From NCBI RefSeq assembly GCF_016863555.1, contig NZ_BOPC01000038.1:1-64000 (forward strand): DNA of 64,000 nucleotides. The letters run 5' to 3'. This DNA comes from Micromonospora qiuiae. Lineage in GTDB: Bacteria > Actinomycetota > Actinomycetes > Mycobacteriales > Micromonosporaceae. The translations under genes and the position numbers were made by a program. The notes below the pieces were generated by a model that saw only the letters and a program-made list of their open reading frames with translations, did not search any database and was not told the origin of the DNA. Within the stretch, counting starts at the first letter, position 1; each line of letters opens with the position of its first letter. Positions 1 to 64,000 of the stretch are shown here, piece by piece.

Positions 1-2316
1 CTGCCCGGCGGGGTAGTCGCGGGCGCGGCCGGCCCAGCCGAGAACCAGCCGTTCCTCCTCAGGAGGCAGGGCGGATACCGACGTCACCGGAGCATCGACG
101 TCGGCGAGCAGGCGGTTGAGCAGGACGAGCCACTGTCGGGCGAACCGGTCGGCCGTGGACTCGTCGAACAGGTCGGTCGCGTACTCGAGCTCCACGCCCA
201 TGTCGGGACCGCCGGTGTCGACCACTGCGAGGGTGAGATCGAACTTGGCCGTACCGGTATCGACCGAGTCCAACTCGGCGACGACGCCGCCCGGCTCCCA
301 CCGCCCGCGCGCGTGCTGGTTCATGCCGAAGGCGACCTGGGCGAGCGGCGCGCGACCCTGATCGCGATCCGGGTCCAGGGCAGCCACCAGTGAGTCGAAC
401 GGGATCTGCTGGCGTGCCTGCGCGGCGGCCGAGACGCCACGGACTCGGGTGACGAGGTCAGCGAAGGCGGGGGCGCCACTGAGGTCCGCCCGCAGCACGA
501 CGGTGTTGACGAAGAAGCCCACCAGGGTGTCGAGTTCGGGCAGTGGACGCCCGGCGGCCGGAGTCGCCACCACCACGTCGGTACGCCCCGACCAGCGGCC
601 GACCAGCAGCAGGTACGCCGTGATCAGCAGGTCGAAGACGGTGACCGAGTGGCTTCTCGCGGTGGTACGCAGCGCCGACACCGCCGACTCGGGCAGCCGG
701 TAGCGCAGCGTCCGACCGGCGTGGCTCGCCACCGCCGGTCGGCGGCGGTCGGCGGGTAGTTCCAACAGAGCCGGCGCACCGGCCAGCCGCTCCCGCCACC
801 AGGCGACCCCGTCGGCGATCACCTCCGGGGTGAGCACGGCGCGCTGCCACGCCGCGAAGTCGGCGTAGGACAACCCGGTGGCGGGCCGGTCGGCGGGCCG
901 GTCCGCCGAGTATCCGGCGAAGATTTCGGCGAGGAGGATGTCCAGGGACCAACCGTCGCAGGCCACGTGGTGGATCGATATCCAGAACAGCCACTGCTCG
1001 TCCGCGATGCGGACCAGTCCGGCCCGCAGTAGTGGGGCCGCCGCCAGGTCGAACGGCCGGGCGACTCCGGCTCGGGCCAGTCTGCGCCCCTCCTGCTCGC
1101 CATCCGCGCGGGCGTCCGACACGGTCCAGTCGATCTCGGCGGTGTCGGCGAGGCGGGGGACGGGACGACCGTTGACGGTCTTCAGCGCGGTACGCAGCAC
1201 GGGATGGGCGTCCACCACCGCCTGGGTCGCGGCGCGCAGCCGCTGCGGGTCGACCCGGCCGGCCAGCCGCACCAGCACCGGGATGTTGTAGAGAGCCGAG
1301 CCGTGACGCAAGCGGTCCATGTACCACAGCCGTTCCTGCCCGAACGACACGGCGATGTCGTCGCCGGCGCGCGGGGTGAGCGCCGGCAGCGCGGCGGCCG
1401 GCTCGCCGGCGTCGACCAGGGCGGCGAAGTCGGACAACACCGGGTGCTCGAAGAGCTGGTCCACCGTGAGGGCCACGCCGTGCCTGGCCGCTACCTGGGC
1501 GACGACCTTGGCGGCCAGCAGGGAGTGGCCGCCAAGGGCGAAGAAGTTGTCGTCCGCGCCGACCCGGTCGAGCTGGAGGGCGTCGGCCCAGCTGGCGGCG
1601 ACGGCGCGCTCGGTGGGGGTGCTGGGCTGGACCAGTCCGTCGGCCGGCGTGGGTCCCGCGGCCGTGGCAACCGCAGCGCTTCCTTTCACACCCGGAAGTG
1701 CTCCGGTGCCCGCAACCAGGTCCGCCAGGAGGCCGGCGAGACGTGCCAGGTGCGCGTCGATGCTCACCGCGCCGTACCGGTCCTCGTCGTGGTCGCAGCA
1801 CACCGCCAGCCGGCCGTCCCGCGCCGTGATCTCCAGCGTGATGTCGCACCACATCAGCTCGTGCCCGAGGTCGGCGACGTCCCGAGCGTCGAGCCCGTCG
1901 CCGAGCGCGCCGAGCGGGGCCACGGCGATTCGGACCTCACCGTCGGCCGCCGGCGCCGCCGGCAGCGCCGTCGCGGCGCGTTCGGCGAGCCGCCGCAGCG
2001 GCAGCCCCGCCTCGACCGACGACCGCACCGCCCGCAGCGAGGCGCTGTGGTCGGCGTCCCTGACGATCACTCCGATCACGGCCGCCGTCGCGGACGTGCT
2101 TCCCCGGTCGGCGGCGACCAGTGCCTGCGCCGCGGCGACGAGGACCGCGGGCGGAGTCGTACCCAGCTCGCGCGCGAGGGCGACGACGGCCTCCGCCCCG
2201 ATGTCCAGGACCCGCCGGACCTGGCCGCGACGGAACGACAGGCCGGGCATCACCTCGTCGTCTGCGGCGAGGGTCGCGGCGACGACCTGGTCGGGTTGGC
2301 TGACCTCGACGGTCAT
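1..2316 (-). CDS. Non-ribosomal peptide synthetase, PCP-condensation protein (3' end beyond window)
   Basis: Runs off the left edge; about 772 residues are visible. Residues 1-205 look like the C-terminal lobe of a condensation domain without its catalytic half. Residues 230-300 are a peptidyl carrier domain with the phosphopantetheine serine in GGHSLLA (Ser264). Residues 315-740 form a full condensation domain with the active-site motif HHVACDG (about 448-454). The visible end, WAGRARDYPAG, is typical of the linker before an adenylation domain, so at least one further domain probably lies outside. The ATG at 2316 overlaps the stop of the carbamoyltransferase gene (ATGA), so the genes are translationally coupled. 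The carrier is presumably loaded in trans by the stand-alone glycine adenylation protein two genes upstream. That pairing is inferred from context. Confidence 0.9.
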   Translation of the reverse strand, partial: MTVEVSQPDQVVAATLAADDEVMPGLSFRRGQVRRVLDIGAEAVVALARELGTTPPAVLVAAAQALVAADRGSTSATAAVIGVIVRDADHSASLRAVRSSVEAGLPLRRLAERAATALPAAPAADGEVRIAVAPLGALGDGLDARDVADLGHELMWCDITLEITARDGRLAVCCDHDEDRYGAVSIDAHLARLAGLLADLVAGTGALPGVKGSAAVATAAGPTPADGLVQPSTPTERAVAASWADALQLDRVGADDNFFALGGHSLLAAKVVAQVAARHGVALTVDQLFEHPVLSDFAALVDAGEPAAALPALTPRAGDDIAVSFGQERLWYMDRLRHGSALYNIPVLVRLAGRVDPQRLRAATQAVVDAHPVLRTALKTVNGRPVPRLADTAEIDWTVSDARADGEQEGRRLARAGVARPFDLAAAPLLRAGLVRIADEQWLFWISIHHVACDGWSLDILLAEIFAGYSADRPADRPATGLSYADFAAWQRAVLTPEVIADGVAWWRERLAGAPALLELPADRRRPAVASHAGRTLRYRLPESAVSALRTTARSHSVTVFDLLITAYLLLVGRWSGRTDVVVATPAAGRPLPELDTLVGFFVNTVVLRADLSGAPAFADLVTRVRGVSAAAQARQQIPFDSLVAALDPDRDQGRAPLAQVAFGMNQHARGRWEPGGVVAELDSVDTGTAKFDLTLAVVDTGGPDMGVELEYATDLFDESTADRFARQWLVLLNRLLADVDAPVTSVSALPPEEERLVLGWAGRARDYPAGQ

Positions 2317-4094
2317 CGCCCGTCCTCCGCGGCCGGCAGCGGCGTGACGACGTACCCGCCGATGACCAGGCGGTTCAGCCCGCCCCGCAGGAGGGTGTCG
2401 ACCGCTGTCTCCGGGGTCCGGACGATCGGCTGCCCGCGCAGATTGAAGGAGGTGTTGAGCAGGACCGGGATCCCGGTACGGGTGGCGAACGCGGTCAGCA
2501 GCTCCCACAGCAGGGGGTTGCCCTCGCGGCTGACCACCTGCACCCGGGCCGTGCCGTCGAAGTGGGTGACCGCGCCCAGCGAGGCACGGTGCTCCGGCCG
2601 GGTCCGGGTGGTGAAGAGCATGTGCCGGAAGCGCTCCTCATCGTCCGGCTCGACCTCGAAGTACGTCGATGCCGCTTCCGCGGTGACCACCGGCGCGAAC
2701 GGGCGGAAGTCCTCCCGGCGCTTGATCAGCGCGTTGATGTGGTCGCGCATCCGTTCGTCGCGCGGGTCGGCGAGGATGCTGCGGTTGCCCAGCGCGCGCG
2801 GTCCGAACTCCATCCCGCCCTGGAACCAGGAGACGACCTCTCCGCCCTCCAGCGCCTCGGCGGTCTCGGCGAGCAGGCTGGCCCGGTCCGGCACATGCCG
2901 TACGACGACGTCGGTCCGGCCGCCGATCGCCGCGCCGATCTCCTCGTCGGTGAACGACGTGCCCCAGTACGGCATCGACATCGCCGGTACGCGGGTGCCG
3001 GGCTCCTGCTGTGCCTGCACATAGAGCGCGGCCCCGATCGCCGACCCGTCGTCCCCCGCGCCGGGCGGGATGAAGATGCGGTCGAACAGCCGGCTGCGGG
3101 CGATCACGCCGTTGGCGGAGCAGTTGAGTGCTACGCCGCCGGCGTAGCACAGGTCACGCAGGCCGGTCTCGCGGCGGAAGTGCCGGAGCACGTGCACGAG
3201 GCAGAGCTCGATGACGGCCTGCAGGGCGGCCGCCACGTCGCGGTGGCGCTGCTCGATCGGCGTTCCCGGCTGGCGTGCCGGCCCGAACCGCTCGGCGAGC
3301 ATCGACAGCACCCCCCGGTGCGTCTCGCGCTCCAGCAGGTTCCGGTCGGCGGCGAGCCCGGCGACGGTGAAGGTGCCGCCGTCGAGGAGGTTGACCAGCC
3401 GCGACATCTCGGTGAAGTGCGCCCGCCGGTCACCGAAGGCGGCTAGGCCCATCACCTTGTACTCGTCCATCATCATGTCGAAGCCGAGGTACATGGTGAA
3501 GACGCCATAGAGCGTGCCGATGGAGTGCAGCGCGGGGATACGGTGCAGCACCTCGATCTTGCCGCCGGTCCCCACCGCGACGGTAAGACTTTCGGTCTCG
3601 CCCATTCCGTCAGCGACCAGGACCAGTGCCTCGTCGTACCCGCTCGGGTAGTAGGCGCTCGCCGCGTGCGCGAGGTGGTGGGGGACCGGCAGCAGCCTGT
3701 CGGCCCAGTCCACGCCGGGGAACTCCTGCCGCAGCCAGGTCAGCTGCACGTCGGGGTCGTACACCTCCGCGTACCGGGCCGCCAGGTAGGGGTCGGACAG
3801 GTCCAGGTCCGCGGCCCGGTGGGCGAAACCGTGGGCGACGACGTCGATCTCGTCGGCTTCGACGGCGACCCGTCGCAGGGCGTCGCGGATCGCGTGCACC
3901 GGGAAACTGCCGGTCGCCTTCTGCGCGGTGTACCGCTCCTCCGCCGCCGCGGCTCGCACGACGCCGTCGACCACCAGCGCCGCAGCGGAGTCCAAGCCCT
4001 GCACGATCCGGTACTCCCGGGCGCTCAGGCCCGGCAGCTCGCGTCGTTTGAAGTCCACGCTGTTGTGCAGGCCGCTGATGCCCAGAACCTTCAT
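2313..4094 (-). CDS. O-carbamoyltransferase, NodU/CmcH/TobZ family
   Basis: 593 residues, usual size for the family. Members move a carbamoyl group from carbamoyl phosphate, through carbamoyl adenylate, onto a hydroxyl group of a small molecule. The N-terminal Kae1/YrdC-like part shows HHLAHAASAYYPSG, the family's metal/nucleotide motif. The second half carries ALNCSANGV, PPGAGDDGSAIGAALY, MEFGPRALGNRSILADPR and NTSFNLRGQPIV, all characteristic. The start at 4094 was chosen because MKVLGISGLHNS is the family's N-terminus and its ATG overlaps the stop of the adenylation gene by 4 bp. It lies between two NRPS genes and is coupled to both, so the product of this cluster is probably O-carbamoylated. 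The acceptor cannot be read from sequence. Confidence 0.95.
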   Translation of the reverse strand: MKVLGISGLHNSVDFKRRELPGLSAREYRIVQGLDSAAALVVDGVVRAAAAEERYTAQKATGSFPVHAIRDALRRVAVEADEIDVVAHGFAHRAADLDLSDPYLAARYAEVYDPDVQLTWLRQEFPGVDWADRLLPVPHHLAHAASAYYPSGYDEALVLVADGMGETESLTVAVGTGGKIEVLHRIPALHSIGTLYGVFTMYLGFDMMMDEYKVMGLAAFGDRRAHFTEMSRLVNLLDGGTFTVAGLAADRNLLERETHRGVLSMLAERFGPARQPGTPIEQRHRDVAAALQAVIELCLVHVLRHFRRETGLRDLCYAGGVALNCSANGVIARSRLFDRIFIPPGAGDDGSAIGAALYVQAQQEPGTRVPAMSMPYWGTSFTDEEIGAAIGGRTDVVVRHVPDRASLLAETAEALEGGEVVSWFQGGMEFGPRALGNRSILADPRDERMRDHINALIKRREDFRPFAPVVTAEAASTYFEVEPDDEERFRHMLFTTRTRPEHRASLGAVTHFDGTARVQVVSREGNPLLWELLTAFATRTGIPVLLNTSFNLRGQPIVRTPETAVDTLLRGGLNRLVIGGYVVTPLPAAEDGR

Positions 4095-6067
4095 GACGCC
4101 TCCTCGGAACCGGTCCGACGGTGGATTTGTGCCTGTGCCGCGTCCCGCAGCGCCCGCCGGTCGACCTTCTGGCTGGGGGTGAGGGGCAGCTCTGGTAGGG
4201 CGACGATGCGTTGCGGCAGCAGCGCGGCGGGCAGCATCGCCGCCAGGTGCTCGCGGAGGACCGCGTCGGATACGACCGGCCCGTCCACGGTGGACTGGAC
4301 GTACAGGACGAGGCGCTGGTCGTCCGCTGCGGCCTCGACGACGACCGCCGCCGCCTGGGCCACCGACGGATGGCGCTCGGCATACGTCTCGATCTCCTCG
4401 AGCTCGATCCGATGCCCTCGGATCTTGACCTGGTTGTCGGCCCGGCCGTGGTAGGACAGCGTGCCGTCGGGCCGCCAGGCGCACAGGTCGCCGGTGCGGT
4501 ATGCGCCGTCCCCAAAGGCCGCGCCGGTGCGCTCGGGGTCACCGAGATACCCGACGGCGAGCTGCGGGCCGCCGACGTGGAGCTCGCCGACATGCCCTAC
4601 CGGCACGGGCCGGCCGTCGCGCCCGAGCACGGCGGCGACGGTCCCCGGTAGCGGCGCGCCGATCGGCACCGGATCGGCGACGGGCTGCCGCAGCCGGTAC
4701 GCCGTGCACCAGATGGTGGCCTCGGTTGGGCCGTAGACGTTCCAAACGGCAGCGCCGGTGTTGACCAAGCGCTGGGCCAGGTCGGCGTTGACCGCCTCGC
4801 CGCCGCAGAGCAGCGTCACACCGTCGAGATCCGGGGGCAGGTGCGGCAGGATCAGGCGCCAGCCCGAAGGGGTCGCCTGAATCAGGTCGGGTCGGCCGAC
4901 GGACAGGTGCGCGCCCAGCCGCGCCGGGTCGCGGCGCAACGCGTCGTCGACCAGTAGCAGCCGACCGCCCGTGGCCAACGGGAGGAAGAGCTCCAGCAGG
5001 GAGATGTCGAAGGTCAGCGCGGTCGTGCCAGCGACGGTGGGGGCCCGGAGTTCCAGCAGTTCGGTGAAGGTCGTGACGCAGTGCGCCAGCGCAGCGTGCG
5101 ACACCCCGACCACCTTCGGGCGGCCGGTCGAGCCCGACGTCGACATCGCGTACGCCAGCTCGCCGCCGGTCGGCCCGTCCTCTCCGGCGGCCGCGCGGCC
5201 GCTGCCCGGCTCATCGGTGGCCGGTAGGTCGCCGTCGAGGGAAGTGATGACCCGACAGCCGTCCCGGGTCACCGTGGCCAGGTCGGCGACGACGGCGAAC
5301 CGCGCGCCCGCGGTGTCGAACAGGGTGTCCAGCCGGGCCCGCGGATGGCTGGGATCGACAGGCAGGAAGGCGGCCCGCAGCGACCAGATGGCCAGCAGCG
5401 CGGCCACCAGCTCGGCCCGGCGGGGAAGGCCGATCGCGACGACGTCGCCGGGACGCACGCCCTCAGCGCGCAGCACGTCCGCGTACCGGTCGGCCAGCGC
5501 GACGAGCGCGGCGTAGTTGACCGTACGCCGGGCGTCCTCGATCGCGATGGCGTTCGGTTTGGCGGCCGCCACCGCGCGGATGAGCGCCGGCACGCTTCCG
5601 GCCGGGGTGCTGCCCGGGCGGTGGGCGGACGCGATGATCCGGGTGTCCTCCTCGCCGCACAGGTCGATCGCGCCGACCGGGCAGTCGGTCTCGGTCGCGC
5701 CGTCGAGCACCCGGTTGACGCGGCCGGTCAACAGCGCCGCGTCCGCCGACGGCTCGACGTGGCGCCCGGTGACCAGGATGCGCGGGCCGTGACCGTGCCG
5801 GACCTCGATCGCGGTCGGGCGGCGCCCGCCGTCCGGACCGAGGCGGCGCAGGTGCCTTTCGACGGTCGCGGTGAGCACGGACAGGGGTGCCCGCCACGGC
5901 AGTGACACCGTCATGCCCGCCCCGGTCGCCGGGTCAACCAGATGTCCCGTGACGGTCTCCGCGGCCGCTGCGCGGGCGAGCACCAGCAGGCTGGCCACCA
6001 CCCGGTCGACATTGACCCGGGTGCTATCCCCGGTGGGTGCGTGCGCGGTTTCCAACGATCGCGTCAT
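4091..6067 (-). CDS. Stand-alone NRPS adenylation protein, predicted glycine-activating
   Basis: 658 residues. Activates an amino acid as its adenylate. Core motifs are clear: STSGSTGRPK (310-318), GELHVGG, YRTGDL (523-528), GRADNQVKIRGHRIEL (541-556) and the A10 lysine in PSQKVDRRAL (Lys634). Aligning to GrsA by eye gives the pocket residues D354, I355, L358, Q397, L420, G422, V444, I452, W453 and K634. DILQLGVIWK is within one conservative change of the classical glycine code DILQLGLIWK. No carrier domain follows; the protein ends about 18 residues after A10. Residues 1-155 resemble the tail of a condensation domain rather than a complete one. The start at 6067 was preferred over 6097 because AGGGAG sits 6-7 bases upstream. 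It is the first gene of the minus-strand operon. Confidence 0.93.
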   Translation of the reverse strand: MTRSLETAHAPTGDSTRVNVDRVVASLLVLARAAAAETVTGHLVDPATGAGMTVSLPWRAPLSVLTATVERHLRRLGPDGGRRPTAIEVRHGHGPRILVTGRHVEPSADAALLTGRVNRVLDGATETDCPVGAIDLCGEEDTRIIASAHRPGSTPAGSVPALIRAVAAAKPNAIAIEDARRTVNYAALVALADRYADVLRAEGVRPGDVVAIGLPRRAELVAALLAIWSLRAAFLPVDPSHPRARLDTLFDTAGARFAVVADLATVTRDGCRVITSLDGDLPATDEPGSGRAAAGEDGPTGGELAYAMSTSGSTGRPKVVGVSHAALAHCVTTFTELLELRAPTVAGTTALTFDISLLELFLPLATGGRLLLVDDALRRDPARLGAHLSVGRPDLIQATPSGWRLILPHLPPDLDGVTLLCGGEAVNADLAQRLVNTGAAVWNVYGPTEATIWCTAYRLRQPVADPVPIGAPLPGTVAAVLGRDGRPVPVGHVGELHVGGPQLAVGYLGDPERTGAAFGDGAYRTGDLCAWRPDGTLSYHGRADNQVKIRGHRIELEEIETYAERHPSVAQAAAVVVEAAADDQRLVLYVQSTVDGPVVSDAVLREHLAAMLPAALLPQRIVALPELPLTPSQKVDRRALRDAAQAQIHRRTGSEEAS

Positions 6068-6208
6068 CGCGCACTCCCTAAAATGCGGACGGGGCACGAA
6101 GAAAGGATTTCATCGCGCCGCCGTTCATCCCATTCATGCCCGAAGAGGGATCTCCAAGCACTATCCGTGGCCGGCAATTGATGTCCGGCCGGCCGGTCGT
6201 GAAGCAGC

Positions 6209-6238
6209 ACGCTAGGAGTGACCGATTGAAGGTGTCAA
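6209..6238 (-). promoter_or_regulatory. Housekeeping-type promoter for the NRPS/carbamoyltransferase operon
   Basis: On the minus strand TTGACA (6238-6233) is followed after 18 bases by TAGCGT (6214-6209). This is close to the consensus for the main actinobacterial sigma factor. The predicted transcript start is near 6202, leaving a leader of about 135 bases before the ATG at 6067. The gap 6068-6483 separates two divergent operons. Apart from this promoter and a GGCCGG-rich short inverted repeat near 6170-6196, nothing was recognised in it; no equally good promoter was seen for the plus-strand transporter. Confidence 0.65.
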
Positions 6239-6483
6239 CGGGTGGAGCCAGCCATGGATCAAACCGGGCATGCCGCTGAAGATGGGGCAGATACCCCTCG
6301 CAGCGATGCATTTTCTCGCGGTTTGCCCAGTTCGGGCATTGAGGTGCCACACCGCCAGGCGGACCCACGCTGGCAGGAGTGTGCCAAGTGGAAACGGGAT
6401 CATCCCTTCACATGGTCTTTTGTGTGACCCTGAAGATGCCTTTCACCGGACCGCATCGGCGCCACTCAGCCAAGGAGAAGGAC

Positions 6484-7734
6484 ATGTCACGGATCCTCGC
6501 CACGCGCAGGATGCGGCTGTACGTATTGGCCGACACGGCGTCCAACCTCGGCGACTTCGCGCTGTTTCTCGCGATGGCGATCTGGGTGAAGACGATAAGT
6601 GGGAGCACGTCGGCGGCGGCCCTGGTGATGTTCTCGTTCGCCGCCGGCAGCCTGCTGCTTCCCGCGGCGGGTCTAATCACCGACCGGGTACGCCGTCGAC
6701 CCCTGCTCATCGCGGCGAACCTCGCCCTCGCCGCGGTGGTCCTGCTGCTGCTCCTGGTCGGTGGCGCGCACCACGTCTGGCTCGTGTACGCGGTGATGTT
6801 CGCCTACGGCGCGCTGGGCAGCGTGACCGGGCCGGCCCAACTGGCGCTGCTGCCCTCCCTCGTGCCCAAGGAGTCGCTGGGCGACGCCAACGGCCTGATC
6901 CAGTCGGTCCGCGGCCTGCTGCGGGTCTTCGCACCCGTCATCGGCGCGGGCCTGTTCGCCTGGCTCGGCCCGGAAGCGGTCATCGTCATCGACGCCACGC
7001 TGTTCGTGCTGGCTGCCCTGGCGCTCCTGGCGATCAAGGTCAACGAGCCGGCGCCCACGCCGTCCGAGGGGCACTGGCTGACCGAGATCACCGCTGGCCT
7101 GCGCTTCATCAGCCGTACGGTGACCCTGCGCCAGCTCGTCACCTCCTGCGGCCTGGCGATGCTGGTGCTGGGCTTCTTCGAGTCGATCGGGCTGGCGGTG
7201 GTCACCTCGGGCCTCGGGCACGCACCGACGTTCCTCGGCGTGCTCGGCGTGGCCCAGGCAATTGGGACCATCGCCGGGGGGATCTCCGCGGGCGCGGTGA
7301 TGCGCAGGACCAGCGAGGGCATGATCGTCATCATCGGCCTGGTGCTGGTCGCCGTCTCCAGCATGCTCCTGATGATCCAGGTGACGGCCCTGGTGATTGC
7401 CGCGATGGCACTGCTCGGCCTCTGCATCCCGTGGCTGGTCGTCGGTGCCACCACCGCGTTGCAGCGCCGTACGCCGGAGAACCTGCTCGGCCGCGCCTCC
7501 GCCGCCTTCGAATTCGCGGTGACGGTGCCGCAGACACTGTCGATCGCCGTCGGCGCGGCGCTGATCGCCCTGCTGGACTACCGGTTGCTGCTGGGCATCG
7601 TGGCCGCCGCCGTGACGGTCTCGGCGGTCTACCTGGTCACCCGCTCCGAGCAACGCCCACGCCCCCCCGAGCAGCCCACCGATGTGCTCGTTGCGGCGGA
7701 CGATTCGGTTGCCGCGCAGGAGTCGGTCAGATAG
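6484..7734 (+). CDS. MFS exporter (MFS_3/EntS-like)
   Basis: 416 residues with about 12 hydrophobic segments, the usual size and pattern of the major facilitator superfamily. The N-terminus (LYVLADTASNLGDFALFL) and the loop LITDRVRRRPLL between segments 2 and 3 match the DRxxRR-type motif of drug and siderophore exporters. The start at 6484 is set by AAGGAGAAGG just upstream; an upstream in-frame ATG at 6379 lacks such a site and codes no membrane segment. It is divergent from the NRPS/carbamoyltransferase operon, so it probably exports that cluster's product. The substrate is inferred only from position. The C-terminal tail after about residue 395 is charged and not conserved in type. Confidence 0.92.
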   Translation: MSRILATRRMRLYVLADTASNLGDFALFLAMAIWVKTISGSTSAAALVMFSFAAGSLLLPAAGLITDRVRRRPLLIAANLALAAVVLLLLLVGGAHHVWLVYAVMFAYGALGSVTGPAQLALLPSLVPKESLGDANGLIQSVRGLLRVFAPVIGAGLFAWLGPEAVIVIDATLFVLAALALLAIKVNEPAPTPSEGHWLTEITAGLRFISRTVTLRQLVTSCGLAMLVLGFFESIGLAVVTSGLGHAPTFLGVLGVAQAIGTIAGGISAGAVMRRTSEGMIVIIGLVLVAVSSMLLMIQVTALVIAAMALLGLCIPWLVVGATTALQRRTPENLLGRASAAFEFAVTVPQTLSIAVGAALIALLDYRLLLGIVAAAVTVSAVYLVTRSEQRPRPPEQPTDVLVAADDSVAAQESVR

Positions 7735-7770
7735 CCAGCACGGCTCACTTTCCTCGGGAGACGAACCGCG

Positions 7771-9090
7771 ATGGCTACCCATCAGGTGTCGGCGCTACTT
7801 CTCGCCCTGGCAGCGATCTCGCTACTGGCCGCCATGGCGGGAGCGGCGGCCCGACGGCTGCGGCAACCGCCCGTCATCGGCGAGGTGGCCTTGGGTATCC
7901 TGCTCGGCCCGACGCTGCTGAACGGGCTCGTCTCGGACACGCTCTTCCCGGCCGACATCCGCCCGTTCCTCAGCGCCCTGGCGGCCCTCGGCGTCGTCCT
8001 GTTCATGTTCACCGTCGGGGCGGAACTGAACGCCGGCCTGCTCCGGGGACGACGCATGGTCGCCGGGACCGTCGCCGCCGGGTCCGTCGCCGTCCCGTTC
8101 GGGCTCGGCGCGCTGTTGGCCCTCTACCTGTTCAACAGACATCCGACCGACAACAAGACCGGGTTTGTGCTGTTCATGGGAGCCGCCGTGGCGGTAACCG
8201 CGTTCCCGGTGCTGGCTCGCATCCTCACCGACCGTGGCCTCAGCCGCACCTGGCTCGGTAGCGTCGCGCTGGCCTGCGCCGCCATCGACGACATACTTGC
8301 CTGGTCGCTGCTCGCTGTCGTCGTCGCCATCTGCACAGCCGGTTTCGGGTCGCCGTTGCTGCTGCTGTTCCTGCCGTACATGCTGCTCATGCTCACGGTC
8401 GTCCGGCCCATGCTGAGGCGCCTGCTCAAGGAAGGCGGGGCCAGCTTCGCGCGGCCGGCACCCATGGTCATCACGCTGGTGGGCCTGCTGACTTCCGCGG
8501 CCTTCACCGAGTGGATCGGCCTGCACTTCATCTTCGGTGCCTTCTTCTTCGGGGCGATCATGCCCCGCGCGGCCTCAGCGCCCGAGGACGACGTCACCGC
8601 GCAGGTGAGTGACCGGATCTCGCACCTGAACGGCCGCCTGCTGCTGCCGGTCTTCTTCGTCGTCGCCGGCCTGAGCGTCGACCTGTCCAAAATGGATGTC
8701 GACGACCTCGTCGAACTCGTTCTCATCCTGGTCGTCGCGGTGGGCGGAAAGTTCTTCGGCGCCTTCACCGCCGCCCGTCTCGGCGGCGTACCCACCCGGC
8801 CGGCGAGCGCGCTCGCCATCCTGATGAACACCCGCGGCCTGACCGAACTCGTCATCCTGAGCGTCGGCCTGGAACTCGGCATGCTCGACAGCCCGCTCTA
8901 CTCCTCGATGGTCGTGATGGCCCTGATCACGACAGCGATGGCCGGGCCGCTCCTGCAGCTCATCTACCCGTTGCCGGCCGCACCCGCCACGCCCGCGAAA
9001 CTCCAGGCCGCGTGGCAGCACCAGTTCCGCGGCACCGAGCGCGTCGGCGAACGTGAGCTTGGCCGGACAACACCCGCCCAGGTCGAGTAG
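7771..9090 (+). CDS. Cation/proton antiporter, CPA2 (KefB/NapA) family
   Basis: 439 residues, 12-13 hydrophobic segments. Begins with the family pattern of a first helix followed by RLRQPPVIGEVALGILLGP. A helix with the conserved acidic pair is visible in CAAIDDILAWSLL, and NTRGLTELVIL is typical of the C-terminal half. No KTN/RCK nucleotide-binding domain follows, so it is the membrane part only. It probably exchanges Na+ or K+ for protons at the plasma membrane. It starts 36 bases after the MFS gene and is likely co-transcribed with it. Such antiporters are common passengers in actinobacterial natural-product clusters, where they may serve export or self-protection. That role is inferred. 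Confidence 0.93.
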   Translation: MATHQVSALLLALAAISLLAAMAGAAARRLRQPPVIGEVALGILLGPTLLNGLVSDTLFPADIRPFLSALAALGVVLFMFTVGAELNAGLLRGRRMVAGTVAAGSVAVPFGLGALLALYLFNRHPTDNKTGFVLFMGAAVAVTAFPVLARILTDRGLSRTWLGSVALACAAIDDILAWSLLAVVVAICTAGFGSPLLLLFLPYMLLMLTVVRPMLRRLLKEGGASFARPAPMVITLVGLLTSAAFTEWIGLHFIFGAFFFGAIMPRAASAPEDDVTAQVSDRISHLNGRLLLPVFFVVAGLSVDLSKMDVDDLVELVLILVVAVGGKFFGAFTAARLGGVPTRPASALAILMNTRGLTELVILSVGLELGMLDSPLYSSMVVMALITTAMAGPLLQLIYPLPAAPATPAKLQAAWQHQFRGTERVGERELGRTTPAQVE

Positions 9091-9527
9091 CCGGGAGGGT
9101 GCCACTCCCGGCATTCGTCTGGCCCGGGTGGCACGCGACGGCTGTCCGGCCGCAATCCTGCTGGCCCGCCCCGCCCTGCCCGGTTGGGCTGATCGGCTGA
9201 CCCCGCGGTCCTGCGGTCGGCCCGATCTCGCGTCCGCGATCGGGCCGCCGCCCCCGCACCCTGTTGGCCCGGTCGTCTCGTCTGCCGAAACGGTCACCGG
9301 ACGCGCTGGGGCGGATCGGGCTGACAATGTCCAGGACATTTTTGTGCGCCGGTCCGGTTGTCGCCTGCCGGCGTGCGGATTCCCCCTAATCCCATTGAGT
9401 GGGGCCAGTGGCCGAATACCCGAAAATAATCGAGCCGGATCAGGTTTAAGCAGGTCAGCGAGGGGTGGCGTGCTCTTTGACCGGCCAGTAGCCTCAGCCC
9501 GGCCGGTGCGGTAACCGATCGCAAAAG
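9091..9527 (+). other. Non-coding stretch before the riboswitch
   Basis: No credible gene. Open frames here lack plausible starts and the composition is mixed, with an unusually A/T-rich patch around 9415-9450. A TTGACC at 9478-9483 could belong to the promoter of the riboswitch leader, but no convincing -10 box sits at the right distance. Confidence 0.5.
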
Positions 9528-9669
9528 GCGACGCCGCGCCGACCCGCTCAATCGTGATCTCACGAACCGGGGACCCACTGCAACACCTGGGGTGAATCCG
9601 CGAGCCTCGGCCCGCGGTAGGGCGATCTTCCCGCCCGAATCCGTCAGCTAACCCGGTCGGCGGTGTCGG
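9528..9669 (+). promoter_or_regulatory. ydaO/yuaA-type riboswitch (cyclic di-AMP)
   Basis: The conserved core of the ydaO motif is present in order: GGGGACCCAC (9569-9578), TGGGGTGAATCCGC (9588-9601), GGTAGGG (9616-9622) and the signature CCCGAATCCGTCAGCTAACC (9634-9653). The flanks 9528-9545 and 9654-9669 can pair to form the closing stem (GACGCCGCGCCGAC with GTCGGCGGTGTC). It ends about 16 bases before the start codon of the C39-like peptidase gene, overlapping the approach to its ribosome-binding site. The class binds cyclic di-AMP and in actinobacteria is known mainly upstream of cell-wall hydrolase genes, where ligand turns expression off. Confidence 0.93.
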
Positions 9670-9685
9670 AAGGAGTTCCATCCCC

Positions 9686-10603
9686 GTGCAACACGATCCC
9701 CCCGTTGATCCCACGCCTCCACGGCCCTCGTGGAGGAATGTCGTGAAGCACCACGTCAAACGTCAGCTCCGCCGCCTGGCGGCGGAGCGTCCGTACCAGA
9801 TCGTCGCCGCGTCGGCGGTGGCGCTCGTGCTGGCGACCGGCTCCGGTGCGGTGCTCGCCGGCACCGGGAACGCCCCGCCCACCGCACAGATCACCACCGT
9901 CGCCGAACTGCGTGGCGACGCGGCGGCCTCCCGTGGTGAGGAGCGGGTCGCGCCGTCTCCCTCGACCACGCCGAGCGGCAAGGCTGCGCCCAGTGCCACC
10001 GCCTCGCCGTCGCGCAAGGCCACCTCGGCCGCGCCGGATCCGGACGTGACCAGTAAGAAGGTCGCGCCGAAGAAGCCGAAGAAGCCGAAGCCGCCGAAGA
10101 AGAAGGTGCTGAACTACGCCCACCAGGCCCAGATCAACGGTTACTTCTGCGGCCCGGCCGCCGTGCGGAACGCGCTCAGCGCCGGCGGCGTCGAACGCGA
10201 CCAGGACACCCTGGCCACCCAGCTCCGCACCACCTACGCCGGCACCCACTCGGCGGAGGACACCACCCGCGTCCTCAACGCCGTGGTCAAGGGCAAGCCG
10301 TACCAGACCCGGTGGATCCGTGGCGCATCGGCCACTCCGGCCCAGATGGACCAGCTCCAGGCCGACGTCGTGGCCGCCGTTGCCGACGGGCGCGGCATCG
10401 TGGTGAACGTGGCCGGCAGCGCCACCGACACCAACGGCCGCTGGCACTCCTTCCCCGGCGGGCACTACGTCGCCGTGGTGGGCTACGAGGACGAGGGCCG
10501 GCTGGTGAAGATCGCCGACTCGGCCGACGCGTCCTACCCCTCGTACTGGATGACCACCATCGACCTCGCGAACTGGGCAGCCACCCGGGGCTACTCGGCC
10601 TGA
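9686..10603 (+). CDS. Membrane-anchored or secreted C39-like cysteine peptidase
   Basis: 305 residues. A cytoplasmic basic N-terminus is followed by one membrane segment (about 38-58), a Ser/Thr/Pro-rich stretch and a striking Lys/Pro linker (about 123-141). The peptidase_C39_2-like domain spans about 143-305. The predicted catalytic residues are Cys155 in YFCGPAAV, His260 in GGHYVAVVGY and Asp278 in KIADSAD. The domain faces outward, so it likely trims a cell-wall or surface protein, or peptidoglycan peptides; the substrate is unknown. The GTG start at 9686 has AGGAG 10 bases upstream. Expression is predicted to be controlled by the c-di-AMP riboswitch directly upstream. It could be a pseudo-enzyme only if the triad assignment is wrong. 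Confidence 0.9.
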   Translation: MQHDPPVDPTPPRPSWRNVVKHHVKRQLRRLAAERPYQIVAASAVALVLATGSGAVLAGTGNAPPTAQITTVAELRGDAAASRGEERVAPSPSTTPSGKAAPSATASPSRKATSAAPDPDVTSKKVAPKKPKKPKPPKKKVLNYAHQAQINGYFCGPAAVRNALSAGGVERDQDTLATQLRTTYAGTHSAEDTTRVLNAVVKGKPYQTRWIRGASATPAQMDQLQADVVAAVADGRGIVVNVAGSATDTNGRWHSFPGGHYVAVVGYEDEGRLVKIADSADASYPSYWMTTIDLANWAATRGYSA

Positions 10604-10617
10604 CCGATTTGCGACGC

Positions 10618-10656
10618 GCCGGGCGCCGGTCTCCGACTCGGGGACCGGCGCCCGGC
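10618..10656. terminator. Bidirectional hairpin terminator
   Basis: Fourteen-base perfect stem: GCCGGGCGCCGGTC (10618-10631) pairs with GACCGGCGCCCGGC (10643-10656) around an 11-base loop. It sits in the 57-base gap between the convergent peptidase and TetR genes, the right place for a shared terminator. No U-tract follows, as is usual in actinobacteria. Confidence 0.8.
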
Positions 10657-10660
10657 CGTT

Positions 10661-11314
10661 TCACCTCGGGTCCGCAGCAGGTGGGCCGACCGCAGCCGCA
10701 TCGAGCGCCGGTGCGAACGGCGTCAACGCGGCCCGGACGAGGTCGGGCAGCGACCCCGACGGCACCACGAAACCCGGCATCGACGGCGCCACGTCCGCCG
10801 ACTGCAACCACTGCCGAAGCGCGACCTTGGCGGCCGCACCGAGCCCGGCGGCGAGGACCTGCGCGGTCAAGCGGTCGACGTCCGGGCAGCGCTCGGTGAT
10901 GGCCTCGGCGAGCGGACCCTCGATCGTGGTGACGGTGTCGACGTAGCAGGCGCGCAGGGCGGGACTGGCCGCGATCATCAGCAACGCCTCAGGCGCGTGC
11001 TCACCCTGGTCGGCGTACTGCCCGACGACGGCGTCGATGACGGCGTCGGCGAGGCCGACCTCGGCGGGACGGGCGAGCACGGCCGCCGCGACCTGTGACG
11101 CGCGCTGCGCGGTGACCGCCGCGACAATCGCCTGCTCGCGGCTCGAGAAGTAGTTGTTGTACGTCCTCGGTGAGACGCCGGCCGCCTCGGCGATGTCGTC
11201 GACGCGAACGTTGTCCGGTCCGTGTTTCAGTGCGAGGCGCAGCGCCGCCGTCCGGAGCGCCTCTCTGGTCGCCTGCTTTTTCCGTTCGCGCAACGTGGGC
11301 TGGCCTGCTGTCAC
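10661..11314 (-). CDS. TetR-family transcriptional regulator
   Basis: 217 residues with the GTG start at 11314. The N-terminal helix-turn-helix is typical: RKKQATREALRTAAL, then VDDIAEAAGVSPRTYNNYFSSREQAI (residues about 35-60). The C-terminal ligand domain is not specific enough to name an effector. It is divergently placed from the gene at 11420, and two palindromic sites lie between them, so it most likely represses that gene and itself. A longer in-frame start at 11392 would place the coding region over these operators and is less likely. Confidence 0.92.
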   Translation of the reverse strand: MTAGQPTLRERKKQATREALRTAALRLALKHGPDNVRVDDIAEAAGVSPRTYNNYFSSREQAIVAAVTAQRASQVAAAVLARPAEVGLADAVIDAVVGQYADQGEHAPEALLMIAASPALRACYVDTVTTIEGPLAEAITERCPDVDRLTAQVLAAGLGAAAKVALRQWLQSADVAPSMPGFVVPSGSLPDLVRAALTPFAPALDAAAVGPPAADPR

Positions 11315-11336
11315 CCGCCCACCATCGCACACTCGA

Positions 11337-11364
11337 TGCGTGCGCGCAAACCTGCGTGCACGCA
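11337..11364. promoter_or_regulatory. Two tandem TetR-type operators
   Basis: TGCGTGCACGCA (11353-11364) is a perfect 12-base palindrome. TGCGTGCGCGCA (11337-11348) is the same site with one changed base, 16 bases away centre to centre. Both lie between the TetR start (11314) and the divergent start (11420), and a TAGCGT -10-like box follows at 11374-11379. Spacing of about one and a half helical turns suggests two dimers binding side by side and blocking both promoters. Confidence 0.7.
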
Positions 11365-11419
11365 AAAATGTGCTAGCGTCGCGCCAGCCCAACTTTCTTC
11401 AGCGAAAGGACCGACCACC

Positions 11420-12442
11420 ATGCGCGCCAAGGGCATGACCTACGACACCGGCTTCGTCCGAGACGGCCGCAACTCGGTGCCGCGCCTCGACCCCGAACTG
11501 GTCCGACGCGAGCTGACCATCATCCGTGACGATCTGCACTGCACCGCCGTGCAGATCGTCGGGGGCGAACCCCAGCGACTGGAGCTCGCCGCCCGCGCCG
11601 CCGCCGACCTCGGGCTGGAGGTCTGGTTCTCGCCGTACCCGCTGGATCTGTCGGCCGACGAGATCCTCGCGCTGTTCCTCGACTGCGCCGAGCGGGCCGA
11701 GCGACTGCGCGCGGCCGGAGCCGAGATCGTGTTCGTCGCCGGTGTCGAGCTGAGCATCATGAACCGAGGCTTCCTGGCCGGCGACCGCATCGACGAGCGC
11801 CTCGGCAACCTGCTGGTTGCGGACGGCCGAGCCGAACGGATCGCCGAAGTCCGTGCCCGTCTCGACCGATTCCTCCGTACCGCCGTGGCGGCGATCCGCG
11901 AGCGTTTCCACGGAAAGGTCACCTACGCCGCCATCCCGTTCGAGGGCGTCGACTGGGACCTGTTCGACTTCGTGACCCTCGAACTCATCCGCTCCGCGGA
12001 GGTCGCCGACCGGTTCCGAGACGGCGTACGCGAACTCGTCGCGCAGCCCAAGCCCGTTGCCGTCACCGGCTTCGGTACCGCGACGTGGCGCGGTGCCGGC
12101 GACGTCGCGCCGCGCAGCATGGAGATCATCGAGTACGACGACGTCACCGGCGAACCGGTGCGTCTCGACGGGCGTTACCAGCGCGACGAGGCCGGCCAGG
12201 CGACCTACCTCAGCGAGCTGCTGGAGATTTTCGACAGCGAGGGCGTGGACAGTGCCTTCGTGTACCTCTTCGCGCTGTACAACCTGCCGCACCGCCCCGA
12301 TGGGGATCCCGTCGACGACCTCGACCTCGCCAGCCTCGGAATCGTCAAGGTGCTCGACGGGCGCACCGGCGACACCTACCCCGGCCTGCCCTGGGAACCC
12401 AAAGCCGCCTTCGCCGCCGTCGCCGAAAGTTACTCCGGCTGA
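11420..12442 (+). CDS. Conserved TIM-barrel-like protein of unknown function
   Basis: 340 residues. Strand-like segments such as CTAVQIVGG, LEVWFSP, AEIVFVAGVELS, KVTYAAIPFEGVDWDLFDFVTL and PVAVTGFGTATW fit a glycosidase-like beta/alpha barrel with acidic residues at strand ends (Glu in GVELS). From memory, actinobacterial relatives starting with the same MRxKGxTYDTGF pattern are often labelled 'abortive infection protein', but no mechanism supports that name here. No signal peptide or membrane segment. The ATG at 11420 has AAGGA about 8 bases upstream; an open frame continues upstream to 11222 but crosses the operators. Probably repressed by the divergent TetR. The function call is weak, the gene itself is certain. 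Confidence 0.85.
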   Translation: MRAKGMTYDTGFVRDGRNSVPRLDPELVRRELTIIRDDLHCTAVQIVGGEPQRLELAARAAADLGLEVWFSPYPLDLSADEILALFLDCAERAERLRAAGAEIVFVAGVELSIMNRGFLAGDRIDERLGNLLVADGRAERIAEVRARLDRFLRTAVAAIRERFHGKVTYAAIPFEGVDWDLFDFVTLELIRSAEVADRFRDGVRELVAQPKPVAVTGFGTATWRGAGDVAPRSMEIIEYDDVTGEPVRLDGRYQRDEAGQATYLSELLEIFDSEGVDSAFVYLFALYNLPHRPDGDPVDDLDLASLGIVKVLDGRTGDTYPGLPWEPKAAFAAVAESYSG

Positions 12443-12504
12443 CAGCGGGCGCGGTCCCGGGCCGCGATCACCGGCAGCAGGTGCGGCGGGTCCGACGACA
12501 CGCC

Positions 12505-14202
12505 TCAGGTGGTCGGGGAGAGCGGCTCGGTGGCCGCGACGCGGGGCGTCGGCGGGGCCCAGGTCGGGTCCAGCTCGCGCCGGGCAGCGGTCAGGAACGC
12601 CTCGGCGTACGTCTCGGCGGGGAAGTCACCCAGGTAACGCCGCCGGGTCGCCCAGCGGGCCTCGGCGAGCGGGTCGGTGTCGAGCAGCCGGGTCAGCACG
12701 TCGTCCAGGTCGGCCAGGTCCCGGCGCAGCACATAGCCGGAGGCGGCCAGCGGGAACCGTTCGGTGAACCGCTCCCCGTCGGCGCCCGTGTCGGTGACCG
12801 CGTACGGCTTGCCCGAGTACAGCCAGTCGGAGACGACCCCGGAGACGTCGGAGACCAGGGCGTCGGCGCGGTTCACCGACTCGGCCAGGGTCAGCCGGGC
12901 GGCCGCGGCGCCGAACAGGTGCGCTCGGCCGGTGCGGGACCGGTCGGCGGCGAGCAGGTCGTGCAGCCGTGCCAGATGACGGGCCGAGATCGGGTTCCGC
13001 GTGGTGTAGGGGTGCGCCCGCAGGATCACCGTGGCGCCCCGGTCCAGCAGCCGCCGCAGCAGCGCCTCGGCCATCGGCAGCGAGCAGTAGTCGGCGTCGG
13101 CGTGGTGCCCGGTCCAGGTGGGGGTGTAGAGCACTGTCGGGTTCACCAGGCCACGGGCCGGTTCGGCGCGTACCTCGATCGTCTCGACCTGCGGGCGGCC
13201 GACCACGACAAACTTCTCCGCCGGGATTTCCACTCCGGCTCGGGCGTACCGGTCGATGGCCGCCTCGCCGGCCACGAAGATCCGGTCGAAGATCGCCGAC
13301 ACCGGGTTGGCGCTGGACGCCTTGTCGCTGTCGCCGTGATGCAGCTGGATGTGGGTGAGCTGGGTGAAGCGGAGACAATGGGCGTTCTTCGCGCCGTGGT
13401 TGACGTAGAACGCGACCCGCAGGCTGGGCACGAGCACCTCGTCCATGCTCCGCAGAGTGGGGCAGTAGAGCACCGGGGCGGTGGTGGCCGCCGCGATGGT
13501 GGCCAGCGACTCGGGCTCGCGCACCATCACCACGAACGGCCGGCCGATCCGCGCAAGGTACGGCAACCACATGGTGACCTGGTACTCCGAGCCGGGCGGG
13601 GCGGAGAAGTGCAGCACGAACTCCGGCCGGTGCCGGCGCAGCGCCCGGGTGACCGGCGATCCACCGGCGGCCGGCCGGAACCGCCGCCGGGCCACCTCGA
13701 GCGCGACCGCGCCGGCGACGGCACCCACCAGCAGGGCCGCAGCCAGCGCGACCAGGCCGGGCAGGGCCGCCAGGGCGGCCAGGGCCAGTACGGCGAGCAA
13801 CCCGGCCACGGCATCGCCGAGGCTGGCGGCGACCCGCGGCACCCAGGTGCGCACCGGCAGGTTGGCCGCGCGGATCTCCAGGTTCCCGGCGTCCCGCAGC
13901 GGGCCGGCCAGCAGCAGCAACCCCAGCAGCACCAGAGCGGCGGCGGCCAGCGCCGGGTCGAAACCGGGGCCGAGCTGCCGGGCGTAGCCGACCAGGATTC
14001 CGGCCGCGATCAGGGTGGTTTCCGCGGCGCTGTCGGCGCCGGGGCGTACCCGGCGTTCCCAGACGGTGGCCGCGAGCGCAGCCACCGCCAGGCCGAGCCC
14101 CCAGCCGGTCGCGCTGGTGAACGCGACCACGAGGAACGCCAGCACCGCCCCACCGGTGGCCAACCCTCGGGCGGCCAATTTCCTGACCAGATCACCACGC
14201 AT
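12505..14202 (-). CDS. TagF/TarL-like CDP-glycerol or CDP-ribitol phosphotransferase with membrane N-terminus
   Basis: 565 residues. Residues 1-190 hold about six hydrophobic segments; 195-560 form the glyphos_transf domain (Pfam CDP-glycerol glycerophosphotransferase). Diagnostic motifs are IQLHHGDSDK, VLYTPTWTGHH, VILRAHPY and ADALVSDVSGVVSDWLYSGKP. The enzyme adds glycerol- or ribitol-phosphate units to a growing teichoic-acid-type chain at the inner face of the membrane. The membrane-embedded N-terminus is odd, because TagF and TarL are normally peripheral. The adjacent gene on the same strand makes a CDP-ribitol synthase/reductase, so ribitol phosphate is the likelier unit. It ends 62 bases from the convergent barrel gene, with no clear hairpin between. 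Confidence 0.9.
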   Translation of the reverse strand: MRGDLVRKLAARGLATGGAVLAFLVVAFTSATGWGLGLAVAALAATVWERRVRPGADSAAETTLIAAGILVGYARQLGPGFDPALAAAALVLLGLLLLAGPLRDAGNLEIRAANLPVRTWVPRVAASLGDAVAGLLAVLALAALAALPGLVALAAALLVGAVAGAVALEVARRRFRPAAGGSPVTRALRRHRPEFVLHFSAPPGSEYQVTMWLPYLARIGRPFVVMVREPESLATIAAATTAPVLYCPTLRSMDEVLVPSLRVAFYVNHGAKNAHCLRFTQLTHIQLHHGDSDKASSANPVSAIFDRIFVAGEAAIDRYARAGVEIPAEKFVVVGRPQVETIEVRAEPARGLVNPTVLYTPTWTGHHADADYCSLPMAEALLRRLLDRGATVILRAHPYTTRNPISARHLARLHDLLAADRSRTGRAHLFGAAAARLTLAESVNRADALVSDVSGVVSDWLYSGKPYAVTDTGADGERFTERFPLAASGYVLRRDLADLDDVLTRLLDTDPLAEARWATRRRYLGDFPAETYAEAFLTAARRELDPTWAPPTPRVAATEPLSPTT

Positions 14203-14236
14203 CTCGGTGTCGCCTTCGCGCTACGGTGCCGGCCGG

Positions 14237-15742
14237 TCAGCCGACGGCTGCGGTGTTGATCGGCCGATCGGCCTGGGCGGGCGCGGGGACGGCGAGCGGC
14301 GCCTCGCCGGGCGGCCGACGGACGTCGATCACCTGGCCGGTGAGGTCGGAGATCAGCACGTCGAGCGAGGCCTGGGCGACGGTCTCGGCGGCGAGCAGGG
14401 TGTGCTCGGGCTCCTCGCCGAAGGCCTTCGTCCGCATCGGGGTGGCGGTTCGTTCGGGGTTGATGACGTTCACCCGGACGCCCAGCTCCGCCCACTCGTC
14501 GGACAGGGCCTGGGTGAGGTTGACCAGGGCCGCCTTGGTCGCCGAGTAGAGCGCGTAGTCGGCCCGCCCCCGGGTGTACGAGCTGGAGGTGTAGAGCAGC
14601 AGCTGGCCCTTGGTGTGCTTCAGGTAGGGCAGGGACTGCCGGGCGACGGTCACCGGGCCGACGAAGTTGACCTGGAGCACCCGGTCGATGGTGTCCTGGT
14701 CCATCTCGGCCAGCGCGCCCTTCTCCAGGATCCCGGCGGTGACCACGACGTGGTCGATCCGGCCGGTGGCCTCGAAGGCGGTCCTCAACGCGGCCTCGAC
14801 GTCCTCGGGCCGTTCCACGTGGGTGCCGGTGCTGGAGCGGCTGAACGGGTAGACCTGGGCGCCGTAGCGGCGGGCCAACTCGGTCAGGTCGTGGCCGATG
14901 CCGTAGCTGCCGCCGAAGACGACGATGGTGCGGCCCGCGATCTCCTCGCTGTAGGCGCGATGGTCGGCCAGCCGGGGCACCTTGGCGGCGGCCAGTTGGA
15001 ACAGCTTGTCGGCCAGGTGCACGTCGACCGGGTGGGTGACCTTGATGTTCTCGTCCGAGCCGTCGATCACCTTGATCGGCGTCTCGGGCAGGTACTGCAG
15101 CACCACGCCGCAGTCGTCGGTGGCGGCGAAGTTCGGGTCGCCCTCGGCCCGGCGGTACGCCTCGCGGATGGTCGGCGAGCGGAAGGCCTGCGGGGTCTGG
15201 CCCCGGCGCAGCGTGGACCTGACCGGGATGTCGGTGATGCAGTCGTTCTCGTCGACCTGGATGATCGTGTCGGCCGACGGGATGGCCACGTCGACCGCCG
15301 AGTAGGTCCAGAGCGCGTTCACGCACTCCCGCACGATCCGGCCGCTGAGCAGCGGTCGTACCGCGTCGTGGAAGAGGATGTTGCAGTCTTCCTCGCCGAC
15401 CGCGTCCAGCGCGATGCGGGTGGTGGCGTTGCGGGTGTCGCCGCCCTCGATCACCTTGGTGACCTTGCGGAAGCCGGCCTTGTCCACGATCCGCCGTGCC
15501 TCGTCGAGGTGGCCGGTGGCCATCAGCACGATGATCTCGTCGATCTCCGGCGCGGTCTCGAAGACGCACAGCGTGTGCTCGATGATCGGCTTGCCGGCGA
15601 TCTTCAGGAGCTGCTTGGGGATGCCGAGGCCCAGCCGGGTGCCGGTGCCGCCGGCCAGCACCACGGCCACCGTCCGGGAGGGTCGCCACGGCGCCGGATT
15701 CTCCGGCCGGGTGCCCGGGTCGGTGGTCAGGTCCTGCGTCAT
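14237..15742 (-). CDS. Bifunctional CDP-ribitol pyrophosphorylase / ribulose-5-phosphate reductase (Bcs1/Acs1-like)
   Basis: 501 residues in two parts. Residues about 20-255 are an IspD/TarI-type cytidylyltransferase: VVLAGGTGTRLGLGIPKQLL, GKPIIEHTL, HDAVRPLLS. Residues about 260-490 are a short-chain dehydrogenase: VVFGGSYGIGHD for nucleotide binding and a YALYSATK catalytic Tyr/Lys pair after TSSS. This two-domain order is that of Haemophilus Bcs1, which reduces ribulose 5-phosphate to ribitol 5-phosphate and couples it to CTP, giving CDP-ribitol. In Staphylococcus the two steps are separate proteins, TarI and TarJ. The start at 15742 is preceded by GAGG; the upstream in-frame extension to 15988 overlaps the exporter gene. 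It supplies the polymerase 34 bases downstream. Confidence 0.9.
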   Translation of the reverse strand: MTQDLTTDPGTRPENPAPWRPSRTVAVVLAGGTGTRLGLGIPKQLLKIAGKPIIEHTLCVFETAPEIDEIIVLMATGHLDEARRIVDKAGFRKVTKVIEGGDTRNATTRIALDAVGEEDCNILFHDAVRPLLSGRIVRECVNALWTYSAVDVAIPSADTIIQVDENDCITDIPVRSTLRRGQTPQAFRSPTIREAYRRAEGDPNFAATDDCGVVLQYLPETPIKVIDGSDENIKVTHPVDVHLADKLFQLAAAKVPRLADHRAYSEEIAGRTIVVFGGSYGIGHDLTELARRYGAQVYPFSRSSTGTHVERPEDVEAALRTAFEATGRIDHVVVTAGILEKGALAEMDQDTIDRVLQVNFVGPVTVARQSLPYLKHTKGQLLLYTSSSYTRGRADYALYSATKAALVNLTQALSDEWAELGVRVNVINPERTATPMRTKAFGEEPEHTLLAAETVAQASLDVLISDLTGQVIDVRRPPGEAPLAVPAPAQADRPINTAAVG

Positions 15743-15888
15743 TGCCGGTCCTCGCTCTCGGATGCGTCGCTTGTTTCTGAATGGCCTGGGGGAAAGGTTT
15801 CGCCAAGGTGGCGACGGGATGAACAGTAACGCGCGGACAGCATCGCCCCAACGAGGCGACGCGGCCTCGGCGGCCGTCCGCGGCGGGC

Positions 15889-16707
15889 CTACTTGCCGTT
15901 GGTGAATGCCTCGTAGGCGGGTAGGACCTCCTCGGTAGGGCCGTCCATCCGGATCTCGCCCGATTCCAGCCAGATGGTCCGTTCGCATGTGTCCCGCACC
16001 GAGGAGAGTTGGTGGCTCACCAGGAAGACGGTCCCGGCGCTCTCCCGCAACTCCCGCACCCGCTTCTCGCTGCGCTTGCGGAACCTCTTGTCGCCGGTGG
16101 CGAGCGCCTCGTCGATCAGCAGCACGTCGTGTTGCTTGGCTGCGGCGATGGAGAACCTCAGCCGGGCCGACATGCCGGAGGAGTAGGTACGCATCGGCAG
16201 CGAGGAGAAGTCACCGCGCTGGTTGATCCCGGAGAACTCGATGATCTCCGGCAGCTTGCGCTGCGCCTCGGCGGGGGGCATGCCCATGGCCAGACAGCCG
16301 AGCATGACGTTGCGCTCGCCGGGCAGGTCGTTGAGCAGCGCGGCGTTCACTCCGAGCAGGGAGGGCTGCCCCTGCGTGTAGACCGCACCACGCTCCACCG
16401 GCAACAGCCCGGCGATGGCCCGCAGCAGGGTGGACTTGCCGGAGCCGTTGGTGCCGATCAACCCGATCGCCTCGCCTCGGTACGCGGTGAAGGTGACGCC
16501 GCGTACCGCGTGCACCTCCCGCACGTTCGGCGCCGAGGTGCGGGTCACCATCCTCCTGAAGGCCGCCACCGGACTCTGGTTGCCGGCGGCGCCCCGGTAC
16601 ACCCGGTAGACGACATGGGCGTCGTCCACCACCACGGTCGGGATCCGCTCCTGGATCCGGGGCAGAGTCACCGTCACATCATTGGACATCGCGAGATGAT
16701 CAACCAC
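15889..16707 (-). CDS. Teichoic acid/O-antigen exporter ATP-binding subunit (TagH-like)
   Basis: 272 residues. ABC ATPase with Walker A GTNGSGKST, signature region YSSGMSARLRFSIA, Walker B DVLLIDEALATGD and the switch histidine in FLVSHQ. YSSGM in place of the usual LSGGQ, and an upstream stretch before the Walker motif (VAAFRRMVTRTSAPNVREVHAVRGV), are typical of polysaccharide exporters of the TagH/RfbB group. There is no C-terminal carbohydrate-binding extension. The GTG at 16707 overlaps the TagG-like gene by 8 bases and has AGGAG 8 bases upstream inside that gene; an ATG at 16689 is the alternative. It pairs with the next gene to flip a lipid-linked polymer. Confidence 0.93.
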   Translation of the reverse strand: MVDHLAMSNDVTVTLPRIQERIPTVVVDDAHVVYRVYRGAAGNQSPVAAFRRMVTRTSAPNVREVHAVRGVTFTAYRGEAIGLIGTNGSGKSTLLRAIAGLLPVERGAVYTQGQPSLLGVNAALLNDLPGERNVMLGCLAMGMPPAEAQRKLPEIIEFSGINQRGDFSSLPMRTYSSGMSARLRFSIAAAKQHDVLLIDEALATGDKRFRKRSEKRVRELRESAGTVFLVSHQLSSVRDTCERTIWLESGEIRMDGPTEEVLPAYEAFTNGK

Positions 16708-17596
16708 GGCCGTACTCCTGTTCGCCGCGCCAGAAGTAGAGGTAGCCGCCGAGGCCCATCACGATCGTCCAACCCAGCGCGATCAGCCAGGTCAGCGGCA
16801 GGGAGGGGTTGAGCAGCGGCGCGTTTTCCAGCAGGGCGACCCGGACTAGCTCGATGTAGACCAGCATCGGATTGAACTGAAGCACCGTGGTGGCCCAACC
16901 GGGCAGGGCCTCGGCGAACAGTTCGACGCTGTAGAGCACGCCGGAGCCGTACATCCAGGCCCGCAGGATGAAGGGCATGACCTGCTTCAGGTCGGTGGCC
17001 TTGGCGCCCAGCCGGGCCATCGTCATGGTCAGCCCGGCGTTGAAGATCGTCTGGAGCAGGATCGCCGGCACGAGCATCAGCCACATCAGGGTGAGCGGTT
17101 CCCCGGTGGCCAGCACGATCCCGAACAGGACCAGCAGCGAGCCGATCAGCTGCTGGAACTGCTGGACGGTGATGGCCAGCGGCAGGCAGGCCCGGGGGAA
17201 GTGCAGCGCCCGGATCAGACCGAGGTTTCCGCTGATCGCCTGGGTGCCGTTCTGCACGCTGGTCTGGGTGAAGTTGAAGATGAACACGCCGGCGGTGAGG
17301 TAGGCGAGGAAGTTGTCCATGCCCCGGTTCTGTTTGAGGATCAGACCGAAGATGAGGAAGTAGACCGCCGCGTTGGTCAGCGGGGTGAGCACCTGCCAGA
17401 GCTGTCCGAGCCGGGCGTTGCTGAACGAGGCCGTCAGCTTGGCGTGGGCGTACGCGGAGATGAAGTGCCGGTACTGCCAGAGTTGGCGGGTGTAGCGGCT
17501 CAGCGAGGGGCGCTCGCCAGCTATCCGTAGCCCGTACCGGGTGGCCAGCTGGGCTGGGGTCAGGCCGGAGTCGGGGTCGGCCAGCGCGTTGGCCAT
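16700..17596 (-). CDS. Teichoic acid/O-antigen exporter permease (TagG-like)
   Basis: 298 residues with six membrane segments of ABC-2 permease type. The family pattern around the first helix (KLTASFSNARLGQLWQVLTPLTNAAVYFLIFGLIL) and the later LLFGIVLATGEPLTL and YGSGVLYS segments are visible. The ATG at 17596 is the best start; a long open frame continues upstream over the divergent TetR promoter and is not credible. It forms a two-gene exporter with the ATPase that overlaps its 3' end. With the polymerase and CDP-ribitol gene downstream on the same strand it makes a four-gene set for polymer synthesis and export. Confidence 0.93.
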   Translation of the reverse strand: MANALADPDSGLTPAQLATRYGLRIAGERPSLSRYTRQLWQYRHFISAYAHAKLTASFSNARLGQLWQVLTPLTNAAVYFLIFGLILKQNRGMDNFLAYLTAGVFIFNFTQTSVQNGTQAISGNLGLIRALHFPRACLPLAITVQQFQQLIGSLLVLFGIVLATGEPLTLMWLMLVPAILLQTIFNAGLTMTMARLGAKATDLKQVMPFILRAWMYGSGVLYSVELFAEALPGWATTVLQFNPMLVYIELVRVALLENAPLLNPSLPLTWLIALGWTIVMGLGGYLYFWRGEQEYGRG

Positions 17597-17752
17597 GGGG
17601 AAGAGCGCTCCGATCTTGTCGTGCCGGCGGGATGGTGCGACGTGGAATCTAGCGTGGCCAGTGCGGGGGAGCGCCGCCCCCGTCGCTGCGTGGACAGTAG
17701 TCCGAAACACGTCGGGACGCAACCGTAGCGTCGTTGCGGTACATTGTCGCAC

Positions 17753-18382
17753 GTGAAGACCGACAAGAGGCGGGCGCCGGCCGGCGCCGCGGTGCTCCGT
17801 GATGAGATCACCACGGCGATCCGCCGCGCGGTCACGAAGGAACTGGCCGAGGTGGGTTACGGCCGGCTGTCGATCGAGGCGGTGGCGCGCCGGGCCGGGG
17901 TGAGCAAGACAGCCATCTATCGCCGCTGGCGCTCCAAGCTCGAACTGGTGCTGGACGTGGTCTCGGCCGTCGCGAGCCGCAAGCTGCCGCTGCTGGACAC
18001 CGGCACCCTCGACGGCGACGTGCGGCTGCTGCTGCTCGTCGTGGCCGGGGCGCTGGGTCACCCGTTGGCGTCGCAGATCATCCCCGACCTGCTCGCCGAG
18101 GCAGCGCGCAACCCGCAGATCGCCGGCACGCTGCAGGGCGCGCTGAACGACTACCAGGACCGCATCGGCAAAATCGTCATCGGGCGGGCGGTGGAGCGCG
18201 GGGAGTTGCCCGCCGGCGCCGACCCGCGAGCCGCGGCCGACCTGATTGTCGGGCCGGTCTACTGGCGGCTGGCCATCGCCCGGGTGCCGCTGGAGCCGTC
18301 CGAACTCGCGCGGATGGCCGACGCCGTCGTGGCCGCCCTGCGGGTGGCGTCCGCCGAGCCGGGCCACGAAGATCGGCCATGA
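17753..18382 (+). CDS. TetR-family regulator
   Basis: 209 residues. Helix-turn-helix in the N-terminal third: YGRLSIEAVARRAGVSKTAIYRRWRSKLELVL, followed by a TetR_C-type domain. The GTG at 17753 was chosen; TACATT at 17737-17742 is a plausible -10 box whose transcript would start almost on the GTG, suggesting a leaderless message. A TTG at 17744 in the same frame lies too close to that box. It is divergent from the TagG/TagH operon and upstream of the sugar genes, so it may control either side. The effector is unknown. Confidence 0.88.
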   Translation: MKTDKRRAPAGAAVLRDEITTAIRRAVTKELAEVGYGRLSIEAVARRAGVSKTAIYRRWRSKLELVLDVVSAVASRKLPLLDTGTLDGDVRLLLLVVAGALGHPLASQIIPDLLAEAARNPQIAGTLQGALNDYQDRIGKIVIGRAVERGELPAGADPRAAADLIVGPVYWRLAIARVPLEPSELARMADAVVAALRVASAEPGHEDRP

Positions 18383-18528
18383 GCTGCGTGGGTGGCCACC
18401 CGCCGAGCGGATGGTGAATCCCGGGCCGGCGGCAGGCGAACGCCGATCTGCTGCCCGGTGGCCAACGGGCTAGTATCGCACCCCGAACCACCGCCGCGAA
18501 TCGTTCCGTGATCACAGGAGGACCCCTC

Positions 18529-19638
18529 ATGCCTGGGCAGCCCCCGGACTTCATACCGCCAGCCCGGCCGATCATCGGCGACGCCGAGGTCGAAGCGGCG
18601 GTCAGGGTGCTGCGCAGCGGCAAGGTGGTGCAGGGGCCCGAGGTCGCGGCATTCGAGGAGGAGTTCGGCGAGCTGGTCGGCGACCGCCACTGCGTCGCCG
18701 TCAACTCCGGCACCTCGGCGCTCCAGCTGACCCTGATGGCGCTCGGCTTCGGCCCGGGTGACGAGGTCATCGTGCCGTCGTTCTCCTTCGCGGCCAGCGC
18801 CAACGCGGTGCGGCTGGTCGGAGCCGAGCCGATCTTCGTGGACATCGAGCCGGGCAGCTTCTGCCTCGACCCGGAGGCGGTCGCCGCCGCGGTCACCGCA
18901 CGGACCGTCGCCGTCATGCCGGTCCACCTGTACGGCCACCCCGCCGCGATGGACAAGATCATGGCGGTGGCGCAGCGGCACGGCCTGGCTGTCGTCGAGG
19001 ACGCCGCCCAGGCCCACGGCGCCAGCCTGCACGGCACCCCGGTCGGCGCGTTCGGCACCGCCGGTTGCTTCAGCTTCTACCCCACGAAGAACATGCACTC
19101 CCTGGAGGGCGGCATGATCAGCACTGCGGACGCCGGGCTCGCCCGGACCCTGCGGCTGCTGCGCAACCAGGGCATGGAGCAGCGGTACGCCAACGAGATC
19201 GTCGGTGCCAACATGCGGATGACCGACGTGGCCGCCGCGATCGGCCGGGTGCAGCTGACGCAGCTCGCCGAGTGGACCGAGCAGCGCCGGGCCAACGCCA
19301 AGTACCTCGACTCGAAGATCACCGGCATGGTCACCCCGCCGGTGGCGGACGCCGCCCGGCACGTGTACCACCAGTACACCGTCCGCATCCGGGGCGACCG
19401 GGACGCCGCCCAGGCCCGCCTCACCGAGCTGGGCATTGGCAACGCCGTCTACTACCCGACCCCGATCCACCGGCTCAAGCCGTACCTCGGCGAGGACGGC
19501 CAACCCGGCCCGTGGGAGCTGCCGGAGACCGAGCGGGCCGCCGCCGAAGTGATCTCCCTGCCGGTGCACCCCTCGCTGAGCCCCGCCGACCTCGAGCGGA
19601 TCGCCGAGGCCGCGAACCTCGTCGGCGGTGCCCGGTGA
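18529..19638 (+). CDS. Sugar aminotransferase, DegT/DnrJ/EryC1 family (WbpE-like)
   Basis: 369 residues, fold-type I PLP enzyme. The internal aldimine lysine is Lys187 in FSFYPTKNMHSLEGG, VVEDAAQAHG holds the cofactor-contacting Asp, and SGTSALQLTL the phosphate-binding region. This subgroup puts an amino group at C-3 or C-4 of a nucleotide keto-sugar. A dehydrogenase of the WbpB type follows with a 4-base overlap (GTGA), and WbpA- and WbpD-like genes lie further on. Together they point to the C-3 transamination that yields the 2,3-diamino uronic acid. The start has AGGAGG 8 bases upstream, and a TAGTAT -10-like box lies at 18471-18476. Exact substrate is inferred. Confidence 0.92.
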   Translation: MPGQPPDFIPPARPIIGDAEVEAAVRVLRSGKVVQGPEVAAFEEEFGELVGDRHCVAVNSGTSALQLTLMALGFGPGDEVIVPSFSFAASANAVRLVGAEPIFVDIEPGSFCLDPEAVAAAVTARTVAVMPVHLYGHPAAMDKIMAVAQRHGLAVVEDAAQAHGASLHGTPVGAFGTAGCFSFYPTKNMHSLEGGMISTADAGLARTLRLLRNQGMEQRYANEIVGANMRMTDVAAAIGRVQLTQLAEWTEQRRANAKYLDSKITGMVTPPVADAARHVYHQYTVRIRGDRDAAQARLTELGIGNAVYYPTPIHRLKPYLGEDGQPGPWELPETERAAAEVISLPVHPSLSPADLERIAEAANLVGGAR

Positions 19639-20675
19639 GCGGTCGGCGGGAAGGCAAGCTGCGCGCCGGCCTGATCGGCCTGGGCGCGATGGGCCGCAAC
19701 CACGCCCGGGTGCTGTCCGGTCTGGACGGTGTCGAGCTGGTCGGCATCGTCGACCCCCTCGGTGACACCAACGGTCTGCTCCGGGCACCGGTCCTGCCCG
19801 ACCTGAGCGACCTCCTGGCCCTCGACATCGACTACGCCGTGGTCGCCTGCCCGACCGCGCTGCACGAGCAGGTCGGGCTCGAACTCGCCGCACACGGGGT
19901 GTGCGCGCTGATCGAAAAGCCGCTCGCGCAGTCCGTCGAGGCGGCCACCCGCCTCGTCGAGGCGTTCGAGAGCCGCGGGCTGGTGGCGGGGGTGGGCCAC
20001 ATCGAGCGGTACAACCCCGCCCTGCAGAACCTCCGCAATCGGCTGGAGGCGGGCGAGCTGGGCGAGGTCTACCAGGTGGTGACCCGGCGGCAGGGCCCGT
20101 TCCCGCACCGGATCGCCGACGTCGGCGTGGTGATGGACCTGGCCACCCACGACATCGACCTGACCAGTTGGGTGACCGCCCAGGAGTACGCCTCGGTGTC
20201 GGCCCGGACAGTCTCCCGCAGCGGCCGGCTGCACGAGGACATGGTGGCGACCGTCGGCGTGCTCGCTGACGGCACGATGGTCAACCATCTGGTCAACTGG
20301 CTCAGCCCGCTCAAGGAACGGTCCACGGTGATCACCGGCGAGAAGGGCTGCTTCGTCGCCGACACCCTCACCGCCGACCTCACCTTCTACGCCAACGCCG
20401 CCATCGGCACCGAGTGGGAGGCGCTGCGCGCCTTCCGCGGCGTCGCCGAGGGCGACATGATCCGCTACGCCATCCCGAAGCGCGAACCGCTGCTGGTCGA
20501 GCACGAGCGTTTCCGGGACGCGGTTGAGGGCAAGGAAAGCGGTATCGTCACCCTCCGACAGGGGCTACGGACGGTCGAGGTGGCTGCTGCGCTGCTGCGC
20601 TCTGCCGCCGACGGCACCACGATCACCTTCGAGGCGCCGCGCGCTGCTCCGGCCGAGGGCGTCCCCATCCGCTGA
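19635..20675 (+). CDS. Gfo/Idh/MocA oxidoreductase (WbpB/WlbA-like)
   Basis: 346 residues. Rossmann N-terminus LRAGLIGLGAMGRNHARVL, then the family's EKP motif in ALIEKPLAQS (about 95) and HIERYNPA at the start of the C-terminal domain, with DLATHDIDL for the catalytic His/Asp region. WbpB/WlbA enzymes oxidise C-3 of UDP-GlcNAc uronic acid using NAD, giving the substrate for the partner aminotransferase. The GTG start overlaps the aminotransferase stop, a sign of coupled expression. It could instead act on another sugar, but the presence of the other three pathway steps within 12 kb supports this reading. Confidence 0.88.
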   Translation: MSGRREGKLRAGLIGLGAMGRNHARVLSGLDGVELVGIVDPLGDTNGLLRAPVLPDLSDLLALDIDYAVVACPTALHEQVGLELAAHGVCALIEKPLAQSVEAATRLVEAFESRGLVAGVGHIERYNPALQNLRNRLEAGELGEVYQVVTRRQGPFPHRIADVGVVMDLATHDIDLTSWVTAQEYASVSARTVSRSGRLHEDMVATVGVLADGTMVNHLVNWLSPLKERSTVITGEKGCFVADTLTADLTFYANAAIGTEWEALRAFRGVAEGDMIRYAIPKREPLLVEHERFRDAVEGKESGIVTLRQGLRTVEVAAALLRSAADGTTITFEAPRAAPAEGVPIR

Positions 20676-20753
20676 CCGAGCAGCCGCGCCAGCTCTGGCA
20701 GGCTACGGCCGTGTAGCCTTCCCGACCCGCACCTGATCACGAAGGGACCGCGC

Positions 20754-23327
20754 ATGTCATCGCTCTCCCGCCCGCCGAGACTGGTAGTCCTCGTGTCGAA
20801 CGGCATCACCGGAGACTCCCGGGTCCAGAAGACCGCCATCGCCGCCGCTCGCGACGGCTGGGAGGTCATCCTGATGGGTCGCAGCTCGGCGAAGAAAAGC
20901 AAGGAAGTCGAGCGTTCGACGATGGGCCCGATCGAGGTGATCCGGGTGCCGGTCGCGACGGTGCTGTCCCGGTCACAGGCCGACCGGCATCGGGTGCGCA
21001 GGGCACTGACCCAGTTCCGTATTCCCGACAAGTCGGCGCTGAACCGCTACCGGGCCCGGCACCAGGCCTGGCTGCGCATGCAGACCGCCAAGGACAATCC
21101 GCCGCCGAGAGCCTGGATCAAAGCACACCAGGCTCTGCACGAGCTGCGGGTCAAGGCCTGGGGCTGGGAACAGTTCCACGGCAGCAAGCCGGGGCCGCCC
21201 ACCGGTGACTGGCGTTCCGACTGGCCGATTCTGCTCGACATCGACCTGGCCTTCGGGCCGGTGCTCGAGGAGTTGGAGCCGGACGTCATCCACGCCAACG
21301 ACATCAACACCATTCCAACCGCAGCGATGAGCGCGACGCGGTTGCTCGCTCGCGGTAAGAAGTGTGTCTGGCTCTACGACGCCCACGAGTACGTCCAGGG
21401 TGTGGAGTGGCCCAAACCGCAGCAGGCCAGCGGCGTCAAGGCCGCCGAGCGGGAGTTCATCGCCCGCGCGGACGCGGTGGTCACCGTCTCCGACCAGATC
21501 GCCGAACTGCTCCGCAGCCACTACAAACTGCCGCAGACTCCGCTCGTGGTGGGCAACTCGCCGGTGCGGGCGGGCATTCGTAGCGGCAACGTCGACGCGT
21601 CCGTTCGGGCCCGCGCCGGCCTCGCCGAGGACGTGCCGCTGCTGGTGTACGCCGGCTGGATCGGCCCGGAGCGGGGTCTGGACACTGCCATCGCCGGCCT
21701 GCCCGAACTGCCCGAGCATCACCTGGCCGTGGTCACCGGGCGGATGACCGCGCTGCTGAAGGAGATGCTGGCGGAGGCGGAGAGGCTCGGCGTACGCGAC
21801 CGCGTGCACCTGCTGCCCTACGTGGCGCCGTACGAGGTGGCCGACTACCTCAGCTCAGCCGACCTGGGACTGATCCCGTTCCGGCGGACGCCGAACTGCG
21901 AGCTGTCCCTGCCGACCAAGGTCTCTGAATACCTGCACGCGGGGCTGCCCCTGGTCACCAGCGACGTGCAGGTGGTCAGCGCGTACGTCAGGCAGCACGA
22001 CATCGGTGAGGTGTTCACCTCGGGTGAGGTGGCCAGCTTCGTGGCTGCGGTCAGCCGGGCCACCGCCCGGCGGCGGGAGTTGAGCGCGAACATCACCGAA
22101 TCCATCCTGGACGACCTGTCCTGGGAGCGGCAGAGCAGGAAGCTGCTCCAGCTCTACCGGGACATCTCGGGTCTCGCGCCGGCTGCCCCCCGCGCGGACA
22201 TCCCGTGGTCCGTGCAGGAGCGCCCGGCGGGGGTGGTGATCGGCCAGGCCGCCGCGCGGCGCGAGCTGCCGGACTGGAAGCCCCTGTCCGACACCGCTGT
22301 CCGGCTCGGCATCGGCCCGGCGAACTACGCCGGGCAGGCCGCGGGGTTCGCCAAAGCGATCAGCCGCGACAACCCGGACGTGTCGATCGAGGTGGTGATG
22401 AACAAGCCCCCCGCCTCGTTCAACTACCCGGCCGACATCTACCTCGACCCGGGCCGCCAGAAGGAACTGGACTACCAGCTCGAGCAGGTCAAGCGGGTGC
22501 TCAGCTCGTACACCCATGTGCTGGCGGATGCTTTCCTGCCGCTGTTCGGGCACCTTAACGGCGACAACATCGGGGGCGACCTGCCGGCGCTACAGCGGGC
22601 CGGCATCAAAGTGGCGCTGCTGGCGCACGGCAGCGAGATCCGCCACCCCGACCGGCACCTGGAGCGGCACGAGTTCTCGCTCTTCGCCGACGCGCCGGAG
22701 GGCTTCGTGGACAAGCTGCGCGAGAAGGCGGAACGCAACCGGCGGGTGGCCGAGGAGTGCGGTCTGCCGGCCTTCGTGACCACCCCGGACCTGTTGGTGG
22801 ATCTGCCCTGGGCCACCTGGACGCCGCTCGTGGTGGATGTCGAAGCCTGGGCGTGTGACCGGCCGGTGATGGAGCGGAGCCGCCCGCTGGTGCTGCACGC
22901 GCCGTCCAAGCGGTGGACCAAGGGCACCGACCGGATCCTGCCGATCGTGCAGGCGCTGCACGACAAGGGCATCATCGAGCTGCGTCTCGCCGAGGGCGTC
23001 ACCTGGTCCGAGATGCGTGGCCTCGTCCAGAGCTGCGACATCGTGCTGGACCAGTTCACCAGCGGCAGCTTCGGCACCTTCTCGGTGGAGGCGATGGCTG
23101 CCGGCAAGCCGGTAGTGGCGTACTTGAGCGATCAGGTCATCAAGACCGTCGGCGGTGACCTGCCGATCGTCAACGCCAACCCGAGCAACCTTGGCGAGGC
23201 TCTGGAGTCGCTGCTCGACGACCGGGAATCTACTGTCAAGATCGGTCTGGCGTCCGCCGAGTACGCCCGGACCTACCACGACGGCTCCTGGACGGCACGT
23301 CAGCTAGCTCCGTTCCTGAAGAGCTGA
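20754..23327 (+). CDS. Tandem two-domain glycosyltransferase (GT4-type)
   Basis: 857 residues, about twice the usual GT4 length. Residues 1-470 are one GT-B glycosyltransferase: LVVLVSNGITGDSRVQKTA at the start, DVIHANDIN, LVYAGWIGPERGLD, and LSLPTKVSEYLHAGLPLVTS as the sugar-nucleotide site. Residues about 500-857 hold a second, more divergent GT-B unit, with HAPSKRWTKGTDRI and FTSGSFGTFSVEAMAAGKPVVAY. No membrane segment. It would add two successive sugars, or one unit may be regulatory. The ATG has GAAGGG nearby, and the gene follows the dehydrogenase by 78 bases. Within the surface-polymer locus it probably builds the linkage unit or side chain; neither donor is known. Confidence 0.88.
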   Translation: MSSLSRPPRLVVLVSNGITGDSRVQKTAIAAARDGWEVILMGRSSAKKSKEVERSTMGPIEVIRVPVATVLSRSQADRHRVRRALTQFRIPDKSALNRYRARHQAWLRMQTAKDNPPPRAWIKAHQALHELRVKAWGWEQFHGSKPGPPTGDWRSDWPILLDIDLAFGPVLEELEPDVIHANDINTIPTAAMSATRLLARGKKCVWLYDAHEYVQGVEWPKPQQASGVKAAEREFIARADAVVTVSDQIAELLRSHYKLPQTPLVVGNSPVRAGIRSGNVDASVRARAGLAEDVPLLVYAGWIGPERGLDTAIAGLPELPEHHLAVVTGRMTALLKEMLAEAERLGVRDRVHLLPYVAPYEVADYLSSADLGLIPFRRTPNCELSLPTKVSEYLHAGLPLVTSDVQVVSAYVRQHDIGEVFTSGEVASFVAAVSRATARRRELSANITESILDDLSWERQSRKLLQLYRDISGLAPAAPRADIPWSVQERPAGVVIGQAAARRELPDWKPLSDTAVRLGIGPANYAGQAAGFAKAISRDNPDVSIEVVMNKPPASFNYPADIYLDPGRQKELDYQLEQVKRVLSSYTHVLADAFLPLFGHLNGDNIGGDLPALQRAGIKVALLAHGSEIRHPDRHLERHEFSLFADAPEGFVDKLREKAERNRRVAEECGLPAFVTTPDLLVDLPWATWTPLVVDVEAWACDRPVMERSRPLVLHAPSKRWTKGTDRILPIVQALHDKGIIELRLAEGVTWSEMRGLVQSCDIVLDQFTSGSFGTFSVEAMAAGKPVVAYLSDQVIKTVGGDLPIVNANPSNLGEALESLLDDRESTVKIGLASAEYARTYHDGSWTARQLAPFLKS

Positions 23328-23346
23328 TTCAATCCCCACGCGCCAC

Positions 23347-25149
23347 ATGACCACGCCCGACACTCGCGATCGCGAGCCGGTCTCCACCGGCTCCGAGCCA
23401 GCGGCCGGTGGCGGCCGTCGTGCCAGCCGGCGGTGGCGGGTCGACGCGCTGGTCGCCCTGGTCTTCCTCGTCGGCGCAATCTGGGTCACCGGTCGCGGGT
23501 GGCGCGACCCCGACGGCCGGCTGCTCGGCAGCCGCCCCGACGACCAGGGCTTCAACGAGTGGATGCTGGCGTACGCGGCGCACGCGGTCAGCCACCTGGA
23601 GAACCCCTTTTTCACCACGCTTCAGAACGCCCCGAACGGGGTCAACCTGATGGCCAACGTCGGGATGCAACTGCCCGGGCTGGTGCTCAGCCCGGTCACC
23701 CTGCTGTTCGGCGCGCCCGTCTCCTACCTGTTGCTCATCACCCTGAACCTGGCCGGTACCGGTTACGCCTGGTACCACGTGCTCTCCCGGCACCTGGTCG
23801 ACTCCCGGGCGGCGGCCTTCCTGGGCGGCCTGTTCTGCGCGTTCGCCCCGGCGCTGGTCTCGCACAGCAACGGCCACCCGCACATCACGGCCCAGTGGCT
23901 GGTGCCCTACATCGTCTGGCGGGTGGTCGCGCTCTACCGGGGCGGGCACGTGGTCCGGGACGGTTTGGTGCTGGGCGCGCTGATGACCGCGCAGTTCTTC
24001 GTCAGCCTGGAGATCCTCTTCCTCACCGCGTTCGGCTGCCTGCTGCTGGTCCTGGCGTATCTCGCCGTCCGGCCCCGGGACGCGGTGCGACGCTGGCGTG
24101 GGCTGCTGTCGGGCCTGGCGATCGCCGCCGGGCTGGTGGCGGTCGCGGCCGCGTATCCGCTCTGGATGTATTTCGCCGGTCCGCAGCACCGCACCGGTCA
24201 TCCGGGCACCCCGGACATGTACGCCCTGAAGCTCGGCTCGTACGTTCGGTTCGCCACCCAGTCGGTCGCCGGCGGCCCGACCAGCGCGGTGGGCTGGGCG
24301 CCGAACACCACAGAGCAGGCGAGTTTCTACGGCTGGCCCATGCTGGTGCTCGCCCTCGGCGCGCTCTGCTGGCTGCGCCGTCAGGTCGTCGCGTGGGTGC
24401 TCGGAATCATCGGGCTGGTGACGGCGCTGCTGGCGATCGGCACCACCTGGACCGTCGGCACCCGCCGCACCGACATCCCGGCACCGTTCGCGCTCGTGCA
24501 GCACCTGCCGGTGTTCGACGCCCTGGTGGTAGCCAGGTTCGCCTTGATCACCACCGTGGCTCTCGGCGTGCTGCTGGCGGTGGCCGCGGACCGGCTCGTC
24601 GCCCGCCGGGCTCGGCCCCATGGTCGGCTCGCCCTCGGGGCGGGTGCCGTGGCCGTGGCCGTCGCGCTCCTGCCCATCCTGCCGGTGCCCCTGCCGGCGC
24701 AGGGGCGGCCACCGGTGCCGGACTTCGTCACCAGTGGCGCCTGGCGCGATCACGTGGCGCCCGGCCGTACCCTGGTGCCGGTGCCGGTCGCCCAGATGAC
24801 CTCGGTCTACTGGGGTTCCGCCGGGCTGACCGGCTTCGCCGTGCCCGAGGGTTACTTCCTCGGGCCGATCTCCGCGACCGACGCCACCGGCCGCTGGGGG
24901 GTTGATCCACAGCCCACCGCCGACCTGCTCACCGCGGTGTCCAAGGGTGAGCGGGACACCACGGTGGGCCCCGCCGAAATCACCCAGGCGCGAGCCGACG
25001 TCCGCTACTGGAAGGCCGACGCGGTGGTGCTTCCCGACCGGGGGGCCCGGCGGCACGAGGCGCTGAAGACCGTGCTCGACGCCCTGTACGGCCCGGGCCG
25101 GCGGGTCGACGACGTCTGGCTGTGGGATGTCCGCCCGTTCACCCGCTGA
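23347..25149 (+). CDS. Polytopic membrane protein, GT-C-like glycosyltransferase candidate
   Basis: 600 residues, 10-11 hydrophobic segments followed by an outer-face C-terminal domain of about 140 residues. The first loop after helix 1 contains RPDDQGFNEWML; acidic residues here resemble the Asp-containing catalytic loop of lipid-sugar-dependent GT-C enzymes. The match is by pattern only, and no specific family was recognised. It starts 19 bases after the tandem glycosyltransferase and is probably co-transcribed, so a role in decorating the polymer outside the membrane is reasonable. It ends 14 bases from the convergent gene. Confidence 0.75.
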   Translation: MTTPDTRDREPVSTGSEPAAGGGRRASRRWRVDALVALVFLVGAIWVTGRGWRDPDGRLLGSRPDDQGFNEWMLAYAAHAVSHLENPFFTTLQNAPNGVNLMANVGMQLPGLVLSPVTLLFGAPVSYLLLITLNLAGTGYAWYHVLSRHLVDSRAAAFLGGLFCAFAPALVSHSNGHPHITAQWLVPYIVWRVVALYRGGHVVRDGLVLGALMTAQFFVSLEILFLTAFGCLLLVLAYLAVRPRDAVRRWRGLLSGLAIAAGLVAVAAAYPLWMYFAGPQHRTGHPGTPDMYALKLGSYVRFATQSVAGGPTSAVGWAPNTTEQASFYGWPMLVLALGALCWLRRQVVAWVLGIIGLVTALLAIGTTWTVGTRRTDIPAPFALVQHLPVFDALVVARFALITTVALGVLLAVAADRLVARRARPHGRLALGAGAVAVAVALLPILPVPLPAQGRPPVPDFVTSGAWRDHVAPGRTLVPVPVAQMTSVYWGSAGLTGFAVPEGYFLGPISATDATGRWGVDPQPTADLLTAVSKGERDTTVGPAEITQARADVRYWKADAVVLPDRGARRHEALKTVLDALYGPGRRVDDVWLWDVRPFTR

Positions 25150-25163
25150 TCCCGGTCACCTGG

Positions 25164-26348
25164 TCAGGGCGACCACTTCCAGATCAACAGCAGGTACCCC
25201 CCGAAGTAGGTGGAGAAGGCGGCCATCGTCACCAGCACGGTGACGGCCCGCGCCCGGCCGGCGCGGGCCAGCGCCACGGCCGCCGGCAGCAGCAGCGGGA
25301 AGGCCGGCAGCAGGAACCGGGCCTTGGCGTGGTAGTAGCCGGCCGAGCCCAGCGTGGTGACCAGCAGCAGAGCGCTGTAGAGCAGCAACTGCCACGGCTG
25401 CCGGTCGAGCACGCTCAGCACGAAGAACATCAGCGCCAGCAGGACCACCACGGTCACCACGAAGAAAGTCAGCACGCTCGGGTCCGCCAGCACCTCCCGG
25501 CCCCGGCGAAGGGCTTCGGCGCCGAAGTCGAAGGTGCTGCCCCAGCCGGCGGACTGGATGTGGAACCAGCCGTCCGGCCGCCCGACCTCGCTGCCCACCC
25601 AGGCCAGGTAGCCGAGCCAGCCGGCCGGAGCGAGCAGCGCGGCGGCCCAGGGACGCCAGCCGTCCCGCCGTCGGATGATCGCCACCAGTGCGGCCAGCCC
25701 CACCACCGGGATCAACGAGGAGGCGGTCGGCCGGGTCAGGCCGGCGAAGAGGCAGACCACGCCGGCGGTGACCCAGTAGCCGCGCAGCACGGCGTAGAGC
25801 GCCCAGGCGGCGAGGGCGGTGAACAGGGTCTCGCTGTACGCCATCGACTGGACGACGGCGTGTGGCACGGCGGCCCAGAGCGCGGCGAGCAGCACGCCGG
25901 TGCGCCGGTCGTGCAGGTACGAGCCGATCGCGAACAGCCCCCAGGCGGCGGCCAGACCGGCCAGCCAGGCCACGATCAGCGCCGCGTCCCGGGCACTGAA
26001 CGGGGAGATTCGGTCCAGCGCGGCGATGAGTCCGGGGTAGAGCGGGAAGAACGCCATGTCGCTCTGTGTCTTTTCGAACCCGTCGTACCCCTGCTGGGCG
26101 ATTCCGAGATACCGGATCCCGTCCGAACTCGCCAGCCGGGAACCGGGGGAGCGGCCGGTGCTCCGGGCCCAGACGTAGAGCGTCACCACACCCACCAGGC
26201 GGATCACCGCGTAGGCGACGAGCGCGGGAAGCACGTGCCGGGCGGCGTCGCGCAGCCGCCGGTTCCAATCGGGCCGATCCGGGCCCGAACCTGCCGTCGA
26301 CCAGACCGACGCCGAGCGGTTCGACTCCTCGGTCATCACGACGTTCAT
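25164..26348 (-). CDS. PIG-V-like mannosyltransferase family membrane protein
   Basis: 394 residues, nine to ten hydrophobic segments. The first outer loop shows SSDGIRYLGIAQQGYDG followed by MAFFPLYPGLI, matching the WDGxxYxxIAxxGY...FFPLYP pattern of the GPI mannosyltransferase 2/PIG-V family seen in bacteria. Such enzymes use a polyprenyl-phosphate sugar. The ATG at 26348 is taken with GGAGA about 10 bases upstream; an in-frame ATG at 26336 would also keep the domain whole. It is the only minus-strand gene inside the 17.7-29.7 kb block, so it may be separately expressed. Confidence 0.85.
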   Translation of the reverse strand: MNVVMTEESNRSASVWSTAGSGPDRPDWNRRLRDAARHVLPALVAYAVIRLVGVVTLYVWARSTGRSPGSRLASSDGIRYLGIAQQGYDGFEKTQSDMAFFPLYPGLIAALDRISPFSARDAALIVAWLAGLAAAWGLFAIGSYLHDRRTGVLLAALWAAVPHAVVQSMAYSETLFTALAAWALYAVLRGYWVTAGVVCLFAGLTRPTASSLIPVVGLAALVAIIRRRDGWRPWAAALLAPAGWLGYLAWVGSEVGRPDGWFHIQSAGWGSTFDFGAEALRRGREVLADPSVLTFFVVTVVVLLALMFFVLSVLDRQPWQLLLYSALLLVTTLGSAGYYHAKARFLLPAFPLLLPAAVALARAGRARAVTVLVTMAAFSTYFGGYLLLIWKWSP

Positions 26349-26796
26349 CGGTGGTGGTCTCCGTTCGCCCTGAGCCAGATGATCGGTTGGTTCGCGTGGC
26401 CGGCCCCGGCGCGCGACGCTGACTTGCGGCCGGTTGCTGAACCCGGGTGGAGGGTAACAATCAGCGTGGTAGGTCGCAGACCGCGTACGGCGGCGCGTAT
26501 CAGGCGGAGATCTCTGTCGTAGACTCGCACCGGTCCGGGGGCGCGGCGCCTGTCTGAAAGCCGGGCAGGGCGGGGCGTTCGCGCCCAGGAATGCTGACTT
26601 CGTTGCGGGCATCGTGGTGTCCGCCGACGCGGCCCGCTACCCGCGCCGCGTACGACCGGCCCGGTCCCCGGGTCGGCTGGTCTTGGGAGGCGCAGGCGCA
26701 GGTGCTCGACGACATTTTCCTCAGGCCGCGCCAGTCGCGGCCCCGGCCGGCTGCGCTGACGGCGGGCCCGGCCCCGATCTCTGCGAGAGTGAGCGG
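26349..26796. other. Divergent intergenic region, 448 bp
   Basis: Separates the PIG-V-like gene from the GT2 gene. An open plus-strand frame runs from 26614 into the GT2 gene, but its Arg/Pro-rich translation resembles non-coding GC-rich DNA. A TAGACT at 26519-26524 could be a -10 box for the GT2 gene; no matching -35 was found. Nothing else recognised. Confidence 0.4.
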
Positions 26797-28368
26797 GTGA
26801 GCACGCCAGACGTGACGGTGGTGGTCGCCGTCTACAACACCATGCCGTACCTGACGGCCTGCCTGGACTCATTGGTCGGCCAGAGCATCGGCCTCGACCG
26901 GCTCGAGGTGGTCGCGGTGGACGACGGCTCGACCGACGGCAGCGGCGAGGAACTGGACCGCTTCGCCAAGCAGTACCCGGGCACGGTCACCGTGCTGCAC
27001 CAGCCCAACTCGGGCGGGCCGGCGGTGCCGAGCAACCGCGCGCTGGACGTCGCACGGGGGCGCTACGTCTTCTTCATCGGCTCCGACGACTACCTGGGCC
27101 CAGAGGCGTTGGAGCGGCTGGTGGACGCCGCCGACCGGTGGGGCTCGGACGTGGTGCTGGGCCGGATGGTCGGCACCAACAAGCGCTACGTCCACCAGGC
27201 GATCTACGCGAGCACCCAGGAGCAGGTCGACCTTTTCGACAGCGAGCTGCCCTGGTCGCTGTCGAACACCAAGCTGTTCCGGCGGGATCTGATCGAACGG
27301 CACGGCCTGCGGTTCCGCGAGGACATGACGATGGGCAGCGACCAGCCCTTCACCCTGGAGGCCTGCGTCCGTGCCGGAAAGATCTCCGTCCTGGCCGACT
27401 ACGTCTACTACTACGCGGTCAAGCGGGACAACGCGCAGAACATCACCTACGCCAGCCGGTTCGAGCAGCGGCTGCGCTGCGCCGAGGATCTGATCGACTT
27501 CGTGGCGGGGCTGATCGAGCCCGGCCCACGCCGCGACGCGATCCTGCTGCGGAACTTCAGCTGGGAGGTGGCGAAGCTACTCAAGGCCGACTTCCTGGAT
27601 CTTGAACCGCAGGTACAGGTGCAGGCCCACCAGCGGATCCGCAAGCTGGTCCAGAGCTACCTCACCGACGCCATCATCGAGCGGCTCGCTGCCGACGTAC
27701 GGCTGCGCCTGCTGCTCGCCCGGGACGCGGATCTGGACCGGCTGTGCCAGCTGATCCGCCAGCAGCGCGACAAGAAGCTGCCTCCGCTGACGGCCGGCGA
27801 CGGCCGTTGCTACGCCCACTACGCCGGCTTTCGGGACGCCGACCTTGGATTCCCCGACGAGTGGTACGACGTGACCGGGCAGACCGCCAAGCGCATGGTC
27901 AAGCTCACCGCTACGGAGCTGACCTGGGGGCGAGACGCTTCCGGCGCTCCGGCACTGGTGATCACGGCTGACTGCGGCTGGGCGCCACTGGCCGAACTCC
28001 CCGCCGACGTGGTGCAGGTCAACATCGGTGAGTTGGCCGTCGCCGCGAGCTCCTTGCGTCCCGGCGGACCGGGTACCGTCGTACGGGCGGAAGTCGCGGT
28101 GGCTCAGCTGCTCACGGCCCTCGCGTCCGGCGGACGCCGGTGGCAGGGCAAGGGCAAGGTTACCGCGCTGGGCGGTGTCGCCTCGGCGCCGCTGCGGGCC
28201 GACCAACGCCTCGCCGCGACCCGTCGGGTGGCGCGCCACGGCCTCCGGTTCCACCTCGTCACGGCCAGCACGGACCGCAAGGGCCAAGTGACCGTGACGA
28301 TCACGCCGATGACGCCCGGTCGGATCCTCGCCCGTCTTCGCCGTATGCGGTCCTCGAGAGGAAAGTAG
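26797..28368 (+). CDS. GT2 glycosyltransferase resembling TarS/TarP of wall teichoic acid
   Basis: 523 residues. Residues 1-220 are a GT-A fold: VTVVVAVYNTMPYLTACLDSL, VDDGSTDGS for UDP binding, NSGGPAVPSNRAL, and IGSDDY as the metal-binding DXD-type site. The next part, LSNTKLFRRDLIERHG then MGSDQPFTLEACVRAGKISVLADYVYYYAVKR, follows Staphylococcus TarS closely (same order of the catalytic Asp-Gln, the ISVLxDxxYYYxxKR strand and the helical linker). TarS and TarP add GlcNAc to poly-ribitol phosphate. The last 300 residues are helical, then beta-rich, and could be a substrate or oligomerisation module. The GTG at 26797 fits the conserved N-terminus. It supports a ribitol polymer in this locus. 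Confidence 0.87.
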   Translation: MSTPDVTVVVAVYNTMPYLTACLDSLVGQSIGLDRLEVVAVDDGSTDGSGEELDRFAKQYPGTVTVLHQPNSGGPAVPSNRALDVARGRYVFFIGSDDYLGPEALERLVDAADRWGSDVVLGRMVGTNKRYVHQAIYASTQEQVDLFDSELPWSLSNTKLFRRDLIERHGLRFREDMTMGSDQPFTLEACVRAGKISVLADYVYYYAVKRDNAQNITYASRFEQRLRCAEDLIDFVAGLIEPGPRRDAILLRNFSWEVAKLLKADFLDLEPQVQVQAHQRIRKLVQSYLTDAIIERLAADVRLRLLLARDADLDRLCQLIRQQRDKKLPPLTAGDGRCYAHYAGFRDADLGFPDEWYDVTGQTAKRMVKLTATELTWGRDASGAPALVITADCGWAPLAELPADVVQVNIGELAVAASSLRPGGPGTVVRAEVAVAQLLTALASGGRRWQGKGKVTALGGVASAPLRADQRLAATRRVARHGLRFHLVTASTDRKGQVTVTITPMTPGRILARLRRMRSSRGK

Positions 28369-28372
28369 TCCC

Positions 28373-29656
28373 ATGAACATCTGCGTCGTCGCCCTCGGGA
28401 AGATCGGTTTGCCGTTGGCCGTGCAGTTCGCCTCGAAGGGGCACCGGGTGATCGGCGCCGACGTCTCCGAGCGGGTCGTCCAGCTGGTCAACGACGGGGC
28501 CGTGCCTTTCCCCGGCGAGACGGACCTGGACGTCAAGCTGAAGGAGGCGGTGGCCGCCGGGCTGCTGTCGGCCACCACCGACACCACGGCCGCAGTCGCC
28601 GAGTCCGAGGCGGTCGTGGTGGTCGTGCCGCTCTTCGTGGACGCCGAGGGAGTGCCGGACTTCGGCTGGATGGACGACGCGACCCGGGCGATCGCCGCCG
28701 GCCTCAAGCCGGGCACCCTGGTCAGCTACGAGACCACCCTGCCGGTCGGCACCACCCGCAACCGCTGGGCGCCGATGCTCCAGGATGGCTCCGGGCTCAC
28801 CGCCGGTACGGACTTCCACCTGGTCTTCAGCCCGGAGCGGGTGCTCACCGGTCGGGTCTTCGCCGACCTGCGTCGCTACCCGAAGCTGGTCGGCGGCATC
28901 GACGAGGCGTCGGCCGCGCACGGCGTGCGCTTCTACGAGGCGGTGCTGGACTTCGACGAGCGGCCCGACCTGGGCCGCCCCAACGGCGTCTGGGATCTGG
29001 GCTCGGCCGAGGCGTCCGAGCTGGCCAAGCTCGCCGAGACGACCTACCGGGACGTGAACATCGGCTTGGCGAACCAGTTCGCCCGGTTCGCCGACACGGT
29101 GGGCGTCGACGTCACCAAGGTGATCGAGGCGTGCAACACCCAGCCGTACAGCCACATCCACTCGCCGGGCATCGCGGTCGGCGGGCACTGCATTCCGATC
29201 TATCCGCGGATGTACCTGTGGAACGACCCGGCGGCCACCGTCGTACGGTCGGCCCGGGAAGCCAACGCCGCCATGCCGGAGTACGCCGTCGACCTGCTGG
29301 CCGCCGCGTACGGCGACCTGACCGGCGTCGGTGTGCTGGTGCTGGGCGCCGCCTACCGGGGCGGCGTCAAGGAGACCGCCTTCTCCGGCGTCTTCCCGAC
29401 CGTGGAGGAGCTGCGGAAGCGGGGCGCGAAGCCGTACGTCTCCGATCCGATGTACACCAACGAGGAGTTGGTGGCGCACGGCCTGCCCGGCTACGACGGC
29501 GAGCCGGTCGGCGCCGCCGTCATCCAGGCCGACCACGCCGAGTACCGGACGCTCGGCCCCGACGACCTGCCCGGCGTGACGGTGCTGGTCGACGGGCGTC
29601 GGGTCACCGACCCGGCCCGCTGGGTCGGGGTGCGTCGGGTGGTCATCGGAGGCTGA
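28373..29656 (+). CDS. UDP-sugar 6-dehydrogenase (WbpA/WecC type)
   Basis: 427 residues of the UDP-glucose/GDP-mannose dehydrogenase family. Residues 1-30 are the NAD fold (ICVVALGKIGLPLA), Glu154 in FSPERV and Lys219 in SELAKLAETTYRD lie in the active site, and the catalytic cysteine is Cys273 in VGGHCIPIYP. These enzymes oxidise C-6 of a UDP-hexose to the uronic acid in two steps. FSPERVLTG and GGHCIP favour UDP-GlcNAc or UDP-ManNAc over UDP-glucose. The product would feed the WbpB- and WbpE-like enzymes upstream. It begins 4 bases after the GT2 stop with GAGAGGAAAG as ribosome-binding site, and ends at a strong hairpin. Confidence 0.9.
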   Translation: MNICVVALGKIGLPLAVQFASKGHRVIGADVSERVVQLVNDGAVPFPGETDLDVKLKEAVAAGLLSATTDTTAAVAESEAVVVVVPLFVDAEGVPDFGWMDDATRAIAAGLKPGTLVSYETTLPVGTTRNRWAPMLQDGSGLTAGTDFHLVFSPERVLTGRVFADLRRYPKLVGGIDEASAAHGVRFYEAVLDFDERPDLGRPNGVWDLGSAEASELAKLAETTYRDVNIGLANQFARFADTVGVDVTKVIEACNTQPYSHIHSPGIAVGGHCIPIYPRMYLWNDPAATVVRSAREANAAMPEYAVDLLAAAYGDLTGVGVLVLGAAYRGGVKETAFSGVFPTVEELRKRGAKPYVSDPMYTNEELVAHGLPGYDGEPVGAAVIQADHAEYRTLGPDDLPGVTVLVDGRRVTDPARWVGVRRVVIGG

Positions 29657-29673
29657 CCGTCAGCTGCGACGCG

Positions 29674-29706
29674 AGGGGCCCGGCGCGCGCAGCGCGCCGG
29701 GCCCCT
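29674..29706. terminator. Strong bidirectional hairpin terminator
   Basis: Perfect 15-base stem AGGGGCCCGGCGCGC (29674-29688) with its complement at 29692-29706 and a 3-base loop. It lies 18 bases after the dehydrogenase stop and before the convergent acetyltransferase end, so it closes both operons. Confidence 0.85.
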
Positions 29707-29794
29707 GGTCCGTGTGGGTTGCGCCGGAACTTCGCCGGAACCGGCTCCCGCCGGCGCTCCCACCAGAACCGGAGCCGGCGGTCGCCGCAGGCGG

Positions 29795-30337
29795 TCAGTC
29801 TCGCCGGGGCGGGTTGTCCACGTCGCGCGAAACGACTTCGCCCCGCTCGTCGACCCAGCCCTTCGGCCGGGCCGGGTTGCCCGCCACCAGCTGGTACGGC
29901 GCGACGTCGCGGGTCACCACCGATCCTGCGGCGATCATCGCGTACTCGCCCACCTCGATGCCGCAGACCAGGGTCGCGTTCGCGCCGATCGAGGCGCCCC
30001 GACGCACCACGGTCGGAGTGATCTTCCAGTCCGGGTTCTGGGCGCGGGGCCGGAAGTCGTTGGTGAAGACCGCGCACGGGCCCACGAACACCTCGTCCTC
30101 CAGGGTCACGCCCTGGTAGACGGAAACGTTGTTCTGGATCTTCACGAGGTCGCCGATCGTGACGCCGGCGTCGACGTACACGTTGCGACCGATCACGCAG
30201 CCGGCGCCCACCTGCGCCGACGAGCGGATGTGGGCCAGATGCCAGATTTTGGTCCCGGCGCCGACCCGGGCTCCCTCCTCGACGTCAGCGGTCGGATGGA
30301 CGAAGACCGAGGGGGAGGGGGAGTTGGTGTCAGTCAT
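29795..30337 (-). CDS. UDP-sugar N-acetyltransferase, left-handed beta-helix (WbpD/WlbB-like)
   Basis: 180 residues of hexapeptide repeats: VFVHPTADVEEGARVGAGT, CVIGRNVYVDAGVTIGDLVKIQNNVSVY, and EVFVGPCAVFTND containing the conserved Asn-Asp of this subgroup. WlbB/WbpD acetylates the 3-amino group of UDP-2-acetamido-3-amino-2,3-dideoxy-glucuronate. The ATG at 30337 begins the domain directly. It completes a four-step set with the genes at 28373, 19635 and 18529, although it sits on the opposite strand. QNNVSVYQGV and NPARPKG near the end are family features. Confidence 0.9.
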   Translation of the reverse strand: MTDTNSPSPSVFVHPTADVEEGARVGAGTKIWHLAHIRSSAQVGAGCVIGRNVYVDAGVTIGDLVKIQNNVSVYQGVTLEDEVFVGPCAVFTNDFRPRAQNPDWKITPTVVRRGASIGANATLVCGIEVGEYAMIAAGSVVTRDVAPYQLVAGNPARPKGWVDERGEVVSRDVDNPPRRD

Positions 30338-30453
30338 CGGATTCCTTCCGTGGAAACCCCGGTGCCGAGAGCGCGGGCGGAAACTCGGGGTAGCTTAACG
30401 ACCTGTCGTCGCGGCCGATGGTCTGCCACCATTCGACAGCGACGGACCGACGA

Positions 30454-31122
30454 ATGGGGGCCGGGGTGCGCATTCTGCTGGTCGAGGACGACCGTCGGGT
30501 GGCCGGCGCGTTGTTGTCCGCCCTGGCCCGGCGCGGGTACGAGGTGGAACACGCCGCCACCGCCGCCGCCGCCCTCTCCGCCGCCCCGTGCGACCTGGTG
30601 CTGCTCGACCTGACCCTGCCCGACGGCGACGGCACCGACCTGTGCCGCGAGCTGCGCCGCCGCAGTAACCAGCTGGGCATCATCGCGGTGACCGCCCGAG
30701 GTGAGGAACGGGATCGGGTGCTCGGGCTGCGGCTCGGCGCGGACGACTACGTGGTCAAGCCTTTCTCCATGGTGGAGCTTCAGGCCCGGATCGAGGCGGT
30801 GCTTCGCCGGGCCGCACAAGCTCCGCCGGAGCGGAACCTGATCGAGGTCGGCGCGGTCCGCGTCGACGTGGCCGCTCGCACGGTGACCGTGGCCGACCGG
30901 CCGGTCTCGCTGACCCGCAAGGAGTTCGACGTCCTGCTCTCGTTGGCTCGCCAGCCCGGTGTGGCGGTGCCCCGCGACCGGATCCTGCTCGACGCCTGGG
31001 GGACCACCTTCGCCGATCGGCACACTGTCGAGGTGCACGTCGGCTCGCTCCGCAGCAAGCTCGGTGATCCGCGCCTGGTGGAGACCGTACGCGGCGTCGG
31101 CTACCGGCTGCGAGCCGAGTGA
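30454..31122 (+). CDS. OmpR-family response regulator
   Basis: 222 residues. Receiver domain: acidic pocket Glu11-Asp12-Asp13, phospho-acceptor Asp52 in LVLLDLTLPDG and Lys102 in VVKPF. C-terminal winged helix with SLTRKEFDVLLSLAR and the recognition region TVEVHVGSLRSKLGD ending VRGVGYRL. ATG at 30454; a GTG at 30466 would remove four residues and is possible. The sensor kinase gene follows after 10 bases. The TctD-like type and the nearby TAXI-family lipoprotein suggest it regulates uptake of an organic acid. Confidence 0.93.
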   Translation: MGAGVRILLVEDDRRVAGALLSALARRGYEVEHAATAAAALSAAPCDLVLLDLTLPDGDGTDLCRELRRRSNQLGIIAVTARGEERDRVLGLRLGADDYVVKPFSMVELQARIEAVLRRAAQAPPERNLIEVGAVRVDVAARTVTVADRPVSLTRKEFDVLLSLARQPGVAVPRDRILLDAWGTTFADRHTVEVHVGSLRSKLGDPRLVETVRGVGYRLRAE

Positions 31123-31132
31123 GGGGCCAGTT

Positions 31133-32557
31133 GTGCGTCGGCGTCTGGTGATCAGCTACCTGCTGTTGATGGTGCTGGTGCTGGTGGCGTTGGGCACGCC
31201 ACTGGCGGCGACCCTGGCCACCCGGGAAACCGACCGGGTCCGCGCCGATCGGCTCGCCGACGCCACCCGGTTCGCCTCGCTGGCCGGTCCGGCGCTGCGC
31301 AGCGGCACGACCGGCCCGCTCGACACCGAACTCAACAGCTACCAGGAGCTGTACGGCATCGACGCGGCGGTGGTCGATCGGGACCGGGAGGTCGTGGTGG
31401 GCTCACCGAACTGGCGGCCGGCGCTGGGCACCCACGAGGCGCTGGACGTCGCGTTGTCCGGCCAGCAGATCAGCGGGCCCGACTCGGTCTGGCCCTGGGT
31501 GGACGGGCCGATCGTGGTGGCGGTACCCATCAACGACGGCGGCGAGGTGCTCGGTGCGGTGGTCATCGCCAGCCCGGCCGACGCGGTCCGCCGTACCGTC
31601 ACCACCTGGTGGCTGCTGCTCGCCGGGCTGGGGCTGCTCGCTGTGCTGGCCTGCGTGCTCACCGCGTTCGGGCTGGCCGGTTGGGTGCTGCGGCCGATCA
31701 CCGAACTGGACGCGGTCACCCACGAGATCGCCGAGGGGGACCGTGGTGCCCGCGTGCAGCACCGGCTGGGCCCGCCGGAACTGCGCCGCCTGGCGGCGAG
31801 CTTCAACCACATGGCCGATGTCGTCTCCGACGTGATGGACCGGCAGCGGGCCTTCGTCGCGCACGCCAGTCACCAGCTGCGCAACCCGTTGACCGCGTTG
31901 CGGCTGCGGGTGGAGGAACTCGGGCCCTGCCTCACCGATCCGCAGGGCCGCGCCGAGCACCAGCTCGCTCTGGAGGAGACCGACCGGTTGGCCCTGCTGC
32001 TGGACGCGCTGCTCACCCTGGCCCGTGCCGAGCGGCGGGAGAACCAGCGGGTGGTCGTCGAAGCGACGGCCGTGGCCACGTCCCGGGTGGCGGCGTGGGA
32101 GCCGCTGGCCCGGCACCGGTCGGTGGCGCTGCGCATGGCGGCCGACCCGGTCCCGGCGTACGCCCGGACCGTGCCGACCGCGATCGACCAGGCGCTCGAC
32201 GCGTTGATCGACAACGCGGTGAAGTTCAGCGGGACGGGCGGTGAGGTGACGGTGACTGTCGCGGCCCGCGACGGTGGCGTCGAGTTGGAGGTACGCGACA
32301 CCGGCCCGGGCATGACCCGCAGTCAGCTCGGGCAGGCCACCGAGCGATTCTGGCGGGCTCCGGAGGTGCAGAACGTCGACGGCGCCGGGTTGGGGCTGAC
32401 CATCGCCGCCGTGCTGGTCGACGCCTCCGACGGCCGGCTCACCATGCAGCCGAACTCGCCACGCGGACTGGTCGCCACCCTGTGGTTCCCCGCTGCCGCC
32501 GAAGCGCCCGCCGGCGCCGAGCAGCCGGCCGCCGGCCTGCCGTCGAGAGTGGCCTGA
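31133..32557 (+). CDS. Sensor histidine kinase
   Basis: 474 residues. Membrane segments at about 7-28 and 158-184 flank an outer sensor domain of 130 residues. Then a HAMP linker (LRPITELDAVTHEIAEGD), the dimerisation/phosphotransfer motif HASHQLRNPLT (His247), the N box DNAVKFS, and the G boxes DTGPGM and GAGLGLTI. The GTG at 31133 with GAGGGG 7 bases upstream is the start, just behind the regulator gene. The short sensor domain with VVDRDREVVVGSP is of the type seen in TctE-like kinases. The ligand is not identifiable; context suggests a carboxylate sensed with the TAXI lipoprotein. Confidence 0.92.
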   Translation: MRRRLVISYLLLMVLVLVALGTPLAATLATRETDRVRADRLADATRFASLAGPALRSGTTGPLDTELNSYQELYGIDAAVVDRDREVVVGSPNWRPALGTHEALDVALSGQQISGPDSVWPWVDGPIVVAVPINDGGEVLGAVVIASPADAVRRTVTTWWLLLAGLGLLAVLACVLTAFGLAGWVLRPITELDAVTHEIAEGDRGARVQHRLGPPELRRLAASFNHMADVVSDVMDRQRAFVAHASHQLRNPLTALRLRVEELGPCLTDPQGRAEHQLALEETDRLALLLDALLTLARAERRENQRVVVEATAVATSRVAAWEPLARHRSVALRMAADPVPAYARTVPTAIDQALDALIDNAVKFSGTGGEVTVTVAARDGGVELEVRDTGPGMTRSQLGQATERFWRAPEVQNVDGAGLGLTIAAVLVDASDGRLTMQPNSPRGLVATLWFPAAAEAPAGAEQPAAGLPSRVA

Positions 32558-32663
32558 CCGGTTGCGGTGCCCACGCCCGCCGGGTCCGCCGGCTCGCGGG
32601 CGTCGCTCGACAATGTAGTATGTGTGCTATCTTCCGCAGCACTACTGATACGGGGAGGGGTCG

Positions 32664-33335
32664 ATGGTCGCCACTGCTGGGGCGGGCGCCCCGACCGCCG
32701 CCGGGCCACCGGCCGGCGGGCAGGTCACGCTGGACGTACGCGATCTGCGGATGCGGTACGGGACGAACGACGTGCTCGACGGGGTGTCGTTCACGGCCCG
32801 GCGCGGCGAGGTGCTGGCGCTGCTCGGCCCGAACGGCGCTGGCAAGACGACCACCATCGAGATCCTGGAGGGCTTCCGGATGCGTTCCGGCGGCCAGGTC
32901 GACGTGCTGGGGGTCGATCCCGCGCACGGCGACGAGCGGTGGCGCGCCCGACTCGGCGTGGTGCTCCAGTCCTGGCGCGACCACAGCCGCTGGCGGGTCC
33001 GGGAGCTGTTGGCGCACCTCGGCAGCTTCTACGCGCCCTACTCGACCAACCAGATCCACCGGCCGTGGGACGCCGACGAGCTCATCGAGGCGGTCGGCCT
33101 GACCGCGCACGCGGGCAAGAAGGTCGGGCAGCTCTCCGGCGGCCAGCGCCGCCGGGTCGACGTGGCGGTCGGCATCGTCGATTCGTGGCGGCACCTGGAG
33201 ACGCTGCTGGTGCTCGGCGGCTGGGCGGTCCTCGGGCTGGCCCTGGCATCGGTCCTGCTGCGCCGGATGGCCCGCCGGGAGTCCGGGTCGAACGTTGCGG
33301 CCCGCCGCGAGAAGGCCCTGCAGCGAGTGACATGA
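32664..33335 (+). pseudogene. Chimeric ABC transporter remnant: ATPase N-terminus fused in frame to permease C-terminus
   Basis: 223 residues that do not form a complete protein. Residues 1-173 are a drug-type ABC ATPase with Walker A GPNGAGKTTT, a Q-loop glutamine in GVVLQSW and the signature LSGGQRRRVDVAVGI. The sequence then stops matching: the Walker B aspartate/glutamate, D-loop and switch histidine are missing. From about base 33180 it reads SWRHLETLLVLGGWAVLGLALASVLLRRMARRE, a typical last helix and tail of an ABC-2 permease. An internal deletion of roughly 1 kb that kept the frame would explain this. Promoter-like boxes (32607-32633) and a GGGGAGGGG ribosome-binding site remain, so a protein may still be made, but it cannot hydrolyse ATP normally. 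Confidence 0.85.
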
Positions 33336-33413
33336 GGACGCGGCATGAGCGAGCGCCAGCGAGCGAATCATCGGGCAGTGTGGTGACGCCCCATGTCGGC
33401 ACGGAGTGCCGGC

Positions 33414-33668
33414 ATGAGTGAGGTGGTTTACAACCGCATCGCCATGCTGCGGACGGAGCGGGGAATCTCCCGCCGCCAACTGGCCGAGGCACTGGGCGTG
33501 CACTATCAGACGATCGGCTACCTGGAACGGGGCGAGTTCAGCCCGAGCCTTCACCTGGCCCTACGGATCGCCCGCCATTTCGAGGTCCCGGTGGAGGTGG
33601 TCTTCTCCGCCGAGCCGTTCCCCCGGCTCGGTGACACCGCCGCCACGCCCGCCTCCCGGCCTGAGTGA
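33414..33668 (+). CDS. Small XRE-family regulator
   Basis: 84 residues, essentially one helix-turn-helix: NRIAMLRTERGISRRQLAEALGVHYQTIGYLERGEFSPSLHLALRIARHFEVPVEVVFS. It belongs to the YgzD/YozG type of minimal regulators often found with ABC-2 transporters or small membrane proteins. ATG at 33414 with GGAGTG 7 bases upstream. It follows the broken ABC transporter and may be its orphaned regulator. Its 3' end is 15 bases from the convergent TAXI gene. Confidence 0.85.
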   Translation: MSEVVYNRIAMLRTERGISRRQLAEALGVHYQTIGYLERGEFSPSLHLALRIARHFEVPVEVVFSAEPFPRLGDTAATPASRPE

Positions 33669-33683
33669 GGCACTGCACCGAGC

Positions 33684-34673
33684 TCAGGGTTTGCTGTCGC
33701 GGTAGTACGCCGCCGCGCCCGGATGCAACGGCAGCGGCGAGGTGGCGATCGCCGAGCGGGGGCTCATCCGGCCGGCCGCCGGATGAGCGGCGGCCAACTC
33801 GGAGCGTCGCTCCATCAGCAGCCGGGTCACCTCGCGGACCAGATCCTCCGGCAGGTCGGCCCGGACCAGCAGGTAGTTGGGGTTGGCCACGGTGGTGACC
33901 GGGTCGATGCCGTACACCGAGCGGGGCACGTCCCGCGGCACGTACACCTCCGGGTTGCTCCGACGCAGCGGAACGGTCCACTCGCCGAGGTCCACGATGC
34001 GGGCGGGATTGTCCCGGGCGAACTGGGCGACGGCACGCACCGGCAGCCCGCCGGAGAAGAAGAACGCGTCGATCTCACCGTTCTGTAGCGCGACCACCGA
34101 GTCGTCCAGGCCGAGCGGTAGGCGGTGCACCTGGTCGTCCAGCTTGGCCACGGTGAGCAGCCGGCTCACCGTGATCTCGGTCCCCGACCCCGCCGCGCCG
34201 ACCGACACCCGCCGACCCCGCAGGTCGGTCAACGTCCGCACGGGGCTGGCGGCGGTGGTGACCAGGTGCAGCAGGTCGTCGTAGACCCGGGCGACCGCCA
34301 CCACCGGCGGGTCCGGCCCCGGATCGGCGGGCAGTACGTCGGCCTGGGTGAACCCGAGTTCGGCCGCACCGGCGTTGAGCAGCCCCACGTTCTCCGCCGA
34401 GGCGGCGGTGACCAGCACCTCCGCCCGCACGTTGGGCAGCTCCCGGTTGAGGATGGTGGCCAGCGACTGGCCGAAGGCGTGGTAGACGGCGGTCGGGCTG
34501 CCGGTGGCGATGCGGATGTGTACCGGTTGGCCGGGATCATCCCGACAGCCGCCGATGCTGGGCAGCACCAGCAGCACGGCCACGAGGACAGCCACACGGG
34601 AACCGTGCCGCCGGGATCGGGCGGCGTACCGGGTACGGGTCACGGGCAGCACTGTGCGCCGCCGGACCCCCAT
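33684..34673 (-). CDS. TAXI-family solute-binding lipoprotein
   Basis: 329 residues. An N-terminal basic region and hydrophobic helix end in the lipobox PSIGGC (lipid-modified Cys43). The mature part is a TRAP-associated extracytoplasmic immunogenic (TAXI) receptor: IRIATGSPTAVYHAFGQSLATIL, SAENVGLLNAGAAELGFTQADV, DLRGRRVSVGAAGSGTE, EIDAFFFSGGLPV. TAXI proteins bind organic acids or amino acids. No TRAP membrane subunit is present here. In actinobacteria TAXI genes without transporter often sit with a two-component system and may act as its ligand sensor. The kinase/regulator pair lies 1.1 kb away, separated by the ABC remnant and XRE gene. Confidence 0.9.
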   Translation of the reverse strand: MGVRRRTVLPVTRTRYAARSRRHGSRVAVLVAVLLVLPSIGGCRDDPGQPVHIRIATGSPTAVYHAFGQSLATILNRELPNVRAEVLVTAASAENVGLLNAGAAELGFTQADVLPADPGPDPPVVAVARVYDDLLHLVTTAASPVRTLTDLRGRRVSVGAAGSGTEITVSRLLTVAKLDDQVHRLPLGLDDSVVALQNGEIDAFFFSGGLPVRAVAQFARDNPARIVDLGEWTVPLRRSNPEVYVPRDVPRSVYGIDPVTTVANPNYLLVRADLPEDLVREVTRLLMERRSELAAAHPAAGRMSPRSAIATSPLPLHPGAAAYYRDSKP

Positions 34674-34720
34674 GACGCAACCCCGGGGCGGCGGGATTCA
34701 TGTCGACCGCGATCGCGCGG

Positions 34721-35392
34721 TCAGGCGACCGGTCTCTGCCCAGCCACCTCGCTGGCGTGCCGCAGGATCCGATCGCGGTCCGGGCCGTGGGCGACACTGA
34801 CCAGATAGCAGCCGGTGCCGGGGCGCAGCAGCGCCGGAACGTCGAGCAGCGCGGCACCACGGACCAGCACGGCGGCCAGTTCCCGATCGGTGATCCGCAC
34901 GCCGAGGATGTGCCGGCGGACGTGTCGTCCCCCCGCCAGCAGCGCGGCCCGCCAGGCAGCGGCGGCCAACCGGGTGCGCCACTGCCGGCGCGCGGTCGAG
35001 GCGCCGGGCACCGGGCCGCCGAGCAACTCCCGCCGGCCACGCCGCCAGCCGTTCTCCATCATCGCCGTGTACGCCAACCGGCGCTCGCCGGGCACGTACA
35101 GCCGGTGCAGTTCGTAGCGGCGGCGCAGCCCGCCGACGGCCAGCTCGTGTCGGGCCGGGATGTCGAGTCGGTCGAGCAGTTGCCGCGTCCGTCGCGCCGC
35201 CTCCTCCCGGTTGAACTCGATCGTCGCCGGAAAGCCGGGCTGCTGTCCGCCGTGCCGCTGGCCGGGGATCGCCGGCGGCGGCATGCAGCGCAGCAGGCAG
35301 GCTGTTTCGAATGCGTCGGCGAGGGTCGTCCAGTCCAGTGGCGGCTGGGTCGCCGGCGGACGGGGCCGGGCGAGCAGGGTCGGTTCAACCAC
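34721..35392 (-). CDS. Uncharacterised actinobacterial protein
   Basis: 223 residues from a GTG at 35392 that has GGAGG 6 bases upstream; longer in-frame extensions would run into the yaaA gene. No family recognised. The protein is rich in Arg, Ala and Leu with no signal peptide or clear membrane segment. Segments ATIEFNREEAARRTRQLLDRL and LGVRITDRELAAVLVRGAALLDVPALLRPG look like ordinary soluble alpha/beta protein and show a coding-type composition. It lies between the TAXI lipoprotein and yaaA, all on the minus strand. Function unknown. Confidence 0.7.
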   Translation of the reverse strand: MVEPTLLARPRPPATQPPLDWTTLADAFETACLLRCMPPPAIPGQRHGGQQPGFPATIEFNREEAARRTRQLLDRLDIPARHELAVGGLRRRYELHRLYVPGERRLAYTAMMENGWRRGRRELLGGPVPGASTARRQWRTRLAAAAWRAALLAGGRHVRRHILGVRITDRELAAVLVRGAALLDVPALLRPGTGCYLVSVAHGPDRDRILRHASEVAGQRPVA

Positions 35393-35489
35393 CGGAGGCC
35401 TCCTTGCGGCGTCGGTTCCCCTTACGGTGACCCGTGACGCCCGCCGGTGGTACCGATCCGGCCCAGCCTTGAGCAAATCTTGCGACTGG

Positions 35490-36284
35490 TTACAGCTCGG
35501 CAACCACGACGTCGACCTGGCGGGGGCGGCCCGGGGACACCGGTTGCTCACACACGGCGTACTTCAGGTCACGAAGGGCGGCCACCAGGGCGTCGGCGGT
35601 GCGCGGCCGGGCGCCGGCGAGCAGCAGGTCACGGACCAGCCGCCCCTTGGTGGCCTTGTTGAAGTGGCTGACCACCGAACGCACCGGTACGCCGTCGACC
35701 TCCCGCTCGTGCAGGATCCGCACGGTGACGGTGCGGTCGGCGACTTCGCCGCGGGGGGTCCAGGCGGCGGCATACGCGCCGGAGCGCAGGTCCAGCACCG
35801 GTCCGGCGCCGGTCGCCGTGGTCAGCACGGGGCCCAGGACCCGCCGCCACAACGCCGGCAGCGCGCCGATGCCGGGTATCCGAGCCCCGATCGGGCAGCG
35901 GTACGGCGGGATCCGATCGGTCAGCCGTACCGCCCCCCACAGGCCGGAGCTGACCAGGATCTGCCGCCCGGCGGCGCGTTGGGCCGGCGGTGGCAGGGTG
36001 GCCAGGTCGAGGGCCTCGTAGAGCACGCCGGTGTAGATCCGGCCGGCCGGTGCGGTGGCGGCCTGTTCCAGCCGGGCGTTGCGGCGCAGCTCGCCGTGCT
36101 GGCCAGCGCCGAGTCCCAGTGCGGCCAGCGCCACCTCCGGCTCGGCGGCGCTGAGCGCGACCAACGCGGCCAACACCTGCGCGCGCACGGGATTCAGCTC
36201 CGGCAGCGAGAGCCGCTCCAGGTCCAGCCGGCGGCCGGTGCCGGCGTCGGCCTTGCCCTCCGAGGGCGGCAGCAGGATGAGCAT
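35490..36284 (-). CDS. yaaA: YaaA/DUF328 peroxide-stress protein
   Basis: 264 residues beginning MLILLPPSEGKA, the hallmark of the YaaA family, with GRIYTGVLYEALD, ILVSSGLWGAVRLTDRIPPYRC and VVSHFNKATKGRLVRDLL further on. In E. coli YaaA lowers free iron and protects DNA during hydrogen peroxide stress; it has DNA-binding ability. ATG at 36284 has GAGGAG 6 bases upstream. Cytoplasmic, no partner gene evident. Confidence 0.95.
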   Translation of the reverse strand: MLILLPPSEGKADAGTGRRLDLERLSLPELNPVRAQVLAALVALSAAEPEVALAALGLGAGQHGELRRNARLEQAATAPAGRIYTGVLYEALDLATLPPPAQRAAGRQILVSSGLWGAVRLTDRIPPYRCPIGARIPGIGALPALWRRVLGPVLTTATGAGPVLDLRSGAYAAAWTPRGEVADRTVTVRILHEREVDGVPVRSVVSHFNKATKGRLVRDLLLAGARPRTADALVAALRDLKYAVCEQPVSPGRPRQVDVVVAEL

Positions 36285-36346
36285 GGTGACTCCTCGACGC
36301 CCGGTCCGCACCACGCGCCGGGCCCGGCCAGGGTACGGCCACCGCC

Positions 36347-37927
36347 CTACCGCCACGGCCGCACGGGCGTCGCCGGGTGGTACACGCGATACCCACCGAC
36401 CTCGGCGAGCAACGCCGCGTCGGCCCGGTCGCCGAGCAGTTCCCGCAGCCGCCGGTCGGCCGGCGTGTCGACCGCCAGCACGTACCCGGGCCGCGCGGCA
36501 CGGGCCAGCCGGGTCCAGTACGCCGGATAACGGTTGAAGCCGGGCAACAGGTCGCCGTCGAGAACTCCGCAGACCACCTGCTCGGCAGTGTTGAAGACGA
36601 GCCGGTTGCAGGTCCAGTACTCGCCGTACACCTCACGCAGCCCGATGCCTCGGACCGTAGCGGCCATCGCCTGTGCCTGCCACTCCTCCCGGCGGCCCGG
36701 CATCGTGCCGACGGTGGCGAAGAGCACCGTCGCCGCCAGCGACGCCGCCGCCAACGCGGCCAGCACGGCGGTGGCCAGCGCGCCGGCCAGCCGGCCCACC
36801 ACACCGACGGCACCCCGCCAGCCCGCCACCGCCCAGCGCCACAGCGGCCACAGCACCGCCGGCAGCGACAGTTGCAGCACCGACAGGTAGCGGGCGTTGC
36901 CCACCGGATCGGTCGCGGCGAGCGGGCTGCGCACGTACGACAGCAGGGTCAACGCCGCACCGGCGACCAGCGCGAGATGCACCACCGGCGCGACCCGCTC
37001 GTCCCGCCCGCCGGCCCGGCGGTACGCGACCACCGCGACCACCGCCGCGACGACCAGCAGCACCGGGTAGAGCAGGCCGAACCACTCCTGCCACCGGCCG
37101 CAGCCGGTCAGCGGGCAGAGCCCGCTGGCCAGCGGCACGCCCTCCAGCAGCCCGCCGTCCAACCGGCGCGACCACCCGGGGACCGCACCGGTGCCGCCGC
37201 TGATCGAGCGCAGCACCGACAGGGAGTCCTTGCCGGGCGGGGCGACGAGATTGTCGTAGATCATCGGGGCGACCCCGACGGTGAACCCGGCGACCAGCAG
37301 CAGCCCGGCAACGCCGAGCAACTCCCGGCGGAGCACCCAGACCAGCGCAAGGGCGACCGCCGCCAGGTACGGCACGATCAGCCAGTCCGACCAGAGAGCC
37401 AGCCCGGCGAGCAGCCCGAAGCCGCCGACGGCCAGCCACCGGCGCCGGACGGTCCGCTGGGCCAACCCGAGCACGAGCAGCAGCATCACCAGCACCGCGA
37501 CCTTGACCTCCGGCCGGCCGCCGACAGTGGTCACCTGGTCGCGGATGACCCGCTCGGTGCCCAGCGCCAACAGCCCGACGACCAACGTGGCGAACCACGG
37601 CGAGCCGATGCGCCGGGTCAGCCGATGCATCAGCCAGAGGAACAGCGCGTAGAGCGCGAGCACCGGCAGCCGCAACACCGGCCAGCTCGGCCCGGTCACC
37701 GCGAGCAGCGGCGCGGCCAGGTAGGACTGCAACATGCCCATGTAGTGCTGGCCGTAGAGAAAAACGGGATACTCCCGGCCCTGCGCGATGTGCAGCGCGG
37801 CCAGCCCGAAGGTCGCCTCGTCGCTGTTGCCCGGCGGCACGGTGTCCAACATCAGGAACAGTCGGTAGCCGATTCCGGCCAGCCCGAGCAGCAGCGCGAC
37901 GAACGCCGCCCGGTCCAGCCCCCGCAC
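36347..37927 (-). CDS. GT-C type membrane glycosyltransferase candidate
   Basis: 526 residues with about 12 hydrophobic segments. PPGNSDEATFGLAALHIAQG after helix 1 and FLYGQHYMGMLQSYLAAPL fit the dolichyl-phosphate-mannose-dependent PMT/ArnT (GT39/GT83-like) group, with acidic residues in the first outer loop. The outer-face C-terminal region of 130 residues contains two cysteines likely to form a disulphide. The GTG at 37927 has GGAGGGGG 8 bases upstream. The upstream region contains one copy of the 55-bp repeat within 20 bases of the start, so the promoter must overlap or lie beyond it. Acceptor unknown. Confidence 0.8.
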   Translation of the reverse strand: MRGLDRAAFVALLLGLAGIGYRLFLMLDTVPPGNSDEATFGLAALHIAQGREYPVFLYGQHYMGMLQSYLAAPLLAVTGPSWPVLRLPVLALYALFLWLMHRLTRRIGSPWFATLVVGLLALGTERVIRDQVTTVGGRPEVKVAVLVMLLLVLGLAQRTVRRRWLAVGGFGLLAGLALWSDWLIVPYLAAVALALVWVLRRELLGVAGLLLVAGFTVGVAPMIYDNLVAPPGKDSLSVLRSISGGTGAVPGWSRRLDGGLLEGVPLASGLCPLTGCGRWQEWFGLLYPVLLVVAAVVAVVAYRRAGGRDERVAPVVHLALVAGAALTLLSYVRSPLAATDPVGNARYLSVLQLSLPAVLWPLWRWAVAGWRGAVGVVGRLAGALATAVLAALAAASLAATVLFATVGTMPGRREEWQAQAMAATVRGIGLREVYGEYWTCNRLVFNTAEQVVCGVLDGDLLPGFNRYPAYWTRLARAARPGYVLAVDTPADRRLRELLGDRADAALLAEVGGYRVYHPATPVRPWR

Positions 37928-37943
37928 CCAAACCCCCTCCGCT

Positions 37944-37998
37944 GTAAGGAAGGGCCCCCTATTAACGCCTCGTGTATAGGAAGGGCCCCTTCTTAACA
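37944..37998 (-). repeat. 55-bp GGGGCCC repeat, copy A
   Basis: In minus orientation reads GTTAAGAAGGGGCCCTTCCT, a 9-base spacer, then a second half GCGTTAATAGGGGGCCCTTC ending CTTAC. Each half centres on a GGGGCCC palindrome and the halves are direct repeats. Copies B (40080) and C (46701) are 80-90 percent identical by eye. It sits between divergent genes. Confidence 0.85.
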
Positions 37999-38043
37999 AC
38001 TGGCGTACGGGGATCGCGGATGCGGCGGTGTGGCGCCCGAGCC

Positions 38044-38150
38044 GGGCGGCGGTGCGGCCGACGCGAGCCGTCGGTGCCGGGCGGCCGTGGGCGGCGGTGC
38101 GGCCGACGCGAGTGCCCGGTGCCGGTGGCCGTGGGCGGCGGTGCGGCTCG
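38044..38150 (+). repeat. Tandem 44-45-bp repeat, about 2.4 copies
   Basis: Units begin GGGCGGCGGTGCGG at 38044, 38089 and 38133; the third is cut short at about 38150. The array lies in the leader between copy A of the 55-bp repeat and the App1-type gene and is not part of a convincing reading frame. Function unknown; replication slippage is the simplest origin. Confidence 0.7.
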
Positions 38151-38187
38151 CGTGGCCGAGGTCGCCGGGGTGTGGCAGGGTTGCAGC

Positions 38188-39228
38188 GTGCCACCCACTC
38201 CCGCTGGTCAACTGGCCGTACCGAACCTGCACCGGGCCGCGCGGATCGAGGACGCCGTGCACGCGCTCGTCGAGCGCCGGTTGCGACGGACCGGCTGGCG
38301 GATCAACATCATCGCGTACACCGGTTACGGCGCGCCCGGTTGGCTGCGGGTGATGTGCCGGGTGCTGCTGGGACGGCCGGACACCCGCCAGCGGGGCCGG
38401 CTGGAGAAGGTACGGGGCTGGCGCAGCTTCGCCACGCTGCCGGCCAAACACGTCACCGTGACCATCGAGACCGGTGGGGTGGTCCACGAAGCGCAGGCGG
38501 ATCGCAGCGGCTTCGTCGACACCGTGGTGGAGGCGGACCTGCCGCCCGGTTGGGGTTCGGTACGGCTCAGCACGCCGGACGCCGAGGCGGTCGAAGCCCC
38601 CGTACGCATCCTGGACCCGGAGGTCCGCTTCGGCATCCTCTCCGACATCGACGACACGGTGATGGTGACCGCGCTACCCCGTCCGCTGCTCGCCGCGTGG
38701 AACACCTTTGTCCTGGACGAACACGCTCGGACGGCGGTGCCCGGCATGGCGGTGCTGTACGAGCGGTTGGTGACCGCCCACCCCGGCGCCCCGGCCTTCT
38801 ACCTGTCCACCGGCGCGTGGAACGTGGCCCCGACGCTGACCCGGTTCCTGTCCCGGCACCTCTACCCGGCCGGGCCGCTGCTGCTGACCGACTGGGGGCC
38901 CACCCAGGACCGCTGGTTCCGCAGCGGGCGGGAGCACAAGCGGGCCACCCTGGCCCGACTGGCCAAGGAGTTCCCCGACGTACGCTGGCTGCTCGTCGGC
39001 GACGACGGGCAGCACGACCAGGAGATCTACCGGGAGTTCGCCGCCGCCCATCCGGACAACGTGGCCGGCGTGGCGATCCGCCGCCTCTCGCCCACCCAGG
39101 CGGTGCTTGCCGGGAGCCTGCCCGTCCCGCACGACCGTCCCAGCGAGGGGCCGGTGGGGCAGAAGTGGCTCTCCGCCCCCGACGGCGCCGGCCTCTGGAC
39201 CCTGCTGCGCGACGCCGGCCTGGTCTGA
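38188..39228 (+). CDS. App1-type phosphatase (DUF2183)
   Basis: 346 residues. Residues about 150-300 are the catalytic App1 domain of the HAD superfamily: GILSDIDDTVMVTALPR carries the DxDxT nucleophile motif, FYLSTGAWNVAPTL the second motif, and WLLVGDDGQHDQEIYREFAAAHP the C-terminal acidic pair. Yeast App1 hydrolyses phosphatidate; bacterial forms are largely unstudied. The N-terminal 140 residues include YTGYGAPGWLRVMCRVLLGRP, common in this family. The GTG at 38188 is the best start; the frame stays open upstream through the tandem repeat but gives low-complexity sequence. No signal peptide, so probably cytoplasmic. Confidence 0.88.
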   Translation: MPPTPAGQLAVPNLHRAARIEDAVHALVERRLRRTGWRINIIAYTGYGAPGWLRVMCRVLLGRPDTRQRGRLEKVRGWRSFATLPAKHVTVTIETGGVVHEAQADRSGFVDTVVEADLPPGWGSVRLSTPDAEAVEAPVRILDPEVRFGILSDIDDTVMVTALPRPLLAAWNTFVLDEHARTAVPGMAVLYERLVTAHPGAPAFYLSTGAWNVAPTLTRFLSRHLYPAGPLLLTDWGPTQDRWFRSGREHKRATLARLAKEFPDVRWLLVGDDGQHDQEIYREFAAAHPDNVAGVAIRRLSPTQAVLAGSLPVPHDRPSEGPVGQKWLSAPDGAGLWTLLRDAGLV

Positions 39229-39268
39229 GCTTGCCTCCCGCCTCGCCGATCGCGGCCACCCGGTCCTT

Positions 39269-39374
39269 GTGCGGGCGGGTCTCGCCGGTGCGGGGGTCTC
39301 CGTGGTGCGGGCGGGTCTCGCCGGTGCGGGGGTCTCCGTGGTGCGGGGATCTCCGTGGTGCGGGGATCTCCGTG
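39269..39374 (+). repeat. Compound tandem repeat (36 bp x2, then 17 bp x2)
   Basis: Two perfect 36-base units (39269-39304 and 39305-39340) built of GTGCGGGCGGGTCTCGCC and GTGCGGGGGTCTCCGTG parts are followed by two perfect 17-base units GTGCGGGGATCTCCGTG (39341-39357, 39358-39374). It lies downstream of the App1-type gene and before the convergent small secreted gene. No coding function seen. Confidence 0.85.
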
Positions 39375-39454
39375 GTGCGGGGCGGGCGGGGCCTTGCGTC
39401 CGGCCCTGCCCGCCCGCGCTCGCCGGCGTCAGCCGTCGGTCCCGGGCGCCGGCG

Positions 39455-39985
39455 TCAGCTGCCCGGCGTCAGCTCGACCGCGCCCGTGCAGCCGGCCAGC
39501 GTACGCCGATCTTCGAGCAGGTCGATGACGGCCTGCCGGTTGGCGATCCGGGCTTCCGACAGCGCGTCCGGGTTCTGCCGCTGTCCCGCGATGAAGGCGA
39601 GGTTGTTGCGGACCGCGCCGTCCAAGCCGTCGCAGTCCTCCGCCGCGCCACCGTTGAGCGCCGCGTTCGGATCCGCGTCCGGCACCTCCACCTCGCCGGT
39701 GCAGCCGGCTGCCGCGCGGCGCTGTTCGAGCTGGTCGATCACGGCCTGGCGGTTGGCGATGCGGGCTTCGGAGAGCGCGTCGGGGAACACCAGCTGATCG
39801 GCGATGAACGCCAGGTTGTTACCGACGGCGGTGTCGAGACCCTCGCAGCTCTCACCCGCCTGGCTCGTGCCGGTCGCCACCGCGAAGGCCACTGCCAAAG
39901 TCACCCCGATCGCCGCGACCCCGGCGATCTTTCGTTGCCGGGGTGAGGTCCCGCCCCTCCCGGTCGTACGTCTGCTGCTCGCCAT
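39455..39985 (-). CDS. Small secreted protein with internal duplication
   Basis: 176 residues. Basic start and hydrophobic helix (about 19-43, ending TSQAGES) form a signal peptide. The mature protein is two copies of one 60-residue unit: SCEGLDTAVGNNLAFIADQL...ALSEARIANRQAVIDQLEQRR..AGCTG and DCDGLDGAVRNNLAFIAGQR...ALSEARIANRQAVIDLLEDRR..AGCTG. Each unit has two cysteines that probably bond, and a helical pair with the NNLAFIA and SEARIANRQAVID blocks. No family recognised. ATG at 39985 with GGAGG 4 bases upstream. Outside the cell or anchored by an uncleaved helix. Confidence 0.85.
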   Translation of the reverse strand: MASSRRTTGRGGTSPRQRKIAGVAAIGVTLAVAFAVATGTSQAGESCEGLDTAVGNNLAFIADQLVFPDALSEARIANRQAVIDQLEQRRAAAGCTGEVEVPDADPNAALNGGAAEDCDGLDGAVRNNLAFIAGQRQNPDALSEARIANRQAVIDLLEDRRTLAGCTGAVELTPGS

Positions 39986-40079
39986 CAATCCTCCGCCTCG
40001 TCGCGTCCCTAGCCCTCCGAGGTACGGACACAGACGGCTGCCGGTTCACGTACGGCGGTGCGCGCGCGTTGATCGCGCG

Positions 40080-40135
40080 TGTTAATAAGGGGCCCTTCCT
40101 CTACACGAGGCGTTAATAAGGTGCCCTTCCTTTCA
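40080..40135 (+). repeat. 55-bp GGGGCCC repeat, copy B
   Basis: Plus orientation: TGTTAATAAGGGGCCCTTCC, spacer TCTACACGAG, second half GCGTTAATAAGGTGCCCTTC and TTTCA. Its last three bases are the stop codon of glgB (minus strand, 40133-40135), so it forms the 3' end of that gene. Confidence 0.88.
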
Positions 40136-42235
40136 CGTCGGGCGGAGCCAGAGGGCGGCGAGTGGGGGGACGCGGAGGGCGGCGGAGGCGGGTTGGCCGT
40201 GCCAGGGGAGGGGCTCGGCGTGGACGGTGCCGAGGTTGCCGACGCCGGAGCCGCCGTAGTGGTGGGAATCGGTGTTGAGGATCTCCGCCCAGGCCCCGGC
40301 GGCCGGCAGGCCGAGCCGGTAGCCCTCCAGGGGGCGCGCGGAGAAGTTGGCCACGCAGACCAGGGCCGTGCCGTCGGGCGCGATCCGGATGAAGGAGACG
40401 GTGTTGTTGGTGACGTCGTCGCCGGCGAGCCAGCGGAAGCCGGCGGGGGAGGTGTCCTGCGCCCACAGGGCGGGGCTGTCCCGGTAGGCCCGGTTGAGGT
40501 CGGCGACGAGACGCTGCACGCCGGCGCGGGCCGGGTCGTGCAGGAGATGCCAGTCGAGGCCGCGCTCCTCACTCCACTCCCGGTCGTCGGCGAGCTCGCA
40601 GCCCATGAAGAGCAACTGCTTGCCCGGGTGCGCCCACATGTACGCCAGCAGCACGCGTACGTTGGCCAGCCGTTGCCACATGTCGCCGGGCATCTTGCCG
40701 AGCAGCGAGCCCTTGCCGTGCACCACCTCGTCGTGGCTGATCGGCAGCAGGTAGTTCTCACTGAAGGCGTACGCCAGGGAGAAGGTGAGCTGATGGTGGT
40801 GGTGCTGCCGGTAGATCGGGTCCTTCGAGGTGTAGAGCAGGGTGTCGTGCATCCAGCCCATGTTCCACTTGAACCCGAAACCGAGCCCGCCGTCGCTGGT
40901 CGCCCGGGTCACCCCAGGCCAGGCGGTGGACTCCTCGGCGATCATCACCACCCCGGGGTGGTGCTTGTAGACCGTCGCGTTGACCTCCTGCATGAACGCG
41001 ATGGCTTCCAGGTTTTCCCGGCCGCCGTACTGGTTGGGCGCCCACTGCCCGTCGGCGCGGGAGTAGTCCAGGTAGAGCATCGAGGCGACCGCGTCCACCC
41101 GCAGCCCGTCGACGTGGAACTCCGTCAGCCAGTACAGCGCATTGGCGACCAGGAAGTTGCGCACTTCCCGCCGCCCGAAGTCGAAGACGTACGTGCCCCA
41201 GTCGGGGTGCTCGCCGCGACGCGGGTCGGGGTGCTCGTACAGCGGAGTGCCGTCGAAGCGTGCCAGGGCCCACTCGTCGCGCGGGAAGTGCGCCGGCACC
41301 CAGTCCAACAGCACCCCGATGCCGGCGGCGTGCAGTCGGTCCACCAGGTAGCGGAAGTCGTCCGGGTCGCCGAAGCGCGACGTCGGGGCGTAGTAGCCGG
41401 TCACCTGGTAGCCCCAGGAGCCGCCGAAGGGATGCTCCATCACCGGCAGGAACTCCACGTGGGTGAAGCCCAACTCGAGCACGTACGCGGTCAGCTGCTC
41501 GGCCAACTCCCGGTAGCCCAGGCCGGGCCGCCACGAGCCGAGGTGCACCTCGTACACGCTCATCGGCTCCTGGTGGGGTTGGCGCTTCGCCCGCCGCGCC
41601 AGCCAGTCCGCGTCGCCCCACTCGTACGTCGAGCGGTGCACCACCGAGGCGGTGGCCGGCGGCACCTCCGCGTACCCGGCGAGCGGGTCGGCCTTGTCCC
41701 GCCAGTGCCCGTCGGCACCGAGGATCCGGAACTTGTACCGGGCGCCGACGGACGCCTCGGGCACGAAGATCTCCCACACCCCGGTCGAGCCCAGCGAGCG
41801 CATCGGCCAGCCGTCGTCGGGCGCCCAGCCGGTGAAGTCGCCGACCACGCGTACGCCCCGGGCGTTCGGCGCCCAGACCGCGAACGCCACGCCGCCGTCG
41901 AGCACCCGGGCGCCGAGCGCCTCCCACAACCGTTCGTGCCGGCCTTCGCCGATCAGGTGCAGGTCCAGCTCGCCGAGGGTCGGCGGGAATCGGTACGGGT
42001 CGTCGTGGCGCACGCCGTCGACGTCGAGCCGGTAGTCGAGCACCTCGCCGGGGACGCTCGCCTCGAAGACGCCGGTTTCGTGCACCCGCGTCATCGGGTG
42101 CCGCTTGTCGCCGACCAGCACGTTGACGTCGCTCGCGCCCCGGCGCAGGGTGCGGATCACCGTACGCCCGCCGGCCGGGTGCGCCCCCAGCACAGCGTGC
42201 GGGTCGTGGGTCTCCCCGGAGATCAGCTGCTCCAT
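40133..42235 (-). CDS. glgB: 1,4-alpha-glucan branching enzyme
   Basis: 700 residues, GH13 subfamily 9. N-terminal CBM48 ([19 protein letters not shown]), then the catalytic barrel with conserved regions [25 protein letters not shown] (nucleophile Asp), [12 protein letters not shown] (acid Glu) and [10 protein letters not shown]. It transfers cut alpha-1,4 chains to C-6 positions. The start at 42235 is inside the 3' end of glgE (13-base overlap), so the two are coupled. GlgE and GlgB together make branched alpha-glucan from maltose 1-phosphate. The stop codon lies in copy B of the 55-bp repeat. Confidence 0.97.
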
Positions 42236-44346
42236 CGGGTGTCGTCCTTCTGGGCGGGAGCGGTCGGTGCGGTGCCGCCGAACAGGTCGACGGGCACCTC
42301 CTGAACGGTGGCCGGCTCGGCGCCGGCCGGACCCGGCGCCCCGGCGTCCGCCGGCCCGGACGCCGCCGCCGTGGCCGCAGCGGTCGGACGGCGCAGGGTG
42401 AACACGTGGGCGGGTTGCAGGTACGGGTCGAGGCGTACCGCGTTGCGTTGCCCCCAGTCGTAGCTCGCCCCGGTCAGCTCGTCGTGCACGGTGAACCGGT
42501 CGTGCCAGCCCAGCCCCAGCGCCGGCATGTCCAGCGTGGTGTTGCCCCACTGCACGGTGTGCGAGTCGAACGAGCAGACCACCAGCACCGTATTGCCGCT
42601 GGTCGGATCCCGTTTGGACCAGCAGAGCAGCGCCGGGTTGTCGATGTCGTGGAAGACCAGGTTGCGTAGCCAGCGCAGGGCCGGGTTGTCCCGGCGGACC
42701 CGGTTGAGGGTGGCGATGAACGGTGCCAGGGACCGCCCCTGCGCCTCCGCGTCGGCCCAGTCGCGAGGTCGCAGCTGGTACTTCTCGTTGTCCAGGTATT
42801 CCTCCGCGCCCGGCCGGGCCACGTGCTCGAACAGCTCGTAGCCGGCGTACATGCCCCACGAGGGGGAGAGCAGCGCGGCCAGCACCGCCCGGATCTTGAA
42901 CATCGGCGGGCCGCCGTGCTGCAACGTCTCGTGCAGGATGTCCGGGGTGTTGGGCCAGAAGTTCGGTCGCATGTAGTCGGCCGCCGCGACCAGCTCCGCG
43001 CAGTACTCGCGCAGGTCGGCGGCGGAGGTCCGCCAGGTGAAGTACGTGTACGACTGGGTGAAGCCGACCTTGGCCAACCCGTGCATCATCGCCGGTCGGG
43101 TGAACGCCTCGGCGAGGAAGAGCACCCCGGGGTCGAATTTCTTGACCTCCCAGATCAGCCAGTGCCAGAAGTCCACCGGCTTGGTGTGCGGATTGTCCAC
43201 CCGGAAAATCTTCACGCCCTCGCCGACCCAGTGCCGCACCACCCGCAGGACCTCCGCCCGGATGCCCTCCGGGTCGTTGTCGAAGTTCAGCGGGTAGATG
43301 TCCTGGTACTTCTTGGGCGGGTTCTCCGCGTACGCGATGCTGCCGTCGGCCCGGGTGGTGAACCACTCCGGGTGCTCGGTCACCCAGGGGTGGTCCGGCG
43401 CGCACTGCAACGCCAGGTCCATCGCCATTTCCAGGCCGTGCTGTGCGGCGGCGGCGACGAAGGCGCGGAAGTCCTCCGGCGTACCCAGGTCGGGGTGGAT
43501 CGCGTCGTGCCCGCCCTCGGCGGCGCCGATCGCCCACGGCGAGCCCACATCGTCCGGCCCGGCGACCAGACTGTTGTTGGGGCCCTTGCGGTTGACCCGG
43601 CCGATCGGGTGGATCGGCGGCAGGTAGAGCACGTCGAAGCCCATCGCCGCCACCCCGGGCAGCCGCTGGGCAGCGGTGGCGAAGGTGCCGGAGCGGGCCG
43701 GTTCGTCGTCCGTGGCGAGGACCGCGCCTTCGGAGCGGGGGAAGAATTCGTACCAGGCGGAGAAGAGGGCCCGCTCCCGGTCCACCCAGATGCGGTACTC
43801 CTCGCCGGTGGTGACCAGATCCCGCACCGGGTGCTCCCAGAGCAGGTCGGCCAGCTCCAGCGCCGGGCCGGTTCGTTCCGACAGCGGCCGGTCGGCGTCG
43901 CGCAGGGCCTTGATGGCCTCGTCGAGGCTTGTCCGGTCGGCTTTGGGTATCAGTTCGGCGGCGGCGCTCAGCACGCGTACGCCCTCGGCCAGGTCGTTGG
44001 CCAGATCCACCGCGCCCTGGCCGGCGGCGATTTTCTTGGTCACCGCGTTGTGCCAGGTCAGATAGGGATCGCTGAACGCCTCCACGGTGAAAATCCACTC
44101 GCCGACCGTGTCGGGTGTGATGGTGGCGTGCCAGCGGTCCTGGCCGGGCTCACCCGGCCGCATCCGGGTGAACGGCCGCGCCCGCCCGTCCGGGCCGAGC
44201 CACACCACGTTGCAGCCGAGCGCGTCGTGCCCCTCGCGATAGGCAAGTGCCGACACCGGCACCAGCTCGCCGACGACAGCCCTGGCCGGGTAGCGCCCGC
44301 AGGAAACGACGGGGGAGACGTCCTCGATCGGAAACCGTCCACTCAC
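42223..44346 (-). CDS. glgE: Alpha-1,4-glucan:maltose-1-phosphate maltosyltransferase
   Basis: 707 residues, GH13 subfamily 3. N-terminal GlgE domain ([25 protein letters not shown]), catalytic barrel with [26 protein letters not shown] (nucleophile Asp in FRVDNPH) and FLAEAFTRP (acid Glu). It adds maltosyl units from maltose 1-phosphate to alpha-glucan. The GTG at 44346 is preceded by TAGGTT with only 7 bases between, so the message may be leaderless. It overlaps glgB. A GlgM-type enzyme 2.4 kb away supplies maltose 1-phosphate; TreS and Pep2, the other suppliers, are not in the window. Confidence 0.97.
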
Positions 44347-44514
44347 CCGGTCCAACCTACTGCGGCAGCCCGCCTCCCGCTCGTCTGACCACCAAACGAG
44401 ATCTTGGACCCCCACGACCCACCGAAGGGCTGAACAGCCCCCGGAGGGGCGTCCTTAACGGTAGACCGAACCGCCTCGCCCGATATATCCCGACCGTCAC
44501 CCCTACTACGGTGG

Positions 44515-44560
44515 ATCTTGGACTCGGAAGGCCCCTCTGGGGGCAGAAAGTGTCCAAGAT
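44515..44560. repeat. Nested hairpin with ATCTTGGAC arms
   Basis: ATCTTGGAC (44515-44523) pairs with GTCCAAGAT (44552-44560); inside, GCCCC (44531-44535) pairs with GGGGC (44540-44544). The arm sequence occurs again at 44401-44409 and 46594-46602, so it is probably part of a dispersed element. It may act as a transcription stop or an RNA structure in the glgE leader. Confidence 0.7.
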
Positions 44561-44630
44561 TGCCTGCTGGGAGTGATGCGACGATCCGCGCGCTCGCAGG
44601 CCGCGTGCTCCGCGTTCGCGGCGGCGCGAT

Positions 44631-44705
44631 GATCCACACAACTTCGCCGAAGTTGCTGCTTCCTTGGTGGATTGACACCGCAACTTCGCCGAAGTCGTGT
44701 GGATC
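44631..44705. repeat. Long inverted repeat, 26-base arms
   Basis: Left arm GATCCACACAACTTCGCCGA plus AGTTGC (44631-44656); right arm 44680-44705 is its reverse complement with two mismatches. Each arm itself contains the near-palindrome CAACTTCGCCGAAG. The loop is 23 bases. Lies 46 bases after the end of the GntR gene. Could be a miniature mobile element or a terminator. Confidence 0.85.
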
Positions 44706-44751
44706 AACCGATCCGGCCGGGTTGAGGAGCGCGTCGGGCGAGTGGGCGGGA

Positions 44752-44979
44752 TCAGGCGGGTGGTTCGTCCGCCACGAAGGAGCCCTTGCCCTGGTGCACC
44801 TCGATCCAGCCCCGCTCGTCGAGGATCCAGAGGGCTCGCTTGATCGGGTTGTCGGACGAGTTGTACTGGCGAGCAAGTTCCGCGATCGTCGGGAGCTTGT
44901 CGCCGGGCTTGAGCGTGCCGCTTCGGATCGATGCGGTGACGTCATTGATTACCTGTTCGTACACAGGCTTGCGGGGCAT
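44752..44979 (-). CDS. Small GntR-family DNA-binding protein
   Basis: 75 residues, just the winged helix-turn-helix: YEQVINDVTASIRSGTLKPGDKLPTIAELARQYNSSDNPIKRALWILDERGWIEVHQGKGSFVAD. It lacks any effector domain, so regulation must come by another route or by dimer partner. ATG at 44979 with GAGAGGCGG upstream. It sits between glgE and an XRE gene on the other strand, with promoters facing away from each other. Targets unknown. Such stand-alone GntR domains are frequent in Micromonosporaceae and Streptomyces. Confidence 0.88.
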   Translation of the reverse strand: MPRKPVYEQVINDVTASIRSGTLKPGDKLPTIAELARQYNSSDNPIKRALWILDERGWIEVHQGKGSFVADEPPA

Positions 44980-45042
44980 GTGAACCGCCTCTCGTCAGCC
45001 CGTCCAGATTCTCACCAACTGCGATCTGCCATGGACCCTGTG

Positions 45043-45071
45043 TTGACTCTGGATCCTCAGGGTCCTAAGTT
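45043..45071 (+). promoter_or_regulatory. Housekeeping-type promoter for the XRE gene
   Basis: TTGACT (45043-45048), a 17-base spacer and TAAGTT (45066-45071). Transcription would begin near 45078. The leader then contains TAGGAGGCAC (45175-45184) right before an ATG at 45186, 210 bases upstream of the start assigned to the XRE protein. The rest of 44980-45395 holds no certain gene. Confidence 0.7.
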
Positions 45072-45395
45072 GCTCTGTGTCAGGAGCGCTCTCGTCAGCA
45101 GCGGAGTGCCTTCAAGTGGGCGGGCTGGCTCCCCGTGCTGCCCCGCCCTGAGCTGCACATTTCCTCCAACCGTTAGGAGGCACAGATGCGTGAACGCCCG
45201 CACGACGGGCCGTTGCCGTCGGCGAGCTCGGTTCCCGGGGCGCGGCCCCCGCACCCCGACGGCGCGATCGGGTGCCCTGTCCGCCCCGCCCCGCCCGAGC
45301 ACCGCTCACCCGCCGGCGGTACGCCTACCGTCTCGGCGCGGCGGTGCTCGTACTCCTGCTGCTCGCGATCTGGGTCGTGCGGTGAGGGGCAGGCG

Positions 45396-46583
45396 GTGAA
45401 CGAGTTGCCGGTGGGCCGGCGGGTCGCGCAGTGGCGGGTCCGGCGCAACATGACGCAGCAGCAGTTCGCCGACCGCCTCGGCAAGTCCAAGAGCTGGGTG
45501 GACAAGGTCGAACGTGGGGTACGCCGGCTGGAGCGGGTGTCCAACCTCCGGGAGATCGCCGACGCGCTCCGGATCGACGTGCAGGTCCTGCTCGCGGAGC
45601 GGCCCGCGCATCCGGCACCCGCCGACGCCGGTGTGGAGCGGATCCGGGCCGCCCTGGCGCGGTACCACGTCGAGGGAGCACCCCGGCCGCCCGACCTCGC
45701 GCAGTTGCGGGCCAGCCTGGAGCACGCGAAGCAGAGCTACCGGCACGCCCGGTACCCGGCGCTGCTCGCCCTGCTGCCCGGCCTGCTTGACGCCGTGCGG
45801 GTCGCCCGACCCGGTCGGGCCACCGACGCGCTGCTGGTGCCGGTGTACGGCCTCATCGCCCTGACGCTGATCAAGGTGGACCAGGGCGAGTTGGCGTGGC
45901 TGGCCGCCGACCGGGGGATGGCCGTCGCCCTGGCCACGGAGGATCCGCAGGTGAGTGCCGTCGCCACCGTACCGCTGTGTCAGGCCCTGCGCTACTGCGG
46001 CCGCAACGGGGCCGCGCTGCGGGCCGCCGTCGTGGCCGCCCACCGCCTCGTGCGGTCCGACTCGGGAGCCGTTGCCGGGCTGGACCGGGCGGCAACGCGC
46101 GAAGCCGGTGCCCGGTCATTGCGCGGGACGCTGCTGCTCCAGGCCGCCCTGGCCGTCGCCGACCGGACCGACCACGACAGCGCCCGGAAGCTGGTCGACC
46201 AGGCTGTCGAGGCCGCCGAGGTCGGCAGCTACGGCGGCGGGGGGTTCGGCCCCGCGGCAGTGCAGGCGGTCCGCGTGCTCGTCGAGGCCGCCCGTGGAGA
46301 TCTTCCGACGGCGACGGTACGTCACGAGCGGCTGCTGGCCGGCGAGCGATGGCGGTGGCTGCCGCCCGAGCACCGGGCCGCGTACCTGCTCGACGTGGCC
46401 CGAATGTACGCCGCTACCGGGGAGATGGCTTGTGCGGGCCGGACGCTGCTCGAGGCGGAAGGCACCGCCCGCAGCGAGGTGCACGAGCGTCCGGCTGCCC
46501 GCGATCTGGTCGCCCTCGTGGCCGGCTCCACCACTGCCCCCGCTGCCCTGACCCGCCTCGCCGCAACCCTCCGCGCCACCTGA
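45396..46583 (+). CDS. XRE-family regulator with helical repeat domain
   Basis: 395 residues from the GTG at 45396. Helix-turn-helix at residues about 5-60: VGRRVAQWRVRRNMTQQQFADRLGKSKSWVDKVERGVRRLERVSNLREIADALRIDV. The remainder is all-helical and TPR-like, the common plan of actinobacterial XRE regulators with a C-terminal signal domain. In frame, an ATG at 45186 with a stronger ribosome-binding site would add 70 residues of Pro/Arg/Ser-rich, non-conserved sequence, so the real start is uncertain. A promoter at 45043-45071 drives it. Its targets are unknown; the 3' end faces glgM across copy C of the 55-bp repeat. Confidence 0.85.
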   Translation: MNELPVGRRVAQWRVRRNMTQQQFADRLGKSKSWVDKVERGVRRLERVSNLREIADALRIDVQVLLAERPAHPAPADAGVERIRAALARYHVEGAPRPPDLAQLRASLEHAKQSYRHARYPALLALLPGLLDAVRVARPGRATDALLVPVYGLIALTLIKVDQGELAWLAADRGMAVALATEDPQVSAVATVPLCQALRYCGRNGAALRAAVVAAHRLVRSDSGAVAGLDRAATREAGARSLRGTLLLQAALAVADRTDHDSARKLVDQAVEAAEVGSYGGGGFGPAAVQAVRVLVEAARGDLPTATVRHERLLAGERWRWLPPEHRAAYLLDVARMYAATGEMACAGRTLLEAEGTARSEVHERPAARDLVALVAGSTTAPAALTRLAATLRAT

Positions 46584-46700
46584 TTTCCGTACAGATCTTG
46601 GACACTTACCGTTATGCGTGGCCGTGGCGGCGGCGTGACGCAGACCGGGCACATGTCCACCGACGCCCTGATGGAGTTGCTGCGCGGCGAGCGGTGCCGG

Positions 46701-46755
46701 TGTTAAGAAGGGGCCCCTTCTCTACCGCAGGCGTTAAAAGGGGGCCCTTCCTTAC
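46701..46755 (+). repeat. 55-bp GGGGCCC repeat, copy C
   Basis: Plus orientation: TGTTAAGAAGGGGCCCCTTC, spacer TCTACCGCAG, second half GCGTTAAAAGGGGGCCCTTC and CTTAC. The glgM stop codon (46752-46754, minus strand) is inside it. It separates the convergent XRE and glgM genes and could serve as their terminator. Confidence 0.88.
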
Positions 46756-47948
46756 CCGCGCACCGCGCGGTAGAGGTCGAGGGTGCGGGCGGCGATGGCG
46801 TCCCAGGAGAAATGCTCGACGGCCCGTCGCCGGCCGGCCCGCCCCAGCGCCCCCGCACGGTCCGGATTCGCCAGCAGCTCGGTCATCCGCGCCGCCAGGT
46901 CGGCCTCGAAACGCGCCGGATCCACCGGCGTGCCGTCGCGGCCGGTCTGCTCGATCGGGACCAGCAGGCCGGTCTCGCCGTCGGCGACCACCTCCGGGAT
47001 GCCGCCGGTGGCGGTGGCCACCACCGGCGTCTCGCAGGCCATCGCCTCCAGGTTGACGATGCCCATCGGTTCGTACACCGACGGGCAGACGAAGATGGTG
47101 GCGTGGGTGAGGATCTGGATCACCTCGGCCTTGGGCAACATCGACGCCACCCAGACCACCCCGGTACGGCGGGATCGCAGCTCGGCGACCAGCCCTTCCA
47201 CCTCGGCGGCGATCTCGGGGGTGTCCGGGGCGCCGGCCAGCAGCACCAGCTGGGCGTCGGGCGGCAGGTCGCGGGCGGCGCGCAGCAGGTGCGGCAGGCC
47301 CTTCTGCCGGGTGATCCGGCCGACGTAGACCACGCTGGGCAGGGCCGGGTCGATGCCGAGTCGCGCCAGCACGTCGGTGCCCGGATCCGGGGCGTACTGC
47401 GCGGTGTCGATGCCGTTGTGGATGACGTGCACCCGGTCCGGATCCACTGAGGGGTACGCGGCCAGCACGTCGCGGCGCATTCCCGCGCTGACCGCCACGA
47501 TCGCGTCGGCCGACTCGTACGCCGTCCGCTCGCACCAGGAGGAGAGCGCGTAACCGCCGCCGAGCTGCTCGGCTTTCCACGGGCGCAGCGGTTCCAGGCT
47601 GTGCGCGGTCACCACGTGCGGCACCCCGTACAGCAGCTTCGCGGTGTGCCCGGCCAGGTTCGCGTACCAGGTGTGGCTGTGCACCACGTCGCTGCCGGCA
47701 CACCCGGCGGCCATCTCCAGATCCACGCCCATGGTGCGCAGCGCCGGGTTCGCGCCGGTCAGGCCCGTCGGTTCGGCGTACGCCCGCACCCCCGGCTCAG
47801 TGCGCGGCGCGCCGAAGCAGTGCACCCGCACCTCGGCCAGTCGGCGCAGCTCCCGGGCCAGGTACTCGACGTGCACCCCGGCGCCGCCGTAGACCTCCGG
47901 CGGGTACTCCCGGGTGAGCAGGTCGACGCGCAGCGGGGTGTCGGTCAT
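46752..47948 (-). CDS. glgM: GlgM/GlgA-type alpha-maltose-1-phosphate synthase (GT4)
   Basis: 398 residues, shorter than GT5 glycogen synthases and of the actinobacterial GT4 type. LTREYPPEVYGGAGVHVEYL at the N-terminus is diagnostic, with VYVGRITRQKGLPHL and the nucleotide-sugar motif PSVYEPMGIVNLEAMACETPVVAT. In Mycobacterium the orthologue joins ADP-glucose and glucose 1-phosphate into maltose 1-phosphate for GlgE. The ATG at 47948 has AGGGTG 8 bases upstream. It is divergent from glgC across 72 bases, as in mycobacteria, so donor synthesis and use are co-regulated. It could retain some glycogen synthase activity. Confidence 0.93.
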   Translation of the reverse strand: MTDTPLRVDLLTREYPPEVYGGAGVHVEYLARELRRLAEVRVHCFGAPRTEPGVRAYAEPTGLTGANPALRTMGVDLEMAAGCAGSDVVHSHTWYANLAGHTAKLLYGVPHVVTAHSLEPLRPWKAEQLGGGYALSSWCERTAYESADAIVAVSAGMRRDVLAAYPSVDPDRVHVIHNGIDTAQYAPDPGTDVLARLGIDPALPSVVYVGRITRQKGLPHLLRAARDLPPDAQLVLLAGAPDTPEIAAEVEGLVAELRSRRTGVVWVASMLPKAEVIQILTHATIFVCPSVYEPMGIVNLEAMACETPVVATATGGIPEVVADGETGLLVPIEQTGRDGTPVDPARFEADLAARMTELLANPDRAGALGRAGRRRAVEHFSWDAIAARTLDLYRAVRG

Positions 47949-48020
47949 GCCCGGCACCCTAGTGCAGCAGTGTGCCCGTACGAGTGGTGAAGTGGCACCG
48001 GGATGGATAGCGTTTTGCTC

Positions 48021-49253
48021 ATGGCTGCCAAGGTGCTCGCGATCGTCCTGGCCGGTGGAGAGGGCAAGCGCCTGATGCCGTTGACCACGGACCGGGCCAA
48101 GCCGGCCGTCCCGTTCGGCGGGATGTACCGCATGGTCGACTTCGTCCTCTCCAACCTGGCCAACGCCGGCTTTCTGAAGATCGTCGTGCTGACCCAGTAC
48201 AAATCGCACTCGCTGGACCGGCACATCACCAAGACCTGGCGGATGTCGACGCTGCTGGGCAACTACGTCACCCCGGTGCCCGCGCAGCAGCGCCGTGGCC
48301 CGTGGTGGTTCGCCGGATCGGCCGACGCGATCTACCAGAGCTTCAACCTGATCTACGACGAGCAGCCCGATTACGTGATCGTGTTCGGCGCGGACCACAT
48401 CTACCGGATGGACCCGCGGCAGATGGTGGAGGATCACATCGCCTCCGGCGCCAGCGTGACGGTGGCCGGCATCCGGCAGCCGCTGTCCACCGCCGACCAG
48501 TTCGGCGTCATCGAGGTCGCCGAGGACGGCCGGCGGATCCGGGCCTTCCGGGAGAAGCCCACCGACGCGGTCGGCCTGCCCGACGCGCCCGACCAGATCT
48601 ACGCCTCGATGGGCAACTACGTCTTCACCACCCGGGCGCTGATCGAGGCGGTCGAGCGCGACGCGGAGGACAAGACCAGCAAGCACGACATGGGCGGCAG
48701 CATCATCCCGATGCTGGTGGAGCGGGGCGAGGCGAACGTCTACGACTTCCGCGACAACGAGGTGCCGGGCAGCACCGACCGGGACCGGGGTTACTGGCGC
48801 GACGTCGGGACGCTCGACTCGTTCTACGACGCGCACATGGATCTGATCAACGTGCACCCGGTGTTCAACCTCTACAACTTCGACTGGCCGATCTACACCG
48901 AGCAGCCGCCGTACCCGCCGGCCAAGTTCGTGCACCAGTGGGGTGAGCGGGTGGGCCGGGCGGTCGCCTCGATGGTCTCGCCCGGCGCGGTGATCTCCGG
49001 CTCGCTGGTGGAGAACTCCATCGTCTCGCCGAAGGTGAAGGTGCACTCCTGGGCGCACGTGGACGGCTCGGTGCTGATGGAAGGTGTCGAGATCGGCCGA
49101 CACGCGGTGGTGCGCCGGGCCATCCTGGACAAGAACGTCTACGTGCCCGAGGGCGCCGAGATCGGTGTTGACCTGGAACGGGACCGGCAGCGTTACACCG
49201 TCTCGGACAACGGCATCGTGGTCATCGGCAAGGGACAGAAGGTGGAGCCGTGA
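48021..49253 (+). CDS. glgC: Glucose-1-phosphate adenylyltransferase
   Basis: 410 residues. Nucleotidyltransferase core [30 protein letters not shown], then the [10 protein letters not shown] metal site, AFREKP sugar-binding region and a C-terminal left-handed helix ([37 protein letters not shown]). Makes ADP-glucose, the donor for GlgM. The ATG at 48021 starts the domain; TAGCGT at 48008-48013 sits 7 bases before it, so the message is probably leaderless. An in-frame ATG at 48003 lies inside the promoter. An intergenic repeat-like stretch and pgm follow. Confidence 0.97.
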
Positions 49254-49303
49254 GCGCGAGGAGTGAGCTTGCGAGCCCCGCAGTCGCGAACGAAAGGCAG
49301 GCA
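49254..49303 (+). repeat. Intergenic GAGCGCGAG...GCGAGCCCC repeat-like stretch
   Basis: The short gap between glgC and pgm is a mosaic of GAGCGCGAG, GAGTGAGCTTGCGAG and CGCGAAC. A related GAGCGAGCGCCAGCGAGCG stretch occurs at about 33347-33365 between the ABC remnant and the XRE gene. From memory, similar sequences recur between genes in Micromonospora, but this could not be checked. The final AAAGGCAGG serves as ribosome-binding site for pgm. Confidence 0.45.
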
Positions 49304-49305
49304 CC

Positions 49306-50938
<1,633 letters not shown>

Positions 50939-50964
<26 letters not shown>

Positions 50965-52066
50965 TCGCCACCGCAGCCCGGATGCGTTCCACGATCTGCT
51001 TCAGATCCGCGTCGGTGAGATCGGCGTAGGTGGGCAGATTGAGGCCGCGCCTGCCGAGGTCCCTGGCGACCGGATGGTCGACCTGGCCGGCCCGGTAGGC
51101 CGGAAGCTCGGTGATCGGGACGAAGAAGGGCCGGGTCTCGACCCCTTCCCGGTCGAGCGCGCGGGCCAGGGCGTCCCGCGAGGTGGCGTCGCCTGGTGGG
51201 CCAACCAGGAACGAGGCCATCCACGGTGCCTTCCGGACCCGGGCGGAGACCGGCTGCGGGGACAGCAGGGGAACGTCCGCCAGTTGTGCCTCGTAGGCGG
51301 ACACCACCCGCTCCCGCTCGGCGATGATTTCCGGGGCGCGCTCCATCTGGGCGCAGAGGAGGGCGGCGGCGACGTTGGTCATCCGGTAGTTGAAGCCGAC
51401 CACCGGGAACCAGTATCGCCGCTGCGGGTCCATGCCCTGGTTGCGCAGCAGCCGCATGCGTGCGGCGAGTGCCTCATCGGAGGTGACAACGCATCCCCCT
51501 TCCCCAGAGGTAATGATCTTGTTGCCGAAGAAGGAAAAGGTGGTGAGATCGGCAAGACGTCCGGTCGGTTCGCCGTCCGACGTCGCACCGTAGGACTCGG
51601 CGGCGTCCGCGACCAGAAGCAGACCGTGGCGCCGGCACAGTTGCGCCAGTTGGCGGTAGTCGGCGGGATGGCCGTAGAGGTCGACGGCCACGACCGCGCG
51701 GGTCCGTGGGGTGATGGCCGCCCGCACCTGTTCCGGATCGAGGCACCAGGTCTCCGGCACCACATCCACGAAAACGGGACGGCTCCCGCAGTACGTGACC
51801 GCGTTGGCCGTGGCCACATATGTCAGGGCGGGGACGATCACCTCGTCGCCCGGCCCGATACCGGCCGCGGCGAGAGCCAGGTGCAGCGCCACTGTGCCGT
51901 TCGCGGTCGCCACCGCCGTCGCGGCGCCGCACTGCCGCGCGAACTCCTCCTCGAATCGGCGCAGGTAGGGCCCCTGAGACGAGATCCAGCCACTGCGCAC
52001 CGCGTCCAGCGCGTAGCGCTCTTCCAGTTCTGACAAGCAGGGACGGGCCACCGGGAAACGCTGCAT
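50939..52066 (-). CDS. GDP-perosamine synthase-like aminotransferase (DegT/DnrJ/EryC1)
   Basis: 375 residues. The sequence follows perosamine synthases closely: [61 protein letters not shown], the PLP lysine Lys183 in [15 protein letters not shown], and [21 protein letters not shown]. Perosamine synthase converts GDP-4-keto-6-deoxymannose to GDP-perosamine with glutamate. Its substrate would be made by the Gmd two genes upstream on the same strand. ATG at 52066, two bases after the glycosyltransferase stop. No GDP-fucose synthase is present, which supports perosamine rather than fucose. Confidence 0.92.
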
Positions 52067-52068
52067 GG

Positions 52069-53265
52069 TCAACCTTTTCCGATCAAACTCGTGCCGAACG
52101 ATGCCTGTGGGACAGGGCCGGGGCGGCCCGCCGCCACCCACTCCAGCAATCGCGCGTAGTCAGTCGCCGCATCTGTCCAGGTACGACCGGACAACCGGTC
52201 ACCGGCTCGTCGTGCGGCGGCGGCGAAACGGTTGCGATCGTCCAGCACCCGCCGAACGGCGTCCGCGAGCGATTCCGCATCGCGTGCGGCGAAGACTGCT
52301 GCCTCTGCCCGGCAGAACTCCAGCTGGGCCAGGAGGGGAGGGGAGTCGGCACAGACGACCGGTAAGCCCCAACTGAACGCCTCGAGCACGGCGCCGCTCG
52401 CGGCCTCCCACAGTGAGGGCACCACGACCGCGTCCGCCCGTGAGTAGAGGCGGTGCAACTCGTCAAGCGTGACGAAGCCCGGGAACGACACCCTGCCTCG
52501 CAGGTCCGGTCGCGCCGCGCGGGCGAGCAGACGGCTGGCCTCCGGTTCGACCAGCGGCCCCGGACATACCAGCCGGCAGTCGGTGAGCCTTGCCATCGCT
52601 TCCAGCAGGGTCGAGTGGTTCTTGTGTGAGGCGGTCGAGGACGGATAGAGCAGAAGACCCGGTTCCGGTCGGGTGACAGCTTGGCGCGGCGCGGGTTGCA
52701 ACGCCGGCGGCGGAATGAGCGCCACTTTCTCCGCCAGCTGCGGGAAAGCGGCCAGCACTTCCCGGTAGGGGTGTGGCCAGGACACGGCGACTGCCCCGGC
52801 TCGGGCGATGTTCTCTCGGACCACCGCGGCGAACCCGGGTGCCCAGAACTCCGGCTGAAGGTGACGTAGGTCGTGTACGACGACGACCGAGGCGCCGGTG
52901 GAGGCCGGGACGCAGTGAAACGGGTGCAGTACGACATCGGCGCGATCGGTGCGGGGACGACTTCTTTGGCGTACCGCGTTGGCCGTGCGTCGGACGGCCA
53001 GCGAGTAGCGGATGCGCGGCGGGGTCAGCCGCCGCAGGATCTGCCTGGAGCGGTTGTCGAACAGTAGCGGCCTTCTCGTTTCCGTCCACACGATCCGGTC
53101 CGTGCCGACACTTGCCCGCCAGGCGTCGATGGTTCCCGGTAGGACGGTCGCCTCGATGTCGTAGTCGGTCGCCTCCACCAGCCCGGAGAGCAGCCCGTAG
53201 GTGAAGGCCTCCAGACCGGCGGCGCCGCCGGGGCGGATCGGGGACGCGTCGACGAGCAGTCTCAT
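52069..53265 (-). CDS. GT4 glycosyltransferase
   Basis: 398 residues, GT-B fold. N-terminal [26 protein letters not shown], then [20 protein letters not shown] at the start of the second domain, and [26 protein letters not shown], which contains the ExxxxxxxE donor-site motif. It is coupled to gmd (ATGA overlap at 53262-53265) and followed by the aminotransferase, so it probably transfers perosamine or another GDP-sugar. Lacks a membrane anchor. Donor is inferred from position only. Confidence 0.9.
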
Positions 53266-54275
53266 CGGTCGATCCGGACGAGCCGGCCCATCCGCTCGTC
53301 CTCCAACAACTGGCGGTCGGCGTCCACCATGATGCGGACCAGGTCTCCGAACAGTGTCTTCGGTGCCCAGCCCAGGGTCCTGCGGGCTTTGGTGTAGTCA
53401 CCGATCAGGGCGTCGACCTCGGCGGGCCGGAAGTACCTGGGGTCGATCATCACGTACTCCCGCCAGTCGAGTCCCACGTGCGCGAAAGCGGCTTCGACGA
53501 ACTCGCGAACCGTGTGGCCTTCGCCGGTGGCGACGACGTAGTCGTCCGGCCGGTCCTGCTGTAGGGAGAGCCACATCGCCTCGACGTACTCGGGGGCGTA
53601 GCCCCAGTCCCGGACCGCGTCCAGGTTTCCCAGGTACAGCTTGTCCTGGATGCCGGCCTCGATCCGGGCCACCGCCCGGGTGATCTTTCTGGTCACGAAG
53701 TTCTCGGACCGGCGTGGGCTCTCGTGGTTGAAGAGAATGCCATTGGTGCAGTACATGCCCCAGGACTCGCGGTAGTTCACCGCGGACCAGTAGGCGTAAA
53801 CCTTGGCGCAGGCGTACGGGCTGCGGGGATGAAAGGGTGTTTCCTCTCGTTGCGGAGGCGGCGTGGCCCCGAACATCTCCGACGAGGAGGCCTGGTAGAA
53901 CCGTGCTCCGACGTTCGCTGCCCGCGTCGACTCGAGCATGTGAAGAGCGCCGAGACCGGTGATGCCGGCGGTGTATCCGGGGATGTCGAACGACACTCGG
54001 ACGTGACTCTGCGCGCCGAGGTTGTAGACCTCGTCGGGTCGGATGTCGCGGATGAGGTTCGTCAACGATGCCGGATCGGAGAGGTCACTGTAGTGCAGGA
54101 AGAGCCGGGCGTCCGCGTTCCGTGGGTGAACGTCGATTCGATCGATGCGGTCGGTGTTGAAGCTTGAGGACCGCCTTTTGATTCCGTGCACGGTGTAGCC
54201 CTTGTCGAGCAGCAGTTCCGAAAGGTAACTGCCGTCCTGTCCGGTGATCCCGGAGATGAGCGCTACTCGCGACAT
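53262..54275 (-). CDS. gmd: GDP-mannose 4,6-dehydratase
   Basis: 337 residues, extended short-chain dehydrogenase. [37 protein letters not shown] is diagnostic, with [17 protein letters not shown] (catalytic Thr replaced region typical of Gmd), [12 protein letters not shown] for the Tyr/Lys pair and [18 protein letters not shown]. It makes GDP-4-keto-6-deoxy-D-mannose. The ATG at 54275 has GAGAGG 8 bases upstream. First gene of a three-gene minus-strand operon with the glycosyltransferase and perosamine-synthase-like genes. The 283-base gap to the divergent polymerase gene must hold both promoters; none was clear. Confidence 0.97.
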
Positions 54276-54558
54276 GTGTGAAACCTCTCGTGATGCCGAC
54301 TTCGGAGGCAAGGGGGGCCGCCATGCGGCTGCGGGCGTTGGATCTTCGCTCGGGTGATGCTTCGCTCTTTGTACAGCAAGAAGATGGGCCGGGTGCCTGT
54401 TTCACGTATCGCTGCAAGTAATTCCGGATCCGCGATCAGTGTTCTCACTTTCGCCTGACCGGTTTCGGGTGGCGCCGTGTCATTCGGTCGGCGCGCTCGT
54501 TCTAGAAACTGACGCATGGGCGCGATTGCGCCCGGGACGGACGGGGCGGGGCAACTGC

Positions 54559-55848
54559 ATGGGCGGGAACGCGAGTACAGTTCGCAGCGCGGAGGCCGGC
54601 GCGGCCACCTCCCGGCACTCTGCTCACCAGGAGCAAAAGTCTCGACTGACCTGGTTGTTGCAGCTCTACCCCACCAGTCTGTTGGTTCTCGTCCCCTACG
54701 GCGTCCTGGTGGTTCCGATGGCGCTGCTGAACGGCAATCCGGAACTCTGGTTCATCGTCAAACTGCTGCTGCTGGCTCTGGCCGGCACGGTCGTTATCGA
54801 ATTGGCGACTGCCCGCTGGCTGGGTAAGCGTTCCGATTGGCAGTCCGGTCTGGCTCGGGCCAACGCCGGGTACCCGCACCTCTATCTGCTCGCCCGAGCG
54901 ACGACGATCGTCAGCATCATCGCCGACCTCATCGGCGGACTGGCGGGCCGCGGGTCCATCTTCGCCCAGGTCAGCGGCGAGGTGAATGTCTCTCCCGCAG
55001 TCGTCCTGACGTCCCTGTTCTCAGGTTGGCGGTACCTCGCGTTCGTGCTGCTGCTGGCGAGTCTGCTCGGCGGGCAGGCGCGGCGCCTGGGTGTTCTGTG
55101 GTGGACGACCGCTCTGCTGGCCACGCAGGTGGTGCTTGTCCTGATGACCGCGTTCTCCTCACCACTGATCAGTTACCTGTCCTTCATCCTCGGGGTGGGA
55201 GCCATCTGCGGCGTAATCCGTCCCCGCCTGGTGGTTGTTGCCGCAGTCGCGTTGTTCATGGCGTGGCCGACTCTTTACTCGGCCCGCAACGATGTGCGGA
55301 CCGAAGGGGGCGTGAAGGTTTCCGAAGAGGTGACCGCCGCCGAACGCATTCGTTTCGATCTGCAGTTGACGCGGGCGAGCGCCTACGATGTGCCGGCTGC
55401 CGTGGATCATCCCGGCCTACCGGGGATTGTCCGCTACGGCCTGCTTCCCCGGGCTCTGGACGCCGAGCGGCCTCCCCTCACCACCGGTACGCGTATCAAC
55501 GAATACCTCGGCGGCAGCTCCCACTCCGCCTACAACTTCCTCACCCTTGGCACGGTCTACTTCCTTGAGGGCCCCTGGGGAGTGGTGCTCTTCTATGGCG
55601 GTTGGGCACTCGTCGTCGTGCTGCTGTTACGGACAGGGGGCACGCCGGGGCCGGTGCGCCTGTCGCTCTTCGGTTTTGCCGTGGCCGGTCCGCTCATCTG
55701 GACGAGGACGTACCCGGAGAACGTGGTCGGGTTCCTGCAACACACCGTGGCCGCGTTACCGATCCTGCTGGTCCTGTTCCTTCTTCGGCCGCGCGAGCGA
55801 TCGGCACCGTCAGGCAGCCGGGTGGCGGCCGACCGGTTCGACACGTGA
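54559..55848 (+). CDS. Polysaccharide polymerase/ligase-like membrane protein (Wzy-like)
   Basis: 429 residues with about 10-11 hydrophobic segments and a long outer loop of about 80 residues before the last three helices (ARNDVRTEGGVKVSEEVTAAERI...GGSSHSAYNFLTLG). This plan is that of Wzy O-antigen polymerases and O-antigen ligases, which show little sequence identity. The N-terminal 35 residues are Ser/Ala/Gln-rich. ATG at 54559 follows GGGGCGGGG; an upstream in-frame ATG at 54439 is possible but adds non-membrane sequence. It is coupled to the flippase-glycosyltransferase gene (GTGA overlap). Assignment rests on topology and context. Confidence 0.75.
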   Translation: MGGNASTVRSAEAGAATSRHSAHQEQKSRLTWLLQLYPTSLLVLVPYGVLVVPMALLNGNPELWFIVKLLLLALAGTVVIELATARWLGKRSDWQSGLARANAGYPHLYLLARATTIVSIIADLIGGLAGRGSIFAQVSGEVNVSPAVVLTSLFSGWRYLAFVLLLASLLGGQARRLGVLWWTTALLATQVVLVLMTAFSSPLISYLSFILGVGAICGVIRPRLVVVAAVALFMAWPTLYSARNDVRTEGGVKVSEEVTAAERIRFDLQLTRASAYDVPAAVDHPGLPGIVRYGLLPRALDAERPPLTTGTRINEYLGGSSHSAYNFLTLGTVYFLEGPWGVVLFYGGWALVVVLLLRTGGTPGPVRLSLFGFAVAGPLIWTRTYPENVVGFLQHTVAALPILLVLFLLRPRERSAPSGSRVAADRFDT

Positions 55849-58289
55849 CGGCGTCAACGCCGACAATGTTCGGCCGTGTCCGTCGGGTGACCCGGCTCGG
55901 GGGCGAGGGCAGATTCGGTGCCCGCGCCCTGGCGGCCTTTTCGGTGAACGGACTGTCGAGCATCGGGAATCTCGTTGTCTCGGTCACCGTCGCCCGGGGT
56001 GAACCGCTGGCCCGGCTGGGGCAGTTCGCGCTGGCACTTTCCATCTACGTACTGGCCACCGGGCTGATCCGTACGAGCATCACGGAGGCGGTCCTCGCCC
56101 CACGGCCGGGATCGAGGCCGGCGGAGGTGGGGGCAGGAGCGGGACGGGCCTGCCTGGTCGGCTCGGTGACCGGCGGCGCGGTTGTCGTGGTCGGTGCGGT
56201 CCTCGGCTCTCCGTACCTCGTCATCGCCGGCCTGGCGCTGCCCGGCCTGGTGCTCTGCGACTACATCAAGGCGATAAACCTCGGCGTGGGCCAGACACGT
56301 GTGGCGTTGGTGCAGGAGTGCATCTGGACCGGTTGCAGCGTGGCCGCCGTACTGTCGGCTCTTCTCGCGCCCGTCGCTCCGGTCGTGGTCTTCGGCGCGT
56401 GGGCCGCCGCCGGAGCGCTCACCGGATTCGGGGTCGCCGTCCAGCAGGACTACCCGGTGCTGCCCCGATGGGGGCTCGACCGACACGACACCCGCGTCGC
56501 CGGTAACTTCGCCGCTCAATTCCTGGTCACGATCGGATCGTCACAGGTGGCGCTGAGCGCCCTGGCTGCGGCCGGCGGGGTCGTCGGCGTCTCGATCGTC
56601 GGTGCCATCGGGGCGGCTCGGACCATTTTCGGCCCGGTGACCCTCCTGATGGCCACCCTCTCATCGCTGATCGTGCCGTATCTCGCCCGGGCCCGACCGG
56701 TTACGCGCCGTGCTCGGCTACGTACGACCGGGCTGGTCAACGCGTTGGCGGTCGGTCTGATCGCTCCGGCGGCGCTCGCCGTGTGTCTGCTTCCGGACGG
56801 CATCGGTGAAGCCATGCTCGGCGCGAACTGGAGCGCCGCCCGACCGCTACTGCTCCTGCTGGCAGTCGAGGCCGTCCTGGCCCCCATCGCCACCGTCGGT
56901 TTCGCCGGACACCGCGTGCAGGGGGCGGCCGGTCGCGCGTTGCTGATCGGCTGCGTGCTGGGACCGATGCGGATCCTCCTGTTCGTCTCCGGCGGTGTCC
57001 TGTACGGAGCCCAGGGGGCCGTGGCAGCACTGGCCGTGCTGGCAGCGCTGACCGCCGCCTGCTGGTGGCTCAGTTATCTGACGGTCGATGCGAGCGGCGG
57101 ACACTCCGCGGCTGGTCGGCCGAGCGGTACCACGGATTCCCCGGCGTGCTCGACCTACCGGGTGCTGGCGACCGTCGGCGCGTTCGAACCCGGATTCCGC
57201 GGCGGCGGTCCAGTCAGATCCGTCGCGTGGATCGCAGACACGCTGCCCGCCGACATCGAACTGCTGCTGGTGACAGCGGATCATGATCTCGGATGCGCAG
57301 AACCCTATCCGGAACTGTCCGGCCGATGGATTCGCCGTAACGACGAATGCGACGTCTTCTACCTGAGCCCGAAGAGCTTGCCGGGGTGGCTACGTGCCGC
57401 GCGCCGAATCCGGAGCAGGCCCCTCGACCTGCTCTACGTCAACAGTCTCTGGTCGCGCTATTCGATCGTCGCGATCCTGGCTGCCGCGTCCCGGCTCGTG
57501 CGCGTACGCGCGATCCTCGTCGCGCCCAGGGGGGAGCTTCTTCCCGGATCGCTCGGCCTGAAGCGGCCGAAGAAGCAAGCCTTCCTGCGGATCTGGGCAC
57601 CGCTGCTGAAAAGGCTCGACGTGCGATGGCACGCGTGCAGCGAACTGGAGCGCGATCACATCAGAGCAATTTTTCCGTGGGCCCGGGTGCTGGTCGTCGG
57701 CAACCACGTCGACACAGCCGAGCCGCTGCCCCCGACCGGGCCGAACCCTGGGCCGTTGCGCCTCGTGTTCATCAGCCGCATCTCGGCATCGAAGAACCTG
57801 GCGCTCGTCCTGGCGGCACTGAGAGACGTCACCCAACCGATCGACTTCGACGTCTTCGGTCCCTTGCAGGACGCCCGATACTGGGCCACGTGCCAGGACC
57901 TGATGCGGCAACTGCCGTCCCACGTCCGGGTCCGGTACCTCGGTGCCCTGCCGCCCTCGGCCGTCGCCCCGACCTTCAGCCGGTACGACGCGTTCGTGTT
58001 TCCCACGATCGGCGAGAATTTCGGGCACGTCATCATTCAGAGCCTCGCCGCTTCCTGCCCGGTCATCTGCTCGGACCACACGCCCTGGAGCGAATTGATC
58101 GAGCGGGCGCGCGGCCTCGTGGTCCGGCCGTTGACCGCGACCAGCTTGGCGGCGAGTCTCGACCAGTTGGCCGGCATGTCACCGCAGGACCGGTTCCAGG
58201 CGAGACAGGAAGCGGGCGAGGCGTACCGGAAATGGCGGCTGCAGAACGCCAACCGCAACGTCCTCGACGAGGCGCGGAACTTCTGCTGA
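55845..58289 (+). CDS. Fusion of Wzx-like flippase and GT4 glycosyltransferase
   Basis: 814 residues. Residues 1-410 have 12 or so hydrophobic segments with the pattern of polysaccharide flippases (GARALAAFSVNGLSSIGNLVVSVTVARG, LGQFALALSIYVLATGLIR, GAIGAARTIFGPVTLLMATLSSLIVPYLARA). A linker of about 30 residues follows, then from about 440 a complete GT-B glycosyltransferase: VLATVGAFEPGFRGGGPVRS, LVAPRGELLPGSLGLK, RLVFISRISASKNLALVLAAL and FPTIGENFGHVIIQSLAASCPVI. No stop or frame change occurs between them. It would join a last sugar to a lipid-linked unit at the inner face and move it outward in one protein. The GTG start overlaps the polymerase stop. Confidence 0.85.
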   Translation: MTASTPTMFGRVRRVTRLGGEGRFGARALAAFSVNGLSSIGNLVVSVTVARGEPLARLGQFALALSIYVLATGLIRTSITEAVLAPRPGSRPAEVGAGAGRACLVGSVTGGAVVVVGAVLGSPYLVIAGLALPGLVLCDYIKAINLGVGQTRVALVQECIWTGCSVAAVLSALLAPVAPVVVFGAWAAAGALTGFGVAVQQDYPVLPRWGLDRHDTRVAGNFAAQFLVTIGSSQVALSALAAAGGVVGVSIVGAIGAARTIFGPVTLLMATLSSLIVPYLARARPVTRRARLRTTGLVNALAVGLIAPAALAVCLLPDGIGEAMLGANWSAARPLLLLLAVEAVLAPIATVGFAGHRVQGAAGRALLIGCVLGPMRILLFVSGGVLYGAQGAVAALAVLAALTAACWWLSYLTVDASGGHSAAGRPSGTTDSPACSTYRVLATVGAFEPGFRGGGPVRSVAWIADTLPADIELLLVTADHDLGCAEPYPELSGRWIRRNDECDVFYLSPKSLPGWLRAARRIRSRPLDLLYVNSLWSRYSIVAILAAASRLVRVRAILVAPRGELLPGSLGLKRPKKQAFLRIWAPLLKRLDVRWHACSELERDHIRAIFPWARVLVVGNHVDTAEPLPPTGPNPGPLRLVFISRISASKNLALVLAALRDVTQPIDFDVFGPLQDARYWATCQDLMRQLPSHVRVRYLGALPPSAVAPTFSRYDAFVFPTIGENFGHVIIQSLAASCPVICSDHTPWSELIERARGLVVRPLTATSLAASLDQLAGMSPQDRFQARQEAGEAYRKWRLQNANRNVLDEARNFC

Positions 58290-58300
58290 GGTGCTGGCCC

Positions 58301-59218
58301 TCAGACCCGGACGTCCTGCCGGGCCAACCGAACCGCGTCGCCGGTCGAGCGGTCGCGTACCGCCCGCATCGCGCCTATCATCTCCGGCCAGTCCGGCGGG
58401 CGGTAGCCGGTCGACGCCGCCAACGCATCCGCGCGCAACGACCGGTCACAGGCGAACTCGTCGCATGGCACCAGCTCACCACGCCAGCCGTACACGTCGG
58501 CGACCAGGCGGAGCAGTTCGTACTTCGAGATGGGGCGGGCGGCCACGTGGTAGAGCCCGGTCAGGTCCTCCCGGGGGAGGACGACCTCTCGTAGCAGTCG
58601 GGCGAACTCGACGGTCGTCACTCCGCTGTAGATGGCTCTGGTCCAGCCCCGTACCAGCCCTGACTGGCTGAGGAACCAGTCGACCAGCGAGCGGTTGGAG
58701 CTGAGCTCGTGCCCGACGATGGACGTACGGAGAGTCAGCGCGGGAGCCGCAACGGTTTCCCCCAGCAACTTCGACCGTCCGTAGAAGTCCGCCGGATCAG
58801 GCAGGTCGGTCTCGACGTAGCTGCCCCGGCCACCGGAGAACACACAGTCGGTGCTGATGTGGATCAGACGGCTTCCGATTCGGGCGCAAGCCTCCGCCAA
58901 CAGGTGGGGGAAGAGCGCATTGATCGTCGCTGTCTGTACGGCGTCCTGCACGTCGGGGCGTTGTTTGATCACGCCGATGCAGTTGACGACCGCGTGCGGC
59001 CGGATGCTGTCGAGGATCTGCTGTACCTGTTCGAACCGAGCGGCGTCGACTCCCGGGGTGATCCGCGTGAGCAACCGGGCCGGATAGTGGTGGGCGTGCA
59101 GGGCGAGGTCCCGCGCGGTGCCGTGGACTTCGAGCCGTTCATCACTGCTCAGCTCACGCAGGAGCGTGTGACCGAGCATCCCGGTGACCCCGAGAACGAG
59201 GACGCGTTGGATCATCAT
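58301..59218 (-). CDS. RmlD-like nucleotide-sugar 4-ketoreductase
   Basis: 305 residues, extended short-chain dehydrogenase of RmlD type: VLVLGVTGMLGHTLLRELS for cofactor, VVNCIGVIKQ, LIHISTDCVFSG and the catalytic YGRSK. In its context it should reduce the 4-keto-6-deoxy-L-sugar produced by the FnlA-like enzyme. The usual FnlB/CapF partner is longer and carries a cupin domain, absent here. The RmlD-like type matches WbvR, which gives UDP-L-RhaNAc. Thus the end product might be L-QuiNAc rather than L-FucNAc. ATG at 59218 overlaps the glycosyltransferase stop by 4 bases. Confidence 0.88.
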   Translation of the reverse strand: MMIQRVLVLGVTGMLGHTLLRELSSDERLEVHGTARDLALHAHHYPARLLTRITPGVDAARFEQVQQILDSIRPHAVVNCIGVIKQRPDVQDAVQTATINALFPHLLAEACARIGSRLIHISTDCVFSGGRGSYVETDLPDPADFYGRSKLLGETVAAPALTLRTSIVGHELSSNRSLVDWFLSQSGLVRGWTRAIYSGVTTVEFARLLREVVLPREDLTGLYHVAARPISKYELLRLVADVYGWRGELVPCDEFACDRSLRADALAASTGYRPPDWPEMIGAMRAVRDRSTGDAVRLARQDVRV

Positions 59219-60507
59219 GGCCTCTTGTTCCGGCGGGAAGTCCTGCCCCGCCGTGCCGCCTCGGTGAGCAGATCCGCGAGGATCCGCTCGTTGCTCGCCT
59301 CACTCATATGGGTCAGGTAGTACTGGCGGCCTGCTTGCCCCATGGCCCGTAGCTGATGCCGGGGTGTCGCCCTCGCCGATCGGATCACCGCCGCCAGGCC
59401 CGCTGGGTCCTCAGGCGGCGCCGCGAAGCCGGCTCGGGCGTCGTGGGTGATTCGTGCCGCGTCACCGGGCGCGCAGACGAGCATCGGTTGACCGCAGGCG
59501 AGGATCGACTGAATCTTGCTGGGCAAGGTGATCCGGAACAGTGGTTCGTCCGCCAGAGACACCAGGTGCAGATCGGCGGCGGCCATGCGGGCGGCCATCC
59601 GGTCCGGGGGAATCGGGTCGAGAAAATGTATGTTGCCCGGCCGATCTCGCATCGCCCGAGCCGTCAGATTGTCCTTCTCGACTCCGTCACCCACCAACAG
59701 CAGATGTACGTCTGGGAGGTCACGCAGCCAGCTCATGGCGTCGATCACGACATCGAGTCGCTGCGCCGCGCCGAGGTTGCCGCCGTACATCAGCAGGAAG
59801 TGCTCGTCGGTCAGACCCAACCGGGATCGCAGTCCGGGTTCTGGCTCGGTCGGCTGCATGATCTTCTCGTCAGCCCAGTTGTAGATCACCGAGACCTTGT
59901 CGGCCGGTACGCCCCGATCGATGATGATGTCCCGTAGCCCCGGAGCGGGCACCGTCACATGGTCGGCCCAGCGGTAGGACTGGTCGGTGAAGCGGCCCAG
60001 CGCCGCTTCCGCGAGGCGCCGGGTGAGGCCCTCGGTGAGGAACCCGGTCGCGAACACGTTGTCCGGCCACAAATCGAGGACCATCGTCACGTACGGTGTT
60101 CCCCAGCGCAGCCGGGCCGTCATGGCCGCGGCGGTCGCGGTCACCGGCGAGGAGTACACCAGGGCCACGTCCGCGTCGCGTAGCACGCGCCCGCCGAGCA
60201 GCGCGGAGGACGCGGCCCAGCTCACGTAGTTCACGGTCCGACCGAAAGCGGACCGGTCGTGGCTGGGGTAGAGCGGTGTGCGTACGACACGCATCCCGTC
60301 GTGTTTCTCGACGGTCCTGCGCCGGGCCGAGTAGCCCTCGTACACGACACCGCGGGGATAGTTCGGAACGCCGGTGAGCACCTCGACGGCGAAGCCTTGC
60401 CGGCGCAGCGATCCGGTGAAGCGTTTCGTGAGGGACGCGGGCTCCGGGGGGAACCACTGGCTGACCAGTGCGACCCGGTCCGCTCGTTCGCTGGCGCCGG
60501 TGTTCAC
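59215..60507 (-). CDS. GT4 glycosyltransferase, WbuB-like
   Basis: 430 residues. N-terminal RVALVSQWFPPEPASLTKRFTGSL, then VLTGVPNYPRGVVYEGY, LDLWPDNVFATG, and LLMYGGNLGAAQRLDVVIDAM with LPSKIQSILACGQPMLV in the donor site. The NYPxGxxYxGY and DLWPDN blocks are features of the WbuB/WcaI group, whose E. coli member transfers L-FucNAc. It is coupled at both ends to the FnlA- and RmlD-like genes (GTGA and ATGA overlaps), supporting transfer of the sugar they make onto a lipid carrier intermediate. Acts at the inner membrane face, no transmembrane segment. Confidence 0.92.
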   Translation of the reverse strand: MNTGASERADRVALVSQWFPPEPASLTKRFTGSLRRQGFAVEVLTGVPNYPRGVVYEGYSARRRTVEKHDGMRVVRTPLYPSHDRSAFGRTVNYVSWAASSALLGGRVLRDADVALVYSSPVTATAAAMTARLRWGTPYVTMVLDLWPDNVFATGFLTEGLTRRLAEAALGRFTDQSYRWADHVTVPAPGLRDIIIDRGVPADKVSVIYNWADEKIMQPTEPEPGLRSRLGLTDEHFLLMYGGNLGAAQRLDVVIDAMSWLRDLPDVHLLLVGDGVEKDNLTARAMRDRPGNIHFLDPIPPDRMAARMAAADLHLVSLADEPLFRITLPSKIQSILACGQPMLVCAPGDAARITHDARAGFAAPPEDPAGLAAVIRSARATPRHQLRAMGQAGRQYYLTHMSEASNERILADLLTEAARRGRTSRRNKRP

Positions 60508-61544
60508 GCCAGGGCCCCGACCGTGTGTGCATCAAGTTGGGCTCGGACCTCCGGCAGGGTCAACAGCAGTGCTTCGATCTCCGCAACGGTGAGACGTCGA
60601 GCGTTGTGCGAGTTGAAATCCGCCTGATCGCTTCGGTCGACATCACCCTCCTCGAAGTAGAGGGCGTAGTTGAGATCCCGGCTGTCCACCGGAATCCGAA
60701 GAAAATCCCCGCGGTCTTCGGCACGGGACATGTCCTCACGGCCGGCGAGCGTCTCGTAGAGCTTCTCGCCGTGCCGGATACCGAGAATGTTGAACTTGGC
60801 CGGCACGCCGAACAGGTTGCACAGGGCCGTTGCCAGATCCCCGATCGTGCAGGCGTCCGCCTTGCGAACGAAGATGTCCCCCGGGCGGCCGTTGTGGAAC
60901 GCGTGCTCGACCAACCCCACCGACTGCTCCAACGACATCAGGAATCGGGTCATCTTCGGTTCGGTCACGGTTATCGGCACGCCGCGCCGGATCTGTTCGA
61001 TGAACAGCGGTATCACCGAGCCGCGCGAATACATGACGTTGCCGTAGCGCACGATGCAGACCCGGGTCCGGGCGGTGGGATTGTTGCGAGCGTGCGCCTG
61101 GGCCACCTTCTCCATCAACGCCTTCGCCATGCCCATCGCATTGATCGGGTAGACGGCTTTGTCGGTGCTCAGCACCACCAGCGACTCGACGCCGTTGCGC
61201 TCGCAGGCGTCCACCACGTTCGCGCTGCCGAGCACATTGGTGCGGACCGCCTCTAGCGGAAAGAACTCGCAGGAGGGCACCTGTTTGAGGGCGGCGGCGT
61301 GGAAGACGAACTGGGTGCCCCTGCTGGCCTTGGCCACCGAGTCGTATTCGCGTACGTCGCCGACGTAGTAGCGGACGCGGTCGTCGCGGAGCTGGTGTCG
61401 CATGGTCTCCTGCTTGGACTCGTCCCGACTGAGGACCCGTACCTCCGCGGCGCCCGCCTGAAGGAGTCGGGAGACCATCGTCCGCCCGAAGGACCCCGTG
61501 CCGCCGGTGATCAGAAAACGCCGGCCCATGAGCGTGGACGTCAC
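60504..61544 (-). CDS. fnlA: UDP-GlcNAc 4,6-dehydratase/5-epimerase (FnlA/WbjB/CapE-like)
   Basis: 346 residues. FLITGGTGSFGRTMVSRLL begins the Rossmann domain; STDKAVYPINAMGMAKALMEK holds the Met/Lys pair (Met137, Lys141) that replaces Tyr/Lys in this group. MTRFLMSLEQSVGLVEHAF, RHGEKLYETLAGREDM and DSRDLNYALYFEEG are hallmarks of FnlA/CapE rather than PseB. It converts UDP-GlcNAc to a 4-keto-6-deoxy-L-sugar. The GTG at 61544 has AGGAG 6 bases upstream; ATG at 61529 is the alternative. Head of a three-gene operon; the FnlC-like gene is divergent across 227 bases. Confidence 0.95.
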   Translation of the reverse strand: MTSTLMGRRFLITGGTGSFGRTMVSRLLQAGAAEVRVLSRDESKQETMRHQLRDDRVRYYVGDVREYDSVAKASRGTQFVFHAAALKQVPSCEFFPLEAVRTNVLGSANVVDACERNGVESLVVLSTDKAVYPINAMGMAKALMEKVAQAHARNNPTARTRVCIVRYGNVMYSRGSVIPLFIEQIRRGVPITVTEPKMTRFLMSLEQSVGLVEHAFHNGRPGDIFVRKADACTIGDLATALCNLFGVPAKFNILGIRHGEKLYETLAGREDMSRAEDRGDFLRIPVDSRDLNYALYFEEGDVDRSDQADFNSHNARRLTVAEIEALLLTLPEVRAQLDAHTVGALA

Positions 61545-61771
61545 GGTAACTCCTGTTCTCCCCCAACTGCAAGGGGTAAGTGCGATCTCATCAAGCCAGA
61601 CGATACGTCCGCATACATCCGCCGATGACGGAAAACGGGAAAACGGCGATAACCGATAGGAATGCGATCAGTTTTCATGCCACGCGCCGTTACCGGCGTT
61701 GATCATCCTCGTTTGGTCATGAGACAGCGCCCGTCGTCAGGCGGCGTCGGCTGCGGTGAAGGGGGCGGGCA

Positions 61772-62896
61772 ATGACGCGGGTTATGACGGTGGTGGGCAC
61801 GCGTCCGGAGATAATCCGGCTGTCCAGGATCATGAATCGACTCGACCGGACCGTGGAGCATGTCCTGGTGCACACCGGGCAGAACTGGGACCACTCGCTG
61901 TCCGATGTCTTCTTCACCGAACTGCGGCTACGGGAACCGGATCGATTTCTCAAGGTCGACACCTCGTCGCTCGGGCGGGTTCTCGGTGGCGTTCTCGTCG
62001 GTGTGGAGGAGGCGATCCGGGACGTGCGGCCGGACGCCCTGCTCGTCCTGGGCGACACCAACAGCAGCGTGGCCGCGGTGATGGCCCGTCGGATGCGGGT
62101 GCCGGTCTACCACATGGAGGCCGGGAACCGGTGCTTCGACCTCAACGTGCCGGAGGAGACCAACCGCCGGCTGGTTGACCACGTGTCGGACTTCAACCTG
62201 GTCTATTCCGAGCACGCACGGCGAAACCTGTTGGCCGAGGGCCTGCATCCGCGCCGGATCCTGCACACCGGCTCGCCGATGCGCGAGGTGCTCGATTTCT
62301 ATCGCACGGACATCGAGTCATCGCGAATCCTGGAGCGCCTTGAGCTTGCGCCACGCGGCTATTTCGTGGTCAGCGCGCATCGGGAGGAGAATGTCGACAG
62401 CGTTGAGCGGCTGCGTCGACTGCTCGACTGCCTGTCCGCAGTCCGGCGGATGTGGCAGCTGCCGGTGCTGGTATCCACCCACCCGCGTACCCGTAAGCGG
62501 CTCGAGTCGCTGACCGGTGGGATGCTCGACCTCGACGGGATCGCCTTCCATGAACCATTCGGCCTCTTCGACTACGTGCGGCTGCAGACCCAGGCGCGCT
62601 GCGTGCTCTCGGACAGCGGCACCATCAGCGAGGAGGCCGCGATCCTCGGCTTTCCTGCCGTCACGCTGCGGGACTCGATGGAGCGGCCGGAAGCGCTCGA
62701 CGCGGGCGGCATCATCATGACGGGTCTCGATCCGGAAGGGGTGGTCGACGCCGTCCGAGTGACGATCGACCAGGTCGCGGCAACTGGCGTGCCCTGCCCG
62801 GCGGACTACCAGGTCCCCGATACCTCTCGTCGCGTCGTCGGCTTCATTCTCTCCACCGTGCGCCGGCATCACGACTGGGCCGGCATCCGCAGATGA
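61772..62896 (+). CDS. fnlC: UDP-N-acetyl-L-sugar 2-epimerase, non-hydrolysing (FnlC/WbjD/CapG-like)
   Basis: 374 residues. RVMTVVGTRPEIIRLSRIM, VHTGQNWDHSLSDVFF, VLGDTNSSVAAV, YHMEAGNRCFDLNVPEETNRRLVDHVSD, VVSAHREENVDS and LSDSGTISEEAAILGFPAV are all family hallmarks, and AGNRCFD with MERPEALDAGGI match the FnlC/WbjD subgroup rather than WecB. It inverts C-2 of the UDP-6-deoxy-L-sugar, the last step to UDP-L-FucNAc or UDP-L-QuiNAc. An ATG at 61772 fits, preceded by GGGGGCGGGC. It is alone on the plus strand, with its partners divergent. Confidence 0.94.
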   Translation: MTRVMTVVGTRPEIIRLSRIMNRLDRTVEHVLVHTGQNWDHSLSDVFFTELRLREPDRFLKVDTSSLGRVLGGVLVGVEEAIRDVRPDALLVLGDTNSSVAAVMARRMRVPVYHMEAGNRCFDLNVPEETNRRLVDHVSDFNLVYSEHARRNLLAEGLHPRRILHTGSPMREVLDFYRTDIESSRILERLELAPRGYFVVSAHREENVDSVERLRRLLDCLSAVRRMWQLPVLVSTHPRTRKRLESLTGGMLDLDGIAFHEPFGLFDYVRLQTQARCVLSDSGTISEEAAILGFPAVTLRDSMERPEALDAGGIIMTGLDPEGVVDAVRVTIDQVAATGVPCPADYQVPDTSRRVVGFILSTVRRHHDWAGIRR

Positions 62897-62899
62897 TCG

Positions 62900-62916
62900 A
62901 CGCCGGCCGCCGGCGT
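62900..62916. terminator. Possible short hairpin between convergent genes
   Basis: ACGCCGG and CCGGCGT with a 3-base loop lie 4 bases after the epimerase stop; a second GCCGGCC/GGCCGGC hairpin follows at about 62939-62955. Both fall in the 69-base gap between convergent genes. Confidence 0.45.
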
Positions 62917-62965
62917 GATCGATGCCAGCCGTCGGCTGCCGGCCTGGGGCCGGCGTGCCGACGTC

Positions 62966-63637
62966 TCACCGGGCTGGCACGCCCTTGACCACCGCACCAG
63001 GGGGGACGTCCCGGGTCACGCACGCAGCCGCGCCCACCACGGCACCGCTGCCGACCGTCAGTTTCGGCAGGACGACCGCTGCGGAGCCGACCATGGCAGC
63101 CTCCTCCAAGCGGCAGTAGCCGGAAATCGCAGCGAGCGGGTTCACGGACACGAAGTCATCGAGCCGGTTGTCGTGGCCGACGGCGCAGTTCTGGTTGAGG
63201 TGCACGTGCCGTCCGAGGACGACGTTCGTGGTGACGCGCGCGCCGCCGGCGGCGACCAACCCCTCGGCGAAGACACAGTCCGCCCCGATCTCCGCGTTCG
63301 GATGCACGAGGCTGGCGGCGGCCAGCCCGTATCCCCGGATCGCCTCGTCCGTGCGTCGCCGCCGGCGTGGATCGCCCACACCCAGCGCGATGTACGTGTC
63401 AGACGGCAACTCCGCCAGCAGTCGGATCGGACCGAGAAGCCGGGCGCCCAGCCGATGTACCAGCTTCAGGTTGCTGTCAACGGGGTGGTCATCGACGAAG
63501 CCGAGGACGTGCCAGAACGAGCTTTCGCCGCCCCGGGCGTTGATCGCTCGTACTATTCCGAAGATCTCTCGGGCCATGCCTCCGGTGCCGACGATCACCA
63601 GATCGCTCGGTCGGGTGGTGGCCTCAGCAGTGGTCAT
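62966..63637 (-). CDS. NeuD/PerB-like sugar acyltransferase
   Basis: 223 residues. N-terminal Rossmann-like part LVIVGTGGMAREIFGIVRAIN and VLGFVDDHP, then a left-handed beta-helix (HPNAEIGADCVFAEGLVAAGGARVTTNVVLGRHVHLNQNCAVGHDNRLDDFVSVNPLAAISG) with the catalytic His in VGHD, and GVPAR at the end. PerB of this type N-acetylates GDP-perosamine using acetyl-CoA, which fits the Gmd/perosamine-synthase pair in this locus. Start at 63637 has GGAG 6 bases upstream. An ATG at 63787 overlapping the stop of the next gene would add 50 non-conserved residues and cannot be excluded. Confidence 0.88.
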   Translation of the reverse strand: MTTAEATTRPSDLVIVGTGGMAREIFGIVRAINARGGESSFWHVLGFVDDHPVDSNLKLVHRLGARLLGPIRLLAELPSDTYIALGVGDPRRRRRTDEAIRGYGLAAASLVHPNAEIGADCVFAEGLVAAGGARVTTNVVLGRHVHLNQNCAVGHDNRLDDFVSVNPLAAISGYCRLEEAAMVGSAAVVLPKLTVGSGAVVGAAACVTRDVPPGAVVKGVPAR

Positions 63638-63783
63638 CGTCGCTCCGATCGGATTCACCCCCAGGTGCCCGTCGACCATCTGGTTCATCAGCCCGCCGGT
63701 GTGCCAGAGGGCGACGGGGGCAGACTCAGTCGGGCGCCCACCAGGGCCGCGGTGAGGCGTGGTTGGAATCGATAAGACGGTCG

Positions 63784-64000
63784 TCATCCGACGGGGACCC
63801 TCGCCGGTGGCACCCCAACCTTCGCTCGCAACAAGGCCGCGAAGCGGGCTCGGGACAACGCCATGGTCAGGCGATGGTCGTCGATCGTGACCTGCTGGAA
63901 CCCCAACGATTCGTAGATCCGGCGCGCGGCACGGTTGTCCTGGTGCACCGTCAGCGTGATCTCGTCGAGCGCGAGTCGGTCGAACGCCCATCGACAGACC
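63784..64000 (-). CDS. GNAT-family acetyltransferase (5' part outside window)
   Basis: Only the C-terminal 71 residues are visible. RWAFDRLALDEITLTVHQDNRAARRIYESLGFQ is the typical last third of a GCN5-related N-acetyltransferase, including the acetyl-CoA-proximal NxxAxxxYexxGF motif. It reads toward the NeuD-like gene on the same strand, and may be coupled to it. A sugar- or amino-sugar substrate is plausible in this locus, but the visible part does not say. Confidence 0.85.
   Translation of the reverse strand, partial: VCRWAFDRLALDEITLTVHQDNRAARRIYESLGFQQVTIDDHRLTMALSRARFAALLRAKVGVPPARVPVG

Follow-up and report, generated by a model that had tools for sequence, protein, structure and literature searches.

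Three coupled genes at the beginning of the window (the whole 64,000-base stretch of DNA analyzed here) encode a stand-alone adenylation (A) protein, a carbamoyltransferase (CmT) of the GdmN/TobZ type, and a third protein in which the C-terminal half of a condensation domain (C-lobe), a carrier (PCP), and a complete condensation (C) domain follow one another. With slightly better than even confidence, we read these genes as a split carbamoylating initiation module, which would load glycine in trans, N-carbamoylate it on the PCP, and thereby start an NRPS line. The narrower proposition that the CmT acts on the starter while the latter is on the carrier is probably correct. We infer the whole scheme from genomes, the gene order, coupling, domains, motifs, and recurrence being what is seen in the sequence.

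The three-gene locus and its assembly line

Judged from their sequences, the genes for the A protein, the CmT, and the third protein are real, intact, and translationally coupled (Table 1). A preliminary description had proposed a split NRPS system of three coupled genes, and the two ATGA overlaps and the Pfam domains agree with this. Its further claims of an A protein without a carrier (no PCP match by Pfam), a TobZ/CmcH-type carbamoyltransferase (both family domains present), a PCP-condensation protein, a glycine-type pocket, and a divergent MFS exporter and antiporter were likewise borne out. Counterparts of the exporter and antiporter, recognized by sequence, occupy the same place in four relatives, and the window exporter matches that of one of them (G248) at 87%. 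Extra N-terminal regions are found on both the A protein (150 aa) and the third protein (232 aa).

Table 1. Genes, domains, and overlaps at the beginning of the window
Feature	Position	Strand	Remarks	Basis
C-lobe-PCP-C protein	1..2316	-	open at window start	Pfam
Complete condensation domain	49..1362	-	residues 319-756, intact HHVACDG	Pfam, motif
Starter carrier (PCP)	1414..1605	-	residues 238-301, GGHS phosphopantetheine serine	Pfam PP-binding
C-lobe (C-terminal half of condensation domain)	1687..2244	-	residues about 25-210; without HHxxxDG half	hhalign, VIA-align
ATGA stop/start overlap, CmT / C-lobe-PCP-C protein	2313..2316	-		sequence
Carbamoyltransferase (CmT), GdmN/TobZ type	2313..4094	-	593 aa	Pfam PF02543 + PF16861
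ATGA stop/start overlap, A protein / CmT	4091..4094	-		sequence
A protein	4091..6067	-	658 aa, stand-alone	Pfam
C-terminal A subdomain (AMP-binding_C), A protein	about 4166-4396	-	residues 558-634	Pfam
AMP-binding domain, A protein	4544-5575	-	residues 165-508	Pfam
N-terminal 150 aa of A protein	5618..6067	-	extension, perhaps a shrunken C-lobe	
MFS exporter	6379..7734	+	divergent; exact start uncertain	Pfam PF07690/PF05977
CPA2-type cation/proton antiporter	7771..9090	+	divergent	Pfam PF00999; TIGR00932 below its cut-off

The A motifs of the stand-alone protein look intact, and its orthologues in four congeneric genomes share 71 to 79% identity with it. Its pocket code is DILQLGVIW, which the A10 lysine K634 completes to DILQLGVIWK, and codes of the form DILQLGxIWK are those that we take to specify glycine, a reading that depends on the code table. 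None of the profiles compared with the first 150 residues (C-lobe, C N-lobe, PCP, and A) matched them (0.1 to 0.9%), so that a C-lobe identity for them, with a profile match of 0.9%, is unsupported. AlphaFold predicted a partly confident alpha/beta fold at residues about 15 to 105 of this region; the model of the whole protein is poor (mean pLDDT, 46.5), and its structural matches lie mostly over residues 152 to 649.

The CmT covers positions 11 to 346 of the 346 in Carbam_trans_N and 1 to 168 of the 170 in Carbam_trans_C, and four further genomes of the genus carry orthologues at 91 to 92%. Its nearest relatives of solved structure are GdmN (E value of 1.3e-104) and the novobiocin carbamoyltransferase, with TobZ also related. 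The HHxAHA and DGxGE motifs, which also align with GdmN, are kept in all 19 aligned CmTs, as are H139 and H143 (HHxAHA), D162, and D349, assigned to the metal site after TobZ. As far as is known, the characterized members of this family, among them GdmN, the novobiocin enzyme, and TobZ, O-carbamoylate small molecules, with hydroxyls of sugars or macrolactams as acceptors. The preliminary description accordingly called the enzyme an O-carbamoyltransferase; its placement in the carbamoyltransferase family stands, and the "O-" is doubtful, since the carrier alongside is presumably loaded by the Gly-type A protein, and glycine offers only an amine and no hydroxyl. The label would thus be a family name, and N-carbamoylation of a carrier-bound starter appears the more likely reaction.

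In the third protein, the starter PCP has no A domain in cis ahead of it, and its GGHS motif is invariant in all six sequences compared. No complete C domain precedes this PCP, only a C-lobe, as is expected of an N-acylating initiation module of the F-A-PCP type. The first 310 aa match the four congeneric orthologues at 70 to 73%. By hhalign, the first 232 residues match C-lobes (96.8%, E value of 2.4e-10 with six sequences; 92.6% and 4.6e-7 with the five orthologues alone), and the same residues gave no match to C N-lobes (0.3 to 0.4%) or to PCP or A profiles (0.2 to 0.5%). The predicted model of the first 310 residues is weak overall (mean pLDDT, 50.4) and better at about 30 to 70 and 160 to 210; its residues about 25 to 210 match C domains, mostly their second half, with VIA-align Z scores of 11.7 to 13.7 among the 50 matches listed. 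Lacking the catalytic half, the C-lobe is probably what remains of a C-A-PCP loading module, with a role in structure or docking.

The C domains behind starter carriers were also considered as a possible class of their own, and the idea was dropped. In a quick tree, the C domains following starter carriers did not form one group (4 changes, with long-branch warnings), and those of the window clade adjoined an ordinary C domain of the same cluster. The last letter of HHxxxDG is Q in six G186-type loci (described below) and in a Kitasatospora protein, unlike in the window. Because these C domains are scattered in the tree and HHxxxDG is kept in the window, no special donor type is claimed.

The window corresponds to bases 1 to 64000 of contig C38 in a draft genome of 211 contigs, and its first base is the contig end, so that the third gene is cut after its C domain. 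Results from a CmT search of 354 genomes of the same family revealed 195 with a match at an E value of 1e-60 or better, and among the matches listed only five genomes, including the window's own, carry the CmT at 91% or more. The order A, CmT, carrier protein is found in all five orthologous loci, and the retention of the three genes in four other genomes of the genus is not due to chance. The NRPS genes are whole in three of these relatives: G248 and G268 have the entire locus with its order unchanged, and in G168 gene content and order agree up to the flavin reductase, at which the examined stretch stops. G221 has a shortened version of the cluster. In G248, G268, and G221, the third protein extends to an A-PCP.

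The G248 cluster comprises, in order, the divergent antiporter and MFS genes, the A protein, the CmT, three NRPS proteins, an MbtH-like protein, Trp_halogenase, flavin reductase, B12-binding radical SAM, alpha/beta hydrolase, HalD (PF23169), a methyltransferase, a second MbtH-like protein, and a TauD-type oxygenase (both MbtH-like proteins were recognized by sequence rather than by profile). Its NRPS proteins are organized as C-lobe-PCP-C-A-PCP (1,407 aa), C-A-PCP-C-A-PCP (2,206 aa), and (C-A-PCP)x3-TE (3,478 aa), with the predicted codes, in line order and starting from the stand-alone A protein, DILQLGVIW, DAFFYGITF, DVFSIAMVH, DPFAYGISI, DVGDMGAID, DVAHIGAID, and DTWDMGFND. Together they contain seven PP-binding domains (2 + 2 + 3) and six AMP-binding domains (1 + 2 + 3), and the first carrier alone is without an A domain, two genes after the sole A domain without a carrier. 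From these seven carriers and six cis A domains, the stand-alone A protein presumably serves the first carrier of the line. The same pairing bears on whether the A protein might instead have nothing to do with the PCP of the third protein and form amides as a ligase of the streptothricin type: amide-forming stand-alone A domains are known (Maruyama 2012, as cited in PMC4787774), but with one A-less carrier and one carrier-less A coupled in a single operon, such a role seems highly improbable.

Protein similarity to G248 located other pieces of the cluster elsewhere in the genome to which the window belongs. Contig C149 matches the second NRPS protein at 84% and the end of the first at 72%; C144 matches the end of the second at 83% and the last at 82%; and C31 carries the TE region (78%), the halogenase, the radical SAM protein (87%), and HalD. 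Set against G248, three portions were not found on these four contigs: the greater part of an A domain (between C38 and C149), a section of the second NRPS protein (between C149 and C144), and the greater part of module three in the last NRPS protein (between C144 and C31). Joining contigs by overlap was attempted and abandoned, as the first 150 bases of C38 match nothing else in the genome well. By comparison with G248, what had been described as a three-gene system is instead where an NRPS line of seven carriers begins, truncated here because the contig stops.

Carbamoyltransferases adjoining starter carriers

The position of the CmT was compared across 121 CmT sequences in a hand-made list of loci, drawn from 30 family-search matches with their loci (taken from more than 150 listed; most of the 30 were replaced by longer stretches), a class search, two plasmid records, and the best 80 of 584 relatives in a scan of named genomes. 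The subfamily was defined as the 25 CmTs scoring at least 500 bits against the window CmT, all of which are at least 48% identical to it. The trait was scored, for the downstream gene only, when the next same-strand gene opens with a carrier, alone or behind a C-lobe, or with a loading A domain, whether or not a C-lobe is present, or when the CmT is fused to a PCP. It was present in 22 of the 25 subfamily CmTs (20 labeled by script, with L078 added separately and L090 by hand, the latter because its part-hits were a C-lobe followed by an A domain) versus 2 of the 96 others, six of which have fewer than 1,000 bases downstream, where a neighbor could be hidden, and two of which, L177 (in G735) and L096, represent one and the same site of a single genome. 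The two cases among the 96 are L131 and L081, a broken subfamily member; L080, with only a C domain downstream, was not counted, and the distant CmT L040, with an A-PCP protein directly upstream, falls outside the label. Under a stricter control, 15 of 93 distant loci have a PCP or C domain in the stretch, and the trait occurs in the same two of these 15. The three subfamily members not adjoining a starter carrier are L087 (G252), L079 (G223), and L086 (G193), and in the last of these a single gene, whose 203-aa product looks thioesterase-like from its sequence, lies between the CmT and a Thr-type loading A-PCP protein.

In a tree of 57 CmTs, from which L131 was left out, the trait required 4 changes versus a shuffled mean of 18.2. 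Twenty-two of its 23 trait carriers, L081 included, formed one group of 25 with the three exceptions (SH-aLRT of 93, below the starred level), and the remaining carrier, L093 of Nesterenkonia, lay outside. The 25 subfamily members include near-copies, namely, five window orthologues, five of the G186 type, and three of the G014 type, leaving about eight independent arrangements. On this genomic evidence, the subfamily is tied to starter carriers across phyla.

The pattern weighs on a different explanation, that the CmT is a late tailoring O-carbamoyltransferase acting on a hydroxyl of the finished peptide or a later residue, its place beside the starter carrier being inherited and mechanistically meaningless. 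Its nearest relatives of solved structure (GdmN, TobZ, and the novobiocin enzyme) are O-carbamoyltransferases, and in the G186 type the CmT follows a Ser-type A-PCP. The palmerolide line, too, has a glycine unit and a CmT, and its carbamate is at C-11 of the macrolide (PMC8636102). Late tailoring is nevertheless an unlikely, if serious, alternative, given that the position beside, or fusion to, a starter carrier or loading module recurs in several phyla and ahead of varied downstream lines (NRPS and NRPS-PKS), in 22 of 25 subfamily loci versus 2 of the 96 others examined.

The arrangements themselves fall into eight types: (i) A, CmT, C-lobe-PCP-C in the five loci of the window clade; (ii) CmT, PCP-C-A-PCP, stand-alone A in G585 and G714; (iii) a CmT-PCP fusion by Pfam with a stand-alone A beside it in G056 (L077); (iv) a protein ending in a TE match, CmT, PCP-C-A(-PCP) in G014, G038, G028, and Streptomyces durbertensis; (v) a protein ending in a Ser-type A-PCP, CmT, PCP-C-A-PCP in the G186 type (G186, G155, G031, G298, G271, and the broken G303); (vi) CmT, C-lobe-PCP-C-PCP on a Kitasatospora plasmid; (vii) CmT, C-lobe-A(DILQLGLIW)-PCP-KS in a Planctomycetota MAG, CmT, about 250 aa-A(DIAQVGVVW)-PCP-KS-AT-DH-KR on a Burkholderia glumae plasmid, and CmT, C-lobe-A, cut thereafter, in a Latescibacterota MAG; and (viii) CmT, about 200 aa-A(DAWTICMVH)-PCP-C-A-PCP in Nesterenkonia. 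The TE ending upstream in type iv suggests that the carrier-first protein does not continue the preceding one, and a TE-ending protein also precedes the CmT in G585 and G714. Most PCP-first loci outside the window clade, types iv to vi included, showed no A domain for the first carrier in the stretch. Across the arrangements, as far as domain order can tell, the CmT adjoins a carrier or loading module without a complete C domain before it, that is, at the place of the first building block.

The building block itself appears to vary. The CmT neighbors in Planctomycetota and B. glumae are Gly or Gly-like A-PCP loading modules of a polyketide line, the Planctomycetota code differing from that of the window at one of nine positions. 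Non-Gly codes are found in G585 (DMPWIGAVV), G714 (DMPYVAGVC), G056 (DMAAGGGVA), and Nesterenkonia (DAWTICMVH), and the Thr-type loading A domain of G193 is two genes away. O-Carbamoylserine is possible in the G186 type, as a Ser-type A-PCP closes the protein upstream of the CmT. Another reading of the window locus is that the CmT acts on a free or side-chain-hydroxyl amino acid, giving an O-carbamoyl-Ser or -Thr type product that the stand-alone A protein loads afterwards, the Gly code having been misread. Such Thr-type (G193) and Ser-type (G186 type) A domains near subfamily CmTs would fit this order of events, but the window and Planctomycetota codes both describe a small Gly-type pocket, and a carbamoylated side chain would presumably need a larger one, which makes prior O-carbamoylation improbable for the window. 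Non-Gly codes beside some subfamily CmTs, the Ser-type module of the G186 type, and the O-specificity of the characterized relatives are counterpoints to the carbamoylated-glycine scheme.

A putative carbamoylating initiation module

In the split initiation module that we favor, the stand-alone A protein would first activate glycine, as its code suggests, and, from the domain count, would then load it in trans onto the starter PCP of the third protein. The CmT would form a carbamoyl-adenylate and carbamoylate Gly-S-PCP at its amine, yielding N-carbamoylglycyl-S-PCP; this step is suggested by the recurring order of the genes, by a fusion of CmT and PCP, and by chemistry. The next C domain would take the capped glycine as donor, and the peptide would thus begin with a ureido-acetyl unit.

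To our knowledge, N-capping of the first residue on its carrier has so far meant formylation, plus lipid or aryl acylation by C domains. The nearest parallels are the F-A-PCP modules LgrA (linear gramicidin), PtxE (phthoxazolin), and CongA (conglobatin), in which the starter, Val or Gly, is N-formylated on the first PCP. According to PMC5764310, PMC4504003, and PMC5053139, this has been shown for linear gramicidin, where the F domain formylates the PCP-bound starter and no extension occurs without formylation, and a start with formyl-Gly-S-PCP has been proposed for conglobatin and phthoxazolin. In those modules, however, the formyltransferase is in cis, whereas the window has a separate CmT of an unrelated family, a split A/PCP, and a C-lobe before the PCP. 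None of the three window proteins has a Pfam match to a formyltransferase domain; the window locus is therefore not an F-A-PCP member, though it may work like one.

Other systems share single features with the locus. The match to the GdmN, novobiocin carbamoyltransferase, and TobZ family is full length over both domains, with the catalytic motifs kept, but the known members act on hydroxyls, whereas the window subfamily is tied to starter carriers, with one member fused to a PCP. CmnI of capreomycin synthesis resembles the third protein in that its carrier is loaded by the A domain of another module (PMC12400406), but here the carrier is at the start of the line and a CmT gene lies between A and carrier. 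Padanamide, as the title of its report indicates, involves an N-carbamoylation step on 2,4-diaminobutyrate in a PKS/NRPS pathway; the unit there is diaminobutyrate.

In the literature covered, which included few subscription papers, no cluster with a stand-alone A, a CmT, and a carrier was found. This agrees with the earlier statement that no described cluster with this exact set was known, although the set is not an isolated one, related CmTs adjoining starter carriers in several lineages. Within the same coverage, which gives weak evidence of absence, no CmT was found described as acting on a carrier-bound starter, and PRISM, one such mining tool, allowed carbamoyltransferases in 2015 to work on any free hydroxyl (PMC4787774).

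A broader proposal, to which we assign a little less than even weight, is that a dedicated subfamily of the TobZ fold N-carbamoylates carrier-bound starters, whether cis-loaded, trans-loaded, or carrier-fused, and is widespread in NRPS lines and peptide-polyketide hybrids that would make ureido-capped products, the fold then performing both N- and O-carbamoylation. If true, on-carrier N-capping would gain a carbamoyl counterpart, which genome-mining tools would miss, and a simple genomic rule, a CmT beside a starter carrier, would predict ureido-capped peptides and polyketides. It would also offer a route, open to testing, toward an N-carbamoyltransferase with the TobZ fold.

Shortening of the NRPS line in a congeneric genome

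The seven-carrier NRPS line of the congeneric relative G248, with intact genes, was compared with the shortened set of G221, another congeneric genome. Over roughly its first 800 residues, the first NRPS protein of G221 matched the product of G248 gene 3; beyond that point, it matched the last A-PCP of G248 gene 4. The second NRPS gene was missing. The G221 line lost two modules, going from seven to five carriers, through natural recombination close to the C/A junction. The last NRPS gene of G221 appeared as two overlapping frames of 3,191 and 340 amino acids, a pattern as from a frameshift or an assembly error.

Coordinates of features in the NRPS and carbamoyltransferase (CmT) loci
Feature	Coordinates	Source	Remarks
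First NRPS protein	L055:10300-14445	G221	
Last NRPS gene	L059:482-10935	G221	
CmT-carrier domain fusion, natural	L077:9164-11149	G056	Pfam: both CmT domains, PP-binding at 596-656
CmT gene in two pieces	L081:7038-10572	G303	
Plasmid line	L048:15495-41752	Burkholderia glumae	
Trp_halogenase-type enzyme, HalD-type (PF23169) halogenase, B12-binding radical SAM enzyme	L186:1092-6935; L057:10998-16744	Contig C31 of the window's own genome; G248	Same cluster as NRPS

Carbamoyltransferase variants and related lines

Between the two pieces of the CmT gene of G303 lay an open frame of 435 amino acids, and the pattern resembles that left by an insertion. A second CmT group (L082 to L085, from G331, G335, G337, and G248) shared 42 to 44% identity with the window CmT; upstream of each were two genes and a protein of 580 to 624 amino acids with a partial C-domain match only. 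These four loci represent another kind of cluster than that of the window.

At six loci where PCP-C-A-PCP follows the CmT (L068, L074, L075, L076, L078, and L081), HHL(I/V)ADQ replaced HHxxxDG in the C domain after the first carrier, and the condensation motif of the Kitasatospora plasmid protein (L047) was HHIVCDQ. The Burkholderia glumae plasmid carried an aminotransferase, an FAD oxidoreductase, a gene annotated bioB, a CmT, and a glycine-like loading module that feeds polyketide synthases.

Cluster parts and halogenases in the Micromonospora qiuiae genome

The own-genome cluster was split across at least four contigs, namely, C38 (from window base 1), C149 (L063), C144 (L064), and C31 (L186), with some NRPS module parts absent from all four. 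Given the two halogenases and the B12-binding radical SAM enzyme encoded in the cluster, its product is likely to be chlorinated.
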